A DNA stretch of 52,516 bases from Mesorhizobium sp. (lineage in GTDB: Bacteria > Pseudomonadota > Alphaproteobacteria > Rhizobiales > Rhizobiaceae): positions 1 to 52,516 of the forward strand of contig NZ_JAFKID010000029.1 of NCBI RefSeq assembly GCF_017306545.1, written 5' to 3'. Numbering within the stretch: position 1 is the stretch's first letter; every line of letters starts with the position of its first letter. Positions 1 to 52,516 of the stretch are shown here, piece by piece. Both the position numbers and the translations under genes were made by a program. The notes under the pieces were generated by a model. That model was not told where the DNA came from and did no database searches. It saw nothing but the letters and a program-made list of their open reading frames with translations.

Positions 1-291
1 GCCCGGGGAGGTTCCGTCCAAGGGTTCCCCTGGGGGTAATACGGCCCCCGCGCGCTGGACGAGCGCTGCAAGCCATCGGCCGGTGTCGGCGCAAATGCCG
101 GCATCGTGAGCTGCGGTGAAGCGGAACGGACGGGAACGGAAATCGCCGGACGGCGGTCTTCGGATCGCAGTTTTATGAAATTCGGCAGCGTTCCGACGAC
201 CGCTGTCTTCCCGCCCCCACCAACCGGGGTCAGCTCTTTGACAATAGCCAGGGCCGAAAGGCAGCGTGGCGAGGAAGAAGTGCGCCGGCAT
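1..291. other. Gene-free segment with two strong hairpins
   Basis: I see no convincing coding region here. Two structured stretches stand out. Around 17-62, CGTCCA pairs with TGGACG and encloses a GGGGG/CCCCC hairpin. Around 83-104, TGTCGGC and GCCGGCA pair across a GCAAAT loop. They could be the 3' part or terminator of a transcript that begins to the left of the window, or a small RNA. I checked by eye for SRP RNA, tmRNA and RNase P signatures and recognise none. Confidence 0.35.
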
Positions 292-441
292 TCCCCTCCC
301 CCCTTGAGGGGAGGGTGCCGCCCGAAGGGCGGTGGGAGGGGTCGCTGCGGCCGTGCGCCGACATTCTTCGCGTCGGAGCGTTGGAGGTTACCCCTCCCGT
401 CAGGCCTGCGGCCTGCCACCCTCCCCTCGAGGGGGAGGGAG
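292..441. repeat. Long inverted repeat, C/G-rich intergenic element (copy A)
   Basis: The left arm (292-342) holds CCCCTCC and TTGAGGGGAGGG, then GCCGCCC/GGGCGG. The right arm (390-441) is its imperfect reverse complement and holds ACCCCTCCC and CTCGAGGGGGAGGG. Each arm folds on itself and the two arms also pair with each other. Related elements lie at 46414-46507 and 50552-50668, always outside genes. This looks like a non-coding palindromic intergenic repeat; no transposase is present. Confidence 0.6.
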
Positions 442-451
442 CGCCTCCCCG

Positions 452-1939
452 TCAAGCCAGAGAAATCCACGCCGTTTTCAGGTCCGTATACTTGTCGAAG
501 GCATGCAGCGATTTGTCCCGGCCGAAGCCGGACTGGCCGAAGCCGCCGAGCGGCACGGTGAGGTCGGCGCCGCCATAGGTGTTGACATGGACGACGCCGG
601 CGCGGATTGCCCGCACCATGCGGTGCGCGGTGGCAAGGTTGGACGTCCACACCGCCGCGGCAAGGCCGTAAACGGTGGCGTTGGCGAGCCGCGCCGCCTC
701 CGCCTCGTCCTCGAAACGCGACACCGCCAGCACCGGGCCGAACACCTCCTCCCGCGCCAAGCGCATCGAAGGCGCCACGCCGTCGAAGATGGTCGGCTCC
801 ATGTAAAAGCCGCCCGTCTCCTCCAGCACGCGCCGGCCGCCGGCGACGAGGCGCGCGCCCTCGCGTTCGGCGTCCGCGACGTGGCCGAGGTCCTTGGCGA
901 GTTGGTCCGCGCTGGTGACGGCACCCGCATCGGTGCCGAGGTCGAGTGGGTCGCCGACCTTCATCTTTTTCGTCACCGCCACGAGCCTCTCCATGAAGGC
1001 GTCGTAGACGGACGCCTGCACCAGGAGCCGCGAGCCGGCCACGCAGACCTGGCCGGAATTGCGAAAAATGCCGAAGGCCGAGACCTTCGCCGCCTTGTCG
1101 AGGTCGGGCGCATCGGCGAAGACGATGTTGGGCGACTTGCCGCCGAGTTCCAGATGCACGCGCTTGAGGTTCGAGCGGGCGGAATATTCGAGCAGCCGCC
1201 GGCCGACAAGTCCCGAGCCGGTGAAGGCCAGCGCGTCCACGTCCATATGCAGGCCGAGCGCTTCGCCGGTGACGGCACCCCGCCCGGTGACGATGTTGAA
1301 GACGCCTTCCGGCACGCCCGCCTCGGCCGCCAGTTCGCCGAGCCTGAGCAGCGTCAGCGACGCGGCCTCGGCCGGCTTCAGCACCACCGAATTGCCGGCG
1401 GCGAGCGCCGGCGCCACCTTCCAGGCGCCGATCATCATCGGGAAGTTCCACGGCACGATGGCCGCCACCACGCCGAGCGGTTCGCGGTGGACGAGGCCGA
1501 GAACGTCCGGCGCGGTCGGCGCGATCTCGCCATAGACCTTGTCGATGGCCTCGGCGTAGTAGCGGAAGGTGGCGGCGGCCGACAGCGGCTCGGCCTTGTA
1601 GGCCATGCCGATCTCGGTGCCGTTGTCGCGGACCCCGAGGACCGCGAGTTCCAGCGCGTTCTTCTCGATCAGGTCAGCGAGCTTGAGCAGCACCTTCTTG
1701 CGCTGGGCGGGGGCGGCGCGCGACCACGCACCCTTTTCGAATGCCGCCCGCGCCGCCTTCACGGCGCGGGCGACGTCCTCGGTACCGGCATCGGCGATGC
1801 TGCCGATACGGCTGCCGTCGATCGGCGAGACGACGTCGAGTTCCGCACCGGCGGCCGGCTCCGTCCATTTGCCGCCGATCCACAATTGCTGGTCGCCGAC
1901 AGGCAGGGTGCGCAGGCGGTCGATAGCGGACTGGTCCAA
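452..1939 (-). CDS. Aldehyde dehydrogenase (NAD(P)+-dependent, PuuC-like)
   Basis: A cytoplasmic aldehyde dehydrogenase of 495 aa, normal length for the family, oxidising an aldehyde to a carboxylate. Visible residues are PWNF with Asn165, the cofactor-binding Lys188 in LKPAE, the general base Glu264 in ELGGK, and catalytic Cys299 in NSGQVC. The open frame runs far upstream, but the likely start is TTG at 1939, with GGAG about 7 bases ahead. It lies 11 bp behind the APC permease stop, so the two are one operon. With the nearby class III aminotransferase it probably oxidises the aldehyde made from an imported amine; the substrate cannot be read from sequence. Enzyme class is certain, physiological role is inferred. 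Confidence 0.9.
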   Translation of the reverse strand: MDQSAIDRLRTLPVGDQQLWIGGKWTEPAAGAELDVVSPIDGSRIGSIADAGTEDVARAVKAARAAFEKGAWSRAAPAQRKKVLLKLADLIEKNALELAVLGVRDNGTEIGMAYKAEPLSAAATFRYYAEAIDKVYGEIAPTAPDVLGLVHREPLGVVAAIVPWNFPMMIGAWKVAPALAAGNSVVLKPAEAASLTLLRLGELAAEAGVPEGVFNIVTGRGAVTGEALGLHMDVDALAFTGSGLVGRRLLEYSARSNLKRVHLELGGKSPNIVFADAPDLDKAAKVSAFGIFRNSGQVCVAGSRLLVQASVYDAFMERLVAVTKKMKVGDPLDLGTDAGAVTSADQLAKDLGHVADAEREGARLVAGGRRVLEETGGFYMEPTIFDGVAPSMRLAREEVFGPVLAVSRFEDEAEAARLANATVYGLAAAVWTSNLATAHRMVRAIRAGVVHVNTYGGADLTVPLGGFGQSGFGRDKSLHAFDKYTDLKTAWISLA

Positions 1940-1950
1940 GATGATCTCCG

Positions 1951-3417
1951 TCAGAATTGCTGGCTGCCGAGGCGGGCGAAGGCTGCCGCATCGCGCCCCT
2001 TCAACGCAACCGCCAGCAGATAGCCGACCACCGCCGCGATCAGCACCAGCGATGGCAGGAACCAGCCGAGCACGCCCGACGCGCCCGACAGGTTGCCGAA
2101 ATTGGTGACGATCTGGAAGATGATGAACAGAAGCGCAAGCCCCGCCACGGTCGGCAACACCTTGGCCTTCAGCGCATTGGGCTCCAGCGACGGATTGCGC
2201 GTGAAGAACGCCACCACCGAGGCCGAGGTAAGCGCCATCAGGACGATGATGCCCAGCGTGCCGACATTGGTCAGCCAGGAAAACAGCGCCAGCACCGGGT
2301 CCTGCCCGGTCGCCGCGAACAGCGCGATCACCAGCACGGCGATGGCGGTCTGCACCAGCGAGCCGACATGCGGGCTCTGGAAGCGGGGATGAGTGACGCC
2401 GAGCGCTTCCGGCAACAGCCTCTCGCGGCCGGCGACGTAGAAGTAGCGGGCGACGCCGTTGTGGAAGGCGGTGACGCCGGCAAACAGAGAGGACACGAAC
2501 AGGATGTTCATAAGCTGGGTGAGCAGCGGCCCGACATAGCGGTCGGACAGGCCGAACAGGAAGGTCGTCGGGTCCTTCAATCCCTGCAACGTCGGCACCA
2601 GTTTGTCGACGCCGGCGCCGTTCGCCATCAGCCAGCTCGTGAACATATAGAACAGGCCGATGATGAGGACGGAAATGTAGGTGGCGCGCGGCACCGTGCG
2701 GGCGGGCTCGCGCGCTTCCTCCGAATAGATGGTCGTCGCCTCGAAACCGATGAAGGCGGCGAAGCAGAACAGCAGCCCGATGGCCGGCGAGCCGGACAGC
2801 ATCTGCGTCGGCGTGAAAGGCGCGAGGCTCAGGCCCGCATCGCCGCCTTTGAACAGGATGGCAGCGTCTACGACCAGCACCACCAGATATTCGAGCAGCA
2901 CCAGAACGGTCAGGATCTTCGCCGACAGGTCGACGCGGCGGTAGCCGAGCACGCCGACCAGCGCGATGCCGACGAAGCACCACACCCACCACGGCAGGTC
3001 GAGGCCCCAGCCGGCGAACAGACCCGACGTCGCCGCGCCGAACAGGCCGAACACGCCGATCTGCATGCAGTTGTAGCTGAGGATGGCGATCAGCGCCGCA
3101 GCCCCGCCGAGATTTCCGCCCAGGCCTCGCGCCGTATAGGCGTAGAAAGCGCCGGCGTTCGCTACATGCCGCGCCATCGCCACATAGCCGACGGCGAAGA
3201 CGAGCAGCAGCGCGGTGACGACGAGGAAGGTGCCGGGAATGCCGGCGCCGTTGCCCATCAGCATGGAAAGCGGCACGCCGCCGGCCACCGCCGTCAGCGG
3301 CGCCGCCGCCGACACCACCAGGAACGTCACCGCGCCGACGCCGAGGCTGTTGCGGCGCAAACGGTTGGCTTCGCCGGCTGGTCCGCCGGTATCTCCGGTA
3401 TCGATTGTCGCTGTCAT
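1951..3417 (-). CDS. APC-family amino acid/amine permease
   Basis: Inner-membrane transporter of the amino acid-polyamine-organocation family, 488 aa with about 12 hydrophobic segments. The first segment has the loop typical of the family (VSAAAPLTAVAGG), and FCFAAFIGFEATTIYSEEA near the middle is a classic APC helix with its following charged loop. I chose ATG at 3417, preceded by GGAGGAGGG; the frame extends another 40 codons upstream without an RBS. It is first in an operon with the downstream aldehyde dehydrogenase and diverges from an IclR regulator, suggesting substrate-responsive control. Likely cargo is an amine or amino acid processed by the neighbouring enzymes; the exact substrate is unknown. 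Confidence 0.88.
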   Translation of the reverse strand: MTATIDTGDTGGPAGEANRLRRNSLGVGAVTFLVVSAAAPLTAVAGGVPLSMLMGNGAGIPGTFLVVTALLLVFAVGYVAMARHVANAGAFYAYTARGLGGNLGGAAALIAILSYNCMQIGVFGLFGAATSGLFAGWGLDLPWWVWCFVGIALVGVLGYRRVDLSAKILTVLVLLEYLVVLVVDAAILFKGGDAGLSLAPFTPTQMLSGSPAIGLLFCFAAFIGFEATTIYSEEAREPARTVPRATYISVLIIGLFYMFTSWLMANGAGVDKLVPTLQGLKDPTTFLFGLSDRYVGPLLTQLMNILFVSSLFAGVTAFHNGVARYFYVAGRERLLPEALGVTHPRFQSPHVGSLVQTAIAVLVIALFAATGQDPVLALFSWLTNVGTLGIIVLMALTSASVVAFFTRNPSLEPNALKAKVLPTVAGLALLFIIFQIVTNFGNLSGASGVLGWFLPSLVLIAAVVGYLLAVALKGRDAAAFARLGSQQF

Positions 3418-3595
3418 GGAAAGCCCTCCTCCAGGCCGTGGCGCGAACTGCGCCGGAAACAGACGTTTCGGAATGCCGTGGAACGGATCGACCGTCGTTT
3501 CATTATTTTCAACGGCATTTCGAATATAGACTTGCAAAGGAAGATTGGACCTGTCAAGTTATTTCGCGCGTTAAGTATCGGGAGGAACGCAGGCG

Positions 3596-4366
3596 ATGAG
3601 CACGGTGCACAAAGCCGTCTCGCTGTTGGACGTGCTGGGCAGCGGCGAGGCCGAGATGGCGCTGGCCGACATCGCGCGCGCGGCTGATTTCGACAAGGCG
3701 ACGACGCGCCGCCTGCTGGTGGCCCTTATCGATCACAGCCTGGTCGAGCAGGACGGCGAAAGCCGCCTCTACCGGCTGGGCGCCGGCATCGCCCGGCTGG
3801 CGCTGATGCGCGAGGCGCATTTCCCCTTCCTGCGCACGGCCGCACCGGTCGTCGACAGTCTCGCCGCCGCGACGGGCGAAACCGCGCACCTGTCCGAACA
3901 TTCAAGGCGCGGCCTGATTTCCGTGCATGTGGTGGAATCGGCCAAGGCCAATCGCATCTTCGTGCCGTTGGGCGGACAATTGCCGCTGCACGCCACCGCC
4001 TCGGGCATCGCCTTCCTCGCCTTTGCCCGGCCGGACGTGCGCACCGCCGCGCTGGCCGGCGGGTTCGAGCCCTATACGGCGCACACCATCGTCGATCCCG
4101 CCGCGCTGGCTAGTCATGTCGAGGACGCCCGCCGGCGCGGCTACTCGATCGGCACGCAGGGCTTCGAGGAAGGCGTCGACAGCGTCGCCGCCCCCATCCT
4201 CGACACGGCGGGCCTGTCGATCGGCGCCGTCGCGCTGGCCGCCCCGTGCTCGCGCGTCTCGGGCGGCGACCTCGACCGTTACGGCGCGCTGGTGGCGGCG
4301 GCCAGCCGCGAGATCGGCGAACGGCTCTACGGCCGCGCCACGACGCCTCAGCGCAAGCGGGCATGA
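3596..4366 (+). CDS. IclR-family transcriptional regulator
   Basis: A 256-aa DNA-binding regulator. An N-terminal winged helix (about residues 1-60, with DIARAADFDKATTRRLLVAL as the HTH) is followed by the IclR effector domain from about residue 75 (GETAHLSEHSRRG, LPLHATASGIAFLAF, GFEEGVDSVAAPILD). A GGGAGG ribosome site precedes the ATG. It is divergent from the APC permease and overlaps the next gene, so it heads the plus-strand operon and probably controls both sides from the 178-bp gap. The HTH-effector order is typical and nothing is missing. The ligand is unknown, presumably the amine or its product. Confidence 0.9.
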   Translation: MSTVHKAVSLLDVLGSGEAEMALADIARAADFDKATTRRLLVALIDHSLVEQDGESRLYRLGAGIARLALMREAHFPFLRTAAPVVDSLAAATGETAHLSEHSRRGLISVHVVESAKANRIFVPLGGQLPLHATASGIAFLAFARPDVRTAALAGGFEPYTAHTIVDPAALASHVEDARRRGYSIGTQGFEEGVDSVAAPILDTAGLSIGAVALAAPCSRVSGGDLDRYGALVAAASREIGERLYGRATTPQRKRA

Positions 4367-4386
4367 TGATGAGGGAGGCTACGGGC

Positions 4387-5649
4387 TTGACGAACGACCC
4401 GCGGATCCTGGTGATCGGCACCGGCGACACCAAGGCCGATGAACTGCTGTTCATGCGCGAGCGCATCGAGGCCGTCGGCGGCCGCGCCGTCATGATGGAC
4501 GTCAGCGTGCTGGGCGATCCGCCCTACCGGCCCGAACACGACAAGCACGAGGTGGCCGCCGCCGCCGGCACCACCATCGAGGCGGTCGCCGAAAGCGGCG
4601 ACGAGAATTCCGCCATGACGCTGATGGCGGAGGGTGCGGCCGGCCTTGCCCGTACGCTCTACGGGCGCGGCGAGATCGACGGCATGATCGCGCTGGGCGG
4701 CACGATGGGCACGGACCTCGCGCTCGACGTCGCCCTTGCCCTGCCGCTCGGCGTGCCGAAATTCGTCGTCTCGACAATCGCCTATTCGCATCTGGTGCCG
4801 CCGGACCGCATCGCCACCGACCTGATGATGATCCTGTGGGCCGGAGGGCTTTATGGACTCAACAGCACCTGCAAGGCCGCGCTGTCGCAGGCCTGCGGCG
4901 CCGTCGTCGGCGCCGCCCGCGCCGCCGTCCGGCCGCAGACGGAGCGGCCGATCGTCGCCATGAGTTCGCTCGGCAAAAGCTGCCTCGCCTACATGGTCAC
5001 GCTGAAGCCGGAACTGGAGCGGCGCGGCTACGAGGTCGTCGTCTTCCACACCACCGGCATGGGCGGCCGCGCCCTGGAGGCGATAGCCGCCCAGCGCGGC
5101 TTCGTCGCCGTCATGGACTTCAGCCTCCAGGAAGTCGCCAACCAGCTCATGGGTTCTGTCGTCAATTCCGGCGCCGACCGGCTGGAAAATGCCGGCCGCG
5201 CAGCCATCCCGCAGATCGTCGCGCCCGGCGCCGCCGACATGGTCGATTTCCCGACCTGGCAACCGGTTCCGCCGCGCTTCGCTGAGCGCCCCTACCATGC
5301 CCACAACCGCCTCCTCGCTTCGGTCACGTCCGACGGCCCGACGCGGCGCGAGATCGCCCGCGCCATCGCCGGCAAGCTGGCGGGCGCCGCCGCGCCGACC
5401 GCCTTCATCCTGCCCGCCGGCGGCATCCAGCAGTGGGATCAGCAGGGCGAACCGCTCTACGAGCCCGATGCGCTCGCCGCCTTCGTGGACGAGATGCGCG
5501 CCGCTGTGCCCGCTTCCGTCGAGATGCACGAGGTCGCAGGCCACATCAACGATCCCGCCTTTGCCGCAAAGGCGCTGGAGATCTTCGACCGCTGGGTAGC
5601 CGAAGGCATCGTTGCGCCGGGTGTTCGCAAGGGCGAGGCGGCTGCATGA
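4387..5649 (+). CDS. Tm-1-like ATP-binding domain protein (UPF0261)
   Basis: A 420-aa protein of the Tm-1-like ATP-binding/UPF0261 family. The N-terminal half carries ILVIGTGDTKADEL and a glycine-rich IALGGTMGTDLA; the C-terminal half carries VVVFHTTGMGGRALE and ILPAGGIQQWDQQGEPLY, both hallmark stretches. The start is uncertain. TTG at 4387 has GAGGGAGG at ideal spacing, while three tandem ATG codons at 4363-4371 overlap the iclR stop but lack a clear RBS. The bacterial role of this family is poorly known; in plants the related domain confers viral resistance. It often neighbours a TIM-barrel partner (PEP-hydrolase family), which is absent here. It is probably a metabolic enzyme of this catabolic operon. 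Confidence 0.85.
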   Translation: MTNDPRILVIGTGDTKADELLFMRERIEAVGGRAVMMDVSVLGDPPYRPEHDKHEVAAAAGTTIEAVAESGDENSAMTLMAEGAAGLARTLYGRGEIDGMIALGGTMGTDLALDVALALPLGVPKFVVSTIAYSHLVPPDRIATDLMMILWAGGLYGLNSTCKAALSQACGAVVGAARAAVRPQTERPIVAMSSLGKSCLAYMVTLKPELERRGYEVVVFHTTGMGGRALEAIAAQRGFVAVMDFSLQEVANQLMGSVVNSGADRLENAGRAAIPQIVAPGAADMVDFPTWQPVPPRFAERPYHAHNRLLASVTSDGPTRREIARAIAGKLAGAAAPTAFILPAGGIQQWDQQGEPLYEPDALAAFVDEMRAAVPASVEMHEVAGHINDPAFAAKALEIFDRWVAEGIVAPGVRKGEAAA

Positions 5650-6308
5650 GCACGCATCCCAAAGCCCTCGTCCTCGACTTCGGCGGCGTGGTGACGAAGA
5701 CGCTGTTCGAGACGCATGCGCTGACCGAGCGCGCACTCGGCCTGAAAGCCGGAACGCTTGCATGGCGCGGGCCGTTCGACCCCGCCGCCGATCCGCTGTG
5801 GCGCTCCATGCAGGCCGACGAAATCAGCGAGCGCGACTACTGGAAGGCGCGCACGCGCGAAGTCGGCGCGCTGGTCGGCGAAGACTGGACGGACATGTCC
5901 ACCTTTGTGCGCCGGGCCCGCGGCGCCGAACCGCAAGCCGTGGTGCGACCGCAAGCGGACCGCGCCATCCGCGCCGCCCATGCCGCCGGCGTCGGTCTCG
6001 CCATCCTGTCCAACGAGCTCGACCTGTTCTACGGCGCCGATTTCCGCACTCGCCTGCCGCTGCTGTCCCTGTTCGAGACGATCGTCGACGCCACCTATAC
6101 CGGCGTCCTCAAGCCCGACGCCCGCGCCTACCAGTCGGTCGGCGACGCGCTCGGCCTGCCGCTGGAAGCCTGCGTCTTCGTCGACGACCAGAAACGCAAC
6201 GTCGACGGCGCATTGGCCGCCGGCATGATCGCGGTATGGTTCGACGTGGCGCAACCCGCGAAATCCTATGCCGAAGCGCTCGACCATTTCGGCATCGCTT
6301 TTTCCTGA
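5646..6308 (+). CDS. HAD-superfamily hydrolase (subfamily IA)
   Basis: A 220-aa HAD hydrolase, coupled to the upstream gene by an ATGA overlap. The four HAD motifs are visible: nucleophile Asp11 in LDFGGVV, Ser in ILSNE, Lys in VLKPD, and the acidic pair in FVDDQKRN. Motif I reads D-x-G rather than D-x-D, as in some phosphatases and dehalogenase-like members, so the second catalytic Asp is absent. Substrate cannot be predicted; a small phosphorylated or halogenated organic acid is possible. Its position between the Tm-1-like gene and the aminotransferase suggests a step or repair reaction in the same pathway. Confidence 0.85.
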   Translation: MSTHPKALVLDFGGVVTKTLFETHALTERALGLKAGTLAWRGPFDPAADPLWRSMQADEISERDYWKARTREVGALVGEDWTDMSTFVRRARGAEPQAVVRPQADRAIRAAHAAGVGLAILSNELDLFYGADFRTRLPLLSLFETIVDATYTGVLKPDARAYQSVGDALGLPLEACVFVDDQKRNVDGALAAGMIAVWFDVAQPAKSYAEALDHFGIAFS

Positions 6309-6326
6309 CCCCTGGAGTGCCCTGAC

Positions 6327-7679
6327 ATGCGCGACACCAATTTCCTTATCGAAAACAACGCCAAGCCGATCTGGCACCCGATGGCGCATCCGGCGGAGAT
6401 GCGCGGCAATCCGCCGAAGGTCATCATGAAAGGCGAAGGCGCGCATGTGACCGACATCGAAGGCCGCACCGTGCTGGACGCCGTCGGCGGGCTGTGGAAC
6501 GTCAACCTCGGCTACAGCTGCGACCCGATCAAGAGGGCCATCGCCGACCAGCTGTCCGCCCTGCCCTACTATTCCGGCTTTCGCGGCACCTCGACCGGCC
6601 CCTCCATCGAACTCGCCTACGAACTGACGCAATGGTTCGAGCCGGAAGGCATGGTGCGCGCCTTCTTCACCTCGGGCGGCTCCGATTCGGTGGAAACCGC
6701 GCTCAGGCTCTCGCGCCAGTACTGGAAGATCCGCGGCCAGGCCGACCGAACGAAGTTCCTGGCTTTGAAGAAGGGCTACCACGGCACCCATTTCGGCGGC
6801 GCCTCCGTAAACGGCAACGCCAATTTCCGCCGCAACTACGAGCCGTTGCTGCCCGGTGTCTTCCACACGCCGGCGCCGTGGACCTACCGCAACCCCTTCG
6901 ATGAATCCGATCCGGTCAGGCTGGCGCAGCTTTGCGCCCGTGCCATCGAGGAGGAAATCGCTTTCCAGGGCGCCGACACCATCGCCGCCTTCATCATGGA
7001 ACCGGTGCTGGGCGCCGGTGGCGTGATCGTGCCGCCGGAAACCTTCATGCCGCTGGTGCGCGCCATCTGCGACCGTCACGACATCCTCCTGATCGCCGAC
7101 GAGGTGGTGACCGCCTTCGGCCGCACCGGCGCATGGTCGGGCTCCAGGCTTTGGGGCGTGAAGCCGGATTTCATGACCATCGCCAAGGCGATCACCTCCG
7201 GCTATTTCCCGCTCGGCGCGACACTGATCTCTCAGAAGGTCGCCGACGTCTTCGAGAGCGACAAGACCAGCTTCGGCGCCATCGGCCACGGCTACACCTA
7301 TTCCGGCCATCCGGTCGGCTGCGCGGCCGGTGTCGCAGCCCTTGCCGAGACGAAACGGCTGAAGCTCAACGAGAACGCCGCCGCGCGTGGCGTGGAACTG
7401 GCGAAGGCGCTGGAAGACCTGAAGGCGAGGCACGCCCTCGTCGGCGACGTGCGCAGCAAGGGCCTGATGGCGGGGATCGAACTGGTGTCCGACCGCGCGA
7501 CCAAGAAGCCGGCCGACAAGAAGACGATGGGCAAGGTCGCCGACGCCGCCTACGAAGCCGGCATCATGCTGCGCGTGTCGGGTAACATGATCATCCTGTC
7601 GCCGCCGCTGGTCATCACGGCAAAGGACGTGGCCAGGATCGCCGAAGGCCTGGACGCGGGGTTGAAGGCGGCAGGATAA
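6327..7679 (+). CDS. Class III PLP-dependent aminotransferase (omega-amine type)
   Basis: A 450-aa fold-type I aminotransferase. SGGSD (116-120) contacts the PLP phosphate, Asp258 in ADEVVTAFGRTG holds the pyridine nitrogen, and Lys287 in TIAKAITSG forms the Schiff base. The length and WHPMAHPAEM-type N-terminus fit the omega-amino acid:pyruvate/polyamine transaminase branch. It is last in the plus-strand operon, 18 bp after the HAD gene. Combined with the permease and aldehyde dehydrogenase it suggests uptake of a primary amine, transamination to an aldehyde, and oxidation to an acid. Substrate candidates include putrescine, GABA, beta-alanine or an aromatic amine such as tyramine; none is proven. 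Confidence 0.88.
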   Translation: MRDTNFLIENNAKPIWHPMAHPAEMRGNPPKVIMKGEGAHVTDIEGRTVLDAVGGLWNVNLGYSCDPIKRAIADQLSALPYYSGFRGTSTGPSIELAYELTQWFEPEGMVRAFFTSGGSDSVETALRLSRQYWKIRGQADRTKFLALKKGYHGTHFGGASVNGNANFRRNYEPLLPGVFHTPAPWTYRNPFDESDPVRLAQLCARAIEEEIAFQGADTIAAFIMEPVLGAGGVIVPPETFMPLVRAICDRHDILLIADEVVTAFGRTGAWSGSRLWGVKPDFMTIAKAITSGYFPLGATLISQKVADVFESDKTSFGAIGHGYTYSGHPVGCAAGVAALAETKRLKLNENAAARGVELAKALEDLKARHALVGDVRSKGLMAGIELVSDRATKKPADKKTMGKVADAAYEAGIMLRVSGNMIILSPPLVITAKDVARIAEGLDAGLKAAG

Positions 7680-7736
7680 GAAGCACCCCATATCTGACCG
7701 TCAGCACCGCCCCTCACCTGGCTGCCGCCATCGCTG

Positions 7737-8615
7737 CTAATCGCGCACCGGCAGCGCCAGATGCTCCCGTCTCCACACCGCCGGCGACTGGCCGGTGGCC
7801 TGCCGGAAGAAGCGCGAGAAATAGGCGGGATCGTTGAAGCCGCAATCGTAGGCTATGTCTTCCACCGCGCGCACGGTGAACAGCAGAAGCCGTTTGGCCT
7901 CAACCAGCCGGCGCTCGCCGACGGCCTGTCTGACGCCAAGTCCGAGAACATCCCGCGCGGCCTTGTCGACCAGGTGGCGCGTGCTGCCGAGTTCGGCGAC
8001 GTAGCGCTCGACCGGCCAGTCGTCGCGGAAATGCCGGTCGACCAGTCGCCGCAGCCGTCCCGCCAGCGCCACCGGCGCCGGCAGCGCGATCGTCTGCCGT
8101 TCCGAGGCCAGCCGCGCAATGCCCGACAGCGCCACGGCGATCATCGGCGGCAGCGTCGTCTCCATGCCGGGCAGCGCGTCGCGATATTCCGCCTGGATGG
8201 CGAGAATCGCCTGTTCGAGCTTTCGCCACAGCATCGGCTCGCCATGGCCGGAAACGAAGACGGGCTGGTCCAGCGCCAGCAGCGACTGGCCGGAGATCGC
8301 CGCCAGCGCGTCTTCCGCTACCGAGACGACGATGGCGTCGGTGCCGGGTTCAATGGTGAAGCCATGGACGATGCCGGCCGGCACGAAGCTCACCGTGGGC
8401 GCCGAAAAAGTCCATGTCTCATCCTCGATGGCATAGACGCCGGACCCGCTCGTCCAGAACGTGACCTGCGCCATCTGCGGATGCCGGTGCGCCGCCACCT
8501 GCCCGCGGTGGATGCTCTCGCGCTGGCGCACCGTCTCGACATGGACGAAGCCGACGGCGAGCCGGCGCGCGGGCACGCCGTAGACGAAGAACTCGGGAAT
8601 GGCGTCGCGGTCCAT
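7737..8615 (-). CDS. hpaA: AraC-family activator of 4-hydroxyphenylacetate hydroxylase genes (HpaA)
   Basis: A 292-aa AraC/XylS regulator. The N-terminal cupin-like sensor holds HRGQVAAHRHPQMAQVTFW, and the C-terminal double HTH ends with IAYDCGFNDPAYFSRFFRQ and a TGQSPAVWRR tail. It lies back to back with hpaB, as hpaA regulators of 4-hydroxyphenylacetate hydroxylase commonly do, and the sensor start resembles that family. I start it at ATG 8615; the open frame continues to 8738 into the hpaB leader but without a usable RBS. It probably binds 4-hydroxyphenylacetate and activates hpaBC. Family is certain; the specific name rests on context and sensor similarity. Confidence 0.8.
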   Translation of the reverse strand: MDRDAIPEFFVYGVPARRLAVGFVHVETVRQRESIHRGQVAAHRHPQMAQVTFWTSGSGVYAIEDETWTFSAPTVSFVPAGIVHGFTIEPGTDAIVVSVAEDALAAISGQSLLALDQPVFVSGHGEPMLWRKLEQAILAIQAEYRDALPGMETTLPPMIAVALSGIARLASERQTIALPAPVALAGRLRRLVDRHFRDDWPVERYVAELGSTRHLVDKAARDVLGLGVRQAVGERRLVEAKRLLLFTVRAVEDIAYDCGFNDPAYFSRFFRQATGQSPAVWRREHLALPVRD

Positions 8616-8682
8616 GGCGCCCGAAAAAGTCCAAGCGGTTTTGTCCTTTCCTCCATAACCCCGCGCTCGGTTCGACGCTACT

Positions 8683-8696
8683 CTTAACGCGTTAAG
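8683..8696. promoter_or_regulatory. Perfect 14-bp palindrome upstream of hpaB, candidate HpaR operator
   Basis: CTTAACGCGTTAAG is a perfect palindrome lying immediately before the hpaB ribosome site (GGGAGG). Related TTAAC half-sites recur upstream of hpaF (13468-13473 and 13518-13523). A MarR dimer could cover it and block hpaBC transcription or initiation. That HpaR binds here is inference. Confidence 0.5.
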
Positions 8697-8707
8697 GGAG
8701 GAACACG

Positions 8708-10252
8708 ATGCGATCCGAAGATTTCCGCGCCGACACAAGGCGCCCGTTTACCGGCGCCGAATATCTGGAGAGCCTGCGCGACGGCCGCGAGGTCTATATC
8801 AACGGCGAGCGCATCGCCGACGTCACCGCCCACCCCGCCATGCGCAACGCCGCGCGCTCGCTGGCCCGTCTCTACGACGCGCTGCACGACCCTGCCCGGC
8901 AAGACGTCCTGACCGCGCCGACCGACACCGGTTCCGGTGGCTACACACACAAATATTTCCGCGTCGCCCATTCGGCGGATGACCTCGTCGCTCAGCAGGG
9001 CGCCATCGCCCACTGGTCGCGCATGACCTATGGCTGGATGGGCCGCACCGCCGACTACAAGGCGGCGCTGATGAACACGCTCGGCGCGAATGCCGAATGG
9101 TACGGCCCGTTCAAGGACAACGCCCGCGCCTGGCACAAACGGGCGCAGGAAGCTGCGCTGTTCATGAATCACGCCATCGTCAATCCGCCCATCGACCGCC
9201 ACAAGCCGGCCGAGCAGGTGAAGGACGTGTTCGTCCACATCACCAAGGAGAACGACGCCGGCATCTGGGTGTCCGGCGCCAAGGTGGTGGCGACATCGTC
9301 GGCGCTCACCCACTACAATTTCCTGGCGCAAAGCTCGGCCACCGTGACGGAAGACCCGTCCCTGTCGGTGATGTTCATCGTGCCGATGAACGCGCCGGGC
9401 ATAAAGATGTTCTGTCGCGTCTCCTACGAGCAGACGGCCAACACGGTCGGCCATCCCTTCGACTATCCGCTGTCGTCGCGCTTCGACGAGAACGATGCCA
9501 TCCTGGTGCTCGACAACGTCTTCATCCCCTGGGAGGACGTACTGGTGCTGCGCGATGCGCAAAAAATCCTGTCGTTCCACCCGGCCTCGGGCTTCATGCA
9601 CGGCTACTGCTTCCAGGGCTGCACGCGCTTTGCGGTGAAGCTAGACTTCCTCGCCGGCCTGCTCGCCAAGGCGCTGCGCGCCACCGGCGGCGACGCTTTT
9701 CGCGGCAACCAGGCGGCGCTCGGCGAGATCGTCGCGCTGCGCCACATGTTCTGGAGCTTCTCGCACGCCATGGCGCGCAACCCGATCCCGTGGGCGAACG
9801 GCGCGGTGCTGCCTAACCTGGAATCGGCGCTCGCCTACCGCACCTTCATGTCGGAAGCCTATCCGCGCGTCATCGACACGGTGCGCAAGGTGGTCGCCTC
9901 GGGACTGATCTACCTGCCCTCGTCGGCGAAGGATTTCTCCAACCCGGACGTCGACCGCTATCTGGCGCAATATGTGCGCGGCTCCAACGACATGGGCCAT
10001 GTCGAGCGCATCAAGACCATGAAGCTTTTGTGGGATGCCACCGGCACCGAGTTCGGCGGCCGCCACGCGCTCTACGAACTGAACTACGCCGGTGCGCCGG
10101 AGGAAGTTCGCCTGCAGGTATTGAAAGGTGCCGAGCGCGGCGGCCGCATGAAGGAGATGGAGGCGCTGGTCGACACCTGCATGGCCGACTACGACGAGAA
10201 CGGCTGGACCGGCGACACCTGGCTGCCGCCGCTCTCCGACGACAGAAGCTGA
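8708..10252 (+). CDS. hpaB: 4-hydroxyphenylacetate 3-monooxygenase, oxygenase component
   Basis: The 514-aa FADH2-using oxygenase that ortho-hydroxylates 4-hydroxyphenylacetate to 3,4-dihydroxyphenylacetate (homoprotocatechuate) in the cytoplasm. It has the HpaB family layout: an N-terminal stretch with FTGAEYLESLRDGREVYING, the central acyl-CoA-dehydrogenase-like fold with SYEQTANTVGHPFDYPLSSR, and a C-terminal helical region with YVRGSNDMGHVERI. Length matches HpaB. GGGAGG precedes the ATG at good spacing. hpaC, its reductase partner, follows after 11 bp. The palindrome directly upstream suggests repression by HpaR, with activation by the divergent HpaA. Confidence 0.95.
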   Translation: MRSEDFRADTRRPFTGAEYLESLRDGREVYINGERIADVTAHPAMRNAARSLARLYDALHDPARQDVLTAPTDTGSGGYTHKYFRVAHSADDLVAQQGAIAHWSRMTYGWMGRTADYKAALMNTLGANAEWYGPFKDNARAWHKRAQEAALFMNHAIVNPPIDRHKPAEQVKDVFVHITKENDAGIWVSGAKVVATSSALTHYNFLAQSSATVTEDPSLSVMFIVPMNAPGIKMFCRVSYEQTANTVGHPFDYPLSSRFDENDAILVLDNVFIPWEDVLVLRDAQKILSFHPASGFMHGYCFQGCTRFAVKLDFLAGLLAKALRATGGDAFRGNQAALGEIVALRHMFWSFSHAMARNPIPWANGAVLPNLESALAYRTFMSEAYPRVIDTVRKVVASGLIYLPSSAKDFSNPDVDRYLAQYVRGSNDMGHVERIKTMKLLWDATGTEFGGRHALYELNYAGAPEEVRLQVLKGAERGGRMKEMEALVDTCMADYDENGWTGDTWLPPLSDDRS

Positions 10253-10263
10253 AGGAGGCCGCC

Positions 10264-10773
10264 ATGCAGGCGCAGGTCTCCAGGCTGGAATTCCGGGACG
10301 CCATGGCAAGGGTCTGTGCCCCGGTCAACATCGTCACCACCGACGGCCCGTCCGGGCGTGGCGGCTTCACGGCGACCGCCATGTGCTCCGTCTCGGACGA
10401 TCCGCCGTCATTGCTTGTATGCATGAACGAACGCTCGGCGCAGACCGGCCTGTTCCTGACCAACCGCCGCTTCTGCGTCAACGTGCTGACCCAGGCGCAC
10501 CAGCATCTCGCGGCCAAGTTCGCCGGCGCGATCAAGGATATGGGCGAGCGCTACGACGCCGCCCGCTGGCAGGTGATGGCCTCCGGCCAGCCGGCGCTGT
10601 CCGACGCCATCGTCTCCTTCGACTGCGTGACGGAGACGGTGAACAGGGTCGGCACCCATAACGTCATGTTCGGCCGGGTGGTGGATATCCGCCACGGCTC
10701 GGAAGAGGCGGCGCTGCTTTACGTCGGCCGCAACTACATGCAGCCGACCGCGCTAGGCAGCTTCGGCGGCTGA
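10264..10773 (+). CDS. hpaC: 4-hydroxyphenylacetate 3-monooxygenase, flavin reductase component
   Basis: A 169-aa flavin reductase that supplies FADH2 to HpaB from NADH. The single domain starts with EFRDAMARVCAPVNIVTTDG, continues through GFTATAMCSVSDDPPSLLVCM and FCVNVLTQAHQHLAAKFAG, and ends with the GRNY motif. A strong RBS (GAAGGAGG) sits just before ATG 10264; the frame is open further upstream inside hpaB, which I ignore. Its last 21 bases overlap head-on with the 3' end of the minus-strand MHYT-GGDEF-EAL gene, so the two transcripts are antisense to each other at their ends. Confidence 0.93.
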   Translation: MQAQVSRLEFRDAMARVCAPVNIVTTDGPSGRGGFTATAMCSVSDDPPSLLVCMNERSAQTGLFLTNRRFCVNVLTQAHQHLAAKFAGAIKDMGERYDAARWQVMASGQPALSDAIVSFDCVTETVNRVGTHNVMFGRVVDIRHGSEEAALLYVGRNYMQPTALGSFGG

Positions 10774-12831
10774 GGCGGCGCGGGCGGCCGAACCGGGGGC
10801 GCCGCGAGCCTCGTCGCCGCAACCGACCGTTTCAGCGATATCCGTCAGCGGCTGCGGGCGGCCGAACAGGAAGCCCTGCATCTCCGCGCAACCTTCGGCT
10901 TGCAGGAAATCCACCTGTTCCTGCCGTTCCACGCCTTCGGCGAGCACGGCGATCTTGAGGCTGGAGGCCAGAAGGATGGTCGCCTTCACGATGGCCGTCG
11001 AGGTTTCGTTGGTCATCAGGCCGTCGACAAAGGAGCGGTCGATCTTGACCTTGTCGAAGGGAAAGACTTGCAGCGTCGACAGCGACGAATAGCCTGTCCC
11101 GTAATCGTCCATGGCGATGGTGACGCCCAGCGCCTTCAGCTGTCGAATGACATGGAGCGTGCGGTCGCGGTCCTCGATGACGCTGGCTTCCGTGATTTCG
11201 AGTTCGAGCCGCCCGGCCGGCAGCCCGGTCCTCAACAGGATCTCATGGACCATGCGCGGCAGGTCCACCTGGGTAAGCTGCGCCGACGCGACGTTGACGG
11301 CGACCCGATAAGGCTTGCTCCAGCGCGCGACCTCCGCGCAAACCGTCTTCAGCACCCATTCCCCGATCGGAATGATAAGCCCGGTTTCCTCGGCGATCGG
11401 GATGAATTCGGTCGGCGAGACGACGCCGCGCGTGCGGTGATGCCACCTGAGCAGCGCCTCGTAGCCGCTGACCTGGCCGGTGCGGACGTCGAGCTGCGGC
11501 TGGTAGTAGAGTTCAAGTTCGTTGCGCTCGATCGCATGGCGCAGTTCCATGGCAAGCGCGCTGCGGGCGCGCCGCCCTTCATCCATCGACGATTCGTAAT
11601 AGCAGACCTTGTCGCCGAGCGAGCGCTTGGCCCGGTACATCGCAAGATCCGCCGCCCCGACCAGTTCTTCCGCGTCGTTGAAGTCGCCCGGATAGAGACT
11701 GACGCCGACGCTGGCGCCGACACCCAGCGTGTTGGCCTCGTGCTGCATCGGTTCGAGCACGCAGGCGACCAGCCGGCGGGCGAAATCGTCCACCTGCGCC
11801 TGCGCCCGCACATGCTGCTTGACGGCGATGAACTCGTCGCCGCCGACGCGGGCGACGAGTTCGCCGGACCCGAGACAATCGGTGAACCGCTCGGCCAGCG
11901 TCTGCAACAGGAAATCGCCGCAATGGTGTCCATGGACGTCGTTGACTTCCTTGAAACGGTCGAGATCGACGACGAGCACCGCCGTTTCCGTCGCCGCGGC
12001 GCGGCCCTGCTCGAGCATCTGCGGCAGGTGGGCCGACAGGAAGGCCCGGTTCGGCAGACCCGTCAGCGCATCGTGGGTGGCGGCATGGCGGAAACTGTCG
12101 ATCAACTCGCGCTGCGTGCGCGTATCCAGGACATAGAGGGCAAGGCCGGCGACCACCGCCATCGCGGCCAGCACCAGCACGGCCAGGAATTCGCTCGAAA
12201 TGGCGCGTGCCGGGACGAACACCGAGGGATCGGGCACCAGCGTCGCCGCGCCCATGGCGGTGAAATGCATCGAACAGATGGCGAGCACCAGCGTCAGCAT
12301 CGCCAGCGGCCGGCTCCAGGCGAACGAATGCCTCGCCAGGAGGTGGGTGGTCAGCGCACCGAGAACGAGCGCGAAGACGACCGAAAGGGCGGCCAGGCTC
12401 CAGTCCCACTGGATATGGCCTGCCACTTCCAGCCCCGCCATGCCGGTAAAATGCATGGCGACGATGCCGACGCCGATGATCAGCCCGCCGCCTTCGCTCG
12501 AAAACCTGTCGGCGCCGGTGACGGCCACGTGAAGCCCCTTGGCCGTGAACACGATGGCGATCAGGAGGGACGCCAAGGTCAGGAACGGATTGAAGGCGTG
12601 GTCCATCGGGATGCGAAAGCCGAGCATGGCGACGAAATGCGTCGTCCAGATCGCCGCGCCACCCGCCATGCCGGACAGGATGGTCCATGACAGCGGAGAT
12701 TCGGTCGGCAGACGTTTGGCCCGGTCGAACAGGCGCACCGTCATGATGGAACTCATGACGCAAACGATCGCCGCAATCACCACATAGGAATAATCGTGTT
12801 CATACGTCAGGCACGTAACGACTTTGAACAA
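10753..12831 (-). CDS. MHYT-GGDEF-EAL membrane protein (c-di-GMP turnover)
   Basis: A 692-aa membrane sensor. Residues 10-235 form seven hydrophobic helices carrying three MHYT-type motifs (TTHF near 64, AMHFTGM near 126, SMHFTAM near 188), thought to bind copper and sense O2, CO or NO. A GGDEF domain follows with intact GGDEF at 330-334, but I see no RxxD inhibitory site before it. The EAL domain has intact EAL (458-460), DDYGTGYSSL and AEGVE, so both cyclase and phosphodiesterase activities are possible. The start is TTG 12831 behind a G-rich RBS. The C-terminal tail (AARAASAAEAA) is low-complexity and lies over the end of hpaC. It interrupts the hpa cluster and has no obvious catabolic role. 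Confidence 0.92.
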   Translation of the reverse strand: MFKVVTCLTYEHDYSYVVIAAIVCVMSSIMTVRLFDRAKRLPTESPLSWTILSGMAGGAAIWTTHFVAMLGFRIPMDHAFNPFLTLASLLIAIVFTAKGLHVAVTGADRFSSEGGGLIIGVGIVAMHFTGMAGLEVAGHIQWDWSLAALSVVFALVLGALTTHLLARHSFAWSRPLAMLTLVLAICSMHFTAMGAATLVPDPSVFVPARAISSEFLAVLVLAAMAVVAGLALYVLDTRTQRELIDSFRHAATHDALTGLPNRAFLSAHLPQMLEQGRAAATETAVLVVDLDRFKEVNDVHGHHCGDFLLQTLAERFTDCLGSGELVARVGGDEFIAVKQHVRAQAQVDDFARRLVACVLEPMQHEANTLGVGASVGVSLYPGDFNDAEELVGAADLAMYRAKRSLGDKVCYYESSMDEGRRARSALAMELRHAIERNELELYYQPQLDVRTGQVSGYEALLRWHHRTRGVVSPTEFIPIAEETGLIIPIGEWVLKTVCAEVARWSKPYRVAVNVASAQLTQVDLPRMVHEILLRTGLPAGRLELEITEASVIEDRDRTLHVIRQLKALGVTIAMDDYGTGYSSLSTLQVFPFDKVKIDRSFVDGLMTNETSTAIVKATILLASSLKIAVLAEGVERQEQVDFLQAEGCAEMQGFLFGRPQPLTDIAETVGCGDEARGAPGSAARAASAAEAA

Positions 12832-12932
12832 AACCCGCCCCTTCCCGAATGTTGCCCGCTGGCAAGGTAGTCAGGAAACGGGAAAGAAATAGCTAATCGC
12901 CGCTTGATCGAAAATTTACTGTATTGATCGAC

Positions 12933-13433
12933 TTACGACTGACTGCCGCGCTCGGATCGGATCAATTCTTCCAGCATGTCGAGCAGTTGTTCGTGCTGGT
13001 CGCGACCGAAGCGTTTTTCGATCGCCTCGTAGATGGCGAGGCGCTCCGGCGACAGTTCCTCGATCAGCGTCAGGCCCGCCGGGCTGATGGACAGCCGCGT
13101 GCGGCGGCCGTCGTCCTTGACGCGGTTGCGGGTGATGAAGCGGCGCTCCTCCATCGCCTTGATGATGCGGGTCAGGCTCGGCGGCAGGATCGAGGCATGA
13201 TTGGCGAGTTCGGTGGCTTCCAGCGGCCCCGCTTCGGCCAGCACCCGAAGCACCCGCCATTGCTGCTCGGTGATGTCGTGTCGCGCCAGCATCGGCCGGA
13301 AATGGCTCATGATGATTTCGCGCGCCCTCAGAAGCGCCATGGGCAGAGATCGGCGTGTGCTGGGCGGTAGCAAGCTTCGACCTCCGAATGACGTCTCGCA
13401 AAGACCCTTATGCTCAAACGCTATAACCGACAT
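12933..13433 (-). CDS. hpaR: MarR-family repressor of homoprotocatechuate degradation (HpaR)
   Basis: A 166-aa MarR-type winged-helix repressor. The HpaR signature is clear: RRSLPMALLRAREIIMSHF, then DITEQQWRVLRVLAE, the recognition helix PPSLTRIIKAME and the wing with KDDGRRTRLSIS. It is divergent from hpaF-E-D-G-H with a 124-bp gap containing TTAAC motifs, and is expected to release DNA on binding 4-hydroxyphenylacetate or homoprotocatechuate, as in enteric HpaR. The start at ATG 13433 has a weak RBS; a later Met (residue 32) is possible but would truncate the dimer helix. Confidence 0.88.
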   Translation of the reverse strand: MSVIAFEHKGLCETSFGGRSLLPPSTRRSLPMALLRAREIIMSHFRPMLARHDITEQQWRVLRVLAEAGPLEATELANHASILPPSLTRIIKAMEERRFITRNRVKDDGRRTRLSISPAGLTLIEELSPERLAIYEAIEKRFGRDQHEQLLDMLEELIRSERGSQS

Positions 13434-13467
13434 CCATTAGAGGCGGCAATCCTACGTATGTGGCACG

Positions 13468-13523
13468 CTTAACAAGAGAAGTATCTTGACAGAAGACGGT
13501 CAAGATGTAATTCACACGTTAAC
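13468..13523. promoter_or_regulatory. hpaR/hpaF divergent control region with TTAAC motifs
   Basis: CTTAAC (13468-13473) and the palindrome GTTAAC (13518-13523) resemble the halves of the hpaB palindrome CTTAACGCGTTAAG. A consensus -35 TTGACA sits at 13486-13491, with a weak -10-like TAATTC at 13508-13513, which would place GTTAAC close to the transcription start. This is consistent with an HpaR-repressed hpaF promoter. Promoter and binding assignments are inferred from position and similarity only. Confidence 0.4.
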
Positions 13524-13557
13524 TAAGAACGGCTGGAACGCTGGCGAGGAGGAAACC

Positions 13558-13944
13558 ATGCCGCATATGGTGGTCGAATACTCGGCCAATCTCGACGCTT
13601 CCGTCGACATAGCGCAACTGTGCACGCTGCTGTCGCGCACCATTTTCGACACCGGCCTGTTCGAACTCGGCGCCATCCGCGTGCGCGCCTTCCGCGCCGA
13701 GGCCTACGCGGTGGCAGACCGCCTGCCCGAAAACGGCTTCATCGACCTGAACCTCCGCATCGGCAAGGGCCGTAGCGCGGAGGAAAAGAAGCGTGCCGGC
13801 GAAGCCATCTTCGCCGCCGTGACGGCGCACCTGGCCGGCCTGTTCGCCACGCCGCATTTCGCCCTTTCGCTGGAGATCCGCGAGATCGACGCGGACCTAT
13901 CCTGGAAGAAGAACGCCATCCACCCGCGGCTGCGGGGCAAATGA
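13558..13944 (+). CDS. hpaF: 5-carboxymethyl-2-hydroxymuconate delta-isomerase
   Basis: A 128-aa tautomerase-fold isomerase that converts 5-carboxymethyl-2-hydroxymuconate to 5-oxo-pent-3-ene-1,2,5-tricarboxylate after the HpaE step. The mature N-terminus begins Pro-His (MPHMVVEYSANLD); Pro2 is the catalytic base of this family. Length matches CHMI (about 126 aa). I use ATG 13558 with GAGGAGG before it; a TTG in the same frame 72 bases earlier overlaps the likely promoter and would bury Pro2. It is first in hpaFEDGH, 13 bp ahead of hpaE. Confidence 0.92.
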   Translation: MPHMVVEYSANLDASVDIAQLCTLLSRTIFDTGLFELGAIRVRAFRAEAYAVADRLPENGFIDLNLRIGKGRSAEEKKRAGEAIFAAVTAHLAGLFATPHFALSLEIREIDADLSWKKNAIHPRLRGK

Positions 13945-13957
13945 CGGGGACCGACCC

Positions 13958-15475
13958 ATGACCACACTGGACGACAACCTGAAAAAAGCCGAGGCTTTTC
14001 TGGAGCGCTTCCGCAAGGACGGCGTGCTCAACCAGATCGGCGGCTCGGCGGTGCCGGCGGCCGACGGCGCGACCTTCGAGACGATTTCCCCCGTCGACCT
14101 GAAGCCGCTGGCGAAGATCGCGCACGGCAAGGCCGCCGACATCGACCGTGCCGCCAAGGCCGCCAAGGCCGCCTTCCGCGACTGGGCTGCGATGCCCGGC
14201 GCCCAGCGCAAGAAGCTGCTGCATAAAATAGCCGACGCCATCGTCGCGCGCGCCGAGGAAATCGCGTTCGTCGAGTGCATGGACACAGGCCAATCGCTGA
14301 AGTTCATGGCCAAGGCGGCGCTGCGCGGCGCCGAGAACTTCCGCTTCTACGGCGACCGCGCCCCCGAGGCGCGCGACGGCCGCACCCTGCACGCGCCGAA
14401 CCAACTCAACGTGACGACCCGCGTGCCGATCGGCCCGGTCGGTGTCATCACGCCGTGGAACACCCCCTTCATGCTCTCCACCTGGAAGATCGCGCCGGCG
14501 CTCGCCGCCGGCTGCACGGTGGTCCATAAACCGGCCGAATTCTCGCCGCTGACGGCGCGCCTGCTGGTCGAGATCGCCGAGGAGGCCGGCTTGCCCAAGG
14601 GCGTGTGGAACCTCGTCAACGGCATGGGCGAGGACGCCGGCAAGGCGCTGACCGAGCATCCCGACATCAAGGCCATCGGCTTCGTCGGCGAGAGCCGCAC
14701 CGGCTCGATGATCATGAAGCAGGGCGCCGACACATTGAAGCGCGTGCATTTCGAACTCGGCGGCAAGAACCCCGTCATCGTCTTCGCCGACGCCGATCTG
14801 GAGCGCGCCGCCGACGCCGCCGTCTTCATGATCTATTCGCTGAACGGCGAGCGCTGCACCTCGTCTTCACGCCTGCTGGTCGAGGCCTCGATCCACGACA
14901 AGTTCACCGCCCTGGTGTCAGAGAAGGCCAAGCGCATCAAGATCGGCCACCCGCTCGATCCCGAAACCGTCATCGGCCCGCTGATCCATCCGGTGCACGA
15001 AAAGAAGGTGCTGGAATACATCGCCATCGGCAAGGCCGAGGGCGCCACCATCGCCGCCGGCGGCGAGAAAGTTCAGGGACCGGGCGGCGGCGGCTACATC
15101 GCGCCGACCCTGTTTACCGGCGCCAACAACGGCATGCGCATCGCCCGCGAGGAAATCTTCGGCCCGGTGCTGACCGCCATCCCCTTCAAGGACGAGGCGG
15201 AAGCGCTGGCCATCGCCAACGACACCACCTATGGCCTCACCGGCTATGTCTGGACGGCCGACGTGACGCGGGCGCTGCGCTTCACGGAGGCGCTGGAAGC
15301 GGGCATGATCTGGGTCAACTCGGAGAACGTGCGCCACTTGCCGACGCCCTTCGGCGGCGTGAAGAATTCCGGTATCGGCCGCGACGGCGGCGACTGGTCC
15401 TTCGACTTCTACATGGAGACGAAGAACATCGCCTTCGCCACCGGGGCGCATGCCATCACCAAGCTCGGCGGCTGA
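13958..15475 (+). CDS. hpaE: 5-carboxymethyl-2-hydroxymuconate semialdehyde dehydrogenase
   Basis: A 505-aa NAD+-dependent aldehyde dehydrogenase oxidising the ring-cleavage product CHMS to CHM. Visible are Asn168 (PWNTP), Lys191 (HKPAE), Glu266 (FELGGK) and catalytic Cys300 (NGERCTSSSR); the NGERC variant and the IWVNSENVRHLPTPFGG C-terminal region are characteristic of HpaE. It is second gene of hpaFEDGH. A GC hairpin (GGCGGC/GCCGCC, 15467-15482) straddles its stop codon and might tune expression of the genes behind it. Assignment is strong from sequence plus context. Confidence 0.95.
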   Translation: MTTLDDNLKKAEAFLERFRKDGVLNQIGGSAVPAADGATFETISPVDLKPLAKIAHGKAADIDRAAKAAKAAFRDWAAMPGAQRKKLLHKIADAIVARAEEIAFVECMDTGQSLKFMAKAALRGAENFRFYGDRAPEARDGRTLHAPNQLNVTTRVPIGPVGVITPWNTPFMLSTWKIAPALAAGCTVVHKPAEFSPLTARLLVEIAEEAGLPKGVWNLVNGMGEDAGKALTEHPDIKAIGFVGESRTGSMIMKQGADTLKRVHFELGGKNPVIVFADADLERAADAAVFMIYSLNGERCTSSSRLLVEASIHDKFTALVSEKAKRIKIGHPLDPETVIGPLIHPVHEKKVLEYIAIGKAEGATIAAGGEKVQGPGGGGYIAPTLFTGANNGMRIAREEIFGPVLTAIPFKDEAEALAIANDTTYGLTGYVWTADVTRALRFTEALEAGMIWVNSENVRHLPTPFGGVKNSGIGRDGGDWSFDFYMETKNIAFATGAHAITKLGG

Positions 15476-15529
15476 CGCCGCCTTCGGCCCGCGCCTGCGC
15501 GCCGCCACGACCGCCTGAGGGAGTTACCC

Positions 15530-16510
15530 ATGCCGCTGCCCAAACCCAACCTTTACCCGCCTTTCAACATCGTGCGGCTCTCCCATGTCGAACTCGTCGT
15601 CACCGACCTGCCGAAGAGCCGCGCCTTCTACGTCGACATGCTCGGCCTGCAAGTGACGGACGAGACGGAGGACGCGGTCTACCTGCGCGCGCTGGAAGAA
15701 CGCGGCCATCACTGCATCGTGCTCCGGAAAGGCGAGAAGGCCGAAGCCCGCGACCTCGGCTTCAAGGTCTATTCGGAAGAGGATCTCGACAAGGCGGAGC
15801 ACTTCTTCAAAGGCAAGGGCCTGCCGGTGGAATGGGTGGAGCGGCCCTATCAGTCGCGCACCTTCCGCACCCACGATCCACACGGCATCCCGCTGGAATT
15901 CTATTCGAGGATGGACCGCCTGCCGCCGATCCACCAGAAGTACGCGCTCTATCACGGCGTCAAGCCGCTGCGCATCGACCACTTCAACTGCTATTCGCCG
16001 AATGTCGATGAATCGGCGGCCTTCTATTCCGAGATAGGTTTCCGCTTGACGGAGTACACCGAGGACGAGGCGACGAAGCGGCTGTGGGCGGCCTGGCTGC
16101 ACCGCAAGGGCGGGGTGCACGACATGGCCTTCACCAACGGCAAGGGTCCGCGCCTGCACCATGTCGCCTTCTGGGTGCCGACGCCGCTCAACATCATCGA
16201 CCTGCTCGACCTGATGGCGACGACAGGCTACATTTCCAACATCGAGCGCGGCCCCGGTCGCCACGGCATCTCCAACGCCTTCTTCCTGTACATCCGCGAT
16301 CCCGACAACCATCGCGTCGAGATCTACTGCTCGGACTACCAGACCGTCGATCCCGACCTCGAACCGATCCGTTGGGACCTGAAGGACCCGCAGCGCCAGA
16401 CGCTGTGGGGCGCGCCGGCGCCGCGAAGCTGGTTCGAGGAAGGCAGCGTCTTCGCAGGCGTCGAGCCCCGCGAGTCCGACCTCGCCGCCTCGCCCATCAT
16501 CGCGCCGTAA
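15530..16510 (+). CDS. hpaD: 3,4-dihydroxyphenylacetate 2,3-dioxygenase (extradiol, VOC family)
   Basis: A 326-aa ring-cleaving extradiol dioxygenase opening homoprotocatechuate to CHMS. It has two vicinal-oxygen-chelate modules; the second carries the metal site: His151 (IDHFNCYSP), His210 or His211 (RLHHVAFW) and Glu264 (HRVEIYCSDY), plus a His197 in VHDMAF and a Tyr254 likely to act as acid/base groups. It therefore belongs with the Brevibacterium/Arthrobacter type I enzymes (Fe or Mn) rather than the LigB-type HpaD/HpcB of Escherichia coli. Metal identity cannot be read from the sequence. It lies between hpaE and hpaG. Confidence 0.93.
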   Translation: MPLPKPNLYPPFNIVRLSHVELVVTDLPKSRAFYVDMLGLQVTDETEDAVYLRALEERGHHCIVLRKGEKAEARDLGFKVYSEEDLDKAEHFFKGKGLPVEWVERPYQSRTFRTHDPHGIPLEFYSRMDRLPPIHQKYALYHGVKPLRIDHFNCYSPNVDESAAFYSEIGFRLTEYTEDEATKRLWAAWLHRKGGVHDMAFTNGKGPRLHHVAFWVPTPLNIIDLLDLMATTGYISNIERGPGRHGISNAFFLYIRDPDNHRVEIYCSDYQTVDPDLEPIRWDLKDPQRQTLWGAPAPRSWFEEGSVFAGVEPRESDLAASPIIAP

Positions 16511-16523
16511 GCGGAGTGGCAGC

Positions 16524-17393
16524 ATGACCCTACGCCTCGCCACATTCACCGCCGCCGGCCGGACCCGCTACGGAGCGATCACCGACAAAGGCATGGTCGA
16601 TCTTTCGATCCGCCACGGCGCGAAATGGCCTAGCTTGCGCGAGGTGATCGAGGCCGGCGCGCTCACCCGGCTCGGCGAAGAAGCCGCCGCTCTGATCCCG
16701 GACTTTGCCGAGGCCGACATCGCCTACCAAATTCCCGTTCCGGCACCGGAGAAGATCATCTGCGTCGGCGTCAACTTCCCCGACCGCAACGAGGAATACA
16801 AGGACGGACAGGCGGCGCAGTCCAACCCGTCGCTGTTTATCCGCTTCCCGCGCTCCTTCGTCGGCCATGGGCGAAACCTCGTGCGCCCGCCGGAATCGCC
16901 GCAACTCGACTACGAGGGCGAAATCGTCATCGTCATCGGCAGGGCCGGCCGCCGCATCGCCGAGAAGGACGCGCTCGGCCATATCGCGGCGCTTTCGCTG
17001 TGCAACGAAGGCACCATCCGCGACTGGGTGCGGCACGCCAAGTTCAACGTCACCCAGGGCAAGAACTTCGACCGTACCGGCTCGATCGGTCCCTGGCTGG
17101 TCCCGTTCGCCGACGAGGCGCAGATCGCCGACATCCAGCTCGTCACCCGCGTCAACAGCGAGGTCCGCCAGCAGGACCGCACCAGCCGCATGATCTTCTC
17201 CTTCCGGAAAATCATCGCCTATGTCTCCACCTTCACCACGCTGGTACCGGGCGACGTCATCGTCACCGGCACGCCGACCGGCGCCGGCGCCCGGCACGAT
17301 CCGCCAATTTGGCTGAAACCTGGCGACGTCATCGAGGTCGAGGCCGACGGGATCGGCGTGTTGAGGAATGGCGTTGCGGATGAGGTGGTGTAA
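16524..17393 (+). CDS. hpaG: Fumarylacetoacetate hydrolase-family protein, OPET decarboxylase/HHDD isomerase
   Basis: A 289-aa FAH-fold enzyme expected to decarboxylate 5-oxo-pent-3-ene-1,2,5-tricarboxylate to 2-hydroxyhepta-2,4-dienedioate and isomerise it. The metal-binding FAH core is visible: CVGVNFPDRNEE, the acidic LDYEGEIVIVIGR, and VIVTGTPTGAG near the C-terminus. Enteric HpaG is a fused double domain; this protein has one FAH domain plus an N-terminal lid, the common alphaproteobacterial size. It lies 13 bp behind hpaD. Whether one polypeptide does both steps is inferred from the pathway. Confidence 0.88.
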   Translation: MTLRLATFTAAGRTRYGAITDKGMVDLSIRHGAKWPSLREVIEAGALTRLGEEAAALIPDFAEADIAYQIPVPAPEKIICVGVNFPDRNEEYKDGQAAQSNPSLFIRFPRSFVGHGRNLVRPPESPQLDYEGEIVIVIGRAGRRIAEKDALGHIAALSLCNEGTIRDWVRHAKFNVTQGKNFDRTGSIGPWLVPFADEAQIADIQLVTRVNSEVRQQDRTSRMIFSFRKIIAYVSTFTTLVPGDVIVTGTPTGAGARHDPPIWLKPGDVIEVEADGIGVLRNGVADEVV

Positions 17394-17427
17394 TGACAGG
17401 CACTGCGACACCGGACAGGCTCCTCCC

Positions 17428-18231
17428 ATGCTGACTCCCGCCCAGATCGAAGACGCCGCGCAGCGCCTATTTGAAGCCGAGCGCGCCTGCAAGCAGATCC
17501 GCCTGCTCAGCCTCGACTTTCCGGGCGCCACGATGGATGACGCCTATGCGGTGCAGGCAGCACTTGTGAAGCGCAAGCAGGCGGGCGGACTGAAGCGCAT
17601 CGGCTGGAAGATCGGGCTGACCTCGAAAGCCATGCAGTCGGCGCTCAACATAACCATCCCCGATTCCGGCATCCTGTTCGACGACATGGTGTTTGCCGAC
17701 GACGGCACGGTGCCGGCCGGCCGCTTCATCCAGCCGCGCGTCGAGGCGGAGATCGCCTTCGTCATGAAGGCGCCGCTGAAGGGGCGGGAAATTTCGATCG
17801 ACGACGTGCTCGACGCCACCGACTATGTGACGCCGTCATTGGAAATCCTCGACACCCGCATCGAGCGGACGAACAAGGAAACGGGGAAAATCCGCACCTT
17901 CTTCGACACCATTGCCGACAACGCGGCCAATGCCGGCATCGTCACCGGCGGCCGCAGGCTGGGCCCCCGTGAGGCGGACCTGCGCTGGATGGGCGCCATC
18001 GTCACCCGCAACGGCGAGGTGGAAGAAACCGGCCTCGGCGCCGGCGTGCTCGACCATCCGGCCCGCGGCATCGTCTGGCTGGTGGAGCGCCTGCATACCT
18101 ACGGCATGGAGATCGGCGCCGGTGAAGTGGTGCTGTCCGGTTCCTTCGTGCGTCCGGTCGAGACACGCTCCGGCGACAGGATCGCCGCCGATTTCGGCCC
18201 TTACGGCAAGGTGTCCGTCAACTTCGCGTAG
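17428..18231 (+). CDS. hpaH: 2-oxo-hept-4-ene-1,7-dioate hydratase
   Basis: A 267-aa hydratase adding water to 2-oxo-hept-4-ene-1,7-dioate to give 4-hydroxy-2-oxo-heptanedioate. The family signature is present: ARCxQ-like opening (ERACKQIRLLS), GWKIGLTSKAMQ, and the acidic metal site in RVEAEIAFVM followed by PSLEILD. The length equals typical HpaH. ATG 17428 follows hpaG by 34 bp; the frame is open back into hpaG but the shorter start fits the family. It is last in the hpa operon. The next pathway gene, hpaI (aldolase), is not downstream; cydA follows instead. Confidence 0.92.
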   Translation: MLTPAQIEDAAQRLFEAERACKQIRLLSLDFPGATMDDAYAVQAALVKRKQAGGLKRIGWKIGLTSKAMQSALNITIPDSGILFDDMVFADDGTVPAGRFIQPRVEAEIAFVMKAPLKGREISIDDVLDATDYVTPSLEILDTRIERTNKETGKIRTFFDTIADNAANAGIVTGGRRLGPREADLRWMGAIVTRNGEVEETGLGAGVLDHPARGIVWLVERLHTYGMEIGAGEVVLSGSFVRPVETRSGDRIAADFGPYGKVSVNFA

Positions 18232-18393
18232 ATCCAATGTCGCCGCCGTGGCGGAACGCCGCGCGACATAAGGGGCGTGCGGCGCATCTTGCCCCCGCCA
18301 GCCGTAGCGCTATCTTGGTCGCCGACAATCCGACGCACTAAAGGGTGTCGCGCTCTTCCTGATTCGCTCGGCACGCTTTAGTTTCGATTTCAC
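18232..18393. other. Intergenic stretch between hpaH and the repeat before cydA
   Basis: No gene is apparent. The sequence GCACTAAAGG...GCACGCTTTAGTTTCGATTTCACGC resembles the flank that accompanies rhizobial palindromic repeats. No clear promoter consensus was found. Confidence 0.4.
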
Positions 18394-18437
18394 GCATGTC
18401 TTTGTCCCGAAACCAGGACCACTTTCGGGAGGCATGC
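18394..18437. repeat. Rhizobial palindromic repeat just upstream of cydA
   Basis: GCATG...TCCCGAAA and TTTCGGGA...CATGC form an interrupted inverted repeat. The same core appears in reverse orientation at about 20971-21010 after cydB. It ends only 20 bases before the cydA start, so it is probably transcribed in the cydA leader. Such CCCGAAA...TTTCGGG elements are common between genes in Mesorhizobium-like genomes (general knowledge, not searched here). Confidence 0.6.
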
Positions 18438-18456
18438 TCTATCGGGGCCAGGGCAC

Positions 18457-19857
18457 ATGGAACTCGATCCGCTCATTCTGTCGCGCCTGCAATTCGCCTG
18501 GGTGATCGCCTGGCATATATTGCTGCCGGCCTTCACCGTCGGCCTCGCCTCCTACATCGCCGTGCTGGAAGGCCTGAGCTTCTTCACCGGGCGCGATATC
18601 TACCTGCGCATCTCCGCCTTCTGGATCAAGATCTTCTCCGTCTCCTTCGGCATGGGCGTCGTTTCCGGCATCGTCATGCCGTTCCAGTTCGGCACCAACT
18701 GGAGCCGCTATTCCGACGCCACCGCCAACGTGCTGTCGCCGCTGTTCGCCTACGAGGGCCTGACCGCCTTTTTCCTCGAGGCCGCCTTCCTCGGCGTGCT
18801 CCTGTTCGGCCGCACGCTGGTGCCGCGCTGGGCGCATTTCGTCGCCGCCTTGATGGTGGCCTTCGGCACGCTGCTTTCCTCCTTCTGGATTCTGTCAGCC
18901 AACAGCTGGATGCAGACGCCGGCCGGCTATGAGATGGTCGACGGCCGTTTCTTCCCGAAGAACTGGCTGGAGATCATCTTCAACCCCTCCTTCCCCTATC
19001 GGCTCGGCCACACCGTCGTCGGCTTCTACGTCACCACCGCCTTCGTCGTCGTCGGCGTCGCCGCCTGGCTGATCCGTCGCGGCCGTTTCGTCGCGGAAGG
19101 CTCGCGCATGCTGTCGATGACGCTGTGGCTGCTCACTGTCCTGGTGCCGCTGCAAATCCTGCTCGGAGACATGCACGGCCTGAACACGCTCCACTACCAG
19201 CCGGCCAAGCTGGCCGCCATCGAAGCGCATTGGGACACCGAAAGCCGCGCGCCGCTCAACCTCTTCGCCATTCCCGACGAGCAGAACGAGACGAACCGTT
19301 ACGTCATCCAGGTGCCGCTGCTCGGCAGCCTGATCCTGGCGCATGACGTGAATGGCGAAATCAAGGGCCTGAAGGATTTCCCGCGCGACCAGCGCCCGCC
19401 GGTGGCCATTCCCTTCTTCTCCTTCCGCATCATGGTGGGCATCGGCATCCTGATGCTGGCGATGGTGGCGACAAGCTGGTGGCTGCGCTGGAAGGGCACG
19501 CTGTTCACCAGCGGCTGGTATCTGCGCGCCTGCCAGTGGATCGCCCCGCTCGGCTTCATCGCCGTGGTCGCCGGCTGGACGACGACCGAAGTGGGACGCC
19601 AGCCATGGACCGTCTACGGGCTGCTGCGCACCGCCGATTCCGTTTCGCCGTCACTCACCGGCACCGACGTGCTGATCTCCTTCGCCGGCTACATGATCGC
19701 CTACCTGGTGATCTTCCCCGCCGGCCTCTACATGATGGCGCGCTTCGTAAAGAAGGGGCCCGACGAGGCGGACGACGAAATCGAGGAGATCGAGGGCGGG
19801 CGGCCCGGCTTGCCGGTCAGGGCGCTGCCGCATGGAGAAGGAGCGAACCGGTCATGA
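18457..19857 (+). CDS. cydA: Cytochrome bd-type ubiquinol oxidase subunit I (CIO type)
   Basis: A 466-aa haem-bearing subunit of a bd-type quinol oxidase in the inner membrane, reducing O2 to water. Nine hydrophobic helices are expected; FAWVIAWHILLPAFTVGLA contains the haem b595 His20, GRQPWTVYGLLRT is the conserved helix preceding the last segments, and GDMHGLNTLHYQPAKLAAIE starts a short Q-loop. Short Q-loop and length fit the cyanide-insensitive (CioA) branch rather than long-loop E. coli CydA. A GGGGCCAGGG stretch precedes ATG 18457. cydB overlaps by ATGA, so they are co-translated. It is likely used at low oxygen or during NO or cyanide stress. Confidence 0.95.
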   Translation: MELDPLILSRLQFAWVIAWHILLPAFTVGLASYIAVLEGLSFFTGRDIYLRISAFWIKIFSVSFGMGVVSGIVMPFQFGTNWSRYSDATANVLSPLFAYEGLTAFFLEAAFLGVLLFGRTLVPRWAHFVAALMVAFGTLLSSFWILSANSWMQTPAGYEMVDGRFFPKNWLEIIFNPSFPYRLGHTVVGFYVTTAFVVVGVAAWLIRRGRFVAEGSRMLSMTLWLLTVLVPLQILLGDMHGLNTLHYQPAKLAAIEAHWDTESRAPLNLFAIPDEQNETNRYVIQVPLLGSLILAHDVNGEIKGLKDFPRDQRPPVAIPFFSFRIMVGIGILMLAMVATSWWLRWKGTLFTSGWYLRACQWIAPLGFIAVVAGWTTTEVGRQPWTVYGLLRTADSVSPSLTGTDVLISFAGYMIAYLVIFPAGLYMMARFVKKGPDEADDEIEEIEGGRPGLPVRALPHGEGANRS

Positions 19858-20867
19858 CTGCGTTGGCTCTCGATTTCGTGCCGCTGTGGACGCTGATCCT
19901 CGGTCTCGGCGTCTGCTTCTATGTCGTGCTCGACGGCTTCGACCTCGGCGTCGGCATCCTGTTCGGCTTCGCTCCGGACACGGATTCGCGCAACATGGTC
20001 ATGAACTCCATCGCGCCAATCTGGGACGGCAACGAGACATGGCTGGTACTGGGCGGGCTGGCGCTGCTGGCGGCCTTCCCGCTCGCTTACGCCATCATCA
20101 TCCCCGCCGTCTATTTCCCGATCCTCGTCATGCTGCTGGCGCTGATCTTCCGCGGCGTCTCCTTCGAGTTCCGCTTCCGCGACACCGCCCACAAGACCTT
20201 CTGGGACCACGGCTTCACCTGGGGCTCGACCATCGCCACCTTCGCGCAGGGCGTGGTGCTCGGCGCCTTCATCCAGGGCTTCAAGGTGGACGGCCGCCAT
20301 TTCGCCGGCTCGTCCTGGGACTTCCTCACCCCCTTCTCGATCTTGACGGGGCTGGCGCTGATCGCGGGCTACGGCCTGCTCGGCGCCGGCTGGCTGATCC
20401 TCAAGACCGAAGGCGACTTGCAGGACTGGGCGAGGCGACTGGGCAAGCGGTGCTTCCTCGGCGTGCTGGTTGCCGTCGCCGTCGTCAGCATCTGGACGCC
20501 GCTGATGGACGCCGACATCGCCGCGCGCTGGTTCACCTGGCCGAACATTCTTTATCTCGCGCCGGTGCCGATCATCACCGCGATCCTGGCGCTGGTGGAA
20601 TGGCGCGCGCTGAGCGGCAAGGCCGAAGCCCTGCCCTTCATCGCCGCCATCGGCCTGTTCCTGCTCTCCTATCTCGGCATCGCCATCAGCCTGTGGCCGA
20701 TGATCGTACCGCACCGCTATACGCTGTGGGAGGCGGCATCCTCCGACAGCACGCAGGCCTTCCTCGCCGTCGGCACGCTGTTCCTGCTGCCGGTCATCCT
20801 GATGTATACGGGCTGGTCCTATTGGGTGTTCCGCGGCAAGGTGCGCAGCGACATCGGTTATCACTAG
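19854..20867 (+). CDS. cydB: Cytochrome bd-type ubiquinol oxidase subunit II
   Basis: A 337-aa integral membrane partner of CydA with about eight hydrophobic helices. Characteristic stretches are FYVVLDGFDLGVGILFGF at the N-terminus and IWDGNETWLVLGGLALLAAFPLAYA. The start ATG overlaps the cydA stop (ATGA), with GAAGGAG before it. I see no CydX-like micropeptide gene after it and no cydDC in the window; the CIO branch often lacks a nearby cydDC. A long rhizobial repeat with a perfect 12-bp stem follows and may terminate the operon. Confidence 0.95.
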   Translation: MTALALDFVPLWTLILGLGVCFYVVLDGFDLGVGILFGFAPDTDSRNMVMNSIAPIWDGNETWLVLGGLALLAAFPLAYAIIIPAVYFPILVMLLALIFRGVSFEFRFRDTAHKTFWDHGFTWGSTIATFAQGVVLGAFIQGFKVDGRHFAGSSWDFLTPFSILTGLALIAGYGLLGAGWLILKTEGDLQDWARRLGKRCFLGVLVAVAVVSIWTPLMDADIAARWFTWPNILYLAPVPIITAILALVEWRALSGKAEALPFIAAIGLFLLSYLGIAISLWPMIVPHRYTLWEAASSDSTQAFLAVGTLFLLPVILMYTGWSYWVFRGKVRSDIGYH

Positions 20868-21012
20868 AGCATTTTGCAGCCGGACGGAATCGTCTGGCGT
20901 CGCACAAATGCGGCCAAAACAAAGAGATAGATCGTTTCACGGTTTCCATGAAACGGTGAAACGATCTAACGCATGTCTCCCGAAAGTGGGAACCGGTTTT
21001 GGGACTGCGTAA
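20868..21012. repeat. Rhizobial composite intergenic repeat with hairpin after cydB
   Basis: AGAGCATTTTGCAGCC starts the element. AGATCGTTTCAC (20929-20940) and GTGAAACGATCT (20956-20967) are a perfect 12-bp inverted repeat that encloses GTTTC/GAAAC, followed by GCATGTCTCCCGAAAGTGG and CCGGTTTTGGGA. It is a typical Mesorhizobium-like intergenic element and could act as a transcript end for cydAB or for the small gene read from the other side. Confidence 0.65.
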
Positions 21013-21021
21013 GCAAAAAGC

Positions 21022-21237
21022 CTAAGGTTGCGGGCCGAACCCGTCTGCCTTGATACCTGCCACGACGCCCGCCTTGGCACGCGCGAAGGCGAGCCACTGG
21101 CGCAACAGGCCGCCGTCTTCCTTCGAGAATTGCGAACGCTGCTTCAGCGCGTCGAACGTATCGTCCGGATGGCAACGGTCATAGGCATCACGCGCGACGG
21201 CCTCGATGGCGTTTTCGTCAAGCTGGTACGAGGTCAT
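21022..21237 (-). CDS. Conserved small protein of unknown function
   Basis: A 71-aa soluble acidic/helical protein (MTSYQLDENAIEAVARDAYD...). There is a good RBS, GGAGATCGG, before ATG 21237, and codon use is like the neighbours. It has no transmembrane segment or cysteine cluster. It follows nnrS on the same strand with 26 bp between, so it may be its second gene. I do not recognise a domain; a role in the nnrS unit is only suggested by position. Confidence 0.6.
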   Translation of the reverse strand: MTSYQLDENAIEAVARDAYDRCHPDDTFDALKQRSQFSKEDGGLLRQWLAFARAKAGVVAGIKADGFGPQP

Positions 21238-21263
21238 CGTCCGATCTCCACCGTTTGAACCGG

Positions 21264-22469
21264 TCAGGCAGGCGCGCGGTTCGGCTGCCTAGCCTTCAGC
21301 TTCGGACTGACCAACATGCCGCCGTAAAGCGCAGCGTAGCCGAGGAATGCCGCGGCCCAAAGCCCCGCCGAAGCATGAATGAGCATATCCCGTCCGGGGT
21401 CGAAGGCGGCAAGGATGCGCAGCAGCGCGGCAAGCGTCACGCAGACATAAATCGCCACCGTACCGCCGCTCGCCTTCAGGTCGCGGCCGGTATGGCCGAG
21501 CGTGGCGCGCGTCATCACCGCCAGCGTCATCGAGCCGATGGCGCCGACGCCGAAGGCATGAACGGCCGCTGCCTCCGGCACGCTGTCCGGTGCCAGCGCG
21601 GCGCAGCCGGCCAGCATCAGACCGATTGGCACGAAGGCATAGGCGACATGCAGCACCAGCACCAATGGATCGCGCATGGTGCGGTATCCGGCCCAGCGGA
21701 CAAGCCGGATGATATTGAACAAGGCCGCAACGACCAGCGCGACGCCAGTGCCGGTGCGGTCCGGGACGAAAGCCCATGCCGCCAGCGCCAGCGCCGAGAC
21801 GGCGATCGCCGCCGCGTCGAAGCGGCCGAAGGGCGCCGGCAGCCGGCCCGGATTCTCGCGCGCCAGCCAGTTGCGCGTGAAGCTCGGGATGATGCGCCCG
21901 CCGATCACCATGATGAGCACGACGGCCGCGCCGATGCCGAGACGGCGGGCGAGATCGGACGCGCCGAGCACATGCGCCTCGACATGGAAGACGACGTTGG
22001 CGGCAAACAGCACGCTGACCGGTGCCAGCACCTTGAGGTTGCGCCAGTTGCGCCCGGCGACGATCTCGGTCGCCGCCGCCCCGGCCACCGCCAGCAGGAA
22101 GGCGCAGTCGATCACCGCCGCCGGCAGCCAGCCGAGGGAACCGGAAAAGAACACCGCCACGCGCCCCGCCAGCCACAGCAGCACCAGCAGAAGCAGCGGC
22201 GTGCCCTGCACCGGCAGGCGGCCGGTCCAGTTCGGGATGGCGGTGAGCAGGAAGCCGGTGACGACCGCCGCGAGATAGCCGAACAGCATTTCGTGGATAT
22301 GCCAGTCCACCGGCGCGAAGGCGCTTTGCGTGGCGAGGTCGCCATAGAACAACGGCAGCCAGAACAGGATGGCGCCGCCGGCCTGCAACGAAGCGAACAG
22401 GAAGAACGGCCGGAAGCCGTAGGAAAGGATGGCCGGATACTTGCCGGGCCGGGTACGTGGAATTGCCAT
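21264..22469 (-). CDS. nnrS: NnrS family membrane protein
   Basis: A 401-aa, roughly 12-helix haem- and copper-containing membrane protein of the NnrS family, linked to protection from nitrosative stress. Signature stretches are YGFRPFFLFASLQA near the N-terminus, DWHIHEMLFGYLAAVVTGFLLTAIPNWTGR, and IGSMTLAVMTRATLGHTGR near the C-terminus. The start at ATG 22469 gives normal length; an ATG 45 bases upstream is possible. An Nnr-type box (TTGCGCCGGATCAA, 22542-22555) lies about 73 bases upstream of that ATG, a sensible distance for activation by the divergent Crp/Fnr regulator. Biochemical function of NnrS is still not well defined. Confidence 0.92.
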   Translation of the reverse strand: MAIPRTRPGKYPAILSYGFRPFFLFASLQAGGAILFWLPLFYGDLATQSAFAPVDWHIHEMLFGYLAAVVTGFLLTAIPNWTGRLPVQGTPLLLLVLLWLAGRVAVFFSGSLGWLPAAVIDCAFLLAVAGAAATEIVAGRNWRNLKVLAPVSVLFAANVVFHVEAHVLGASDLARRLGIGAAVVLIMVIGGRIIPSFTRNWLARENPGRLPAPFGRFDAAAIAVSALALAAWAFVPDRTGTGVALVVAALFNIIRLVRWAGYRTMRDPLVLVLHVAYAFVPIGLMLAGCAALAPDSVPEAAAVHAFGVGAIGSMTLAVMTRATLGHTGRDLKASGGTVAIYVCVTLAALLRILAAFDPGRDMLIHASAGLWAAAFLGYAALYGGMLVSPKLKARQPNRAPA

Positions 22470-22541
22470 GACCGTCAGTCGCCTGTGATTTCGAAGCCCG
22501 TCGCCAAAGGCCAATCATGACCTTCGGCGCGCGCCGGAACG

Positions 22542-22555
22542 TTGCGCCGGATCAA
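22542..22555. promoter_or_regulatory. Nnr/FNR-type binding site between nnrS and the Crp/Fnr gene
   Basis: TTGCGCCGGATCAA matches the FNR-type pattern TTG-N8-CAA, with one TTGCG half-site as preferred by NnrR and one ATCAA half-site as in FNR. It sits between two divergent genes, one of which encodes a regulator of this class. Control of nnrS and possibly autoregulation are inferred. Confidence 0.6.
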
Positions 22556-22687
22556 ACGGCGGCGGCCGCGCCGGTCGGCCGATAAGTCGCGATGCCCACG
22601 CCTTGCGGCACAGCCGCGCCGCATGACATTGTAGGCGCCGCCGGATCGGCCCGGCACAATGCCGCTCGCCAAGCAGGGAGAACCGTA

Positions 22688-23392
22688 TTGAGCCGTCTCG
22701 ACCGCTCGCTGATTGCCGGGCTGCCGCCGTTCGAAGGCATGGCGCCGGCGGACCTCGACCGCATGCTCGCCCAGGCCCGCTCCCAGCGGATCGCCAAGGA
22801 CGAGGCCGTCTTCGAGCAGGAAGACGCCGCACACGCCTTCTTCCTCCTGCTCGACGGCCATGTCCGCGTCATCAAGACCACGCCGGACGGGCAGCAGGTC
22901 ATCGTGCGCTACATCAGCCCCGGCGAATTGCTCGGCATCGCCCATGCGCTCGGCCGCACCACCTATCCGGCGAGCGCCGTCGCCGCGGTCGACTGCGTCG
23001 TGCTGGCCTGGCCAGGGCACCTGTGGCCGGAATTCGCCGCCGCCTTTCCGAACTTCGGCGCTAACACCTACAAGACCGTCGGCAGCCGCTTGCAGGACAC
23101 CCAGACGCGCGTCGTGGAGATGGCGACTGAGCAGGTGGAGCGGCGCGTCGCCCACGCCCTGCTGCGACTGATCGACCAGACCGGCCGCAAGACCGAGGAC
23201 GGCATCCTCATCGACTTCCCCATCTCGCGCCAGGACATCGCCGAAATGACCGGCACCACCCTGCATACGGTGAGCCGCCTGCTGACGGCCTGGGAAGACC
23301 AGGGCCTGGTGAAGAGCGGACGGCAGAAGGTCGCCGTCACCGAACCGCATCACCTGCAACTGCTCGCCGAAGGACGCCTGCCGAAAAGCTGA
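22688..23392 (+). CDS. Crp/Fnr-family regulator, Nnr/Dnr type
   Basis: A 234-aa regulator with a cyclic-nucleotide-binding-fold sensor (about residues 15-125, FEQEDAAHAFFLLLDGHVRV, SPGELLGIAHALG), a dimer helix, and a C-terminal HTH (ISRQDIAEMTGTTLHTVSRLLTAWE). It lacks the N-terminal cysteine cluster of FNR, so it is not an Fe-S oxygen sensor; haem-based NO sensing as in DNR/NnrR is likely. The recognition helix reads LHTVSR where FNR has E-x-x-S-R, consistent with altered half-site choice. The start is TTG 22688 with GGGAG upstream. Adjacent nnrS and the box between them support a nitrogen-oxide regulator. Confidence 0.85.
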   Translation: MSRLDRSLIAGLPPFEGMAPADLDRMLAQARSQRIAKDEAVFEQEDAAHAFFLLLDGHVRVIKTTPDGQQVIVRYISPGELLGIAHALGRTTYPASAVAAVDCVVLAWPGHLWPEFAAAFPNFGANTYKTVGSRLQDTQTRVVEMATEQVERRVAHALLRLIDQTGRKTEDGILIDFPISRQDIAEMTGTTLHTVSRLLTAWEDQGLVKSGRQKVAVTEPHHLQLLAEGRLPKS

Positions 23393-23400
23393 ACTCGCCG

Positions 23401-23495
23401 AGGCGCGCCGCCCGAAAACGGAAGCCGGTTTCGGGGCAGCGAAACGCCTATTGAAAACCTGAAGCGCGTCGCGCGATCCGGATCGGACGCGAAGC
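23401..23495. terminator. Hairpins between the Crp/Fnr gene and nsrR
   Basis: CCCGAAAAC...GTTTCGGGG (23411-23436) is another copy of the rhizobial palindrome core. GCGTC-GATCC/GGATC-GACGC (23466-23490) makes a second stem. They lie between two convergent genes, so they may serve as a two-way terminator. No T-run follows. Confidence 0.4.
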
Positions 23496-23508
23496 AGCCC
23501 GGGGCGTG

Positions 23509-23961
23509 TCACGATGCCGCCTGCTCCAGATGCCGCTGCGGCACGCGCGGGCCGAAATCGCGCGGCATCAGCGCGATATCGGCCAGCGTGTAGCGGTCGA
23601 GCGTGGCATGGAAGGAAGCCATGGCGTCGTTCAGCATGCGCGGCAGTTTGCAGCGCTGGGTAATCACGCACTGGTTGCCGCTGGCGAAGCATTCGACCAG
23701 CGCGAAATCCGGCTCGGTCAGCCGGATCACGTCGCCAATGCAGATATCCGCGGGAGCCATCCCGAGGGTCAGCCCGCCGGAACGGCCGCGAACCGACCTC
23801 AGATAGCCGGCGCGCGTCAGCGTGTTGGCAACCTTGTTGAGATGCGTCTTCGACACGCCGAAGACGCGCGCCGCCTCCTCGATGGTGATGAGCCGCTCGC
23901 CGGCCGAGGCCGCATACATCAGCATGCGCAACGCATAGTCGGAAAAATTCGTCAGCCGCAT
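23509..23961 (-). CDS. nsrR: Rrf2-family nitric-oxide-sensing repressor (NsrR)
   Basis: A 150-aa Rrf2-type repressor. The N-terminal HTH (SDYALRMLMYAASAGE..ITIEEAARVFGVSKTHLNKVAN) and wing (RGRSGGLTLG) are followed by three cysteines, Cys91, Cys98 and Cys104 in ECFASGNQCVITQRC, spaced as in NsrR, which holds an NO-sensitive Fe-S cluster. IscR- and RirA-type spacings fit less well. It is last gene of a five-gene minus-strand operon starting at 26663, with 34 bp between it and the haemoglobin gene. It probably represses its own operon through the palindrome at 26740-26760 (inference). Confidence 0.88.
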   Translation of the reverse strand: MRLTNFSDYALRMLMYAASAGERLITIEEAARVFGVSKTHLNKVANTLTRAGYLRSVRGRSGGLTLGMAPADICIGDVIRLTEPDFALVECFASGNQCVITQRCKLPRMLNDAMASFHATLDRYTLADIALMPRDFGPRVPQRHLEQAAS

Positions 23962-23995
23962 GGCGGTTCCTGCTCGATGGTGCGTGGTTCCCCGC

Positions 23996-24454
23996 TCAAA
24001 GGGTTTCCGCCAGGATGGGTTGAATGTCCATCGTATTCTCGCCCCGGCTGAAGGCGATGGCGAGACGGAAGCTGTGGGCGATGCGGAGCGCCCGATCGAA
24101 GAACAGCGCCGCCACCTGCGGCGGACAGCGATGTTCGACGGTCGCCCGAAACAGTGTCAGCCAGCGCCGGAAATGCGCCTCGCCGACATCCGGCAAGGCA
24201 AGATGCGGCGGCAGCGGCCGACCCTGATAGCGCGACGTGCGCAACAGCACGCTCGACCAGAAGTCGCACATCTTGGCCAGATGATGCGGCCATTCCTCCG
24301 CCGCGATGACCCGGTCGAAGACCGGGCCGAGCAGATCGTCGGCGCGGATCTTGTCGTAGAAACCATGCACGACGTCGTGGATCATCCGTTCGTCCAGCAC
24401 GCTGGGCAGCGGCACGCCGTCGATGACGATCATCCGCTTGTCGACCACGTTCAT
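23996..24454 (-). CDS. Group III truncated haemoglobin
   Basis: A 152-aa haem protein of truncated haemoglobin group III. IHDVVHGFYDKIRADDLLGPVF is the N-terminal family block, WPHHLAKMCDFWSSVLL is the distal/E-helix region, and His94 in GEAHFRRWLTLF is the likely proximal ligand. Group III members are usually tied to NO or nitrosative stress. It overlaps the upstream SufT-like gene by four bases (ATGA), showing translational coupling, and precedes nsrR. The length is slightly above the usual 130-140 aa because of a short N-terminal extension and C-terminal tail. Confidence 0.9.
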   Translation of the reverse strand: MNVVDKRMIVIDGVPLPSVLDERMIHDVVHGFYDKIRADDLLGPVFDRVIAAEEWPHHLAKMCDFWSSVLLRTSRYQGRPLPPHLALPDVGEAHFRRWLTLFRATVEHRCPPQVAALFFDRALRIAHSFRLAIAFSRGENTMDIQPILAETL

Positions 24455-24786
24455 GCAGTTCTCCTGTCGATAAGCCCGAGACGGCGCCGCGCCTCGTCAT
24501 TCATCTTGTCGGGCGTCCATTTCGGCTCGTAGGTCATGAACACCTCGGCACGGCCGATACCAGGCACGGAGCCCGCGGCCGCGCGCACCGCGTCCTCGAG
24601 ATAGGCCGAGGCAGGACAGCCTCGCGTGGTGGTCGTCATCTGCACCAGCGCAACTGCGCCCTCGGCGATCGCGATATCGTAGATCAGCCCGAGATCGACG
24701 ACGTTCTCGCCGAGTTCCGGGTCGATCACCAGGCCGAGCGCCCGGCGGATCGCGTCGGCCAGCGCTTTGGTATCCTGCGTGCTCAT
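24451..24786 (-). CDS. Metal-sulfur cluster assembly factor (DUF59/MIP18/SufT-like)
   Basis: A 111-aa single-domain protein of the DUF59/MIP18 family. DPELGENVVDLGLIYDI (from about residue 22) is the core motif, and the reactive cysteine is Cys57 in TTTTRGCPASAYLED. Members assist maturation or repair of Fe-S clusters. It overlaps both neighbours by four bases, so it is tightly coupled to the DUF2249 protein ahead and the haemoglobin behind. In an NO-responsive operon a role in rebuilding NO-damaged clusters is plausible but not proven. Confidence 0.88.
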   Translation of the reverse strand: MSTQDTKALADAIRRALGLVIDPELGENVVDLGLIYDIAIAEGAVALVQMTTTTRGCPASAYLEDAVRAAAGSVPGIGRAEVFMTYEPKWTPDKMNDEARRRLGLIDRRTA

Positions 24787-25298
24787 GACGGTGCCTGCCC
24801 GCGCCGGATGACGATGCGATAATGGCCTTCCGGCGCGAAGCCGCCGCGCCAGGCATGGCCCCGCGCCCGCAACTCATTGAACAGGAACAGCGGCTCGCGC
24901 GGCAGCAGCGCTGCAAGCGTCTGGCCCGGCGCCAGCGCCTCGATGCCTTCCAGCGTCCGCGTCATCGGCTCCGGCGGATCGAGGTCGCGATTGTCGAGTT
25001 CCGACACCGGCTCCGGCCAGTCCTGCGGATCGGCGGGCCGCGCGGCCGGCGGTTCCGGCGCGGCGGCCCCCTGCGGGGTGAAGATCACCTCCCAGTCGCC
25101 GCCGCCGATCTCGCGCGCCGCCGCGCCGAAACCGCGCGCGCCGAGTACCTGGAACAGCGGCAGCGGCTTGAAGGTGGCGAGCAGGCGCAGGCTCTGGCCC
25201 GGCGCCAGCGCGCCCACCGCCTCCATGATGGCGCTGAACGGTTCGCCGCCGTCGCGCAGGATCGGTCGCACGTCGAGATCGAGATGAGAGGAAGTCAT
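24783..25298 (-). CDS. Protein with two DUF2249 domains
   Basis: A 171-aa protein with two copies of the DUF2249 fold. The first spans about residues 6-75 (LDVRPILRDGGEPFSAIMEA, SLRLLATFKPLPLFQVLGARGF), the second about 100-171 (LDNRDLDPPEPMTRTLEGIE, TLAALLPREPLFLFNELRARGH), joined by a Pro-rich linker. Start ATG 25298 has GGAG at good spacing; an ATG at 25316 abuts the upstream stop. DUF2249 is related to TusA-like/sulfur-carrier folds but lacks the catalytic cysteine here, and its function is unknown. Its place in this operon suggests Fe-S or haem handling under NO. Confidence 0.85.
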   Translation of the reverse strand: MTSSHLDLDVRPILRDGGEPFSAIMEAVGALAPGQSLRLLATFKPLPLFQVLGARGFGAAAREIGGGDWEVIFTPQGAAAPEPPAARPADPQDWPEPVSELDNRDLDPPEPMTRTLEGIEALAPGQTLAALLPREPLFLFNELRARGHAWRGGFAPEGHYRIVIRRGQAPS

Positions 25299-25316
25299 GT
25301 CCGTCTCCAATTGCAT

Positions 25317-26663
25317 TCAGCGCGGCGTCGCCAGGAACAGGCGCGGGCGCACCGTGCCCTCCGGTAGCCGCTTGTCTTCGGCCACGTTGAACAGCCGCCG
25401 CGCCAGCACCAGTTCGAGGCCGATGGCGGCGGTTGCGGTAAGCATCAGCCCCGCCGCCAGCCGGAAGAAGTCCGGCCTGTCCGCAAGCAGCATCACGGTG
25501 CCGGCCACCACCGCTGCGAAATAGAGGATGAACCACGGCCCGTCGCGGCGCTCGGCGACGAGGTCCTGGACGCGCGGCGTCGGCTTGCGGCCCATCACCG
25601 GCCCATAGCATTCGAGCCAGGTCAGGAACGGCACGATCTTGTAAAGCTGCGACAGGCCGAGGCCGCTCAGCCAGCCGAAGGCGGCGAGGAAGACGAGCGC
25701 GCCGGCATACCTGCCGAGGTCGCCGAAGGCGAGCAGGCCGAGCGCAAGCAGAACCGTCAGGCAAAGGCAGGCGAAGGCCGCCACGGCCGAGCGGCTGTTC
25801 AGCTCGATCGCCTTGCGCCGGCGGTTGCGATAGAAAAAGACCAGGTCGGCGCCGTAGCAGGACAGGGCCACGCAGCCGCAAAGTCCGGCCAGCGCCGCCG
25901 CCAGCCACGAATCGGAAACGGCCTGCTCCAGCGGCACCGCCACGACAGCCAGCAGCAGCGCCGCGCTGCCGCACCACCACGCAAGATGCGTGGTCCGCCG
26001 CGCCCCGTCAGGCGCCAGCATGAACATCGGCAGCAGGCGATAGCTGACGCCGATGGCCGTGAAGGTGAGCCAGCCGGCAAGGCCCGCCGCCGCATGAGCG
26101 GGCAGGCCGTGCGCCAGCACGCCCGCCGCCTGCGGCAGCAGACCGGAAAGCACGAGCACGAAGGTCACGCCGAGCGCGGCCGTTGCCAACAGGCAGGCCA
26201 GCCCGACAGCGACGAAACGAGCCGGCATGGGCAGGCCGCCGCTTCGGGCGCTCCACAGGGTGCGCCCGACGATCCACGCCATCAGCCCGAAACCGGCCGC
26301 AAGCAGGACACCGGCGATGGGGAAAGCGGGAAGATGCGGCGCGACGGTTCCCGCCAACGCTAAGAAACCGGCAAGCAGACAGGCCAACCCGGCGAGCAGG
26401 CAGGCCAGCGCCGGCAGGACGAGACGGCCGCCTTGCAGCGGCTGCGCCACCAGCACCGGCACGAACTGGAACAGCGCCCCGCACATCAGAAGGCTCAGCC
26501 AGCCGATCGCCGCGACATGGACCAGCACCAGCGTTTCCGGCGCCTCTATCGCCACGGCGGGAAAGCCGTAGCCGCAGGCCATCAGCGCCTCAGCCAGCAG
26601 CAGGAAACCGAATGCGGCGGCGAAATAGGCCATCGTCCAGCGGGAAAGCGCGGCGCCGATCAT
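25317..26663 (-). CDS. Polytopic membrane protein, NnrS/haem-copper-oxidase-like
   Basis: A 448-aa integral membrane protein with about 12 hydrophobic helices. Conserved-looking histidines and aromatic residues occur within helices (VLVHVAAIGWLSLLMCGALF; HGLPAHAAAGLAGWLTFTAI followed by SYRLLPMFML; LSQLYKIVPFLTWLECYGP), a layout reminiscent of NnrS or of orphan CcoN/NorB-like subunits, but the full set of oxidase ligands is not apparent. It is first gene of the NsrR operon, directly downstream of the 21-bp palindrome. A haem- or NO-related role is inferred from context; I do not know a firm family name. It is distinct from the bona fide nnrS at 21264. Confidence 0.75.
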   Translation of the reverse strand: MIGAALSRWTMAYFAAAFGFLLLAEALMACGYGFPAVAIEAPETLVLVHVAAIGWLSLLMCGALFQFVPVLVAQPLQGGRLVLPALACLLAGLACLLAGFLALAGTVAPHLPAFPIAGVLLAAGFGLMAWIVGRTLWSARSGGLPMPARFVAVGLACLLATAALGVTFVLVLSGLLPQAAGVLAHGLPAHAAAGLAGWLTFTAIGVSYRLLPMFMLAPDGARRTTHLAWWCGSAALLLAVVAVPLEQAVSDSWLAAALAGLCGCVALSCYGADLVFFYRNRRRKAIELNSRSAVAAFACLCLTVLLALGLLAFGDLGRYAGALVFLAAFGWLSGLGLSQLYKIVPFLTWLECYGPVMGRKPTPRVQDLVAERRDGPWFILYFAAVVAGTVMLLADRPDFFRLAAGLMLTATAAIGLELVLARRLFNVAEDKRLPEGTVRPRLFLATPR

Positions 26664-26739
26664 GATCGCCCTTCATGCCCCGGCATGGCCCTCTTCCTCG
26701 CACGCCCGTTCAAATCCTGGTTGGACTTTTTCAGTCGAA

Positions 26740-26760
26740 ACATATATTGTCAATGTATGT
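26740..26760. promoter_or_regulatory. 21-bp AT-rich palindrome, candidate NsrR operator
   Basis: ACATATATTG and CAATGTATGT flank a single central T and match at 9 of 10 paired positions. The AT-rich site stands out in GC-rich DNA. It lies 77 bases upstream of the membrane-protein gene on the minus strand and 42 upstream of the plus-strand small gene, the right place to control both. NsrR, encoded at the end of the operon, is the obvious candidate binder; the match to any published NsrR consensus was not tested. Confidence 0.6.
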
Positions 26761-26801
26761 TTTGACGCACCATCGTCGCGCCACGCAGGAACCGCGAGGA
26801 A

Positions 26802-27056
26802 ATGCCGATGCCCCTTGAATGCGACGAGCGCGGTGACTTTGTTCTCGATCCCGCCCTGCTGTGCGCACGGCTCTCGCTGACCGAGGCGGAACTGCGCCGC
26901 CGCATGAGGCTCGGCCAAGTGACGAGCCAGGTCGAAATCGGCATCGGCGACGACGAAGGGCTAAGCCGGCTCACGGTGCGCTCGGGCAGCGCCGTCTGGC
27001 GCGCGGTCGTTGATCGCACCAACGAAGTGGTCGAGGAGGAGCGGATCGACCTTTAA
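26802..27056 (+). CDS. Small conserved protein (DUF6522-like)
   Basis: An 84-aa soluble acidic protein (ECDERGDFVLDPALLCARLS..., ending VVDRTNEVVEEERIDL). The pattern of an N-terminal short HTH-like segment (LSLTEAELRRRMRLGQVTSQ) and a C-terminal beta-rich part with VEIGIGDDEGLSRLTV resembles DUF6522; I am moderately sure of that label. It is the only gene divergent from the NsrR operon and shares the palindromic control region, so it is probably co-regulated by NO. GGAAATGCCG offers a weak RBS. Function unknown. Confidence 0.65.
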   Translation: MPMPLECDERGDFVLDPALLCARLSLTEAELRRRMRLGQVTSQVEIGIGDDEGLSRLTVRSGSAVWRAVVDRTNEVVEEERIDL

Positions 27057-27061
27057 TCGGC

Positions 27062-27232
27062 TCACGGCCTGTCTACGGGCCGTCCTTCCGCTTCGTCGTC
27101 ATCGATCAGGATTCGCTCGGCCGCGCCGTCGAGATCCTCGTACTGGCCGCTTTTCAGCGACCACAGGAAGGTGCCGAGCGCCGCCGCCCCGAGCAGCAGC
27201 GCGATCGGAATCAGGAAAACGAGGCTGCTCAC
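27062..27232 (-). CDS. ccoS: cbb3-type cytochrome oxidase assembly protein CcoS
   Basis: A 56-aa single-span membrane protein. SSLVFLIPIALLLGAAALGTFLWSLKSGQYEDLDGAAERIL is the CcoS pattern: one helix, then W-x-x-x-x-GQ(Y/F)-D-D/E-L. It is required for haem insertion into CcoN. The start is GTG 27232, chosen because the family begins at this residue; the RBS is poor and the frame is open upstream. In most genomes ccoS follows ccoGHI; here those genes are absent and ccoS lies after a DUF2189 gene on the same strand as ccoNOQP. Confidence 0.88.
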   Translation of the reverse strand: MSSLVFLIPIALLLGAAALGTFLWSLKSGQYEDLDGAAERILIDDDEAEGRPVDRP

Positions 27233-27272
27233 GCCGGCGCCCGATGGGCGCCGCCGAGCATCGCGACAGGGC

Positions 27273-28055
27273 TCACTTGATCGCCTTGTAGCTGTGCCAT
27301 GTGGCATGGCCGAGCAGCGGGAACACGACGATCAGGCCGAGCAGCCCGGTGGCTACGCTGACAAGGAAGAGCGCCAGCACGATGACGCCCCAGGTGAACA
27401 TCACCGGCAGGTTGCGGAACACCATCGAGATCGACGTACCCATGGCGGTGAAGGCGTCGACGTCCTGGTCGAGCAGCATCGGCACCGAAAACGTGCTGAT
27501 GGCGAAGGAGAAGGCGGCGAACAGCCCGCCGACGACCGAGCCGACCAGAAGCATCGCCCAGCCGGTCGGCGTGGTGAACAGCATTTCCGCCACATGATCG
27601 AGTCCCGGAAACGGCCGCAAGCCGAAGAACAGCGCATAGACGATGACGGCCGCGCGCATCCACAAGAGCATCAAAAGCGTCAGGATGACGCCGATGAACA
27701 GCACCTGCCCGCCGGCCTTCGCCTTGACGAACAGCATGCTGGAAAGGCTGAACGGCCTGCCCGCCTCTATGGCCTGGCTCTTGGCGTAGAGGCCGATGGC
27801 GATCAGCGGTCCCATCACCATGAAGCCGGCCAATGCGGGAAACAGGATGTAATCCAGTTCGAGCGCGAACAGCCCCCACACGATCGCCAGCGAGATGACG
27901 AACACCGCGAAGCCGTAGGCGAGGCTTGGAGCCGGCCGGTTGAGAAGATCGCGCCAGCCGGCGCCGAGCCAGCCGAAGGCGGCGGTCCACGGCAGGTAGC
28001 GCCGGCGCTGCTCGGCCAACGGGACGATCGTATCGCCATGTCCGACATGCGTCAT
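27273..28055 (-). CDS. DUF2189 integral membrane protein
   Basis: A 260-aa inner-membrane protein with about six hydrophobic helices and a short cytoplasmic N-terminus. WTAAFGWLGAGWRDLLNRPAPSLAYG and the C-terminal FPLLGHATWHSYKAI fit DUF2189, a family common near cytochrome oxidase genes in alphaproteobacteria. ATG 28055 has GGAGGAG before it. It lies between the ccoP-linked small gene and ccoS. Function unknown; assembly or membrane accommodation of the oxidase is a guess from location. Confidence 0.85.
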   Translation of the reverse strand: MTHVGHGDTIVPLAEQRRRYLPWTAAFGWLGAGWRDLLNRPAPSLAYGFAVFVISLAIVWGLFALELDYILFPALAGFMVMGPLIAIGLYAKSQAIEAGRPFSLSSMLFVKAKAGGQVLFIGVILTLLMLLWMRAAVIVYALFFGLRPFPGLDHVAEMLFTTPTGWAMLLVGSVVGGLFAAFSFAISTFSVPMLLDQDVDAFTAMGTSISMVFRNLPVMFTWGVIVLALFLVSVATGLLGLIVVFPLLGHATWHSYKAIK

Positions 28056-28068
28056 GGTCGTCTCCTCC

Positions 28069-28278
28069 TCAACACGACGATTCGGCCGCGCGCAACGCGC
28101 CGCCGTCCGTCGCCTCCTTCGCATGCGCCACGCAATCCGGCTGCGAGGAAAAGGCGACGTAGATGAAATGCGCGTTGGCGGCGATGAAAACGGCGAGCAC
28201 GGCCGCCGCGATCGCCGCCGAAATCAGCCGCCAGTTGCGCCGGCCGGCAACGCCCTGCTCGCCGGACGCCGCGCTCAT
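28069..28278 (-). CDS. Small single-span membrane protein coupled to ccoP
   Basis: A 69-aa protein with one transmembrane helix (RLISAAIAAAVLAVFIAANAHFIYVAF) followed by a short periplasm-like tail with two cysteines (QPDC and a terminal SSC). Its ATG overlaps the ccoP stop by four bases (ATGA), so it is very likely translated. I recognise it as a conserved but uncharacterised type, not CcoH, CcoQ or CcoS. An accessory or assembly role in the cbb3 oxidase, perhaps with its cysteines in copper or redox chemistry, is speculation. Confidence 0.7.
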   Translation of the reverse strand: MSAASGEQGVAGRRNWRLISAAIAAAVLAVFIAANAHFIYVAFSSQPDCVAHAKEATDGGALRAAESSC

Positions 28279-29153
28279 GGCGCCACTTTCTTCAGGCTGT
28301 GCACATAGAGCGTCAGGATTTTGATATCGAGCGGCGGCAGCTTGGCGCCCCAGTTCGGCATATGGCCCTGCCGGCCCGAATAGACGGTGGTGAAGACGGC
28401 CTGCACGTCGCTGCCGTAAAGCCAGTTGGCGTCGGTCAGGTCCGGCGCGCCGACGTCCTTGTTGCCCTTCGCGTCCTCGCCGTGGCAGGCCGTGCAATTG
28501 TCCGCGAACACCTGCTTGCCGGCCTCGATGCGCGCCGCGTCGCCCTCGGCGGGCGCCAATCCGGAGAGCGAGCGCACATAGGCGACCACGTCGGCGATCT
28601 GCCCGCTTTGCAGCATGCCGTCGCGGCCGAAGGCCAGCATCTGCGAGGTGCGGGTATCGGCGTTCGTCGAATTGATGCCGATGCGGATCGTCTCCTCGAT
28701 CGTCTCCGGCTCGCCTCCCCACAGCCACGCCTTGGCGGCGAGATCCGGGAAACCCGTGCCGCCGGTGGCGTTGACGCCGTGGCAGGCGGCGCATTTGTCG
28801 ATGAACAGCGTGCGCCCGGTTTCCGTCACCAGGTGCATCAGCGCCGGATCGGCCTCGATCTCGGTATAGGACTTGTCCATCACCTGCGTCGTCCAGACGG
28901 AGCGGTCGGCCGCCGCCTGTTCCACCTGCCGGGTGACGGTAGCGCGCTGGTCGAAGCCGAGCAGACCCTTGCTGTAGGTCCAGATCAGCGGCCAGGTCGG
29001 ATAGAGCACCCAGCAGATCAGCGCGAAGACGAACGCCGCGCCGAGGAAAAGGAACACCACGCGCGGGATCGGCGTCTCCAACTCCTCGATGCCGTTCCAT
29101 TCATGGCCGGTGGTGATCCGGCCGGTCACGGTATCCTGCTTGCCAACGTCCAT
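28275..29153 (-). CDS. ccoP: cbb3-type cytochrome c oxidase subunit III (di-haem)
   Basis: A 292-aa membrane-anchored dihaem cytochrome c that feeds electrons to CcoN. It has an N-terminal helix (about residues 31-52), then two class I cytochrome c domains with CAACH (121-125) and CTACH (220-224) and the methionine-bearing loops TRTSQMLAFG and GHMPNWG. ATG 29153 has GGAGG seven bases upstream; a GTG six bases earlier overlaps the ccoQ stop but sits too close to the RBS. It is third or fourth in ccoNOQP and is translationally coupled to the small gene that follows. Confidence 0.94.
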   Translation of the reverse strand: MDVGKQDTVTGRITTGHEWNGIEELETPIPRVVFLFLGAAFVFALICWVLYPTWPLIWTYSKGLLGFDQRATVTRQVEQAAADRSVWTTQVMDKSYTEIEADPALMHLVTETGRTLFIDKCAACHGVNATGGTGFPDLAAKAWLWGGEPETIEETIRIGINSTNADTRTSQMLAFGRDGMLQSGQIADVVAYVRSLSGLAPAEGDAARIEAGKQVFADNCTACHGEDAKGNKDVGAPDLTDANWLYGSDVQAVFTTVYSGRQGHMPNWGAKLPPLDIKILTLYVHSLKKVAP

Positions 29154-29155
29154 CG

Positions 29156-29350
29156 TCACGCCTCCGGCCCGAGCGGCCTGTCCCCGAGCGGCCGGTCGTC
29201 AGTGTCGAGCACGCTCATCTTGGCTCGGGTAAAAGCCTTGCGGTTGCCCGGCCAATAGGCATAGGCGACCACGCACAGCGAAAAGCCGACGAGATAGAAT
29301 AGCCCCCAGCTCTTGGAAAAGGCGACGACGACGTCGTGGGCGATCTCCAT
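29156..29350 (-). CDS. ccoQ: cbb3-type cytochrome oxidase small subunit CcoQ
   Basis: A 64-aa single-span subunit. VVVAFSKSWGLFYLVGFSLCVVAYAYWPGN followed by a KAF-x-x-A motif is the CcoQ pattern; it stabilises the CcoNOP complex. The C-terminal tail carries a short exact tandem repeat, DRPLGDRPLG, within a run that is also repetitive at DNA level. It lies 4 bp after ccoO and directly precedes ccoP. Confidence 0.9.
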   Translation of the reverse strand: MEIAHDVVVAFSKSWGLFYLVGFSLCVVAYAYWPGNRKAFTRAKMSVLDTDDRPLGDRPLGPEA

Positions 29351-29354
29351 GACG

Positions 29355-30092
29355 CTACTCCCCTGCCGCCGTGGACTGCTGCTTATAAGGGGCCTCGGTC
29401 AACCGGCCGAGGATTTGCAGGTAGGCGACCAGCGCATCCATCTCCGTCACCCGCGAGGGATCGCCGTCGAAGGCGCGCACCTGGGTCGCAGCGCCGTAGC
29501 GCTCGCTGACGCCGGCTGCCGCGTCGCTGTCGGGCGTCGCCTGGCCGTAGGCGTCGCGTGTGGCGTTGTCGACCATCGCCTGCGTGTAGGGAACCCCGAC
29601 GTCGCGCTGCGCCGCCAGATGCTCGCCGAGATCGTCGACGCGCAGTTCGTTGCGCGCCAACCAGCCGTAGCGCGGCATGATCGATTCCGGCACCACGTCG
29701 CGCGGATTGATCATGTGGCGCACATGCCAGGCGTCGGAATATTTGTCGCCGATGCGGGCAAGATCCGGCCCGGTGCGCTTGGAGCCCCACAGCATCGGGT
29801 GGTCGTATTTCGATTCGACCGCCAGCGAATACGGCCCGTAGCGCTCGACCTCGTCGCGCAGCGTGCGGATCATCTGCGAATGGCAGGCATAGCAGCCCTC
29901 GCGGATGTAGATGTTGCGGCCGGCCAGTTCCAGCGGCGTGTAGAGCCGCATGTCGGGCGCGTCCTCGACCGTCTGGTGGATGGTGAACAGCGGCGCGATC
30001 TCGACGAAGCCGCCGATCGAGGCGACGCCGACGATGGCCAGCACGAAGCCGATGGCGTTGCGCTCGATCTTGCGGTGGAAGAATTCCGGCAT
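29355..30092 (-). CDS. ccoO: cbb3-type cytochrome c oxidase subunit II (mono-haem)
   Basis: A 245-aa membrane-bound monohaem cytochrome c. One N-terminal helix (about 11-33) precedes CYACH (67-71) in the family block GRNIYIREGCYACHSQMIR, followed by YGPYSLAVESKYDHPMLWGSKRTGPDLARIG. It accepts electrons from CcoP and passes them to CcoN. The start at ATG 30092 lies two bases after the ccoN stop and fits the MPEFFHRKIE N-terminus; upstream open frame in ccoN is ignored. Confidence 0.95.
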   Translation of the reverse strand: MPEFFHRKIERNAIGFVLAIVGVASIGGFVEIAPLFTIHQTVEDAPDMRLYTPLELAGRNIYIREGCYACHSQMIRTLRDEVERYGPYSLAVESKYDHPMLWGSKRTGPDLARIGDKYSDAWHVRHMINPRDVVPESIMPRYGWLARNELRVDDLGEHLAAQRDVGVPYTQAMVDNATRDAYGQATPDSDAAAGVSERYGAATQVRAFDGDPSRVTEMDALVAYLQILGRLTEAPYKQQSTAAGE

Positions 30093-30094
30093 GG

Positions 30095-31756
30095 CTATTC
30101 TCCCGCCTGCATGGCGCCTGCGACGATCGGTACGTCCGTGCCCGTCTCGCCCCTCCGCTCCCGCTGCGCGGCGCGGATCGTCAGCCACACGTTCGAGGCG
30201 CAGACCACAGCGCCCGACAGGAACAGCAGCCCGCCGAAGGCGCGCGCGATGTAATAGGGGTGCATCGCTTCCACCGAGTCGAGGAAGGAATAGGCGAGCG
30301 TGCCGCCGTCATTGTAGGTGCGCCACATCAGGCCCTGGATGATGCCCGAGTTCCACATGGCGAAGACGTAGACGATGGTGCCGGCCAGAGCCAACCAGAA
30401 ATGGACCTCGATCAGCTTCGGCGAATACATCGTCTCGCGCTTCCACATCCAGGGCACCAGCGCATAGAGCGAGCCGAAGGTGATCATCGCCACCCAGCCG
30501 AGCGCGCCGGCGTGGACGTGGCCGACGGTCCAGTCGGTGTAGTGCGACAGCGAGTTCACCGGCCGGATCGCCATGAACGAGCCCTCGAAAGTGGAGAGCC
30601 CGTAGAACACCGCCGCCACCATCATAAAGCGCAGCACCGCGTCGTCGCGCACCTTGTGCCAGGCGCCGTTCAGCGTCGCCAGCGCGTTGCCGGCCGACGC
30701 CCAGGACGGCACCAGGAGCATGATCGAGAAGCTCATGCCCAGCGTCTGCACCCATTGCGGCAGCGCCGTATAGTGCAGGTGGTGCGAGCCGGCCCACATA
30801 TAGAAGAAGGTAATGCCCCAGAACGAGATGATCGACAGCCGGTAGGAAAAGATCGGCCGGCCGGCCCGCTTCGGCAGGTAGTAGTACATCATGCCGAGGA
30901 AGCCGGAGGTGAGGAAGAAGGCCACGGCGTTGTGGCCGTACCACCATTCCGTCATCGCGTCCTGCACGCCGGAAAACAGCGAATAGCTCTTGGCATGGCC
31001 CCAGGAAACCGGCACCGCCAGGTTGTTGACGATGTGCAGCACCGCCACCACCAGGATGAAGGCCATGTAATACCAGTTGGCGACGTAGATGTGGGGTTCC
31101 TTGCGGCGTGCCAGCGTGCGCAGGTAGAGCAGGAAATAGACCACCCACACGATGACCAGCCAGATGTCGGCGTACCATTCCGGCTCGGCGTATTCCTTCG
31201 ACTGGGTGATGCCCATCAGGTAGCCGCTGGCCGCCACGATGCAGAACAGGTTGTAGCCGATCAGCACGAACCACGGCGTGAACTGGTCCGGCAGGCGCGC
31301 GCGCGACGTGCGTTGCAGGACGTGGAAGGAGGTGGCGATCAGCGCATTGCCGCCGAAGCCAAAGATGACGCCCGAGGTGTGGACAGGCCGCAGCCGGCCG
31401 AAGCTCGCCCAGGCCTGGTCGACGAAGGTCAGTTCCGGCCAGGCGAGCAATGACGCGACCCACACGCCGACGGCCATGCCGACAACCGCCCAGATCACGG
31501 TGAGCACGATGCCGACCTTGGTCGGATCGTCGTAATAGCGGGTAAGCCTGCTCTCGTCCGGCTCCGGCGCGTAGTAGCCCGCCATCACCGCGAAGGCGAG
31601 GCCGACGGAGAAAACCAGGACGACGAAGCCTTGGGCGCCCATCGGATCGCCGCGGCCGCCGGCCGCCATCGCCAGCCCGATCAGGCTGAGCGCCAGCAAC
31701 ACCACCAGAGCGATCTGCCGCTCCGTAACCGTCATTCCCGAAACCAGTCTGACCAT
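30095..31756 (-). CDS. ccoN: cbb3-type cytochrome c oxidase subunit I
   Basis: The 553-aa catalytic subunit, with about 14 hydrophobic helices, holding haem b and the haem b3-CuB site that reduces O2 at high affinity and pumps protons. Visible hallmarks are VHTSGVIFGFGGNALIATSF (haem ligand His), WYGHNAVAFFLTSGFLGMMYY (CuB region), and THYTDWTVGHVHAGALGW-type C-terminal histidines (SHYTDWTVGHVHAGALG). GAGGGGACG precedes ATG 31756; an internal Met at 31735 is possible. It is the head of ccoNOQP. The FNR box at 32145 is about 390 bases away and points better at the divergent usp gene. Confidence 0.95.
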   Translation of the reverse strand: MVRLVSGMTVTERQIALVVLLALSLIGLAMAAGGRGDPMGAQGFVVLVFSVGLAFAVMAGYYAPEPDESRLTRYYDDPTKVGIVLTVIWAVVGMAVGVWVASLLAWPELTFVDQAWASFGRLRPVHTSGVIFGFGGNALIATSFHVLQRTSRARLPDQFTPWFVLIGYNLFCIVAASGYLMGITQSKEYAEPEWYADIWLVIVWVVYFLLYLRTLARRKEPHIYVANWYYMAFILVVAVLHIVNNLAVPVSWGHAKSYSLFSGVQDAMTEWWYGHNAVAFFLTSGFLGMMYYYLPKRAGRPIFSYRLSIISFWGITFFYMWAGSHHLHYTALPQWVQTLGMSFSIMLLVPSWASAGNALATLNGAWHKVRDDAVLRFMMVAAVFYGLSTFEGSFMAIRPVNSLSHYTDWTVGHVHAGALGWVAMITFGSLYALVPWMWKRETMYSPKLIEVHFWLALAGTIVYVFAMWNSGIIQGLMWRTYNDGGTLAYSFLDSVEAMHPYYIARAFGGLLFLSGAVVCASNVWLTIRAAQRERRGETGTDVPIVAGAMQAGE

Positions 31757-32144
31757 TGGCGTCCCCTCAGGCGTCAGGCAGCTTGCATTTCGATGCCGCT
31801 CACAGGCATCGGCGCCGGCACAGTGACAACGATATTCACGAACGCCGATTTGTCCAGCCACGCGCCTGTCGGCAAGGTTGCTGTTCGTCCGCTGCGGGTC
31901 AGTCCCGGATATCTCGGCATCACTCTCACGATCATAAAAGATATATCCTCAATACCATTTTTAGCGGCGACAGTGTCAACCGCGCCCCACGCTGACATTC
32001 GGCCGCAGGCGTGTCTCCTCGCCGTCGGGCCGAGCACAAAGCGATATCCTCGCCGATCGGCGATAGGGCATCTGGACGCACCCCAGCCCGGTTGGACAGC
32101 CGCTCGACCGCCCGATACGCTAGACGGCATGGAGAGGGCGGTCT
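31757..32144. other. Intergenic region between ccoN and usp
   Basis: About 390 bases without a convincing gene. A short open frame on the minus strand (31774-31935, 53 codons, start ATGATCGTG) ends 17 bases before ccoN, but its composition and weak RBS argue against coding. An AT-rich stretch at about 31930-31975 is the likeliest place for the ccoN promoter. I find no FNR-type box close to ccoN itself. Confidence 0.4.
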
Positions 32145-32158
32145 TTGATCCGGATCAA
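32145..32158. promoter_or_regulatory. Perfect FNR/FixK-type box upstream of usp
   Basis: TTGATCCGGATCAA is a perfect palindrome matching the FNR/FixK consensus TTGAT-N4-ATCAA. Its centre is about 57 bases upstream of the usp ATG; a transcription start 41 bases downstream of the centre would leave a short leader containing the GGAG ribosome site, typical of activation by this family. A remote effect on ccoN is possible. Confidence 0.75.
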
Positions 32159-32208
32159 GGAACTTCGCCGTCCCGCGCGACCTTTCGCCGCCGCAACCGG
32201 AGATAGCC

Positions 32209-32658
32209 ATGCCCAAGCACATCCTCATTCCGACCGACGGATCGGAAACGGCGCAGCGAGGCGTCGATTACGGCCTCGCGCTGGCAAGGAATCTCGGCGC
32301 CAAGGCGACGATTCTCACCTGCACCGATCCCTATCCGCTGTCGGGCCTTGCCGTCGGCGCTGGCTGGATTCCGTCCGAGGATGAACTGAACGCCTTCAAC
32401 AAGAGCCAGGCGGAGGCGGCCGGAAAGGTCTTGCAGGCGGTGAGGACCGCAGCCGCCAGTCACAATGTCGAAACCGCCCTCCTCCATGCGTCTGACGCCC
32501 GGCCGGCCACCGCCATCCTGCAAACGGCCGAGGCGTGCGGCGCCGATCTGATCGTCATGGGTTCGCACGGCCGGCGCGGCGTCGACCGTCTGCTGCTCGG
32601 CAGCCAGACGGCAGAGGTGCTGGCGCGCGCGACGATCCCTGTGCTTGTGGTCAAGTAA
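32209..32658 (+). CDS. Universal stress protein UspA family
   Basis: A 149-aa cytoplasmic Usp domain protein. MPKHILIPTDGSETAQRGVDY is the N-terminal strand/loop, and MGSHGRRGVDRLLLGSQTAEVLARA is the G-x2-G-x9-G-S/T ATP-binding pattern, so it likely binds ATP. GGAG lies just before the ATG. The perfect FNR box upstream suggests induction at low oxygen, as for several anaerobic Usp proteins. Divergent from ccoNOQP and followed by a separately transcribed multicopper oxidase. Confidence 0.93.
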   Translation: MPKHILIPTDGSETAQRGVDYGLALARNLGAKATILTCTDPYPLSGLAVGAGWIPSEDELNAFNKSQAEAAGKVLQAVRTAAASHNVETALLHASDARPATAILQTAEACGADLIVMGSHGRRGVDRLLLGSQTAEVLARATIPVLVVK

Positions 32659-32761
32659 TGGCCGGACGGGCAGCGCCACGCCGGCCTGCGGCGATCACGG
32701 CGGTTGCCGATCGGCGGGGTCGTTTCTAAAACGGTGCCGTCCGTGAAATGAGGAGCGCTCC

Positions 32762-34153
32762 ATGTCCGTCCTGACGCGCCGAACCATGCTCAAGGCGTCC
32801 GCCGCCAGCGCCTGTGCGTTCGGACTGGGCGCCGCCGGCAACATGGTGAGCACAGCGTTCGCGGTGCCGGAACCGCGCATCCTCAAAACGGTGAAGACGG
32901 CGGCGAACCTGACCGGCAACACCTCTACCCAGGATGTGCTGACCTACGGCGACGCCGGCATGCCGCCGGTACTGCGCATGACGAAGGGCAAGCCCTTCGC
33001 GGCGCGGCTGGTCAACGGCCTCGACGAGCCGACGACGATCCACTGGCACGGCGTGCGCGTGCCCAACAGGATGGACGGCGTGCCTTACATGGTGCAGCCC
33101 TACGTCTATACCGGCAACCACTTCGACTATGCCTTCACGCCGCCCGACGCCGGCACCTTCTGGTATCATCCGCACTGTAACACGCTGACCCAGATGGGCC
33201 ACGGCATGACCGGCGTGATCGTGGTGGAGAACCCGCGCGATCCGCAGTTCGACGCCGAACTGGTCGTCAACCTGCGCGACTGGCGGCTCGGCGGCGACGG
33301 CCAGTTCATCCAGCAGTTCCGCCCGCGCGATGCCGCCCGCTCCGGCACCTACGGCACGGTGCGCACCGCCAACTGGCACGAGGAGCCGCAATACGACACG
33401 CCCGCCGGCGGGCTGGTGCGGCTCAGGCTGGCGATCACCGACGTCACCCGCATCTACGCCTTCCAGATGGAGGACGCACAGGCCGACGTCATCGCCATCG
33501 ACGGCAATCCTGTGCCGGACCGTTTCCGCCTCGACGTGCTGCAACTCGGTCCGGGCCAGCGCCTCGATCTCGCCGTGCGCATGCCCGACGACGAAGGCAC
33601 GGTCGTCGCCCTCAAGGATATACGCGGCACGAAGAAGAAGGTGCTGGTGAGCCTGCGCGCCGTCGGCGCTTCGCTGAAGCGCGACCTGCGCGACCTGGCC
33701 GCGTTGGAGCCAAACCCCGTCGCCATGCCGGATATAGCTGCGGCCGAGCGCATTCCGCTAGCGCTCAGCGCAACGGCCGAGAACGCTCCTGCCGGGAGTA
33801 TCTGCGGCTCGCTCGGCTACAGTTTCTGGGCGATCAACAAGGTGCCGTGGCCGGGCGACACGCCGGACCCGACCGCGCCGCTGGCGGAGCTGAAACTGGG
33901 CAAAAGCTACGTCATCGACATGCAGAACCTGACGCCGCACGCCCACCCGATTCATTTGCACGGCATGAGCTTCACCGTGTTGTCGTCCTCGGCCGGGCCG
34001 GTCAGGCGGCTCGTCACCGACACCTACCTCATCCAGCCTGATGAGAAGGTGCAACTCGGCTTCGTCGCCGACAACCCCGGCGACTGGCTGCTGCACTGTC
34101 ACATCATCGAGCACCAGAAGAGCGGCATGACGAGCTATCTGCGCGTCGCCTGA
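32762..34153 (+). CDS. Multicopper oxidase (laccase-like), Tat-exported
   Basis: A 463-aa three-cupredoxin-domain oxidase of the periplasm. The N-terminus has a twin-arginine motif (TRRTMLK) and hydrophobic segment ending near AFA (34). Copper ligands are complete: HWH (94-96), HPH (136-138), HPIHLH (395-400) and HCHIIEH with Cys446 plus axial Met456. These give one type 1 and a trinuclear centre. No methionine-rich insert as in CueO is seen, so copper detoxification is less certain; oxidation of phenols or metals is equally possible. It has a good RBS (TGAGGAG), stands alone, and converges on phnV with a 14-bp gap. Confidence 0.92.
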   Translation: MSVLTRRTMLKASAASACAFGLGAAGNMVSTAFAVPEPRILKTVKTAANLTGNTSTQDVLTYGDAGMPPVLRMTKGKPFAARLVNGLDEPTTIHWHGVRVPNRMDGVPYMVQPYVYTGNHFDYAFTPPDAGTFWYHPHCNTLTQMGHGMTGVIVVENPRDPQFDAELVVNLRDWRLGGDGQFIQQFRPRDAARSGTYGTVRTANWHEEPQYDTPAGGLVRLRLAITDVTRIYAFQMEDAQADVIAIDGNPVPDRFRLDVLQLGPGQRLDLAVRMPDDEGTVVALKDIRGTKKKVLVSLRAVGASLKRDLRDLAALEPNPVAMPDIAAAERIPLALSATAENAPAGSICGSLGYSFWAINKVPWPGDTPDPTAPLAELKLGKSYVIDMQNLTPHAHPIHLHGMSFTVLSSSAGPVRRLVTDTYLIQPDEKVQLGFVADNPGDWLLHCHIIEHQKSGMTSYLRVA

Positions 34154-34167
34154 GGGCTCGCCATTTC

Positions 34168-34965
34168 CTACCGCACCATAGCCTTGGTCGAGATGCGCGA
34201 CAGGCCGATCAGCACCAGCAGCGTCGCCGCGCCGAGGATTGTCGCCATGGTCGCCGCATCGAAGATGGCGCCGCGGTCGGACAGCGAGAAGATGCGCACC
34301 GGCAGCGTCACCCAGCCCGGCGGGTAGACCATGACGGTGGCGCCGAGTTCGCCCATCGACAGCGCGAAACTCAGGCTGAAGGCGGCGATCAGGTAAGGCG
34401 CCAACAACGGCAGCGTCACCCGCCGCAGCCGGTAGAACGGCCGCGCGCCGAGGCTTTCGGCCACCTGCTCGCAATCGATCGGCAAGCGCGACAGGCCGGC
34501 CGTGACGTTGCCGTAGGTAAAGGCCGAGATCAGCACGAAATGCGCGATCAACACGATCATCTTGGTGCCGTTGAGCAAAAGCGGCGGCTGGCTGAAAGCG
34601 ACCAGCAGGCCGAGGCCGATCGACACGGAAGGCACGGCGCTGGGGATGAAGAAGAACAGGTCGAGGATGCGGCGCGGCACAGGCTTCATCTTGCGCAGCG
34701 CCAGCGCCGCCCAGGTGCCGCAGACGAGCGCGGCGCCACTTGCGACGACGCCGGTGACGAGGCTTCCCTTCAGCGCATCGAAAGAGTCCGCACGAAAGGC
34801 GTCGCTGTAATGCGCCAGCGTCAGCTTGGTCGGCAGGATGTCGTTCCACTGGCCGCTGACGCTGGCAAGCACGATCACGCCGATCGGCAGGCCGTAGATC
34901 AGCAGGAACAACGGCACCGCCACCGCCCAGGTGGCGATGCGCCCGGACTTAGACCACACCAGCAC
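34168..34965 (-). CDS. phnV: 2-aminoethylphosphonate ABC transporter permease
   Basis: A 265-aa inner-membrane permease with six hydrophobic helices and the EAA loop (EQVAESLGARPFYRLRRVTLP) that docks onto the ATPase. The start is GTG 34965 with GGAGG five bases upstream; it overlaps the upstream permease by 17 bases. Last gene of phnSTUV. The TIGR-type 2-aminoethylphosphonate permease assignment rests on its partner binding protein and the adjacent catabolic genes. Confidence 0.87.
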   Translation of the reverse strand: MLVWSKSGRIATWAVAVPLFLLIYGLPIGVIVLASVSGQWNDILPTKLTLAHYSDAFRADSFDALKGSLVTGVVASGAALVCGTWAALALRKMKPVPRRILDLFFFIPSAVPSVSIGLGLLVAFSQPPLLLNGTKMIVLIAHFVLISAFTYGNVTAGLSRLPIDCEQVAESLGARPFYRLRRVTLPLLAPYLIAAFSLSFALSMGELGATVMVYPPGWVTLPVRIFSLSDRGAIFDAATMATILGAATLLVLIGLSRISTKAMVR

Positions 34966-35807
34966 TTTTGCCTCCGAAGTGAGCGACGACGATGCGGTAG
35001 AGCGTATAGAGGCCGAGCGACAGCACCACGTTCACCACCGCGATCACGCAGGCCGTCGTGTAGTCGAATTCCTGGATCGCCTTCGAGTAGATCAGCAGCG
35101 GCAGGGTGATGACGTCCTTGGCGCCGATGAACAGCACGATGCCGAACTCGTTGACCGTGAGCAGCAGGCACAGGCTCCCGCCGGCCACCAGCGCCGGCAG
35201 CGCCGCCGGCAGGATGATCCGCCGCACGATGCGCGCCGGCCGCGCGCCAAGACTCGAGGCCACCTCGATCTGCGCCTGGTCGATCAGCGAGAAGGTGGCG
35301 AGCAGCGGCCGCATGACGAAGGGCGTGTAGACCGTCACTTCCGCCAGGATCACGCCCCATTGCGAATAGAGGAAATTGATCGGCGGCAGTTCCAGGCCCA
35401 GCACGTGCATCAGCGTCTCGTTGATGATGCCGGCCGAGCCGTAGATGAAGGTGAAGGCGAGCGTGACGAGAAAGGTCGGCAGCGCGATCACCGTATCGAT
35501 CAGCCGGCTGGCCAGCCGGGCGCCGGGAAACGGCACGAAGGCGATGACCAAAGCGAGGATGAAGCCGAGCACCAGACAGCCGGCGGTGGCGCTGATGGCT
35601 ATGACGACGGTGTGGTAGAGCCCGTCGATGAACTGCCCGGATTTCAGCACCTGCTCGAAGGCGGCGAAGGACGGCGCCTCCTCGCCCAGCGAGGCGCGCG
35701 CGATCAGCGCCAGCGGATAGAGGAACAGCACCGCCAGCACCAGAAGCGGCGGCACCACCCAGAGGCTCTGCGGCGCCGTTCGCGGCGCCGGGCCGGCAAT
35801 GGCCGCC

Positions 35808-35824
<17 letters not shown>
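34949..35824 (-). CDS. phnU: 2-aminoethylphosphonate ABC transporter permease
   Basis: A 291-aa permease with six hydrophobic helices; the EAA loop is IEVASSLGARPARIVRRIILP at about residues 180-200. It overlaps the end of the ATPase gene by 17 bases and the next permease by 17, so the whole set is one tightly packed transcript. ATG 35824 or 35815 could be the start. It pairs with the other permease to form the membrane channel. Confidence 0.87.
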
Positions 35825-36967
<1,143 letters not shown>

Positions 36968-36968
<1 letters not shown>

Positions 36969-37993
36969 CAGTTGCCCGAGATCGCTTGGTTGTAGGCCGC
37001 CACGTCGCCCTTGAGATCGTTCAGCACTTTGGCCCAGTCCGGCGACCATATTTCCACTCCCTCAAGCATGGCGTTCAGGTTCTTGAAATTGTCGTCGGTC
37101 GGCTTGACGTCGGTGCGCACCGGGAAACCCTGGGCCACCGAGCTGACGTCCTTCTGGGCTGCTTCCGACAACAGGAAGTCGATCAGCTTCTTGCCGTTTT
37201 CGGCGTCGGGCCCGCCTTTGACGAGGGCGATGTAATAGGGCAGCGCGAAGGCCGTCTTCTTGCCGTCCGGTCCGGTCGGGAAGAAGATCTTGATGTTGGG
37301 ATTGTCGCGCGACTGCGACAGGTTCATCTGCATGTCGCCGTTGGCGACGTAAAGCTCGCCCTTGTTGACCAGCGCCGTCAGCTTGCCGGTCGAGGCGGAC
37401 GGGCCGAGATTGTTGGCCTGGAGCTTCTTCAGATAGTCGAGGCCCTTTTCCTTCGAGCCGAAGGCGTGGAAGGTCTGCAACATCAGCGCCGTGCCGTCGC
37501 CGGCCTGACCGGGCGTCGAATACTGGATTTTCTGCTTGAACTTCGGATCGAGCAGGTCGTCATAGGTCGCCGGCGCCGCTTTCAGCACCTCGGCGTTGTA
37601 GATGAAGTTCGGATAGTTGTTGACCATCGCGTAGTAGCGGCCGTCGGCATCCTTGTCGCGCGCCTCGATCTTGTCGGCGCCGGCCGGCGTGTAGGCTTCA
37701 AGCAGACCGTCGGCGGCGGCCTTCTGCATGAAGGGCGGCAGCGTCACCAGCACGTCGGCCTGGGTGTTCGACTTCTCCTTCGAGATGCGGTCGACGACGC
37801 CGCTGGAGCCGGCCTCGACATACTGGATCTTGATGCCGGTCGCCTTGGTGAAGGCCTCGAACTGGTTGCCGAGCCAGCTCGGATTGCCGTCGTGCAGGCC
37901 GTCTGCGCTGTAGATGGTGACGACACCGTCGGCGAACGCCGGCATGGCGGTGGCTGCGAGCAGAGCCGCAACCAGGGAAAGCTTCGTTTTCAT
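36968..37993 (-). CDS. phnS: 2-aminoethylphosphonate ABC transporter substrate-binding protein
   Basis: A 341-aa periplasmic binding protein. A Sec signal peptide (MKTKLSLVAALLAATAMPAFA) ends near residue 21, and the mature protein begins VVTIYSADGLHDGNPSWLG, a stretch I associate with PhnS. The Type 2 fold continues with VEAGSSGVVDRISKEK and a C-terminal GFPVRTDVKP. Start ATG 37993 has AAGGAG. Together with phnTUV it imports 2-aminoethylphosphonate. The promoter region upstream (38000-38160) carries the motif shared with phnW. Confidence 0.9.
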
Positions 37994-38112
37994 GGATTCT
38001 CCTTTGCTTGACGCATCTAAGTGTTCCGAGGGCTCCGTTTTCTTCTTATCGACCGCAACTGCCGCGATCTGAGCCATCCTCGGTGTGAGTTTGTTAGGCG
38101 TTCATCGATAAG
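37994..38112. other. Leader/promoter region of phnSTUV (start-proximal part)
   Basis: No gene here. The RBS of phnS and a T-rich GTTTTCTTCTTATC stretch are visible. The regulatory elements lie just beyond, at 38113-38152; from 38153 to 38426 I see nothing recognisable apart from ordinary GC-rich DNA. Confidence 0.4.
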
Positions 38113-38152
38113 TAAAATCTATTTATTTTATGAAGCGGAAAGCCAGACTTAT
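38113..38152. promoter_or_regulatory. phnS upstream operator region
   Basis: TAAAAT (38113-38118) and ATTTTA (38125-38130) form an AT-rich inverted repeat. Next to it, GAAAGCCAGACTTAT (38138-38152) matches 12 of 15 bases of the palindrome between phnW and the LysR gene. Read on the minus strand it is ATAAGTCTGGCTTTC, facing phnS. It is a candidate binding site for the LysR regulator at 43973. Confidence 0.5.
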
Positions 38153-38426
38153 GATCTGGCTCAGCGCCTGGCGACCCGTTCCGTTCGTCGGCTTTCGATA
38201 GATCCCGTCCGTCTCGTCACGTTGCCGAGGACCTATGACCCCGGTCGATGTCAGTCGGATGACAGGGGCAGGACAAGCACGCACCGCCGGCAACTCGGGA
38301 GTCCGGAAAATCGCGAAATGCGCGGCGGGGGATCGCGACCTCCGACATAGCCGGATCGCCGTTCAGACAGAGTTGCCCCGTCCGTGCCGCGCGCGGGGAG
38401 CCGGCACCGATGCGCGGCCGCCGCTC

Positions 38427-39788
38427 CTATCCCGCCACCACCGCGTCTTCGACGATTGTCAGCGCCCGGTCGAGGTCTTCGCGCGAAATCACCAGCGGCG
38501 GCGACAAAGTCAGCACGCTGCCGGCGCTGATCTTGAACGACAGGCCTTTGTCCAGGCAGCGGTAATAGATACGCTCTGCCAACGCATGGTTCGGCTGGAA
38601 CGTGTCCTTGTCCTCGACCATCTCGACGCCGAACATCAGCCCCCTGCCCCGCACGTCACCAACGAAGGGCGAGCGCGCCATCAGGTCGCGCATCCGCTCC
38701 ATCGCCCAGCCGCCAAGCTCCGCGGCGCGCTCAGCCAGACCCTCCTCGCGCACGATGGCGATGGTGGTGAGTGCCGCCCGTGTCGTCACCGGGTTCTTCT
38801 CATGCGTGTAGTGGCCGATGGCGTAGTCGCCGGCGACGTCGAGGTCGCGCCGGGCGATGACGGCTGCGATCGGCAGGATGCCGCCGCCCAGCGCCTTGCC
38901 CATGACGATGATATCGGGTGCGACGCCATCGTGCTCGGAAGCGAAGAATTTTCCGGTCTTGCCGAGCCCGGTCGGGATCTCGTCGAAGATCAAAAGCGTG
39001 CCGTGGCGGTCGCAGGCCTCGCGCACCGCCTTCCAGAAGCCCGGCGCCGGCACCAGCGGCGTCGCCCGCATGGGCTCGGCGACGACGGCGGCGAAATCGC
39101 CTTCCCGGCCAAGCACGTAGGAGATCATATTGGCACAGGCGCGCGCCGACTCCTCAAGCGAGTTGGTGCCGTAAGGGCAGTTGTGCGACGCCCAGGGCGC
39201 GACATGCTCGGTGCCGGGCAGCAGCGGTCCGGCGATGCCGGAGCGGAACGTCGCCTCGCCGCCGACGCTCGACGCGCCGAAGCCGGCGCCGTGGAAAGCG
39301 TCCCAGAAGGACAGCGTCTTGAAGCGGCCGGTGGCGGCGCGCGCCACCTTCAGCGCCACCTCGATGGCGTCCGAGCCGCCGGTGGTGAACAGCACCTTGC
39401 CGAGATCGCCCGGCGCCAGCTTTCCCAAAGTTTCAGCCAGTTCCACCGCCGGTTCGCAGGTGAAGCGGCGTGGCGAGAACGGCAGCTCGTCCATCTGCTT
39501 TGCGATGGCTTCCTTCAGGCGCGGATGGCCGTAGCCGATGTGATGCACGCTGTTGCCGTGGAAATCCATGTAGCGGCGGCCTGCCGTGTCCTCGATCCAG
39601 ATGCCTTCGGCCTTGGCGATAGCCGTCACGCAGGGACTGGACAGGCTCTGGTGCAGGAAGGCGGCGGCGTCGCGGTCGAGAAGCGCCTTGGTCGCCGCGT
39701 CCGCCTGCTTCGCGTTCCAGGCACCGCGCGCGGCGGAACTGTTGGACTCGCCTTCGGTGTGGACGATGACCGGCTTCGAGCGCGCCAT
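38427..39788 (-). CDS. pbfA: PLP enzyme of class III fold, PbfA-like (1-hydroxy-2-aminoethylphosphonate ammonia-lyase)
   Basis: A 453-aa fold-type I PLP enzyme. TTGGSD (135-140) binds phosphate, Asp269 in FDEIPTGLGKTGKFF and Schiff-base Lys298 in VMGKALGGG are clear. The DEIPTGLGKTG block and location beside phnWAY fit PbfA, which eliminates ammonia from (R)-1-hydroxy-2-aminoethylphosphonate to give phosphonoacetaldehyde. It could instead be a transaminase for a related aminophosphonate; homologues are usually labelled aspartate aminotransferase family. ATG 39788 has GGGAGG. It follows phnY after an 83-bp gap with a hairpin. Family is certain, exact reaction inferred. Confidence 0.75.
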   Translation of the reverse strand: MARSKPVIVHTEGESNSSAARGAWNAKQADAATKALLDRDAAAFLHQSLSSPCVTAIAKAEGIWIEDTAGRRYMDFHGNSVHHIGYGHPRLKEAIAKQMDELPFSPRRFTCEPAVELAETLGKLAPGDLGKVLFTTGGSDAIEVALKVARAATGRFKTLSFWDAFHGAGFGASSVGGEATFRSGIAGPLLPGTEHVAPWASHNCPYGTNSLEESARACANMISYVLGREGDFAAVVAEPMRATPLVPAPGFWKAVREACDRHGTLLIFDEIPTGLGKTGKFFASEHDGVAPDIIVMGKALGGGILPIAAVIARRDLDVAGDYAIGHYTHEKNPVTTRAALTTIAIVREEGLAERAAELGGWAMERMRDLMARSPFVGDVRGRGLMFGVEMVEDKDTFQPNHALAERIYYRCLDKGLSFKISAGSVLTLSPPLVISREDLDRALTIVEDAVVAG

Positions 39789-39823
39789 GGAAAACCTCCC
39801 AAGACCTCAGGTAAAAGCGCGAA

Positions 39824-39848
39824 CGAGGGAGCCGTGGCGGCTCCCTCG
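39824..39848. terminator. Hairpin between phnY and pbfA
   Basis: CGAGGGAGCCG and CGGCTCCCTCG are perfect 11-bp arms around TGG. Reading on the minus strand only a short TTTT follows after about six bases, so it is a weak or partial terminator, or an mRNA-stabilising element that lowers pbfA expression relative to phnWAY. Confidence 0.6.
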
Positions 39849-39871
39849 GAACATCCCGATATAAATGGCGT

Positions 39872-41332
39872 TCAGCTTGTCCACGGCAGCGAGAAGGTCT
39901 TGACGTTTGTGTATGACTTCATGGCCTCGATGACGCCTTCCTTGTAGCCGTTGCCTGAGTCCTTGATGCCGCCGAAGGGGCTCATCTCGATGCGGTAGCC
40001 GGGGACTTCCCAGATGTTGACGGTGCCGACTTTCAGGCCGGCGATGTATTTCTGCATGCGGCGGAAGTCGTTGGTGCAGACGCCCGAGGAGAGGCCGAAG
40101 GCGGTGGAGTTGGAGAGCGCGATCAGTTGATCGTCGTCGTCGGGCGCGCGCACGATCGGTACGATCGGGCCAAAGGTCTCTTCCATGACGAGTTCGGATT
40201 GGTGCGGCACGCGGTCGACGACGATGGGCGGCAAGAGCGCCCCCTGGCGGCCGGGGTGATAGAGGATGTCGGCGCCTTGCTCGGCCGCCATCTGCACCCG
40301 CTTCTCGAACAGCGCCGCCGCCTTCTCGTGCACCACGGTGCCGAGCTGGGTTGCCGGATCGCGCGGATCGCCGAACCGGATCGCCTTCGCCCGCTCCAGC
40401 ACCATCGGCACGAACCGGTCGGCGACCTTCTCCTGCACGAGGATGCGCTTGACCGCCGTGCAGCGCTGGCCGGAGTTCTTCGTCGCGCCCGCCACCGCGA
40501 GGTCGGCCGCTTTTGCCAGGTCGTCGTCGGAGAGGTCGTTCAAAATGATCAGCGGGTCGTTGCCGCCGAGTTCCAGCACCTGGCGCCTGTAGCCGGCCTT
40601 CTGCGCGATCATCTTGCCGACCGGCACGCCGCCGGTGAAGGTGATCAGGTCGATGTTCGGGTTGGTGATCATCTCCTCGCCGATATCCTTCGGCCAGCCT
40701 GTCACGACCGACAGCATTTCCGGCGGCAGGCCGGCTTCGTAGAGCACGTCGGCCAGCATCAGCGCCGTCATCGGCGTCAGTTCCGTCGGCTTGACCACCA
40801 CGCAATTGTTGGTGGCGATCGCCGGCGCCACCTTGTGCGAGACCATGTTGAGCGGATGGTTGAACGGCGTGATCGCCGAGATCGCCTTGAGCGGCTCGCG
40901 GATGGTGAAGATCTTGCGCGCCTTGCCGTGCGGGGTGAGGTCGCAGGAAAAAATCTCGCCGTCGTCATGGATGACCATCTGGCCGGTCAGCGTGAAGACG
41001 TCGAAGGCGCGGCCGACTTCGTAGAGCGAATCCTGCTTGGAGATGCCGAGTTCCAGCGTGATCAGGTCCGACAGTTCGTCCTTGCGGGCATTCAGCAGTT
41101 CGGCGGTCTTGAGCAGTATCTTCTGGCGCTCGTAGCGGGTCAGTTTCGGCGTGTAGTTCGCCGCGATCTCGAAGGCTTTTCGCGCGTGCTCGGCATTGCC
41201 CGCCGGCACGGTGCCGATCACCGTGTCGGTGTAGGGATAGTGCACGTTCAGCACCGCATCGGCGTCCACCTTTCGGCCTGCAATGCGCATCGGCTCGTGG
41301 CGGACCTTTATGGAAGGATCGAGTTTGGTCAT
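39872..41332 (-). CDS. phnY: Phosphonoacetaldehyde dehydrogenase
   Basis: A 486-aa NAD+-dependent aldehyde dehydrogenase oxidising phosphonoacetaldehyde to phosphonoacetate. Asn158 (TPFNHP), Lys181 (VKPTEL), Glu254 (LELGGND) and catalytic Cys291 (NSGQRC) are in place; length and the [22 protein letters not shown] region fit PhnY. The start ATG 41332 lies 11 bp after the phnA stop; the frame runs open into phnA and is ignored. Third gene of phnW-phnA-phnY-pbfA. It also accepts the product of PbfA, so both 2-aminoethylphosphonate and its hydroxylated form would converge here. Confidence 0.92.
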
Positions 41333-41343
41333 GACGCCGCTCC

Positions 41344-42609
41344 TCAGCCCACCTGCGCGGCAGCCGTCACCGCGTAGTAGAAGGCGTCGAAGTTGCGCAG
41401 CACCGGCGCGTCCGGCAGCTCCTTCATCACCCGGTTGACGATGAAGGGCACGCGCTGCTCGGTCAGACCGCCATGCGAACGCAGCGGCTCGTCGAGCGCC
41501 GCCAGATTGTGCCGATGTGCGGAGGTGCCGATCGTCTTGTTCTCGCCCGAGACCAGGACGATGTCGCCCATGCGGTCTTCCGGCAGCTCGAAGCAGGCGC
41601 AGCCTTCCTCGCGGCCGAGCACAAGGGTGATGTCCTCGACCTTGCGCAGCTTTTCCATCACCGCCTCGCGGTCCGCGCCTTTCGGCAGGTAGGCCGTCGC
41701 GAACGAACCCAGCGCGCCGTGGTGCACCACATAGGGGTCGGTGATCGGCAGGATCACGCGGGCGGCGTCCTTGCCCAGCCATTCGTCCAGCAGGTCCTGC
41801 ACGTAGACGACGTTGGGCGAACCGTCGGCATGGTGCTTCGGCTTCATGCCGTGGTCGGCCGTCACCACGATCGCCGCGCCCAGCGCGTCGAGTTGCGCCA
41901 GATACTTGTCGAACATCTCATAGAAGGCGTTCGCCTGCGGCACGCCCGGCGCGTATTTGTGCTGCACGAAGTCGGTGGTGGTGAGGTACATCACGTCCGG
42001 CCGGAACTCCTTGAGCAACTGCACGCCGGCGGCGAAGACGAACTCCGACAACTCGGCCGAATAGACTTCCGGAACGGCCAGGCCAAAATGCTTCGAGGCG
42101 TTGTCGATGCCGTGCTCGGCCTTCGTCGTGGTGTCCGACTTCTCGGCCGAGAAGCACAGCGCCCTGCCGTCGTCGAACTTCAGCCCCTTGCCGAGCAAAG
42201 CGCGCAGCTTGTCCTTGGCCGTCACCACCGCCACCTTGGCGCCGGCGTCGTAGAAACCCTGGAAGATCGTCGGGGCGCGCAAAAACTTCGGGTCGTTCAT
42301 CATCACCTCCTCGCCCGTCTCCGGGTTGTAGAGGTAGTTGCCGCAGATGCCGTGCACCGCCGGCGGCCGCCCCGTCGCGATCGACAGGTTGTTCGGGTTG
42401 GTGAAGGACGGGATCACCGAATGCGCGAACCGCACCGTGCCCTTCTCCTTGATCTTCACCAGCGCCGGCATCAGCCCGGCCTTGATCGCTTCGTCCAGAT
42501 AGGCCGGCTCGCAGCCGTCCAAACAAATCGCAATCGCCGGAACCCGCGGCCACGCATAAGCACGGCCGTTCACCGACACGGTAACGGGAGACATCTGGTT
42601 CATGGGCAT
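41344..42609 (-). CDS. phnA: Phosphonoacetate hydrolase
   Basis: A 421-aa zinc hydrolase of the alkaline phosphatase superfamily that splits phosphonoacetate into acetate and phosphate. Metal and nucleophile residues are visible: Asp31 (CLDGCEP), Thr70 ([13 protein letters not shown]), the Asp and His of [13 protein letters not shown], Asp-His of VTADHGM, and His of GTSAHRHN. The start is one of three nearby ATG codons (42609, 42603, 42594) after GAGG; I give the first. It sits between phnW and phnY. The clustering of phnW, phnA and phnY matches the known PhnWAY route of Sinorhizobium meliloti. Confidence 0.93.
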
Positions 42610-42661
42610 CGGTCCTCGGGTTGAAAAGGCCGCGTCAAGCGGCGAAGTCTGGCGGTGAAAC

Positions 42662-43855
42662 TCAGGCGGCAAGCTTTGCGCGCTCGGCGATTGCCGTGGC
42701 GGGCGGGGCGGCGGTGTCGACGCCCATCTCGTCGAGCGACTGTTTCGCCGCCTCGACCACGCGGCGCATGACGTGCTCGTCCATGCGGCCGATGCAGCCG
42801 ACGCGGAAGGACTCCACCACCGTGAGCTTGCCCGGATAAATGATGAACCCCTTGTCCTTCATGAGCTCGTAGAAGCGGTTGAAGACGAACTTCTCATGCG
42901 CGGGGCAAAAGAATGTGACGATGATCGGCGACAGCCAGCGGTCGGACAAAAGCGTCTCGAAGCCGAGTTCGCGCATGCCGGCGACCATGACGTCGCGGTT
43001 CTTCGTGTAGCGCGCGCCGCGGCCGGCGACACCGCCTTCCGCTTCGTGCATCTTCAGCGCTTCGAGGAAGGCGGCGACGACATGCGTCGGCGGCGTGAAG
43101 CGCCACTGGCCGGTCTTTTCCATCGCCGCCCACTGGGCGTGCACGTCGAGCGCCAGCGAGTGGCTGTTGCCTTTGGCGGCCTCCAGCGAGCTTTTCTTCG
43201 CGATAACGAAGCCGAAGCCCGGCACGCCCTCGATGCACTTGTTGGCCGACGACACCATCGCCTCGTAGCCGATGTCGTTGACGTCGAGCGGCACCGCGCC
43301 GAAAGCGCTCATCGAATCGACCAGCAGCTTGCGGCCCTTCGCCTTGACCACCTCGGCGATCTCGGGAACGGGGTTCAGGATGCCGGAACTGGTTTCGCAA
43401 TGGATGGCGAGAACATGGGTAATCGCCGGATCGGCATCGAGCGCCGCTGCCACCTCGTCGCCGCGCGGCGGCAGGTAATCGCCCTTGTCGATCAGCGTGT
43501 GCGCCCGGCCGAGATAGTTCATCGTCTGTGCTGCGCGCAGGCCGTAGGCGCCGTTGGCCAGCACCAGCACCTTGCCGTCCTTCGGCACGAAGGAGCCGAG
43601 CATGGCTTCGACGCAGTAGGACCCCGAGCCTTGCAGCGGCACGCAGTCGTATTCGCCCTTCTTGTCGCCGGTCAGCGCCAGCAAGCGGCGGCGCATGTCG
43701 GCCGTCATGGCGCGGAAATCGCCGTCCCACGAGCCCCAGTCCTTCAGCATCGCCTGCTTGACGGAAAAGGCGGTGGTGAGCGGACCCGGCGTCAGCAGGT
43801 AAGGCTCGCCCATGGCGGGCGGCTCGAAGCCCTGTGTTGCAGCCTGTTGCGGCAT
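42662..43855 (-). CDS. phnW: 2-aminoethylphosphonate--pyruvate transaminase
   Basis: A 397-aa class V PLP aminotransferase converting 2-aminoethylphosphonate and pyruvate to phosphonoacetaldehyde and alanine. LLTPGPLTT near residue 21, GSGSYCVEAML, CETSSGILNP, Asp180 (VDSMSAFG) and Schiff-base Lys206 (SSANKCIEG) are characteristic. First gene of the minus-strand catabolic operon and divergent from the LysR gene, with an operator-like palindrome between them. A short proline/alanine-rich N-terminal extension (about 18 residues) precedes the conserved core. Confidence 0.95.
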   Translation of the reverse strand: MPQQAATQGFEPPAMGEPYLLTPGPLTTAFSVKQAMLKDWGSWDGDFRAMTADMRRRLLALTGDKKGEYDCVPLQGSGSYCVEAMLGSFVPKDGKVLVLANGAYGLRAAQTMNYLGRAHTLIDKGDYLPPRGDEVAAALDADPAITHVLAIHCETSSGILNPVPEIAEVVKAKGRKLLVDSMSAFGAVPLDVNDIGYEAMVSSANKCIEGVPGFGFVIAKKSSLEAAKGNSHSLALDVHAQWAAMEKTGQWRFTPPTHVVAAFLEALKMHEAEGGVAGRGARYTKNRDVMVAGMRELGFETLLSDRWLSPIIVTFFCPAHEKFVFNRFYELMKDKGFIIYPGKLTVVESFRVGCIGRMDEHVMRRVVEAAKQSLDEMGVDTAAPPATAIAERAKLAA

Positions 43856-43941
43856 GATCGGAACGCTCCCGTCTCGCTGTTGTCCCGAGCCTTATAGGCG
43901 CCCAATAATGTATTCGAAAAATCGTTATTTTGTATCTACCA

Positions 43942-43956
43942 ATAAGCGAGACTTAT
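43942..43956. promoter_or_regulatory. Palindromic LysR-type operator between phnW and the regulator gene
   Basis: ATAAGCGAGACTTAT has perfect ATAAG/CTTAT arms around CGAGA and contains the T-N11-A pattern of LysR sites. It lies 17 bases before the LysR start and 87 before phnW. A 12/15 match occurs upstream of phnS at 38138-38152. An additional AATAA/TTATT repeat (about 43904-43929) sits between it and phnW. Probable binding site for the divergent regulator. Confidence 0.6.
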
Positions 43957-43972
43957 CAAAGCGACCCAACTC

Positions 43973-44842
43973 ATGCGCTACGTCCAGCTTCGTGCCTTTC
44001 ACTACGTCGCCATCTGCGGCGGCTTTTCCCGCGCGGCCGAGGAACTGCTTCTGACGCAGCCCGCCATCTCCGACCAGGTGCGCAAGCTGGAGGGGGAATA
44101 CGATATCCTGCTCTTCAACCGGCAGCGCAAGCAGGTAACGCTGACGCCCTCCGGCGAGAAGCTGCTGGCGATCACGCGCCGCATGTTCGACACCGAGAGC
44201 CAGGCGCTCGAACTGCTGTCCGAATCGCGGGCTTTGCGCGCGGGCACCCTGCGCGTGGTGGCCGATGCGGCCCACCACCTGCTTCACATCATGGGCGAGT
44301 TTCGCGGCAAGTATCCCGGCGTCAAGGTGACGATCCGGGCCGGCAATACCGAGACCGTCATCGAAAGCCTGTTCAGCTACGAGGCCGATATCGGCGTGCT
44401 GGGCGAAGTGCCCTCCGGCCGCGAATTCGAGATTATCCGGCTGAACTCAACGCCGATCATCGCCTATGCCGCCGCAGGACACCCGCTGGCGGGCCGGGCC
44501 TCGCTTTCCTTCGCGGAACTGGCGGCGCTGCCGCTGGTCATGCGCGAGCGCGGCTCCAAGACGCGCAAGAAGCTGGAGGAAGGCGCGGCGAAGGCCGGCG
44601 TGGAACTGAAATTCGCCATCGAGGCGGAAGGCCGGGAAGCGGTGCGTGAGATCGTCGCTTCGGGCGCCGGCATCGGCTTCGTCTCGGAGGCCGAATTCGG
44701 CAGCGACGCCCGCCTTGCCAAGATCGCCATCGACGGGCCGCCGATGTTCATGGACGAGGCGCTGATCTGCCTGACCGAGCGCAGCCAGGCCAAGGCCATC
44801 CGCGCCTTTCTGGACATCGCCAGGAAATCGCAGGAGGCATAG
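43973..44842 (+). CDS. LysR-family regulator of 2-aminoethylphosphonate catabolism (PhnR-like)
   Basis: A 289-aa LysR regulator: N-terminal HTH (FHYVAICGGFSRAAEELLLTQPAISDQVRKLEG), linker helix, then the two-lobed effector domain with ADAAHHLLHIMGEFRGKYPGVKVTI and SGAGIGFVSEAEFG. It is back to back with phnW, the usual place for the activator of the target operon. It probably responds to 2-aminoethylphosphonate or phosphonoacetaldehyde and acts at the palindromes at 43942 and 38138. No strong RBS is visible before the ATG. Family is certain; the ligand is inferred. Confidence 0.88.
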   Translation: MRYVQLRAFHYVAICGGFSRAAEELLLTQPAISDQVRKLEGEYDILLFNRQRKQVTLTPSGEKLLAITRRMFDTESQALELLSESRALRAGTLRVVADAAHHLLHIMGEFRGKYPGVKVTIRAGNTETVIESLFSYEADIGVLGEVPSGREFEIIRLNSTPIIAYAAAGHPLAGRASLSFAELAALPLVMRERGSKTRKKLEEGAAKAGVELKFAIEAEGREAVREIVASGAGIGFVSEAEFGSDARLAKIAIDGPPMFMDEALICLTERSQAKAIRAFLDIARKSQEA

Positions 44843-44903
44843 ACTTCGGGCCGACGGGCCGGCCGGCATCAGCGACATCGCTGAACGAGCCGATCCGTTC
44901 ATC

Positions 44904-46379
44904 TCACATGACCCACGGATCTTCGACGCGCGGCCAGATCGGCCGGGAAAGTTTCTTGTAGTCCGTCACGCGCGGATCGTACGGATAGGAACTCTGCGCC
45001 GCGACATAGAGGATTTCCGCAGCGATCGGCACGAAGCCGGCGTAAAAATGGTTGGTCGACTTGATCAGCAGGACGTCCTTCCCGAGCGGGTCGACGCCCA
45101 GATTGGAAAAGATGTCCGGCTCGAAAGTCTGCGTGCGGTTGGTGTTGAGGATGACGTCGATCTCGGTTCCCTCGATGCGCACCAGCGCTGCCGGGCCGAG
45201 CGTGACGCGGCTCGGCCCGAAGCTCTGCCAGCCTTCGGCGACCGCCTTGACCACGCGCACGCGGGCGTCGATGGGTTCGCCCGCCAGCGGGCCGGCCTTG
45301 CCGCCGAAGCGCAGGTCGATGACAGCCCCCTCTCCGGCCGCGTGGCAGAACTGAACGGCGATCGGGTCCCAGATCGTGGCCACGCCGATGTTTTTGAGCC
45401 CGTGCGCCATCATCGCGCGCAGCACGACGGTGCCGTCGCCGGCGACGCCGCCGCCCGGATTGTCCCATATATCGGCGATCACCACCGGCTTGCCGGGCTT
45501 TTCGGCGCCCACGGCGAGCGCCCGCGCGATACCGTCCTGCGTCGTCAGCATCGGCATCGCCAGTTTCTCGCGCAGCGCATAAAGCTCGCGCCCGAGCCTT
45601 TCGGCCAGCGCGTCGCCCTTTTCCTTGTCATTGTCGGTGACGACCATGATGCGCGTGCCCAGTTCCGGCACGTCGGCGGCCATGAAGCCGTGAATGACGG
45701 AGACGGACAGGACGCCGTCCTTGCCGTGCAACGCCTTGAGACGGTCGACGAAAGAGCGCATCGGCTCACGGCTGGTCGGCAGGACCTGGATCATGCGGCA
45801 GTCGAAGGTCGAGATCACCGGCCTGATTTCGCCGCGCGCCGCGGCCAGGCCAAGCTCCACCACATGCTCGCCACGCTCATAGAAATCCGTGTGCGGGAAT
45901 TCCAGGAAGGCGGCCAGGATGTTCGCCGCCGCCACCCGCTTCGGCGTCAGGTGACTGTGCGGGTCGAGTTCGGCGGCAACCACCACGTCTGGTCCGACCA
46001 TCTCGCGCACGTGGGCCAGCAGGTCGCCCTCGCAGTCGTCATAACCCTGCGCCACCATGGCGCCGTGCAGGCCGAGGATGACGGCATCCACCGGCAGCGC
46101 AGCGCGCAACTGGCCGAGGATTTCGTCGCGCAGCGCCTCGTAGGTCCGGCGCTGCACGAGGCCGCCCGGCTCCGCCCATGTCGCCGTGCCCTCGATGACG
46201 GTCAGCCCCTCCGCCGCCGCCCGCTTGCGCAGGGCGACAATGGGCGAAGAACACAGCGTCGGCGTCTCGGGATGCTCGCCCGGCCCGGCATAGAACGCCA
46301 TCTCGAAGGAGGCGCGGTCAGTCGGCACCGGCGAGAAGGTGTTGGTCTCGGTCGCCAGCGAGGCGGTGAAGATGCGCAT
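44904..46379 (-). CDS. M81 family metallopeptidase (microcystinase MlrC-like)
   Basis: A 491-aa metallohydrolase of the M81/MlrC family. MRIFTASLATETNTFSPVPT is the typical N-terminus with an ExN motif; VILGLHGAMVAQGYDDCEGD, AELDPHSHLT and IADIWDNPGGGVAGDGTVVLRAM contribute the expected metal and active-site residues; the C-terminal domain has LIKSTNHFYAGFVPIA. ATG 46379 gives normal length. It converges on the LysR gene and is 162 bp downstream of the RidA gene on the same strand, with a repeat between. It probably hydrolyses a small peptide or amide; microcystin is just the type substrate. Confidence 0.88.
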   Translation of the reverse strand: MRIFTASLATETNTFSPVPTDRASFEMAFYAGPGEHPETPTLCSSPIVALRKRAAAEGLTVIEGTATWAEPGGLVQRRTYEALRDEILGQLRAALPVDAVILGLHGAMVAQGYDDCEGDLLAHVREMVGPDVVVAAELDPHSHLTPKRVAAANILAAFLEFPHTDFYERGEHVVELGLAAARGEIRPVISTFDCRMIQVLPTSREPMRSFVDRLKALHGKDGVLSVSVIHGFMAADVPELGTRIMVVTDNDKEKGDALAERLGRELYALREKLAMPMLTTQDGIARALAVGAEKPGKPVVIADIWDNPGGGVAGDGTVVLRAMMAHGLKNIGVATIWDPIAVQFCHAAGEGAVIDLRFGGKAGPLAGEPIDARVRVVKAVAEGWQSFGPSRVTLGPAALVRIEGTEIDVILNTNRTQTFEPDIFSNLGVDPLGKDVLLIKSTNHFYAGFVPIAAEILYVAAQSSYPYDPRVTDYKKLSRPIWPRVEDPWVM

Positions 46380-46413
46380 TGGGGGAAAACTCAGTTGGTG
46401 GTTCGACAAGATG

Positions 46414-46507
46414 GCCCCCGCCCCTGCCCCCTGCCCGCAAGAGGGAGGGGAAGCTGCCGTGCTCGAATCCCCCTCCCCCTTACGGGGAGGGGCTAGGGGC
46501 GGGGGTA
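46414..46507. repeat. Long inverted repeat, C/G-rich (copy B)
   Basis: GCCCCCGCCCCTGCCCCC at the left and GGGGAGGGGCTAGGGGCGGG at the right pair imperfectly, with inner AGAGGGAGGGG and CCCCCTCCCCC. The architecture matches the elements at 292-441 and 50552-50668. It fills the gap between the M81 and RidA genes. Confidence 0.55.
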
Positions 46508-46541
46508 TGGCGGCACCGGTCGTTTCAAACTTGGAATGGAC

Positions 46542-46913
46542 TCACTTCACCGGGGCGTATGCCACTGCCTCGATTTCCACCTTGATGTCGATCATCAGCC
46601 GTGCCTCGACCGTGGTGCGCGCCGGCGGCTCCTTGGCGAAGAAGGTGCCGTAAACCTTGTTCATGCCGCCGAAATCACGCGCGTCCTCGATGAAAACGGT
46701 GGTCTTCACCACATCGTCCATCGTGGCGCCGGCCAGCGCCAGCGCCGCCTTGACGTTCTCCAGCACCTGCCTTGTCTGCGGCTCGATACCGCCCTCGACG
46801 ATCGAGCCGTCCGGCTTCACCGGCACCAGGCCGGAAACGTAGACGAAATCGCCGGCCCGCACCGCCGGCGACAGCGGCACATGTGACGTTCCGAAAACCT
46901 GCTTGCGAGACAT
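46542..46913 (-). CDS. RidA family protein (imine/enamine deaminase)
   Basis: A 123-aa RidA (YjgF/YER057c) protein. SPAVRAGDFVYVSGLVPV, GGIEPQTRQVLENVKAAL and RTTVEARLMIDIKVEIEAVAY are the family blocks; the Arg of EARL is the key active-site residue. Such proteins clear reactive imines and enamines such as 2-aminoacrylate made by PLP enzymes. A GGAGG sits before ATG 46913. It diverges from a D-serine dehydratase-like PLP enzyme, a fitting partner. Confidence 0.92.
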   Translation of the reverse strand: MSRKQVFGTSHVPLSPAVRAGDFVYVSGLVPVKPDGSIVEGGIEPQTRQVLENVKAALALAGATMDDVVKTTVFIEDARDFGGMNKVYGTFFAKEPPARTTVEARLMIDIKVEIEAVAYAPVK

Positions 46914-46977
46914 GAGACGAATCCTCCGTTTTGACGGCGCCGGTGATTTCCCGGCTTCCGAAGCAAGGCCCTGCGTT

Positions 46978-46990
46978 GGCAACGGTTGCC
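46978..46990. promoter_or_regulatory. Perfect palindrome in the RidA/PLP-enzyme divergent region
   Basis: GGCAAC-G-GTTGCC is a perfect 13-bp inverted repeat 65 bases upstream of the RidA gene. No regulator gene is adjacent, so the binder is unknown. The rest of the 46914-47199 interval is open in frame with the next gene but lacks a start with RBS and does not look coding. Confidence 0.35.
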
Positions 46991-47199
46991 GCCGTGACGC
47001 GATGCCGATCGAGCCTATAGCGCGCCGCGGCGAGCGAGAAAACCGGGATCGGCGATGTACAAGCCGGCCTCCTCGCGCCATGTTCGTCGCCAGCGACCTG
47101 ATCGCGCCGGCGGCGGCGCAAACGTGTGGACCAAAGGTTCTGGAGAATCTGCGCCGCCTCAAGCGAAGCCCCGCCGTGCTCAAAGTCGCCGACCCGCAG

Positions 47200-48291
47200 A
47201 TGAACGACTGGATGACCGACATGACCGACCGCCCCAAGACCATCGACGAAATCGACACGCCGGCGGTGCTGATCGATATCGACCGGGTGGAGAAAAACAT
47301 CGCCCGCGCGCAGGCGGCGGCCGATGCGGCCGGCGTGAAGCTCAGGCCCCACATCAAGACGCACAAGCTGCCCTTCTTCGCGAAAAAGCAGGTCGCGGCC
47401 GGTGCCGCTGGCATCACCTGCCAGAAGATCGGCGAGGCCGAAGTGATGGCCGATGCCGGCCTGACCGACATTTTCCTCCCGTACAACATCCTCGGCAAAG
47501 CCAAGCTCGAACGGCTGAAGGCGCTGCATGGCCGCGTCACGCTCTCCGTCACCGCCGACAGCGCGACGACGATAGCAGGTCTTGCCGAGACTTTCCGCGA
47601 TGCCGGCCGGCCGCTGAAAGTGCTGATCGAGTGCGACACCGGCGGCGGCCGCTGCGGCGTGCAGTCGAAGGACGAGGCGCTGGCGCTGGCAAGGCAGATC
47701 GGCTCAGCGCCCGGCCTTACCTTCGGCGGCCTGATGACCTTCCCGGCTCCCGGCAAGGCGGCGGAAGCGGAAGCATGGCTGGCGGCCGCGCGCGACCTGC
47801 TGGCGCAAAACGGCCTCCCCTGCGAGACGATCACCAGCGGCGGCACGCCGGACATGTGGCGCGAGCCCGAGGGCGCCATCGTCACCGAATACCGCCCCGG
47901 CACCTACATCTATATGGACCGCTATCAGGTGGCCAAGGGCGCCGCCACGCTGGACGATTGCGCCGCCACCGTGCTTGCCACCGTGGTCAGCAAACCGACA
48001 GCCACCCGCGCCATCCTCGACGCCGGTTCCAAGGCGCTGACCAGCGATACGCTCGGCCTGCCGGAATACGCCGAACTGATCGAGGAGCCGGGCGCCAGGG
48101 TCGTCGGCCTGTCGGAAGAACACGGCAAGGTGGAATTGCCGGAAAGCAGCACGCTCAAGGTCGGCGACCGCGTACGCGTGCTGCCCGACCACATCTGCCC
48201 GGTCATCAACCTTTACGACCAGGTCTACCTGATCTCCGGCGACCGGGTTGTCGATATCCTGCCCGTCGCCGCGCGCGGCAAACTCTCCTGA
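47200..48291 (+). CDS. D-serine dehydratase/D-threonine aldolase-like PLP enzyme (alanine racemase N-terminal fold)
   Basis: A 363-aa fold-type III PLP enzyme. DTPAVLIDIDRVEKNI starts the barrel, Schiff-base Lys lies in LRPHIKTHKLP, and ITSGGTPDMW binds phosphate. The C-terminal domain ends with LPDHICPVINLYDQ, whose His and Cys bind zinc in D-serine dehydratases of this family. Activity on D-serine, D-threonine or 3-hydroxyaspartate is possible. Three Met codons (47200, 47212, 47221) are possible starts and none has a strong RBS. Divergent RidA would deal with an enamine product. It is 11 bp ahead of the NTF2-like gene. Confidence 0.85.
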   Translation: MNDWMTDMTDRPKTIDEIDTPAVLIDIDRVEKNIARAQAAADAAGVKLRPHIKTHKLPFFAKKQVAAGAAGITCQKIGEAEVMADAGLTDIFLPYNILGKAKLERLKALHGRVTLSVTADSATTIAGLAETFRDAGRPLKVLIECDTGGGRCGVQSKDEALALARQIGSAPGLTFGGLMTFPAPGKAAEAEAWLAAARDLLAQNGLPCETITSGGTPDMWREPEGAIVTEYRPGTYIYMDRYQVAKGAATLDDCAATVLATVVSKPTATRAILDAGSKALTSDTLGLPEYAELIEEPGARVVGLSEEHGKVELPESSTLKVGDRVRVLPDHICPVINLYDQVYLISGDRVVDILPVAARGKLS

Positions 48292-48302
48292 AGCGAAACG
48301 TC

Positions 48303-48770
48303 ATGACCGCGCAGAATCCCTTCCCGAACGACGCCGACCGCGCCTTCATCTGGGACATGCTGATGCCGCGCGATTTCGAGGCTTTCGCCGCACAGGATTG
48401 GGACATGGTGGCCGGCGATTTCGACGCCGACCGGTTCCTCGGCATCCACGCCCACAACTCGCCGAACCAGGACGACTGGGACGCCGCCTTCCCGACGCTC
48501 GACGCCTATCGCGACGAATGGCTGCGGCAGGCGGCCGAATCCGCCAAGATCGCCTATGGCGAACCGCTGGTGCCGGCGCTGCTGAAAGCGGTTTCGATGG
48601 ACCGGATCGACATCAACGGCGCCGTCGCCGTCGCCCACAAGAAGTTCGACGGCACGGTGAAATTGGCTGACGGCGGCATCGACCGGCTCAACTGGCAGAC
48701 GCTCTATTTCTGCCGCCGGAGCGACCGCTGGCGCATCACCGGCTTCATCGGCTACATGAAATACCGCTGA
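48303..48770 (+). CDS. Hypothetical protein, probably NTF2/SnoaL-like fold
   Basis: A 155-aa soluble protein rich in aromatic residues (FIWDMLMPRDFEAFAAQDWDMV, FCRRSDRWRITGFIGYMKY). The pattern of an N-terminal helical part and a C-terminal beta part ending in W-R-I-T-G-F-I-G-Y-M fits the NTF2/SnoaL-like fold. It starts 11 bases after the PLP-enzyme stop, so it belongs to that operon. I cannot name a reaction; a small-molecule-binding accessory role is the most one can say. Confidence 0.65.
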   Translation: MTAQNPFPNDADRAFIWDMLMPRDFEAFAAQDWDMVAGDFDADRFLGIHAHNSPNQDDWDAAFPTLDAYRDEWLRQAAESAKIAYGEPLVPALLKAVSMDRIDINGAVAVAHKKFDGTVKLADGGIDRLNWQTLYFCRRSDRWRITGFIGYMKYR

Positions 48771-48806
48771 CGGGTTTGCCCCGCCAGCGGCAGTAAAAAC
48801 AACGCC

Positions 48807-49121
48807 CTACGGGGCGACCGTGATTCGACCCTTCATGTTGGGGTGGAAGCGGCAGAAGTAGTCCACCGTATCCTTCGCCGTCATGACGCGGCTCGCCGTC
48901 TTCTTCGGCGGGATCATGACCTCCCAGCCGACCTTGACGGTAGCGGTGTGAGCGAAGGGGTCCTTGTTCACCCACTCCACCGTGTCGCCGGCCTTGACGG
49001 TGATCTCGGCCGGCGAAAAGACCAGCTTGTCGATCGTCACCGTGACGGTCGCGGCGGATGCCGAAGCCACGCCGGCGGCGAACAGGACCGCTGCCGCCGG
49101 CAAAAGCCATGCCAAGCGCAT
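48807..49121 (-). CDS. Periplasmic cupredoxin (type 1 copper protein)
   Basis: A 104-aa amicyanin/plastocyanin-like protein. The signal peptide ends near residue 23 (ASASAAT). The mature domain has the copper ligands His58 (FAHTAT), Cys90, His93 and Met96 (YFCRFHPNM), the full set for a blue copper site. It is last in a sigma factor-DUF4142-cupredoxin series, 9 bp behind DUF4142. Possible roles are electron transfer or copper buffering in the periplasm. Confidence 0.92.
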   Translation of the reverse strand: MRLAWLLPAAAVLFAAGVASASAATVTVTIDKLVFSPAEITVKAGDTVEWVNKDPFAHTATVKVGWEVMIPPKKTASRVMTAKDTVDYFCRFHPNMKGRITVAP

Positions 49122-49130
49122 CGCCGCCTC

Positions 49131-49655
49131 CTATTTCAGCTCGGCCGCGACGTGCTCGGCGTGCATCTCATGGCCCTGGAAAATCTTCAGGCCGGTTTCC
49201 AAGAGGCTTTTCAGTTCGGCGTTCTGCGCGGACGGGATCAGCAGCGTCTCCAGCGCGCTGTCGACCTGCTTGTGATAGGCGACCTCGTTGGTGATATAGG
49301 CCTTGTCGAAAGCGGCGCCCTTGAGCTTCTTCAGCTTGGCGCGTTCCGCCGTCGCCGCCTTGGTCAGCGCCTTCGAGGTGGCGTTGTCTTCCGGCGTGAC
49401 TTTCAGCTTCTTCACGAGGTCGAGCGCCTGCTTGTTGACCGCTTCATGGTCGCGCAGCATGTCCTTGGCGAAATCGACGACCGCCTTGGTCTTCGACTTG
49501 GAAACGGCGAGCTTGGCCGCCTCGATATCGATGACGCCGGCGGTGTAGGCGATGTGGGCGATCTGCGGATCGGTCGGCTTGTCAGCGGCGTCGGCGAAGG
49601 TCGGCGCGGCGAGAACGCCCAGCATCGCTAGGGCGGCGAACGGACGAATGAACAT
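49131..49655 (-). CDS. DUF4142 protein, secreted
   Basis: A 174-aa helical protein. A signal peptide (MFIRPFAALAMLGVLAAPTFADA) precedes two long helical repeats typical of DUF4142 (FAKDMLRDHEAVNKQALDLVKKL, EVAYHKQVDSALETLLIPSA). The fold is ferritin-like, but I cannot verify metal ligands. It lies directly behind a promoter that matches the one upstream of the ECF sigma factor gene (49708-49736), so it is very likely a target of that sigma factor. The function of the family is unknown; members are often stress-linked. Confidence 0.85.
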   Translation of the reverse strand: MFIRPFAALAMLGVLAAPTFADAADKPTDPQIAHIAYTAGVIDIEAAKLAVSKSKTKAVVDFAKDMLRDHEAVNKQALDLVKKLKVTPEDNATSKALTKAATAERAKLKKLKGAAFDKAYITNEVAYHKQVDSALETLLIPSAQNAELKSLLETGLKIFQGHEMHAEHVAAELK

Positions 49656-49707
49656 GGAACCTCCTTGCCCCGGCGCACAGCGCGGGGGCCTGTTTGCTTG
49701 ACATCGA

Positions 49708-49736
49708 TTGGATGCGGCAGTCAGCCGGAGGTTCCC
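49708..49736 (-). promoter_or_regulatory. ECF-type promoter for the DUF4142-cupredoxin operon
   Basis: Reading on the minus strand, GGGAACCT is followed after 16 bases by TCCAA (extended CATCCAA). This repeats, with identical -35 and spacing, the promoter before the sigma factor gene, and resembles the GGAAC...CGTC promoters of ECF sigma factors. The -10 end lies 52 bases before the DUF4142 start. Confidence 0.75.
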
Positions 49737-49755
49737 GAAAAATCAGCGCCTTCGA

Positions 49756-50454
49756 TCAGCCTTTTGAATCAGCGCTTTCGATGCCGAGGCGCTGCATGAC
49801 GGCATCCTTCAGGCGATCGCAACGGCGGCCGGCGAAGGGGAAGGCGTTCATCAGCACCGGGCCGATCTGCGCGTCCAGTTCCTTGCGCACCATCTGGCGG
49901 GCACGGTAGAGCCGCGTCTTCACCGTCTCCGGCTTGATGCCGAGCAGTTCGGCCGTCTCCTCCATGCTCAGCCCCTCGATGACACGGGCGACAAACACAG
50001 CCCGGAAGGTGGCCGGCAGATGGTCGGTGGCCTCTTCGACCAGGTGCAGGATCTGTCTTTGCGCCATGGTCCGCTCCGGATCGTCGCTGGCATTGCCGGG
50101 AAACTGGATGATTTCGGCCTGCGCCGCTTCGAGGTTCGTCACCTTGCCTTCGCGCTTTTGCTTGCGCAGCCGGCCGAGCGCCTCGTTGATGACGATGCGC
50201 GACAGCCAGGTCGAAAGGGCGGAATCGCCGCGAAAGCTGTCGAGGCTGCGGAAGGCGTGCACATAGGCTTCCTGCACGACGTCTTCGGCCTCGCTGGCAC
50301 GACCGACGATGCCGCGCGCCAGCCGATAGAGCCGCTGGTTGTAGCGCGTCATGATGGCGCGGAAGGCGCGCCCGTCCCGCGCCAGCGCGTGCGCGACGAG
50401 TTCCGCGTCGCTGGCTGTATCGAGCGGGATCGGTCTGGCGTTCAGCGTAGGCAT
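49756..50454 (-). CDS. ECF RNA polymerase sigma factor
   Basis: A 232-aa sigma factor with region 2 at about 25-95 (ARGIVGRASEAEDVVQEAYVHAFRSLDSF) and region 4 at about 140-195 (LPATFRAVFVARVIEGLSMEETAELLGIKPETVKTRLYRAR). A C-terminal extension of about 30 residues includes NAFPFAGRRCDRLKD. No anti-sigma factor gene (zinc-finger or FecR type) adjoins it, so control may come through its own promoter or the C-terminal tail. GGAGG precedes the ATG. Its matching promoters upstream of itself and of DUF4142 argue for autoregulation. Confidence 0.92.
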   Translation of the reverse strand: MPTLNARPIPLDTASDAELVAHALARDGRAFRAIMTRYNQRLYRLARGIVGRASEAEDVVQEAYVHAFRSLDSFRGDSALSTWLSRIVINEALGRLRKQKREGKVTNLEAAQAEIIQFPGNASDDPERTMAQRQILHLVEEATDHLPATFRAVFVARVIEGLSMEETAELLGIKPETVKTRLYRARQMVRKELDAQIGPVLMNAFPFAGRRCDRLKDAVMQRLGIESADSKG

Positions 50455-50474
50455 CGCAGCCTCCTTGTCCGCCG

Positions 50475-50503
50475 TTGGACGCCGGCGGCGAAGAAAGGTT
50501 CCC
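50475..50503 (-). promoter_or_regulatory. ECF-type autoregulatory promoter upstream of the sigma factor gene
   Basis: GGGAACCT, 16 bases, then TCCAA (extended CGTCCAA) on the minus strand, ending 20 bases before the sigma factor ATG. The identical -35 and spacing occur at 49708-49736 before DUF4142. Typical positive autoregulation of an ECF sigma factor; inferred from pattern and position. Confidence 0.75.
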
Positions 50504-50551
50504 GACTTACGATCCTAGCAGATATTGGCGCTATTCGATCGCCGGCGCCGC

Positions 50552-50668
50552 CCCTCGCCTGCCTGCCGGCATCCTCTCCCCGCACGTGGCGGGGAGAGGA
50601 GACGCACTCCAACGTCGGCGACCCCCTCTCTCCGTTCTTCACGGGGAGAGGGTAAGGGTGAAGGGCGG
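50552..50668. repeat. Long inverted repeat, C/G-rich (copy C)
   Basis: CCTCTCCCCGCACGTGGCG/GGGGAGAGGAG forms the left hairpin and CCCCTCTCTCC...ACGGGGAGAGGG the right one. The two hairpins are imperfect reverse complements of each other, as in the copies at 292-441 and 46414-46507. It lies between the ALDH7 gene and the sigma factor promoter. Confidence 0.55.
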
Positions 50669-50684
50669 AACGAGCGGCTCCATC

Positions 50685-52199
50685 TCAGTCGATGTCGAAC
50701 GACACGCCCTGCGCCAGCGGCAGCGCGGTGGAATAGTTCACCGTGTTGGTGGCGCGGCGCATGTAGGCCTTCCAGGCGTCCGAGCCGGATTCACGGCCGC
50801 CGCCGGTTTCCTTCTCGCCGCCGAAGGCGCCGCCGATTTCGGCGCCCGAGGTGCCGATATTGACGTTGGCGATGCCGCAGTCCGAGCCCTCGACCGACAG
50901 GAAGCGCTCCGATTCCATGATATCGCGCGTGAAGATCGACGACGACAGGCCGGCACCGACCGCATTGTGCAGGTCAAGAGCCTCGTCGAAGTCCTTGTAT
51001 TTCATCACGTAAAGGATCGGGGCGAAAGTCTCTTCCGTCACCGGCGCAACCTGCTTCGGCATCTCGACCAGCGCCGGATGCACGTAATAGGCGTCCGGAT
51101 GGCCGTCTTCGACGCGAGCGCCGCCGGTCACCTTGCCGCCATGGGCCGTGGCTTCCTTCAGCGCCTTCTGCATGCCGTCATAGGCCGCCTTGTCGATCAG
51201 CGGACCGACCAGCGCCTTGCCTTCCAGCGGATTGCCGACCGACACGCTCTCATAGGCCTTCTTCAAGCGCGGCACGAGCTGGTCGTAAACGCTTTCATGC
51301 ACGATGAGGCGGCGCAGCGTCGTGCAGCGCTGGCCGGCCGTGCCCATCGCACCGAAAGCAATCGCGCGCAGCGCCATGTCGAGGTCCGCCGTGGGCGTGA
51401 CGATGCCGGCATTGTTGCCGCCGAGTTCCAGCACCGCTCGGGCGAAGCGCTTGGCCAGCCGCGGGCCGACCTCCCTGCCCATGCGCGTCGAGCCGGTGGC
51501 CGACACCAGCGGCACCTTCGGATGGTCGACCATAACCTCGCCGACGGCGCGATCGCCGATCAGAACCTTGAGCAGGTCCTTCGGCGCATCTGCGCCGAAG
51601 CGCTTGACGGCGCGGGCGAAGATCGCCTCGCAGGCGAGCGCCGTCAGCGGCGTCTTTTCAGACGGCTTCCACACCACCGAGTCGCCGCACACCAGCGCCA
51701 GCGCCGAGTTCCACGACCACACCGCGACCGGGAAGTTGAAGGCGGAAATGACGCCGACGACGCCGAGCGGGTGCCAGGTTTCCATCATGCGGTGGCCGGG
51801 GCGCTCGGTGGCGATGGTCAGGCCGTAAAGCTGGCGGGAAAGACCGACCGCGAAGTCGCAGATGTCGATCATCTCCTGCACTTCGCCGAGCCCCTCGGAC
51901 GGAATCTTGCCGACCTCGATGGACACCAGTCGGCCAAGCTCGGCCTTATGCGCGCGCAGTTCTTCGCCGAGCAGCCGCACCAGCTCGCCGCGCTTCGGCC
52001 CCGGCACCAGCCGCCATGCCTTGAACGCCTCATGCGCGGCGTCGATGGCCTTGCCGGCTTCGGCCGCCGACATCTGCTTCAGCGAGGCGATCACTTCGCC
52101 CGTCACCGGGCTGCGCACCTGAAGGTCGCCGCCAGAGAGCGCGCCCTTGTCCACGCCCAGTTTAGCCAGAAGCTCGGCCGTTTCCTTCGCAACCGTCAT
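50685..52199 (-). CDS. Aldehyde dehydrogenase, ALDH7/alpha-aminoadipic semialdehyde dehydrogenase type
   Basis: A 504-aa aldehyde dehydrogenase. Asn155 (SAFNFPVAVWSWN), Lys178 (WKPSEK), Glu258 (LELGGNN) and catalytic Cys292 (GTAGQRCTTLRR) are intact; the AFNFPVAVWSWNSALA and GAEIGGAFGGEKETGGGRESGSDAWK blocks are characteristic of the ALDH7/antiquitin branch, which oxidises alpha-aminoadipic semialdehyde (piperideine-6-carboxylate) in lysine degradation. ATG 52199 has GAGGACAAG before it; the open frame upstream is ignored. No other lysine catabolic gene is in view, so the pathway is inferred from family alone. Confidence 0.92.
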   Translation of the reverse strand: MTVAKETAELLAKLGVDKGALSGGDLQVRSPVTGEVIASLKQMSAAEAGKAIDAAHEAFKAWRLVPGPKRGELVRLLGEELRAHKAELGRLVSIEVGKIPSEGLGEVQEMIDICDFAVGLSRQLYGLTIATERPGHRMMETWHPLGVVGVISAFNFPVAVWSWNSALALVCGDSVVWKPSEKTPLTALACEAIFARAVKRFGADAPKDLLKVLIGDRAVGEVMVDHPKVPLVSATGSTRMGREVGPRLAKRFARAVLELGGNNAGIVTPTADLDMALRAIAFGAMGTAGQRCTTLRRLIVHESVYDQLVPRLKKAYESVSVGNPLEGKALVGPLIDKAAYDGMQKALKEATAHGGKVTGGARVEDGHPDAYYVHPALVEMPKQVAPVTEETFAPILYVMKYKDFDEALDLHNAVGAGLSSSIFTRDIMESERFLSVEGSDCGIANVNIGTSGAEIGGAFGGEKETGGGRESGSDAWKAYMRRATNTVNYSTALPLAQGVSFDID

Positions 52200-52516
52200 G
52201 TCTTGTCCTCTTGGATTGGCTTGGCGCACAGGCGCCGTTGGGCGTGCCATTACCCGTTTCCGGCGCCGCGCGCCACCCCGGCCTGTTGAGCCAGGGTGCC
52301 GATGCGAAACGGAAGACGGCGAACAATAGTTGTAGCCCTTCCTCGCCACGCCCGGATTTTGATCCGTCTGGCCATTGAGCGGTCGGGAGGCGGGGCGAAA
52401 AGCCGAGCCTTCTTGAGTAAACTACGTGGCGCGATCCTCGCGCCCCGCCCGGTGTGTTTTACGTCCAGTCGACCCCCATGCACTATACCCGTCGTACCGC
52501 AACGCGGCTTCGGACG
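52200..52516. other. Upstream region of the ALDH7 gene to the window edge
   Basis: About 317 bases without a convincing gene. A GGCGCG-ATCCT-CGCGCC hairpin lies at 52428-52444. No regulator site with recognisable consensus was found. The open frames seen on the minus strand here have no RBS and look like extensions of noise. Confidence 0.4.

Follow-up and report, generated by a model that had tools for sequence, protein, structure and literature searches.

A conserved DUF2249, membrane-protein and DUF59 gene module associated with nitrate/nitrite respiration and with predicted NO-responsive control

Genes for a single DUF2249 protein, an oxidase-like membrane protein, a tandem DUF2249 protein and a DUF59 protein can now be defined as a unit whose occurrence is not bound to any single one of nor, nirK and nar, and this gene set probably helps keep iron-containing proteins working when cells make their own NO. 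In the window, the whole 52,516-nucleotide stretch of Mesorhizobium sp. DNA analysed here, the membrane-protein, tandem DUF2249 and DUF59 genes belong to an operon that is apparently switched by an NO-sensing regulator, to judge from its predicted operator and the residues of its last product.

The operon comprises five minus-strand open reading frames (23509-26663) and is transcribed from 26663 towards 23509. The leading gene encodes a 448-aa membrane protein (26663-25317) and is followed by those for a tandem DUF2249 protein of 177 aa (25316-24783), a DUF59/FeS_assembly_P protein of 111 aa (24786-24451), a group III truncated haemoglobin of 152 aa (24454-23996) and an Rrf2-family regulator of the NsrR type of 150 aa (23961-23509). 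For the second gene an alternative ATG at 25298 is better spaced, with GGAG upstream, and is a likelier start than 25316. The junctions are, in order, 0 bp, two 4-bp overlaps and a 34-bp gap, confirming both the five-gene minus-strand cluster and the three overlapping or nearly touching junctions described in an earlier sequence-only reading. That reading had placed NsrR at the head of the operon, but the regulator gene is the last and is distal in transcription.

To define the conserved neighbourhood we compared 80 named loci, the best 80 of 337 relatives, in which close kin are over-represented. The core has the order [single DUF2249]-membrane protein-tandem DUF2249-DUF59, with the tandem DUF2249 gene behind the membrane gene in 79 of the best 80 loci, DUF59 behind it in 71 and a single DUF2249 before it in 46. 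DUF59 does not stand right behind in nine of the best 80 (DUF1858 takes that place in five of those nine), and the predicted Fe-S transfer by DUF59 therefore would not belong to every copy. A globin gene directly follows the core in 11 of the best 80 loci and the exact order of the window, with globin and NsrR genes directly behind the core, recurs in seven; these two genes are a local extension and not part of the travelling unit. Thus the co-occurrence expected across genomes holds for the core, whereas the proposal of a five-gene functional unit is not supported. The same four core genes are present on pSymA of Sinorhizobium meliloti ml45, where the membrane protein is annotated as hypothetical. 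No true gene fusions joining module parts were found. An apparent fusion of the membrane protein to DUF2249 in locus L087 was rejected, as its relative L071 has a stop in another frame and the L087 C-terminus departs from the family consensus, resembling a frameshift. The membrane protein was absent from the phage records searched.

The 448-aa protein had been likened to NnrS, yet it matches no Pfam family, PF05940 (NnrS) included, and the genuine NnrS is encoded by a separate neighbouring gene (21264-22514, minus strand; E 7.4e-113). Among 22 family members scanned, no Pfam model covers the protein, one member has a weak COX1 match (E 5e-4) and one matches NCBIfam SoxB (E 3e-5). Hydropathy and profile windows, from which the evidence for its fold derives, point to a heme-copper-oxidase fold by homology. 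The profile windows reveal a threefold repeat of a His-GW helix motif, as in heme-copper oxidases: those of TM2, TM6 and TM10 match each other at z 7.9, 5.9 and 4.9 (reversed control 4.6) and match one CcoN helix at z 8.9, 7.1 and 6.4 (reversed control 5.8), while the TM2 window matches NnrS at z 6.7 (reversed control 4.2). Against NorB the windows reached 5.3, below the reversed control of 6.5, and hhalign of the protein with NnrS, CcoN and NorB returned nothing significant. Oxidases and NO reductases have six conserved histidines, serving two haems and a second metal. Here H49 and H190 are invariant in 99/99 rows and no other histidine reaches 97% conservation across those rows, short of the six that mark a catalytic subunit of a heme-copper oxidase or NO reductase. 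With only two invariant histidines the protein would therefore have no oxidase or NO-reductase site, and at most one haem. Heme-copper oxidase homology proteins, reportedly described by Pei et al. in 2014 (work cited in PMC11218638) with a proposed link to denitrification and DUF2249, are said to share this oxidase-type fold, threefold repeat and pair of histidines.

The products of the following two genes are more readily classified. The double DUF2249 assignment is borne out by a PF10006 match over two stretches (E 2.3e-36; 123.9 bits over a cut-off of 29.5); the protein is without the NDHDP motif conserved in single DUF2249 proteins, a point that counts against a maintenance role. The DUF59 protein matches PF01883 (E 2.1e-17; 63.6 bits over a cut-off of 23.5), carries the DPE-G motif and has Cys57 in 93/93 rows (the window counted twice). 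Its description as SufT-like is retained as far as DUF59 is concerned, but the protein scores too low for the SufT model (64.5 bits, cut-off 202.6) and for the SUF_assoc model (83.5 bits, cut-off 143.4). The globin, at 16.9 of 21 bits, does not reach the Pfam PF01152 cut-off; its assignment to group III is sustained by a match to PDB 2ig3, a 'group III truncated haemoglobin' (E 8.9e-18) that we take to be Ctb of Campylobacter, and by its pocket residues. Tyr33, His58, His84 and Trp98, which presumably fill haem-pocket roles, are conserved at 90% or above in 19 rows, and the tyrosine, two histidines and tryptophan of the pocket align with 2ig3. Unlike 2ig3, the window globin has a longer N-terminus and a conserved Cys110, and shares an operon with the module. 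In Bradyrhizobium diazoefficiens lacking NnrR, excerpts of one report give a 17-fold decrease for the group III globin gene bll6222 and a 29-fold decrease for the DUF1858 gene bsl7085 (PMC6710368).

A predicted NsrR-type operator, AACATACATTGACAATATATGTT (26739-26761, minus strand), precedes the operon as a 23-bp palindrome of 11-1-11 layout with matching arm pairs at 10/11 positions, and a 75-bp spacer separates it from the membrane-protein gene's ATG. TTGACA at its centre is a possible -35 element. The operator has the 7-5-7 layout of the published NsrR consensus gATGyAT-N5-ATrCATc, and the window version, CATACAT-N5-ATATATG, differs from that consensus at four positions; many loci have A/T at consensus positions G4/C16, and the version in locus L118 is AAGATGTATTGACAATACATCTT. 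Allowing up to three mismatches, the pattern had 0 matches in 100 shuffles of the window. In the draft genome of the window the exact pattern is found at two places only, before this operon and at C33:15979-16001, where it precedes a single-DUF2249 and DUF59 gene pair; C33:16612-16634 is a third operator-like place with 3 mismatches, and a RIC/YtfE-family Fe-S repair protein (232.1 bits over 204.7) is encoded about 4 kb from the pair. The operator-bearing intergenic region of the window is shared with a divergent DUF6522 gene (26802-27056, plus strand), a possible co-target found in the flanks of 17 of the best 80 loci. Downstream, a Crp/Fnr-family regulator gene (22592-23392, plus strand) converges with the operon, and the box TTGATCCGGCGCAA lies between this gene and the NnrS gene divergent from it.

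With at most three mismatches allowed, the operator lies no more than 750 bp from the membrane gene at 30 of the best 80 loci compared with 2/614 control windows, part of the 30 being by construction since seven loci supplied the pattern, which was later widened. It accompanies 16/22 of the best 80 loci with an NsrR-type gene within 4 kb as against 14/58 of those without (p 1e-4, Fisher, kinship ignored). An NnrR-like box, defined as TTG-N8-CAA beginning TTGCG or ending CGCAA and possibly used by other FNR-family proteins as well, is present in 33 of the 50 operator-free loci. The module is thus found behind one of two unrelated regulator-site types, except in 17 of the best 80 loci with neither, which count against NO-derepressed maintenance. 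On a quick tree of 79 rows the NsrR-only label (26 rows including the window) requires 7 changes, or 9 if the four loci carrying both boxes are counted as well.

The regulator itself matches Rrf2 (PF02082, E 6.6e-32) and aligns with the NsrR structure PDB 5n07 (E 5.1e-20; presumably from Streptomyces coelicolor), with which it shares the Rrf2 fold, three cysteines and Asp8; it differs in cysteine spacing (X6/X5 versus X5/X5 in 5n07). In rows near the module, Cys91, Cys98 and Cys104 are conserved in 27/27 (the window counted twice) and Asp8 in at least 95%. The regulator misses the cut-offs of the curated NsrR model (124.3 of 182 bits) and of the RirA model (119.5 of 193 bits), and because it is below the former we call it NsrR-type. 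Its identification as NsrR is therefore supported by fold, cysteines, Asp8 and palindromic operator but not by the curated model.

At the genome level the core was found in 21 of 397 genomes of the order, spanning 7 families and 13 genera; some genomes are common to this survey and the 80 loci. All 21 genomes carrying the membrane gene and core have nirK or narG. nirK is present in 17/21 genomes with the core versus 63/376 without (p 1e-9), and, in a 337-genome subset, nirK or narG in 16/16 versus 114/321 (p 1e-7), with kinship ignored in both Fisher tests and one scoring step taking two candidates per genome only. Both the nirK and the narG query score above their NCBIfam cut-offs; the norB query owes its name to a COX1 match and to its position, at which S. 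meliloti has a gene annotated as an NO reductase. Among the 21 core genomes norB is absent from 12, narG from 11 and nirK from four, and therefore the module would serve none of these alone. The genome of the window carries nirK and two copies of narG and lacks norB; none of its NorB-query matches is better than its own CcoN. Matches to NirS (PF02239) in 7/21 core genomes, at best 31.6 bits and over at most about one third of the model, were taken as beta-propeller noise.

We regard the module, with confidence that is about evenly balanced, as an NO-induced iron-centre maintenance accessory of nitrate/nitrite respiration, encoded by an NO-derepressed operon. The interpretation first drawn from the sequence survives here in the operon with its NsrR-type operator and in the core neighbourhood, but without an NsrR head, an NnrS-like protein, SufT or a five-gene unit. 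The sequences show the gene order, the predicted operator, the conserved residues and the module's co-occurrence with NsrR/NnrR-type sites and with nirK or narG; beyond this we infer regulator binding, an NO response, a membrane-protein haem, docking and repair activity as follows. The NsrR-type regulator, with the three cysteines and aspartate expected for an NO-sensitive Fe-S cluster, would bind the palindrome over the promoter and repress the operon; NO released by the cell's own nitrate/nitrite reduction would damage the cluster and lift repression, and new regulator from the last gene would reset the switch. The DUF59 protein would deliver Fe-S clusters, the products together keeping iron centres usable. 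As soluble partners, the DUF2249 proteins may dock from the cytoplasmic side onto the membrane protein, whose oxidase-derived fold and single haem at most could supply or sense redox state, and the globin would scavenge NO. RIC/YtfE in the flanks of only 2 of the best 80 loci counts against maintenance, as does, for repair, the sensing role given to the Thermus DUF2249 proteins DrpA/DrpB (PMC6282519). The same holds for 12 of the best 80 loci, several on short contigs, whose flanks contain no denitrification or regulator gene among those sought, for the nine loci without DUF59 right behind, for the lack of true fusions between module parts and for the profile windows falling below their reversed control against NorB.

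Those proteins suggest instead a sensing or signalling device, in which membrane-located DUF2249 proteins would register nitrate, nitrite or NO and adjust the expression or activation of respiratory enzymes. According to excerpts of the Thermus work, DrpA is a single DUF2249 protein and DrpB, partly membrane-bound, joins DUF1858 to tandem DUF2249, while nar/dnr expression is altered in drp mutants, whose aerobically made NarG is inactive (PMC6282519). Consistent with this, tandem DUF2249 and DUF1858 adjoin narGHJI in the second copy in the genome of the window. However, DUF59, whose family name refers to Fe-S assembly, comes next in 71 of the best 80 loci and is also in the C33 pair, and many copies are already accompanied by known regulator gene or site types; we consider sensing rather unlikely.

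It is improbable that the membrane protein is an NO-consuming or electron-supplying enzyme, for example a quinol-linked haem protein reducing NO or re-reducing the globin. The oxidase-type repeat, the NsrR/NnrR-type sites, the globin gene in the operon and a genome that lacks norB yet has nirK and two narG would all suit such an enzyme, but two invariant histidines leave no binuclear site and a globin directly follows the core in so few of the best 80 loci. Moreover, nirK genomes that lack norB do not carry the module more often (8/43) than those that have it (9/37), and we therefore rejected the idea that it generally stands in for a missing NO reductase. If the module instead served the maturation of a single respiratory metalloenzyme (Nar, NirK, cNor or cbb3 oxidase), this would account for flanking nirK in 27, norB in 19, ccoN in 10 and narG in seven of the best 80 loci; with norB, narG and nirK each missing from some core genomes, we find this reading very unlikely.

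How does the module relate to known systems? COG4309 is presumably the DUF2249 family. DUF2249 has been known beside NO genes since 2005, when a regulon study linked COG4309 genes with nor under the control of NnrR/NsrR (Rodionov et al., PMC1274295); new here is the defined unit that contains it. The two share the family, NnrR- or NsrR-type control, an NO-metabolism neighbourhood and the palindrome layout, but the excerpts of that study concern a nor/norB context and do not name the membrane protein, DUF59 or the whole module (PMC1274295). Of the 21 genomes carrying the module, 12 have no norB. Thermus DUF2249 was linked to nitrate respiration in 2018 and a nitrate-sensor role proposed; DrpA/DrpB of Thermus thermophilus resemble the module in single and tandem DUF2249 (with DUF1858) and in coupling to the nar operon, but belong to another phylum and, in the excerpted text, come with no DUF59 or oxidase-like gene (PMC6282519). 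Among the papers listed in searches of open-licence PMC text, none showed a description of the module.

A bolder picture, which we offer as speculation and rather doubt, is an unnamed membrane complex in which an oxidase-derived one-haem protein that lost its second metal relays electrons from quinol, or an NO signal, via tandem DUF2249 to DUF59, rebuilding nitrosylated iron centres. The membrane protein would then be the partner that DrpA/DrpB have so far lacked, and the complex a general bacterial NO-response part captured repeatedly by NsrR and NnrR. The module bears on how denitrifiers and legume symbionts handle NO, for which S. meliloti is a tractable host.

Five closely packed ORFs on the minus strand of the window (26663-23509) encode, in transcription order, a 448-aa membrane protein, a protein with tandem DUF2249 domains, one with DUF59, a truncated haemoglobin of group III and a regulator of the Rrf2 family. 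The sequence-only reading had described five packed minus-strand genes and its observation stands; its interpretation held up in part, and the regulator gene, which it had placed at the head of the operon, is instead the last to be transcribed. The membrane protein matched no Pfam family. Neighbouring genes in the window encode a true NnrS, a Crp/Fnr regulator, a DUF6522 protein, a cbb3 oxidase and CydAB, with FNR-type boxes before ccoN (TTGATCCGGATCAA, within 31862-32161) and between nnrS and the Crp/Fnr gene (TTGATCCGGCGCAA, within 22515-22591). A 71-aa ORF 3' of nnrS (21022-21237, minus strand) is by eye somewhat like part of the ORF at 16658 on C33, another contig of the same draft genome.

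The core of this operon is conserved well beyond the window. Among the 80 named loci surveyed, the best 80 of 337 relatives, the membrane gene is followed by a tandem DUF2249 in 79 and by DUF59 in 71, with DUF1858 in the place of DUF59 in five, and it is preceded by a single DUF2249 in 46. At the 80th locus, L087, the tandem DUF2249 shares one frame with the membrane gene (8995-10890); an evolved fusion was set aside in favour of what is probably a frameshift. The exact gene order of the window recurs in 7 of these best 80, all within its own 26-row clade of the tree, and DUF6522 occurs in the flanks of 17.

The membrane gene, first of the operon, is preceded by AACATACATTGACAATATATGTT (26739-26761), whose arm positions pair at 10 of 11 and whose pattern, with up to three mismatches allowed, had no match when the window was shuffled 100 times. 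It is laid out like the published NsrR motif, gATGyAT-N5-ATrCATc (PMC1274295). Relatives carry the canonical NsrR letters, for example AAGATGTATTGACAATACATCTT in locus L118. The centre of this candidate operator reads TTGACA, which could serve as a -35 element, so a bound repressor would mask it. The DUF6522 gene (26802-27056) starts 40 bp past the operator on the opposite strand. Within the draft genome the exact pattern occurs at only one other place, C33:15979-16001, before a single DUF2249 and DUF59 pair. Cys91, Cys98 and Cys104 are present in 27 of 27 regulator rows near the module (the window's protein and one further genome each counted twice); the operon's regulator falls short of the curated NsrR model cut-off and is therefore termed NsrR-type.

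Of the best 80 loci, 30 have an NsrR-type operator no more than 750 bp from the membrane gene, whereas control windows taken from these loci have one in 2 of 614. The count of 30 is partly true by construction, as the pattern was derived from seven of the 80. NnrR-like boxes (TTG-N8-CAA with a TTGCG start or CGCAA end) were found in 37 of the 80 (control, 148/1276), and they occupy 33 of the 50 loci without an operator versus 4 of the 30 with one, leaving 17 with neither. In a quickly built 79-protein tree, 7 changes are needed to account for the NsrR-only state (26 rows), or 9 if the four two-box loci are also counted, and thus the module seems to have been captured repeatedly by either kind of site. 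Judged by existing knowledge of both regulators, NO would be their shared signal. An operator-like site with three mismatches also stands directly before ccoN in a Hyphomicrobiaceae genome (L028, 17288; L070, 1518), which suggests that NsrR controls the cbb3 oxidase there as well.

H49 and H190 of the membrane protein are invariant in 99 aligned rows, in which no other histidine reaches 97% conservation. Stretches 46-72, about 190-216 and 322-348 resemble each other, and one CcoN helix, beyond reversed controls; TM2 also matches NnrS, and comparison with NorB did not exceed the reversed control. H49 aligns with a CcoN histidine that is a haem ligand. These likenesses and the two histidines therefore predict an oxidase-like fold with room for one haem and without a second metal site. 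By hydropathy and the positive-inside rule, we place the conserved charged stretches (R281/R283/E287, E351-R364 and R422) in cytoplasmic loops, on the side where DUF2249 and DUF59 would reside.

The membrane gene is present in 21 of 397 genomes of the order; two more, whose matches were partial and weak (E 1.9e-4 and 3.8e-4), were left out. It is accompanied by nirK in 17 of the 21 (63/376 others), by norB in 9 (59/376 others) and by narG in 10. All 21 carry nirK or narG, as do 16 of 16 genomes with the gene versus 114 of 321 without it in the 337-genome subset. Since norB, nirK and narG are each absent from some module genomes, the module is not dedicated to any one of them alone. DUF2249 of any kind occurs in 63 of the 397 genomes, including all 21, and still goes with nirK where the module is lacking (21/42 versus 59/355 others). 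The genome from which the window comes carries nirK and two narG genes and no norB, the best match to the NorB query being its own CcoN; it may produce NO, yet it lacks an NO reductase of the classical type.

This genome also holds a second, 65% identical module copy, close to that of Mesorhizobium composti (L047), in which DUF1858 replaces DUF59; it sits behind narGHJI and a parvulin gene and adjoins nirK and a nirV-like gene. It belongs to a nitrate-respiration island (G000:C33:6000-51900; L129, L003) that contains a RIC/YtfE-type Fe-S repair gene, the DUF2249-DUF59 pair, nirK, narGHJI, another DUF2249 with PECGCE at its end and, by eye only, ferredoxin, ubiX/ubiD-like and U32 peptidase genes. 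The membrane gene had no match in eight other genomes of the genus, and 67 plasmid records, 46 of them typed conjugative, carry a relative at E 1e-40 or better; the module is therefore mobile over evolutionary time.

The link of the DUF2249 family to NO is already in print; new here is the definition of the conserved module and of the two regulator-site types that go with it. In Bradyrhizobium diazoefficiens, genes for group III globin and for DUF1858 are reported as strongly NnrR-dependent (PMC6710368), and all four DUF2249 genes of Haloferax mediterranei as up under denitrification (PMC11218638), expression data that back the families rather than this operon. The main rival explanation is that the module may be a sensing device, the role argued for DrpA/DrpB of Thermus (PMC6282519). 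We favour upkeep of iron centres: the data here show the genetics only, and the activity is one we infer because DUF59 is of an Fe-S assembly kind and from co-regulation and the genes found in its company, among them the RIC/YtfE-type repair gene of the C33 island, although RIC/YtfE-type genes lie near the module in only 2 of the best 80 flanks. Under iron-centre upkeep, NO from nitrate and nitrite respiration would break the regulator's cluster and open the operon, whereupon the globin would lower NO and the DUF2249, DUF59 and membrane proteins would keep iron centres loaded.
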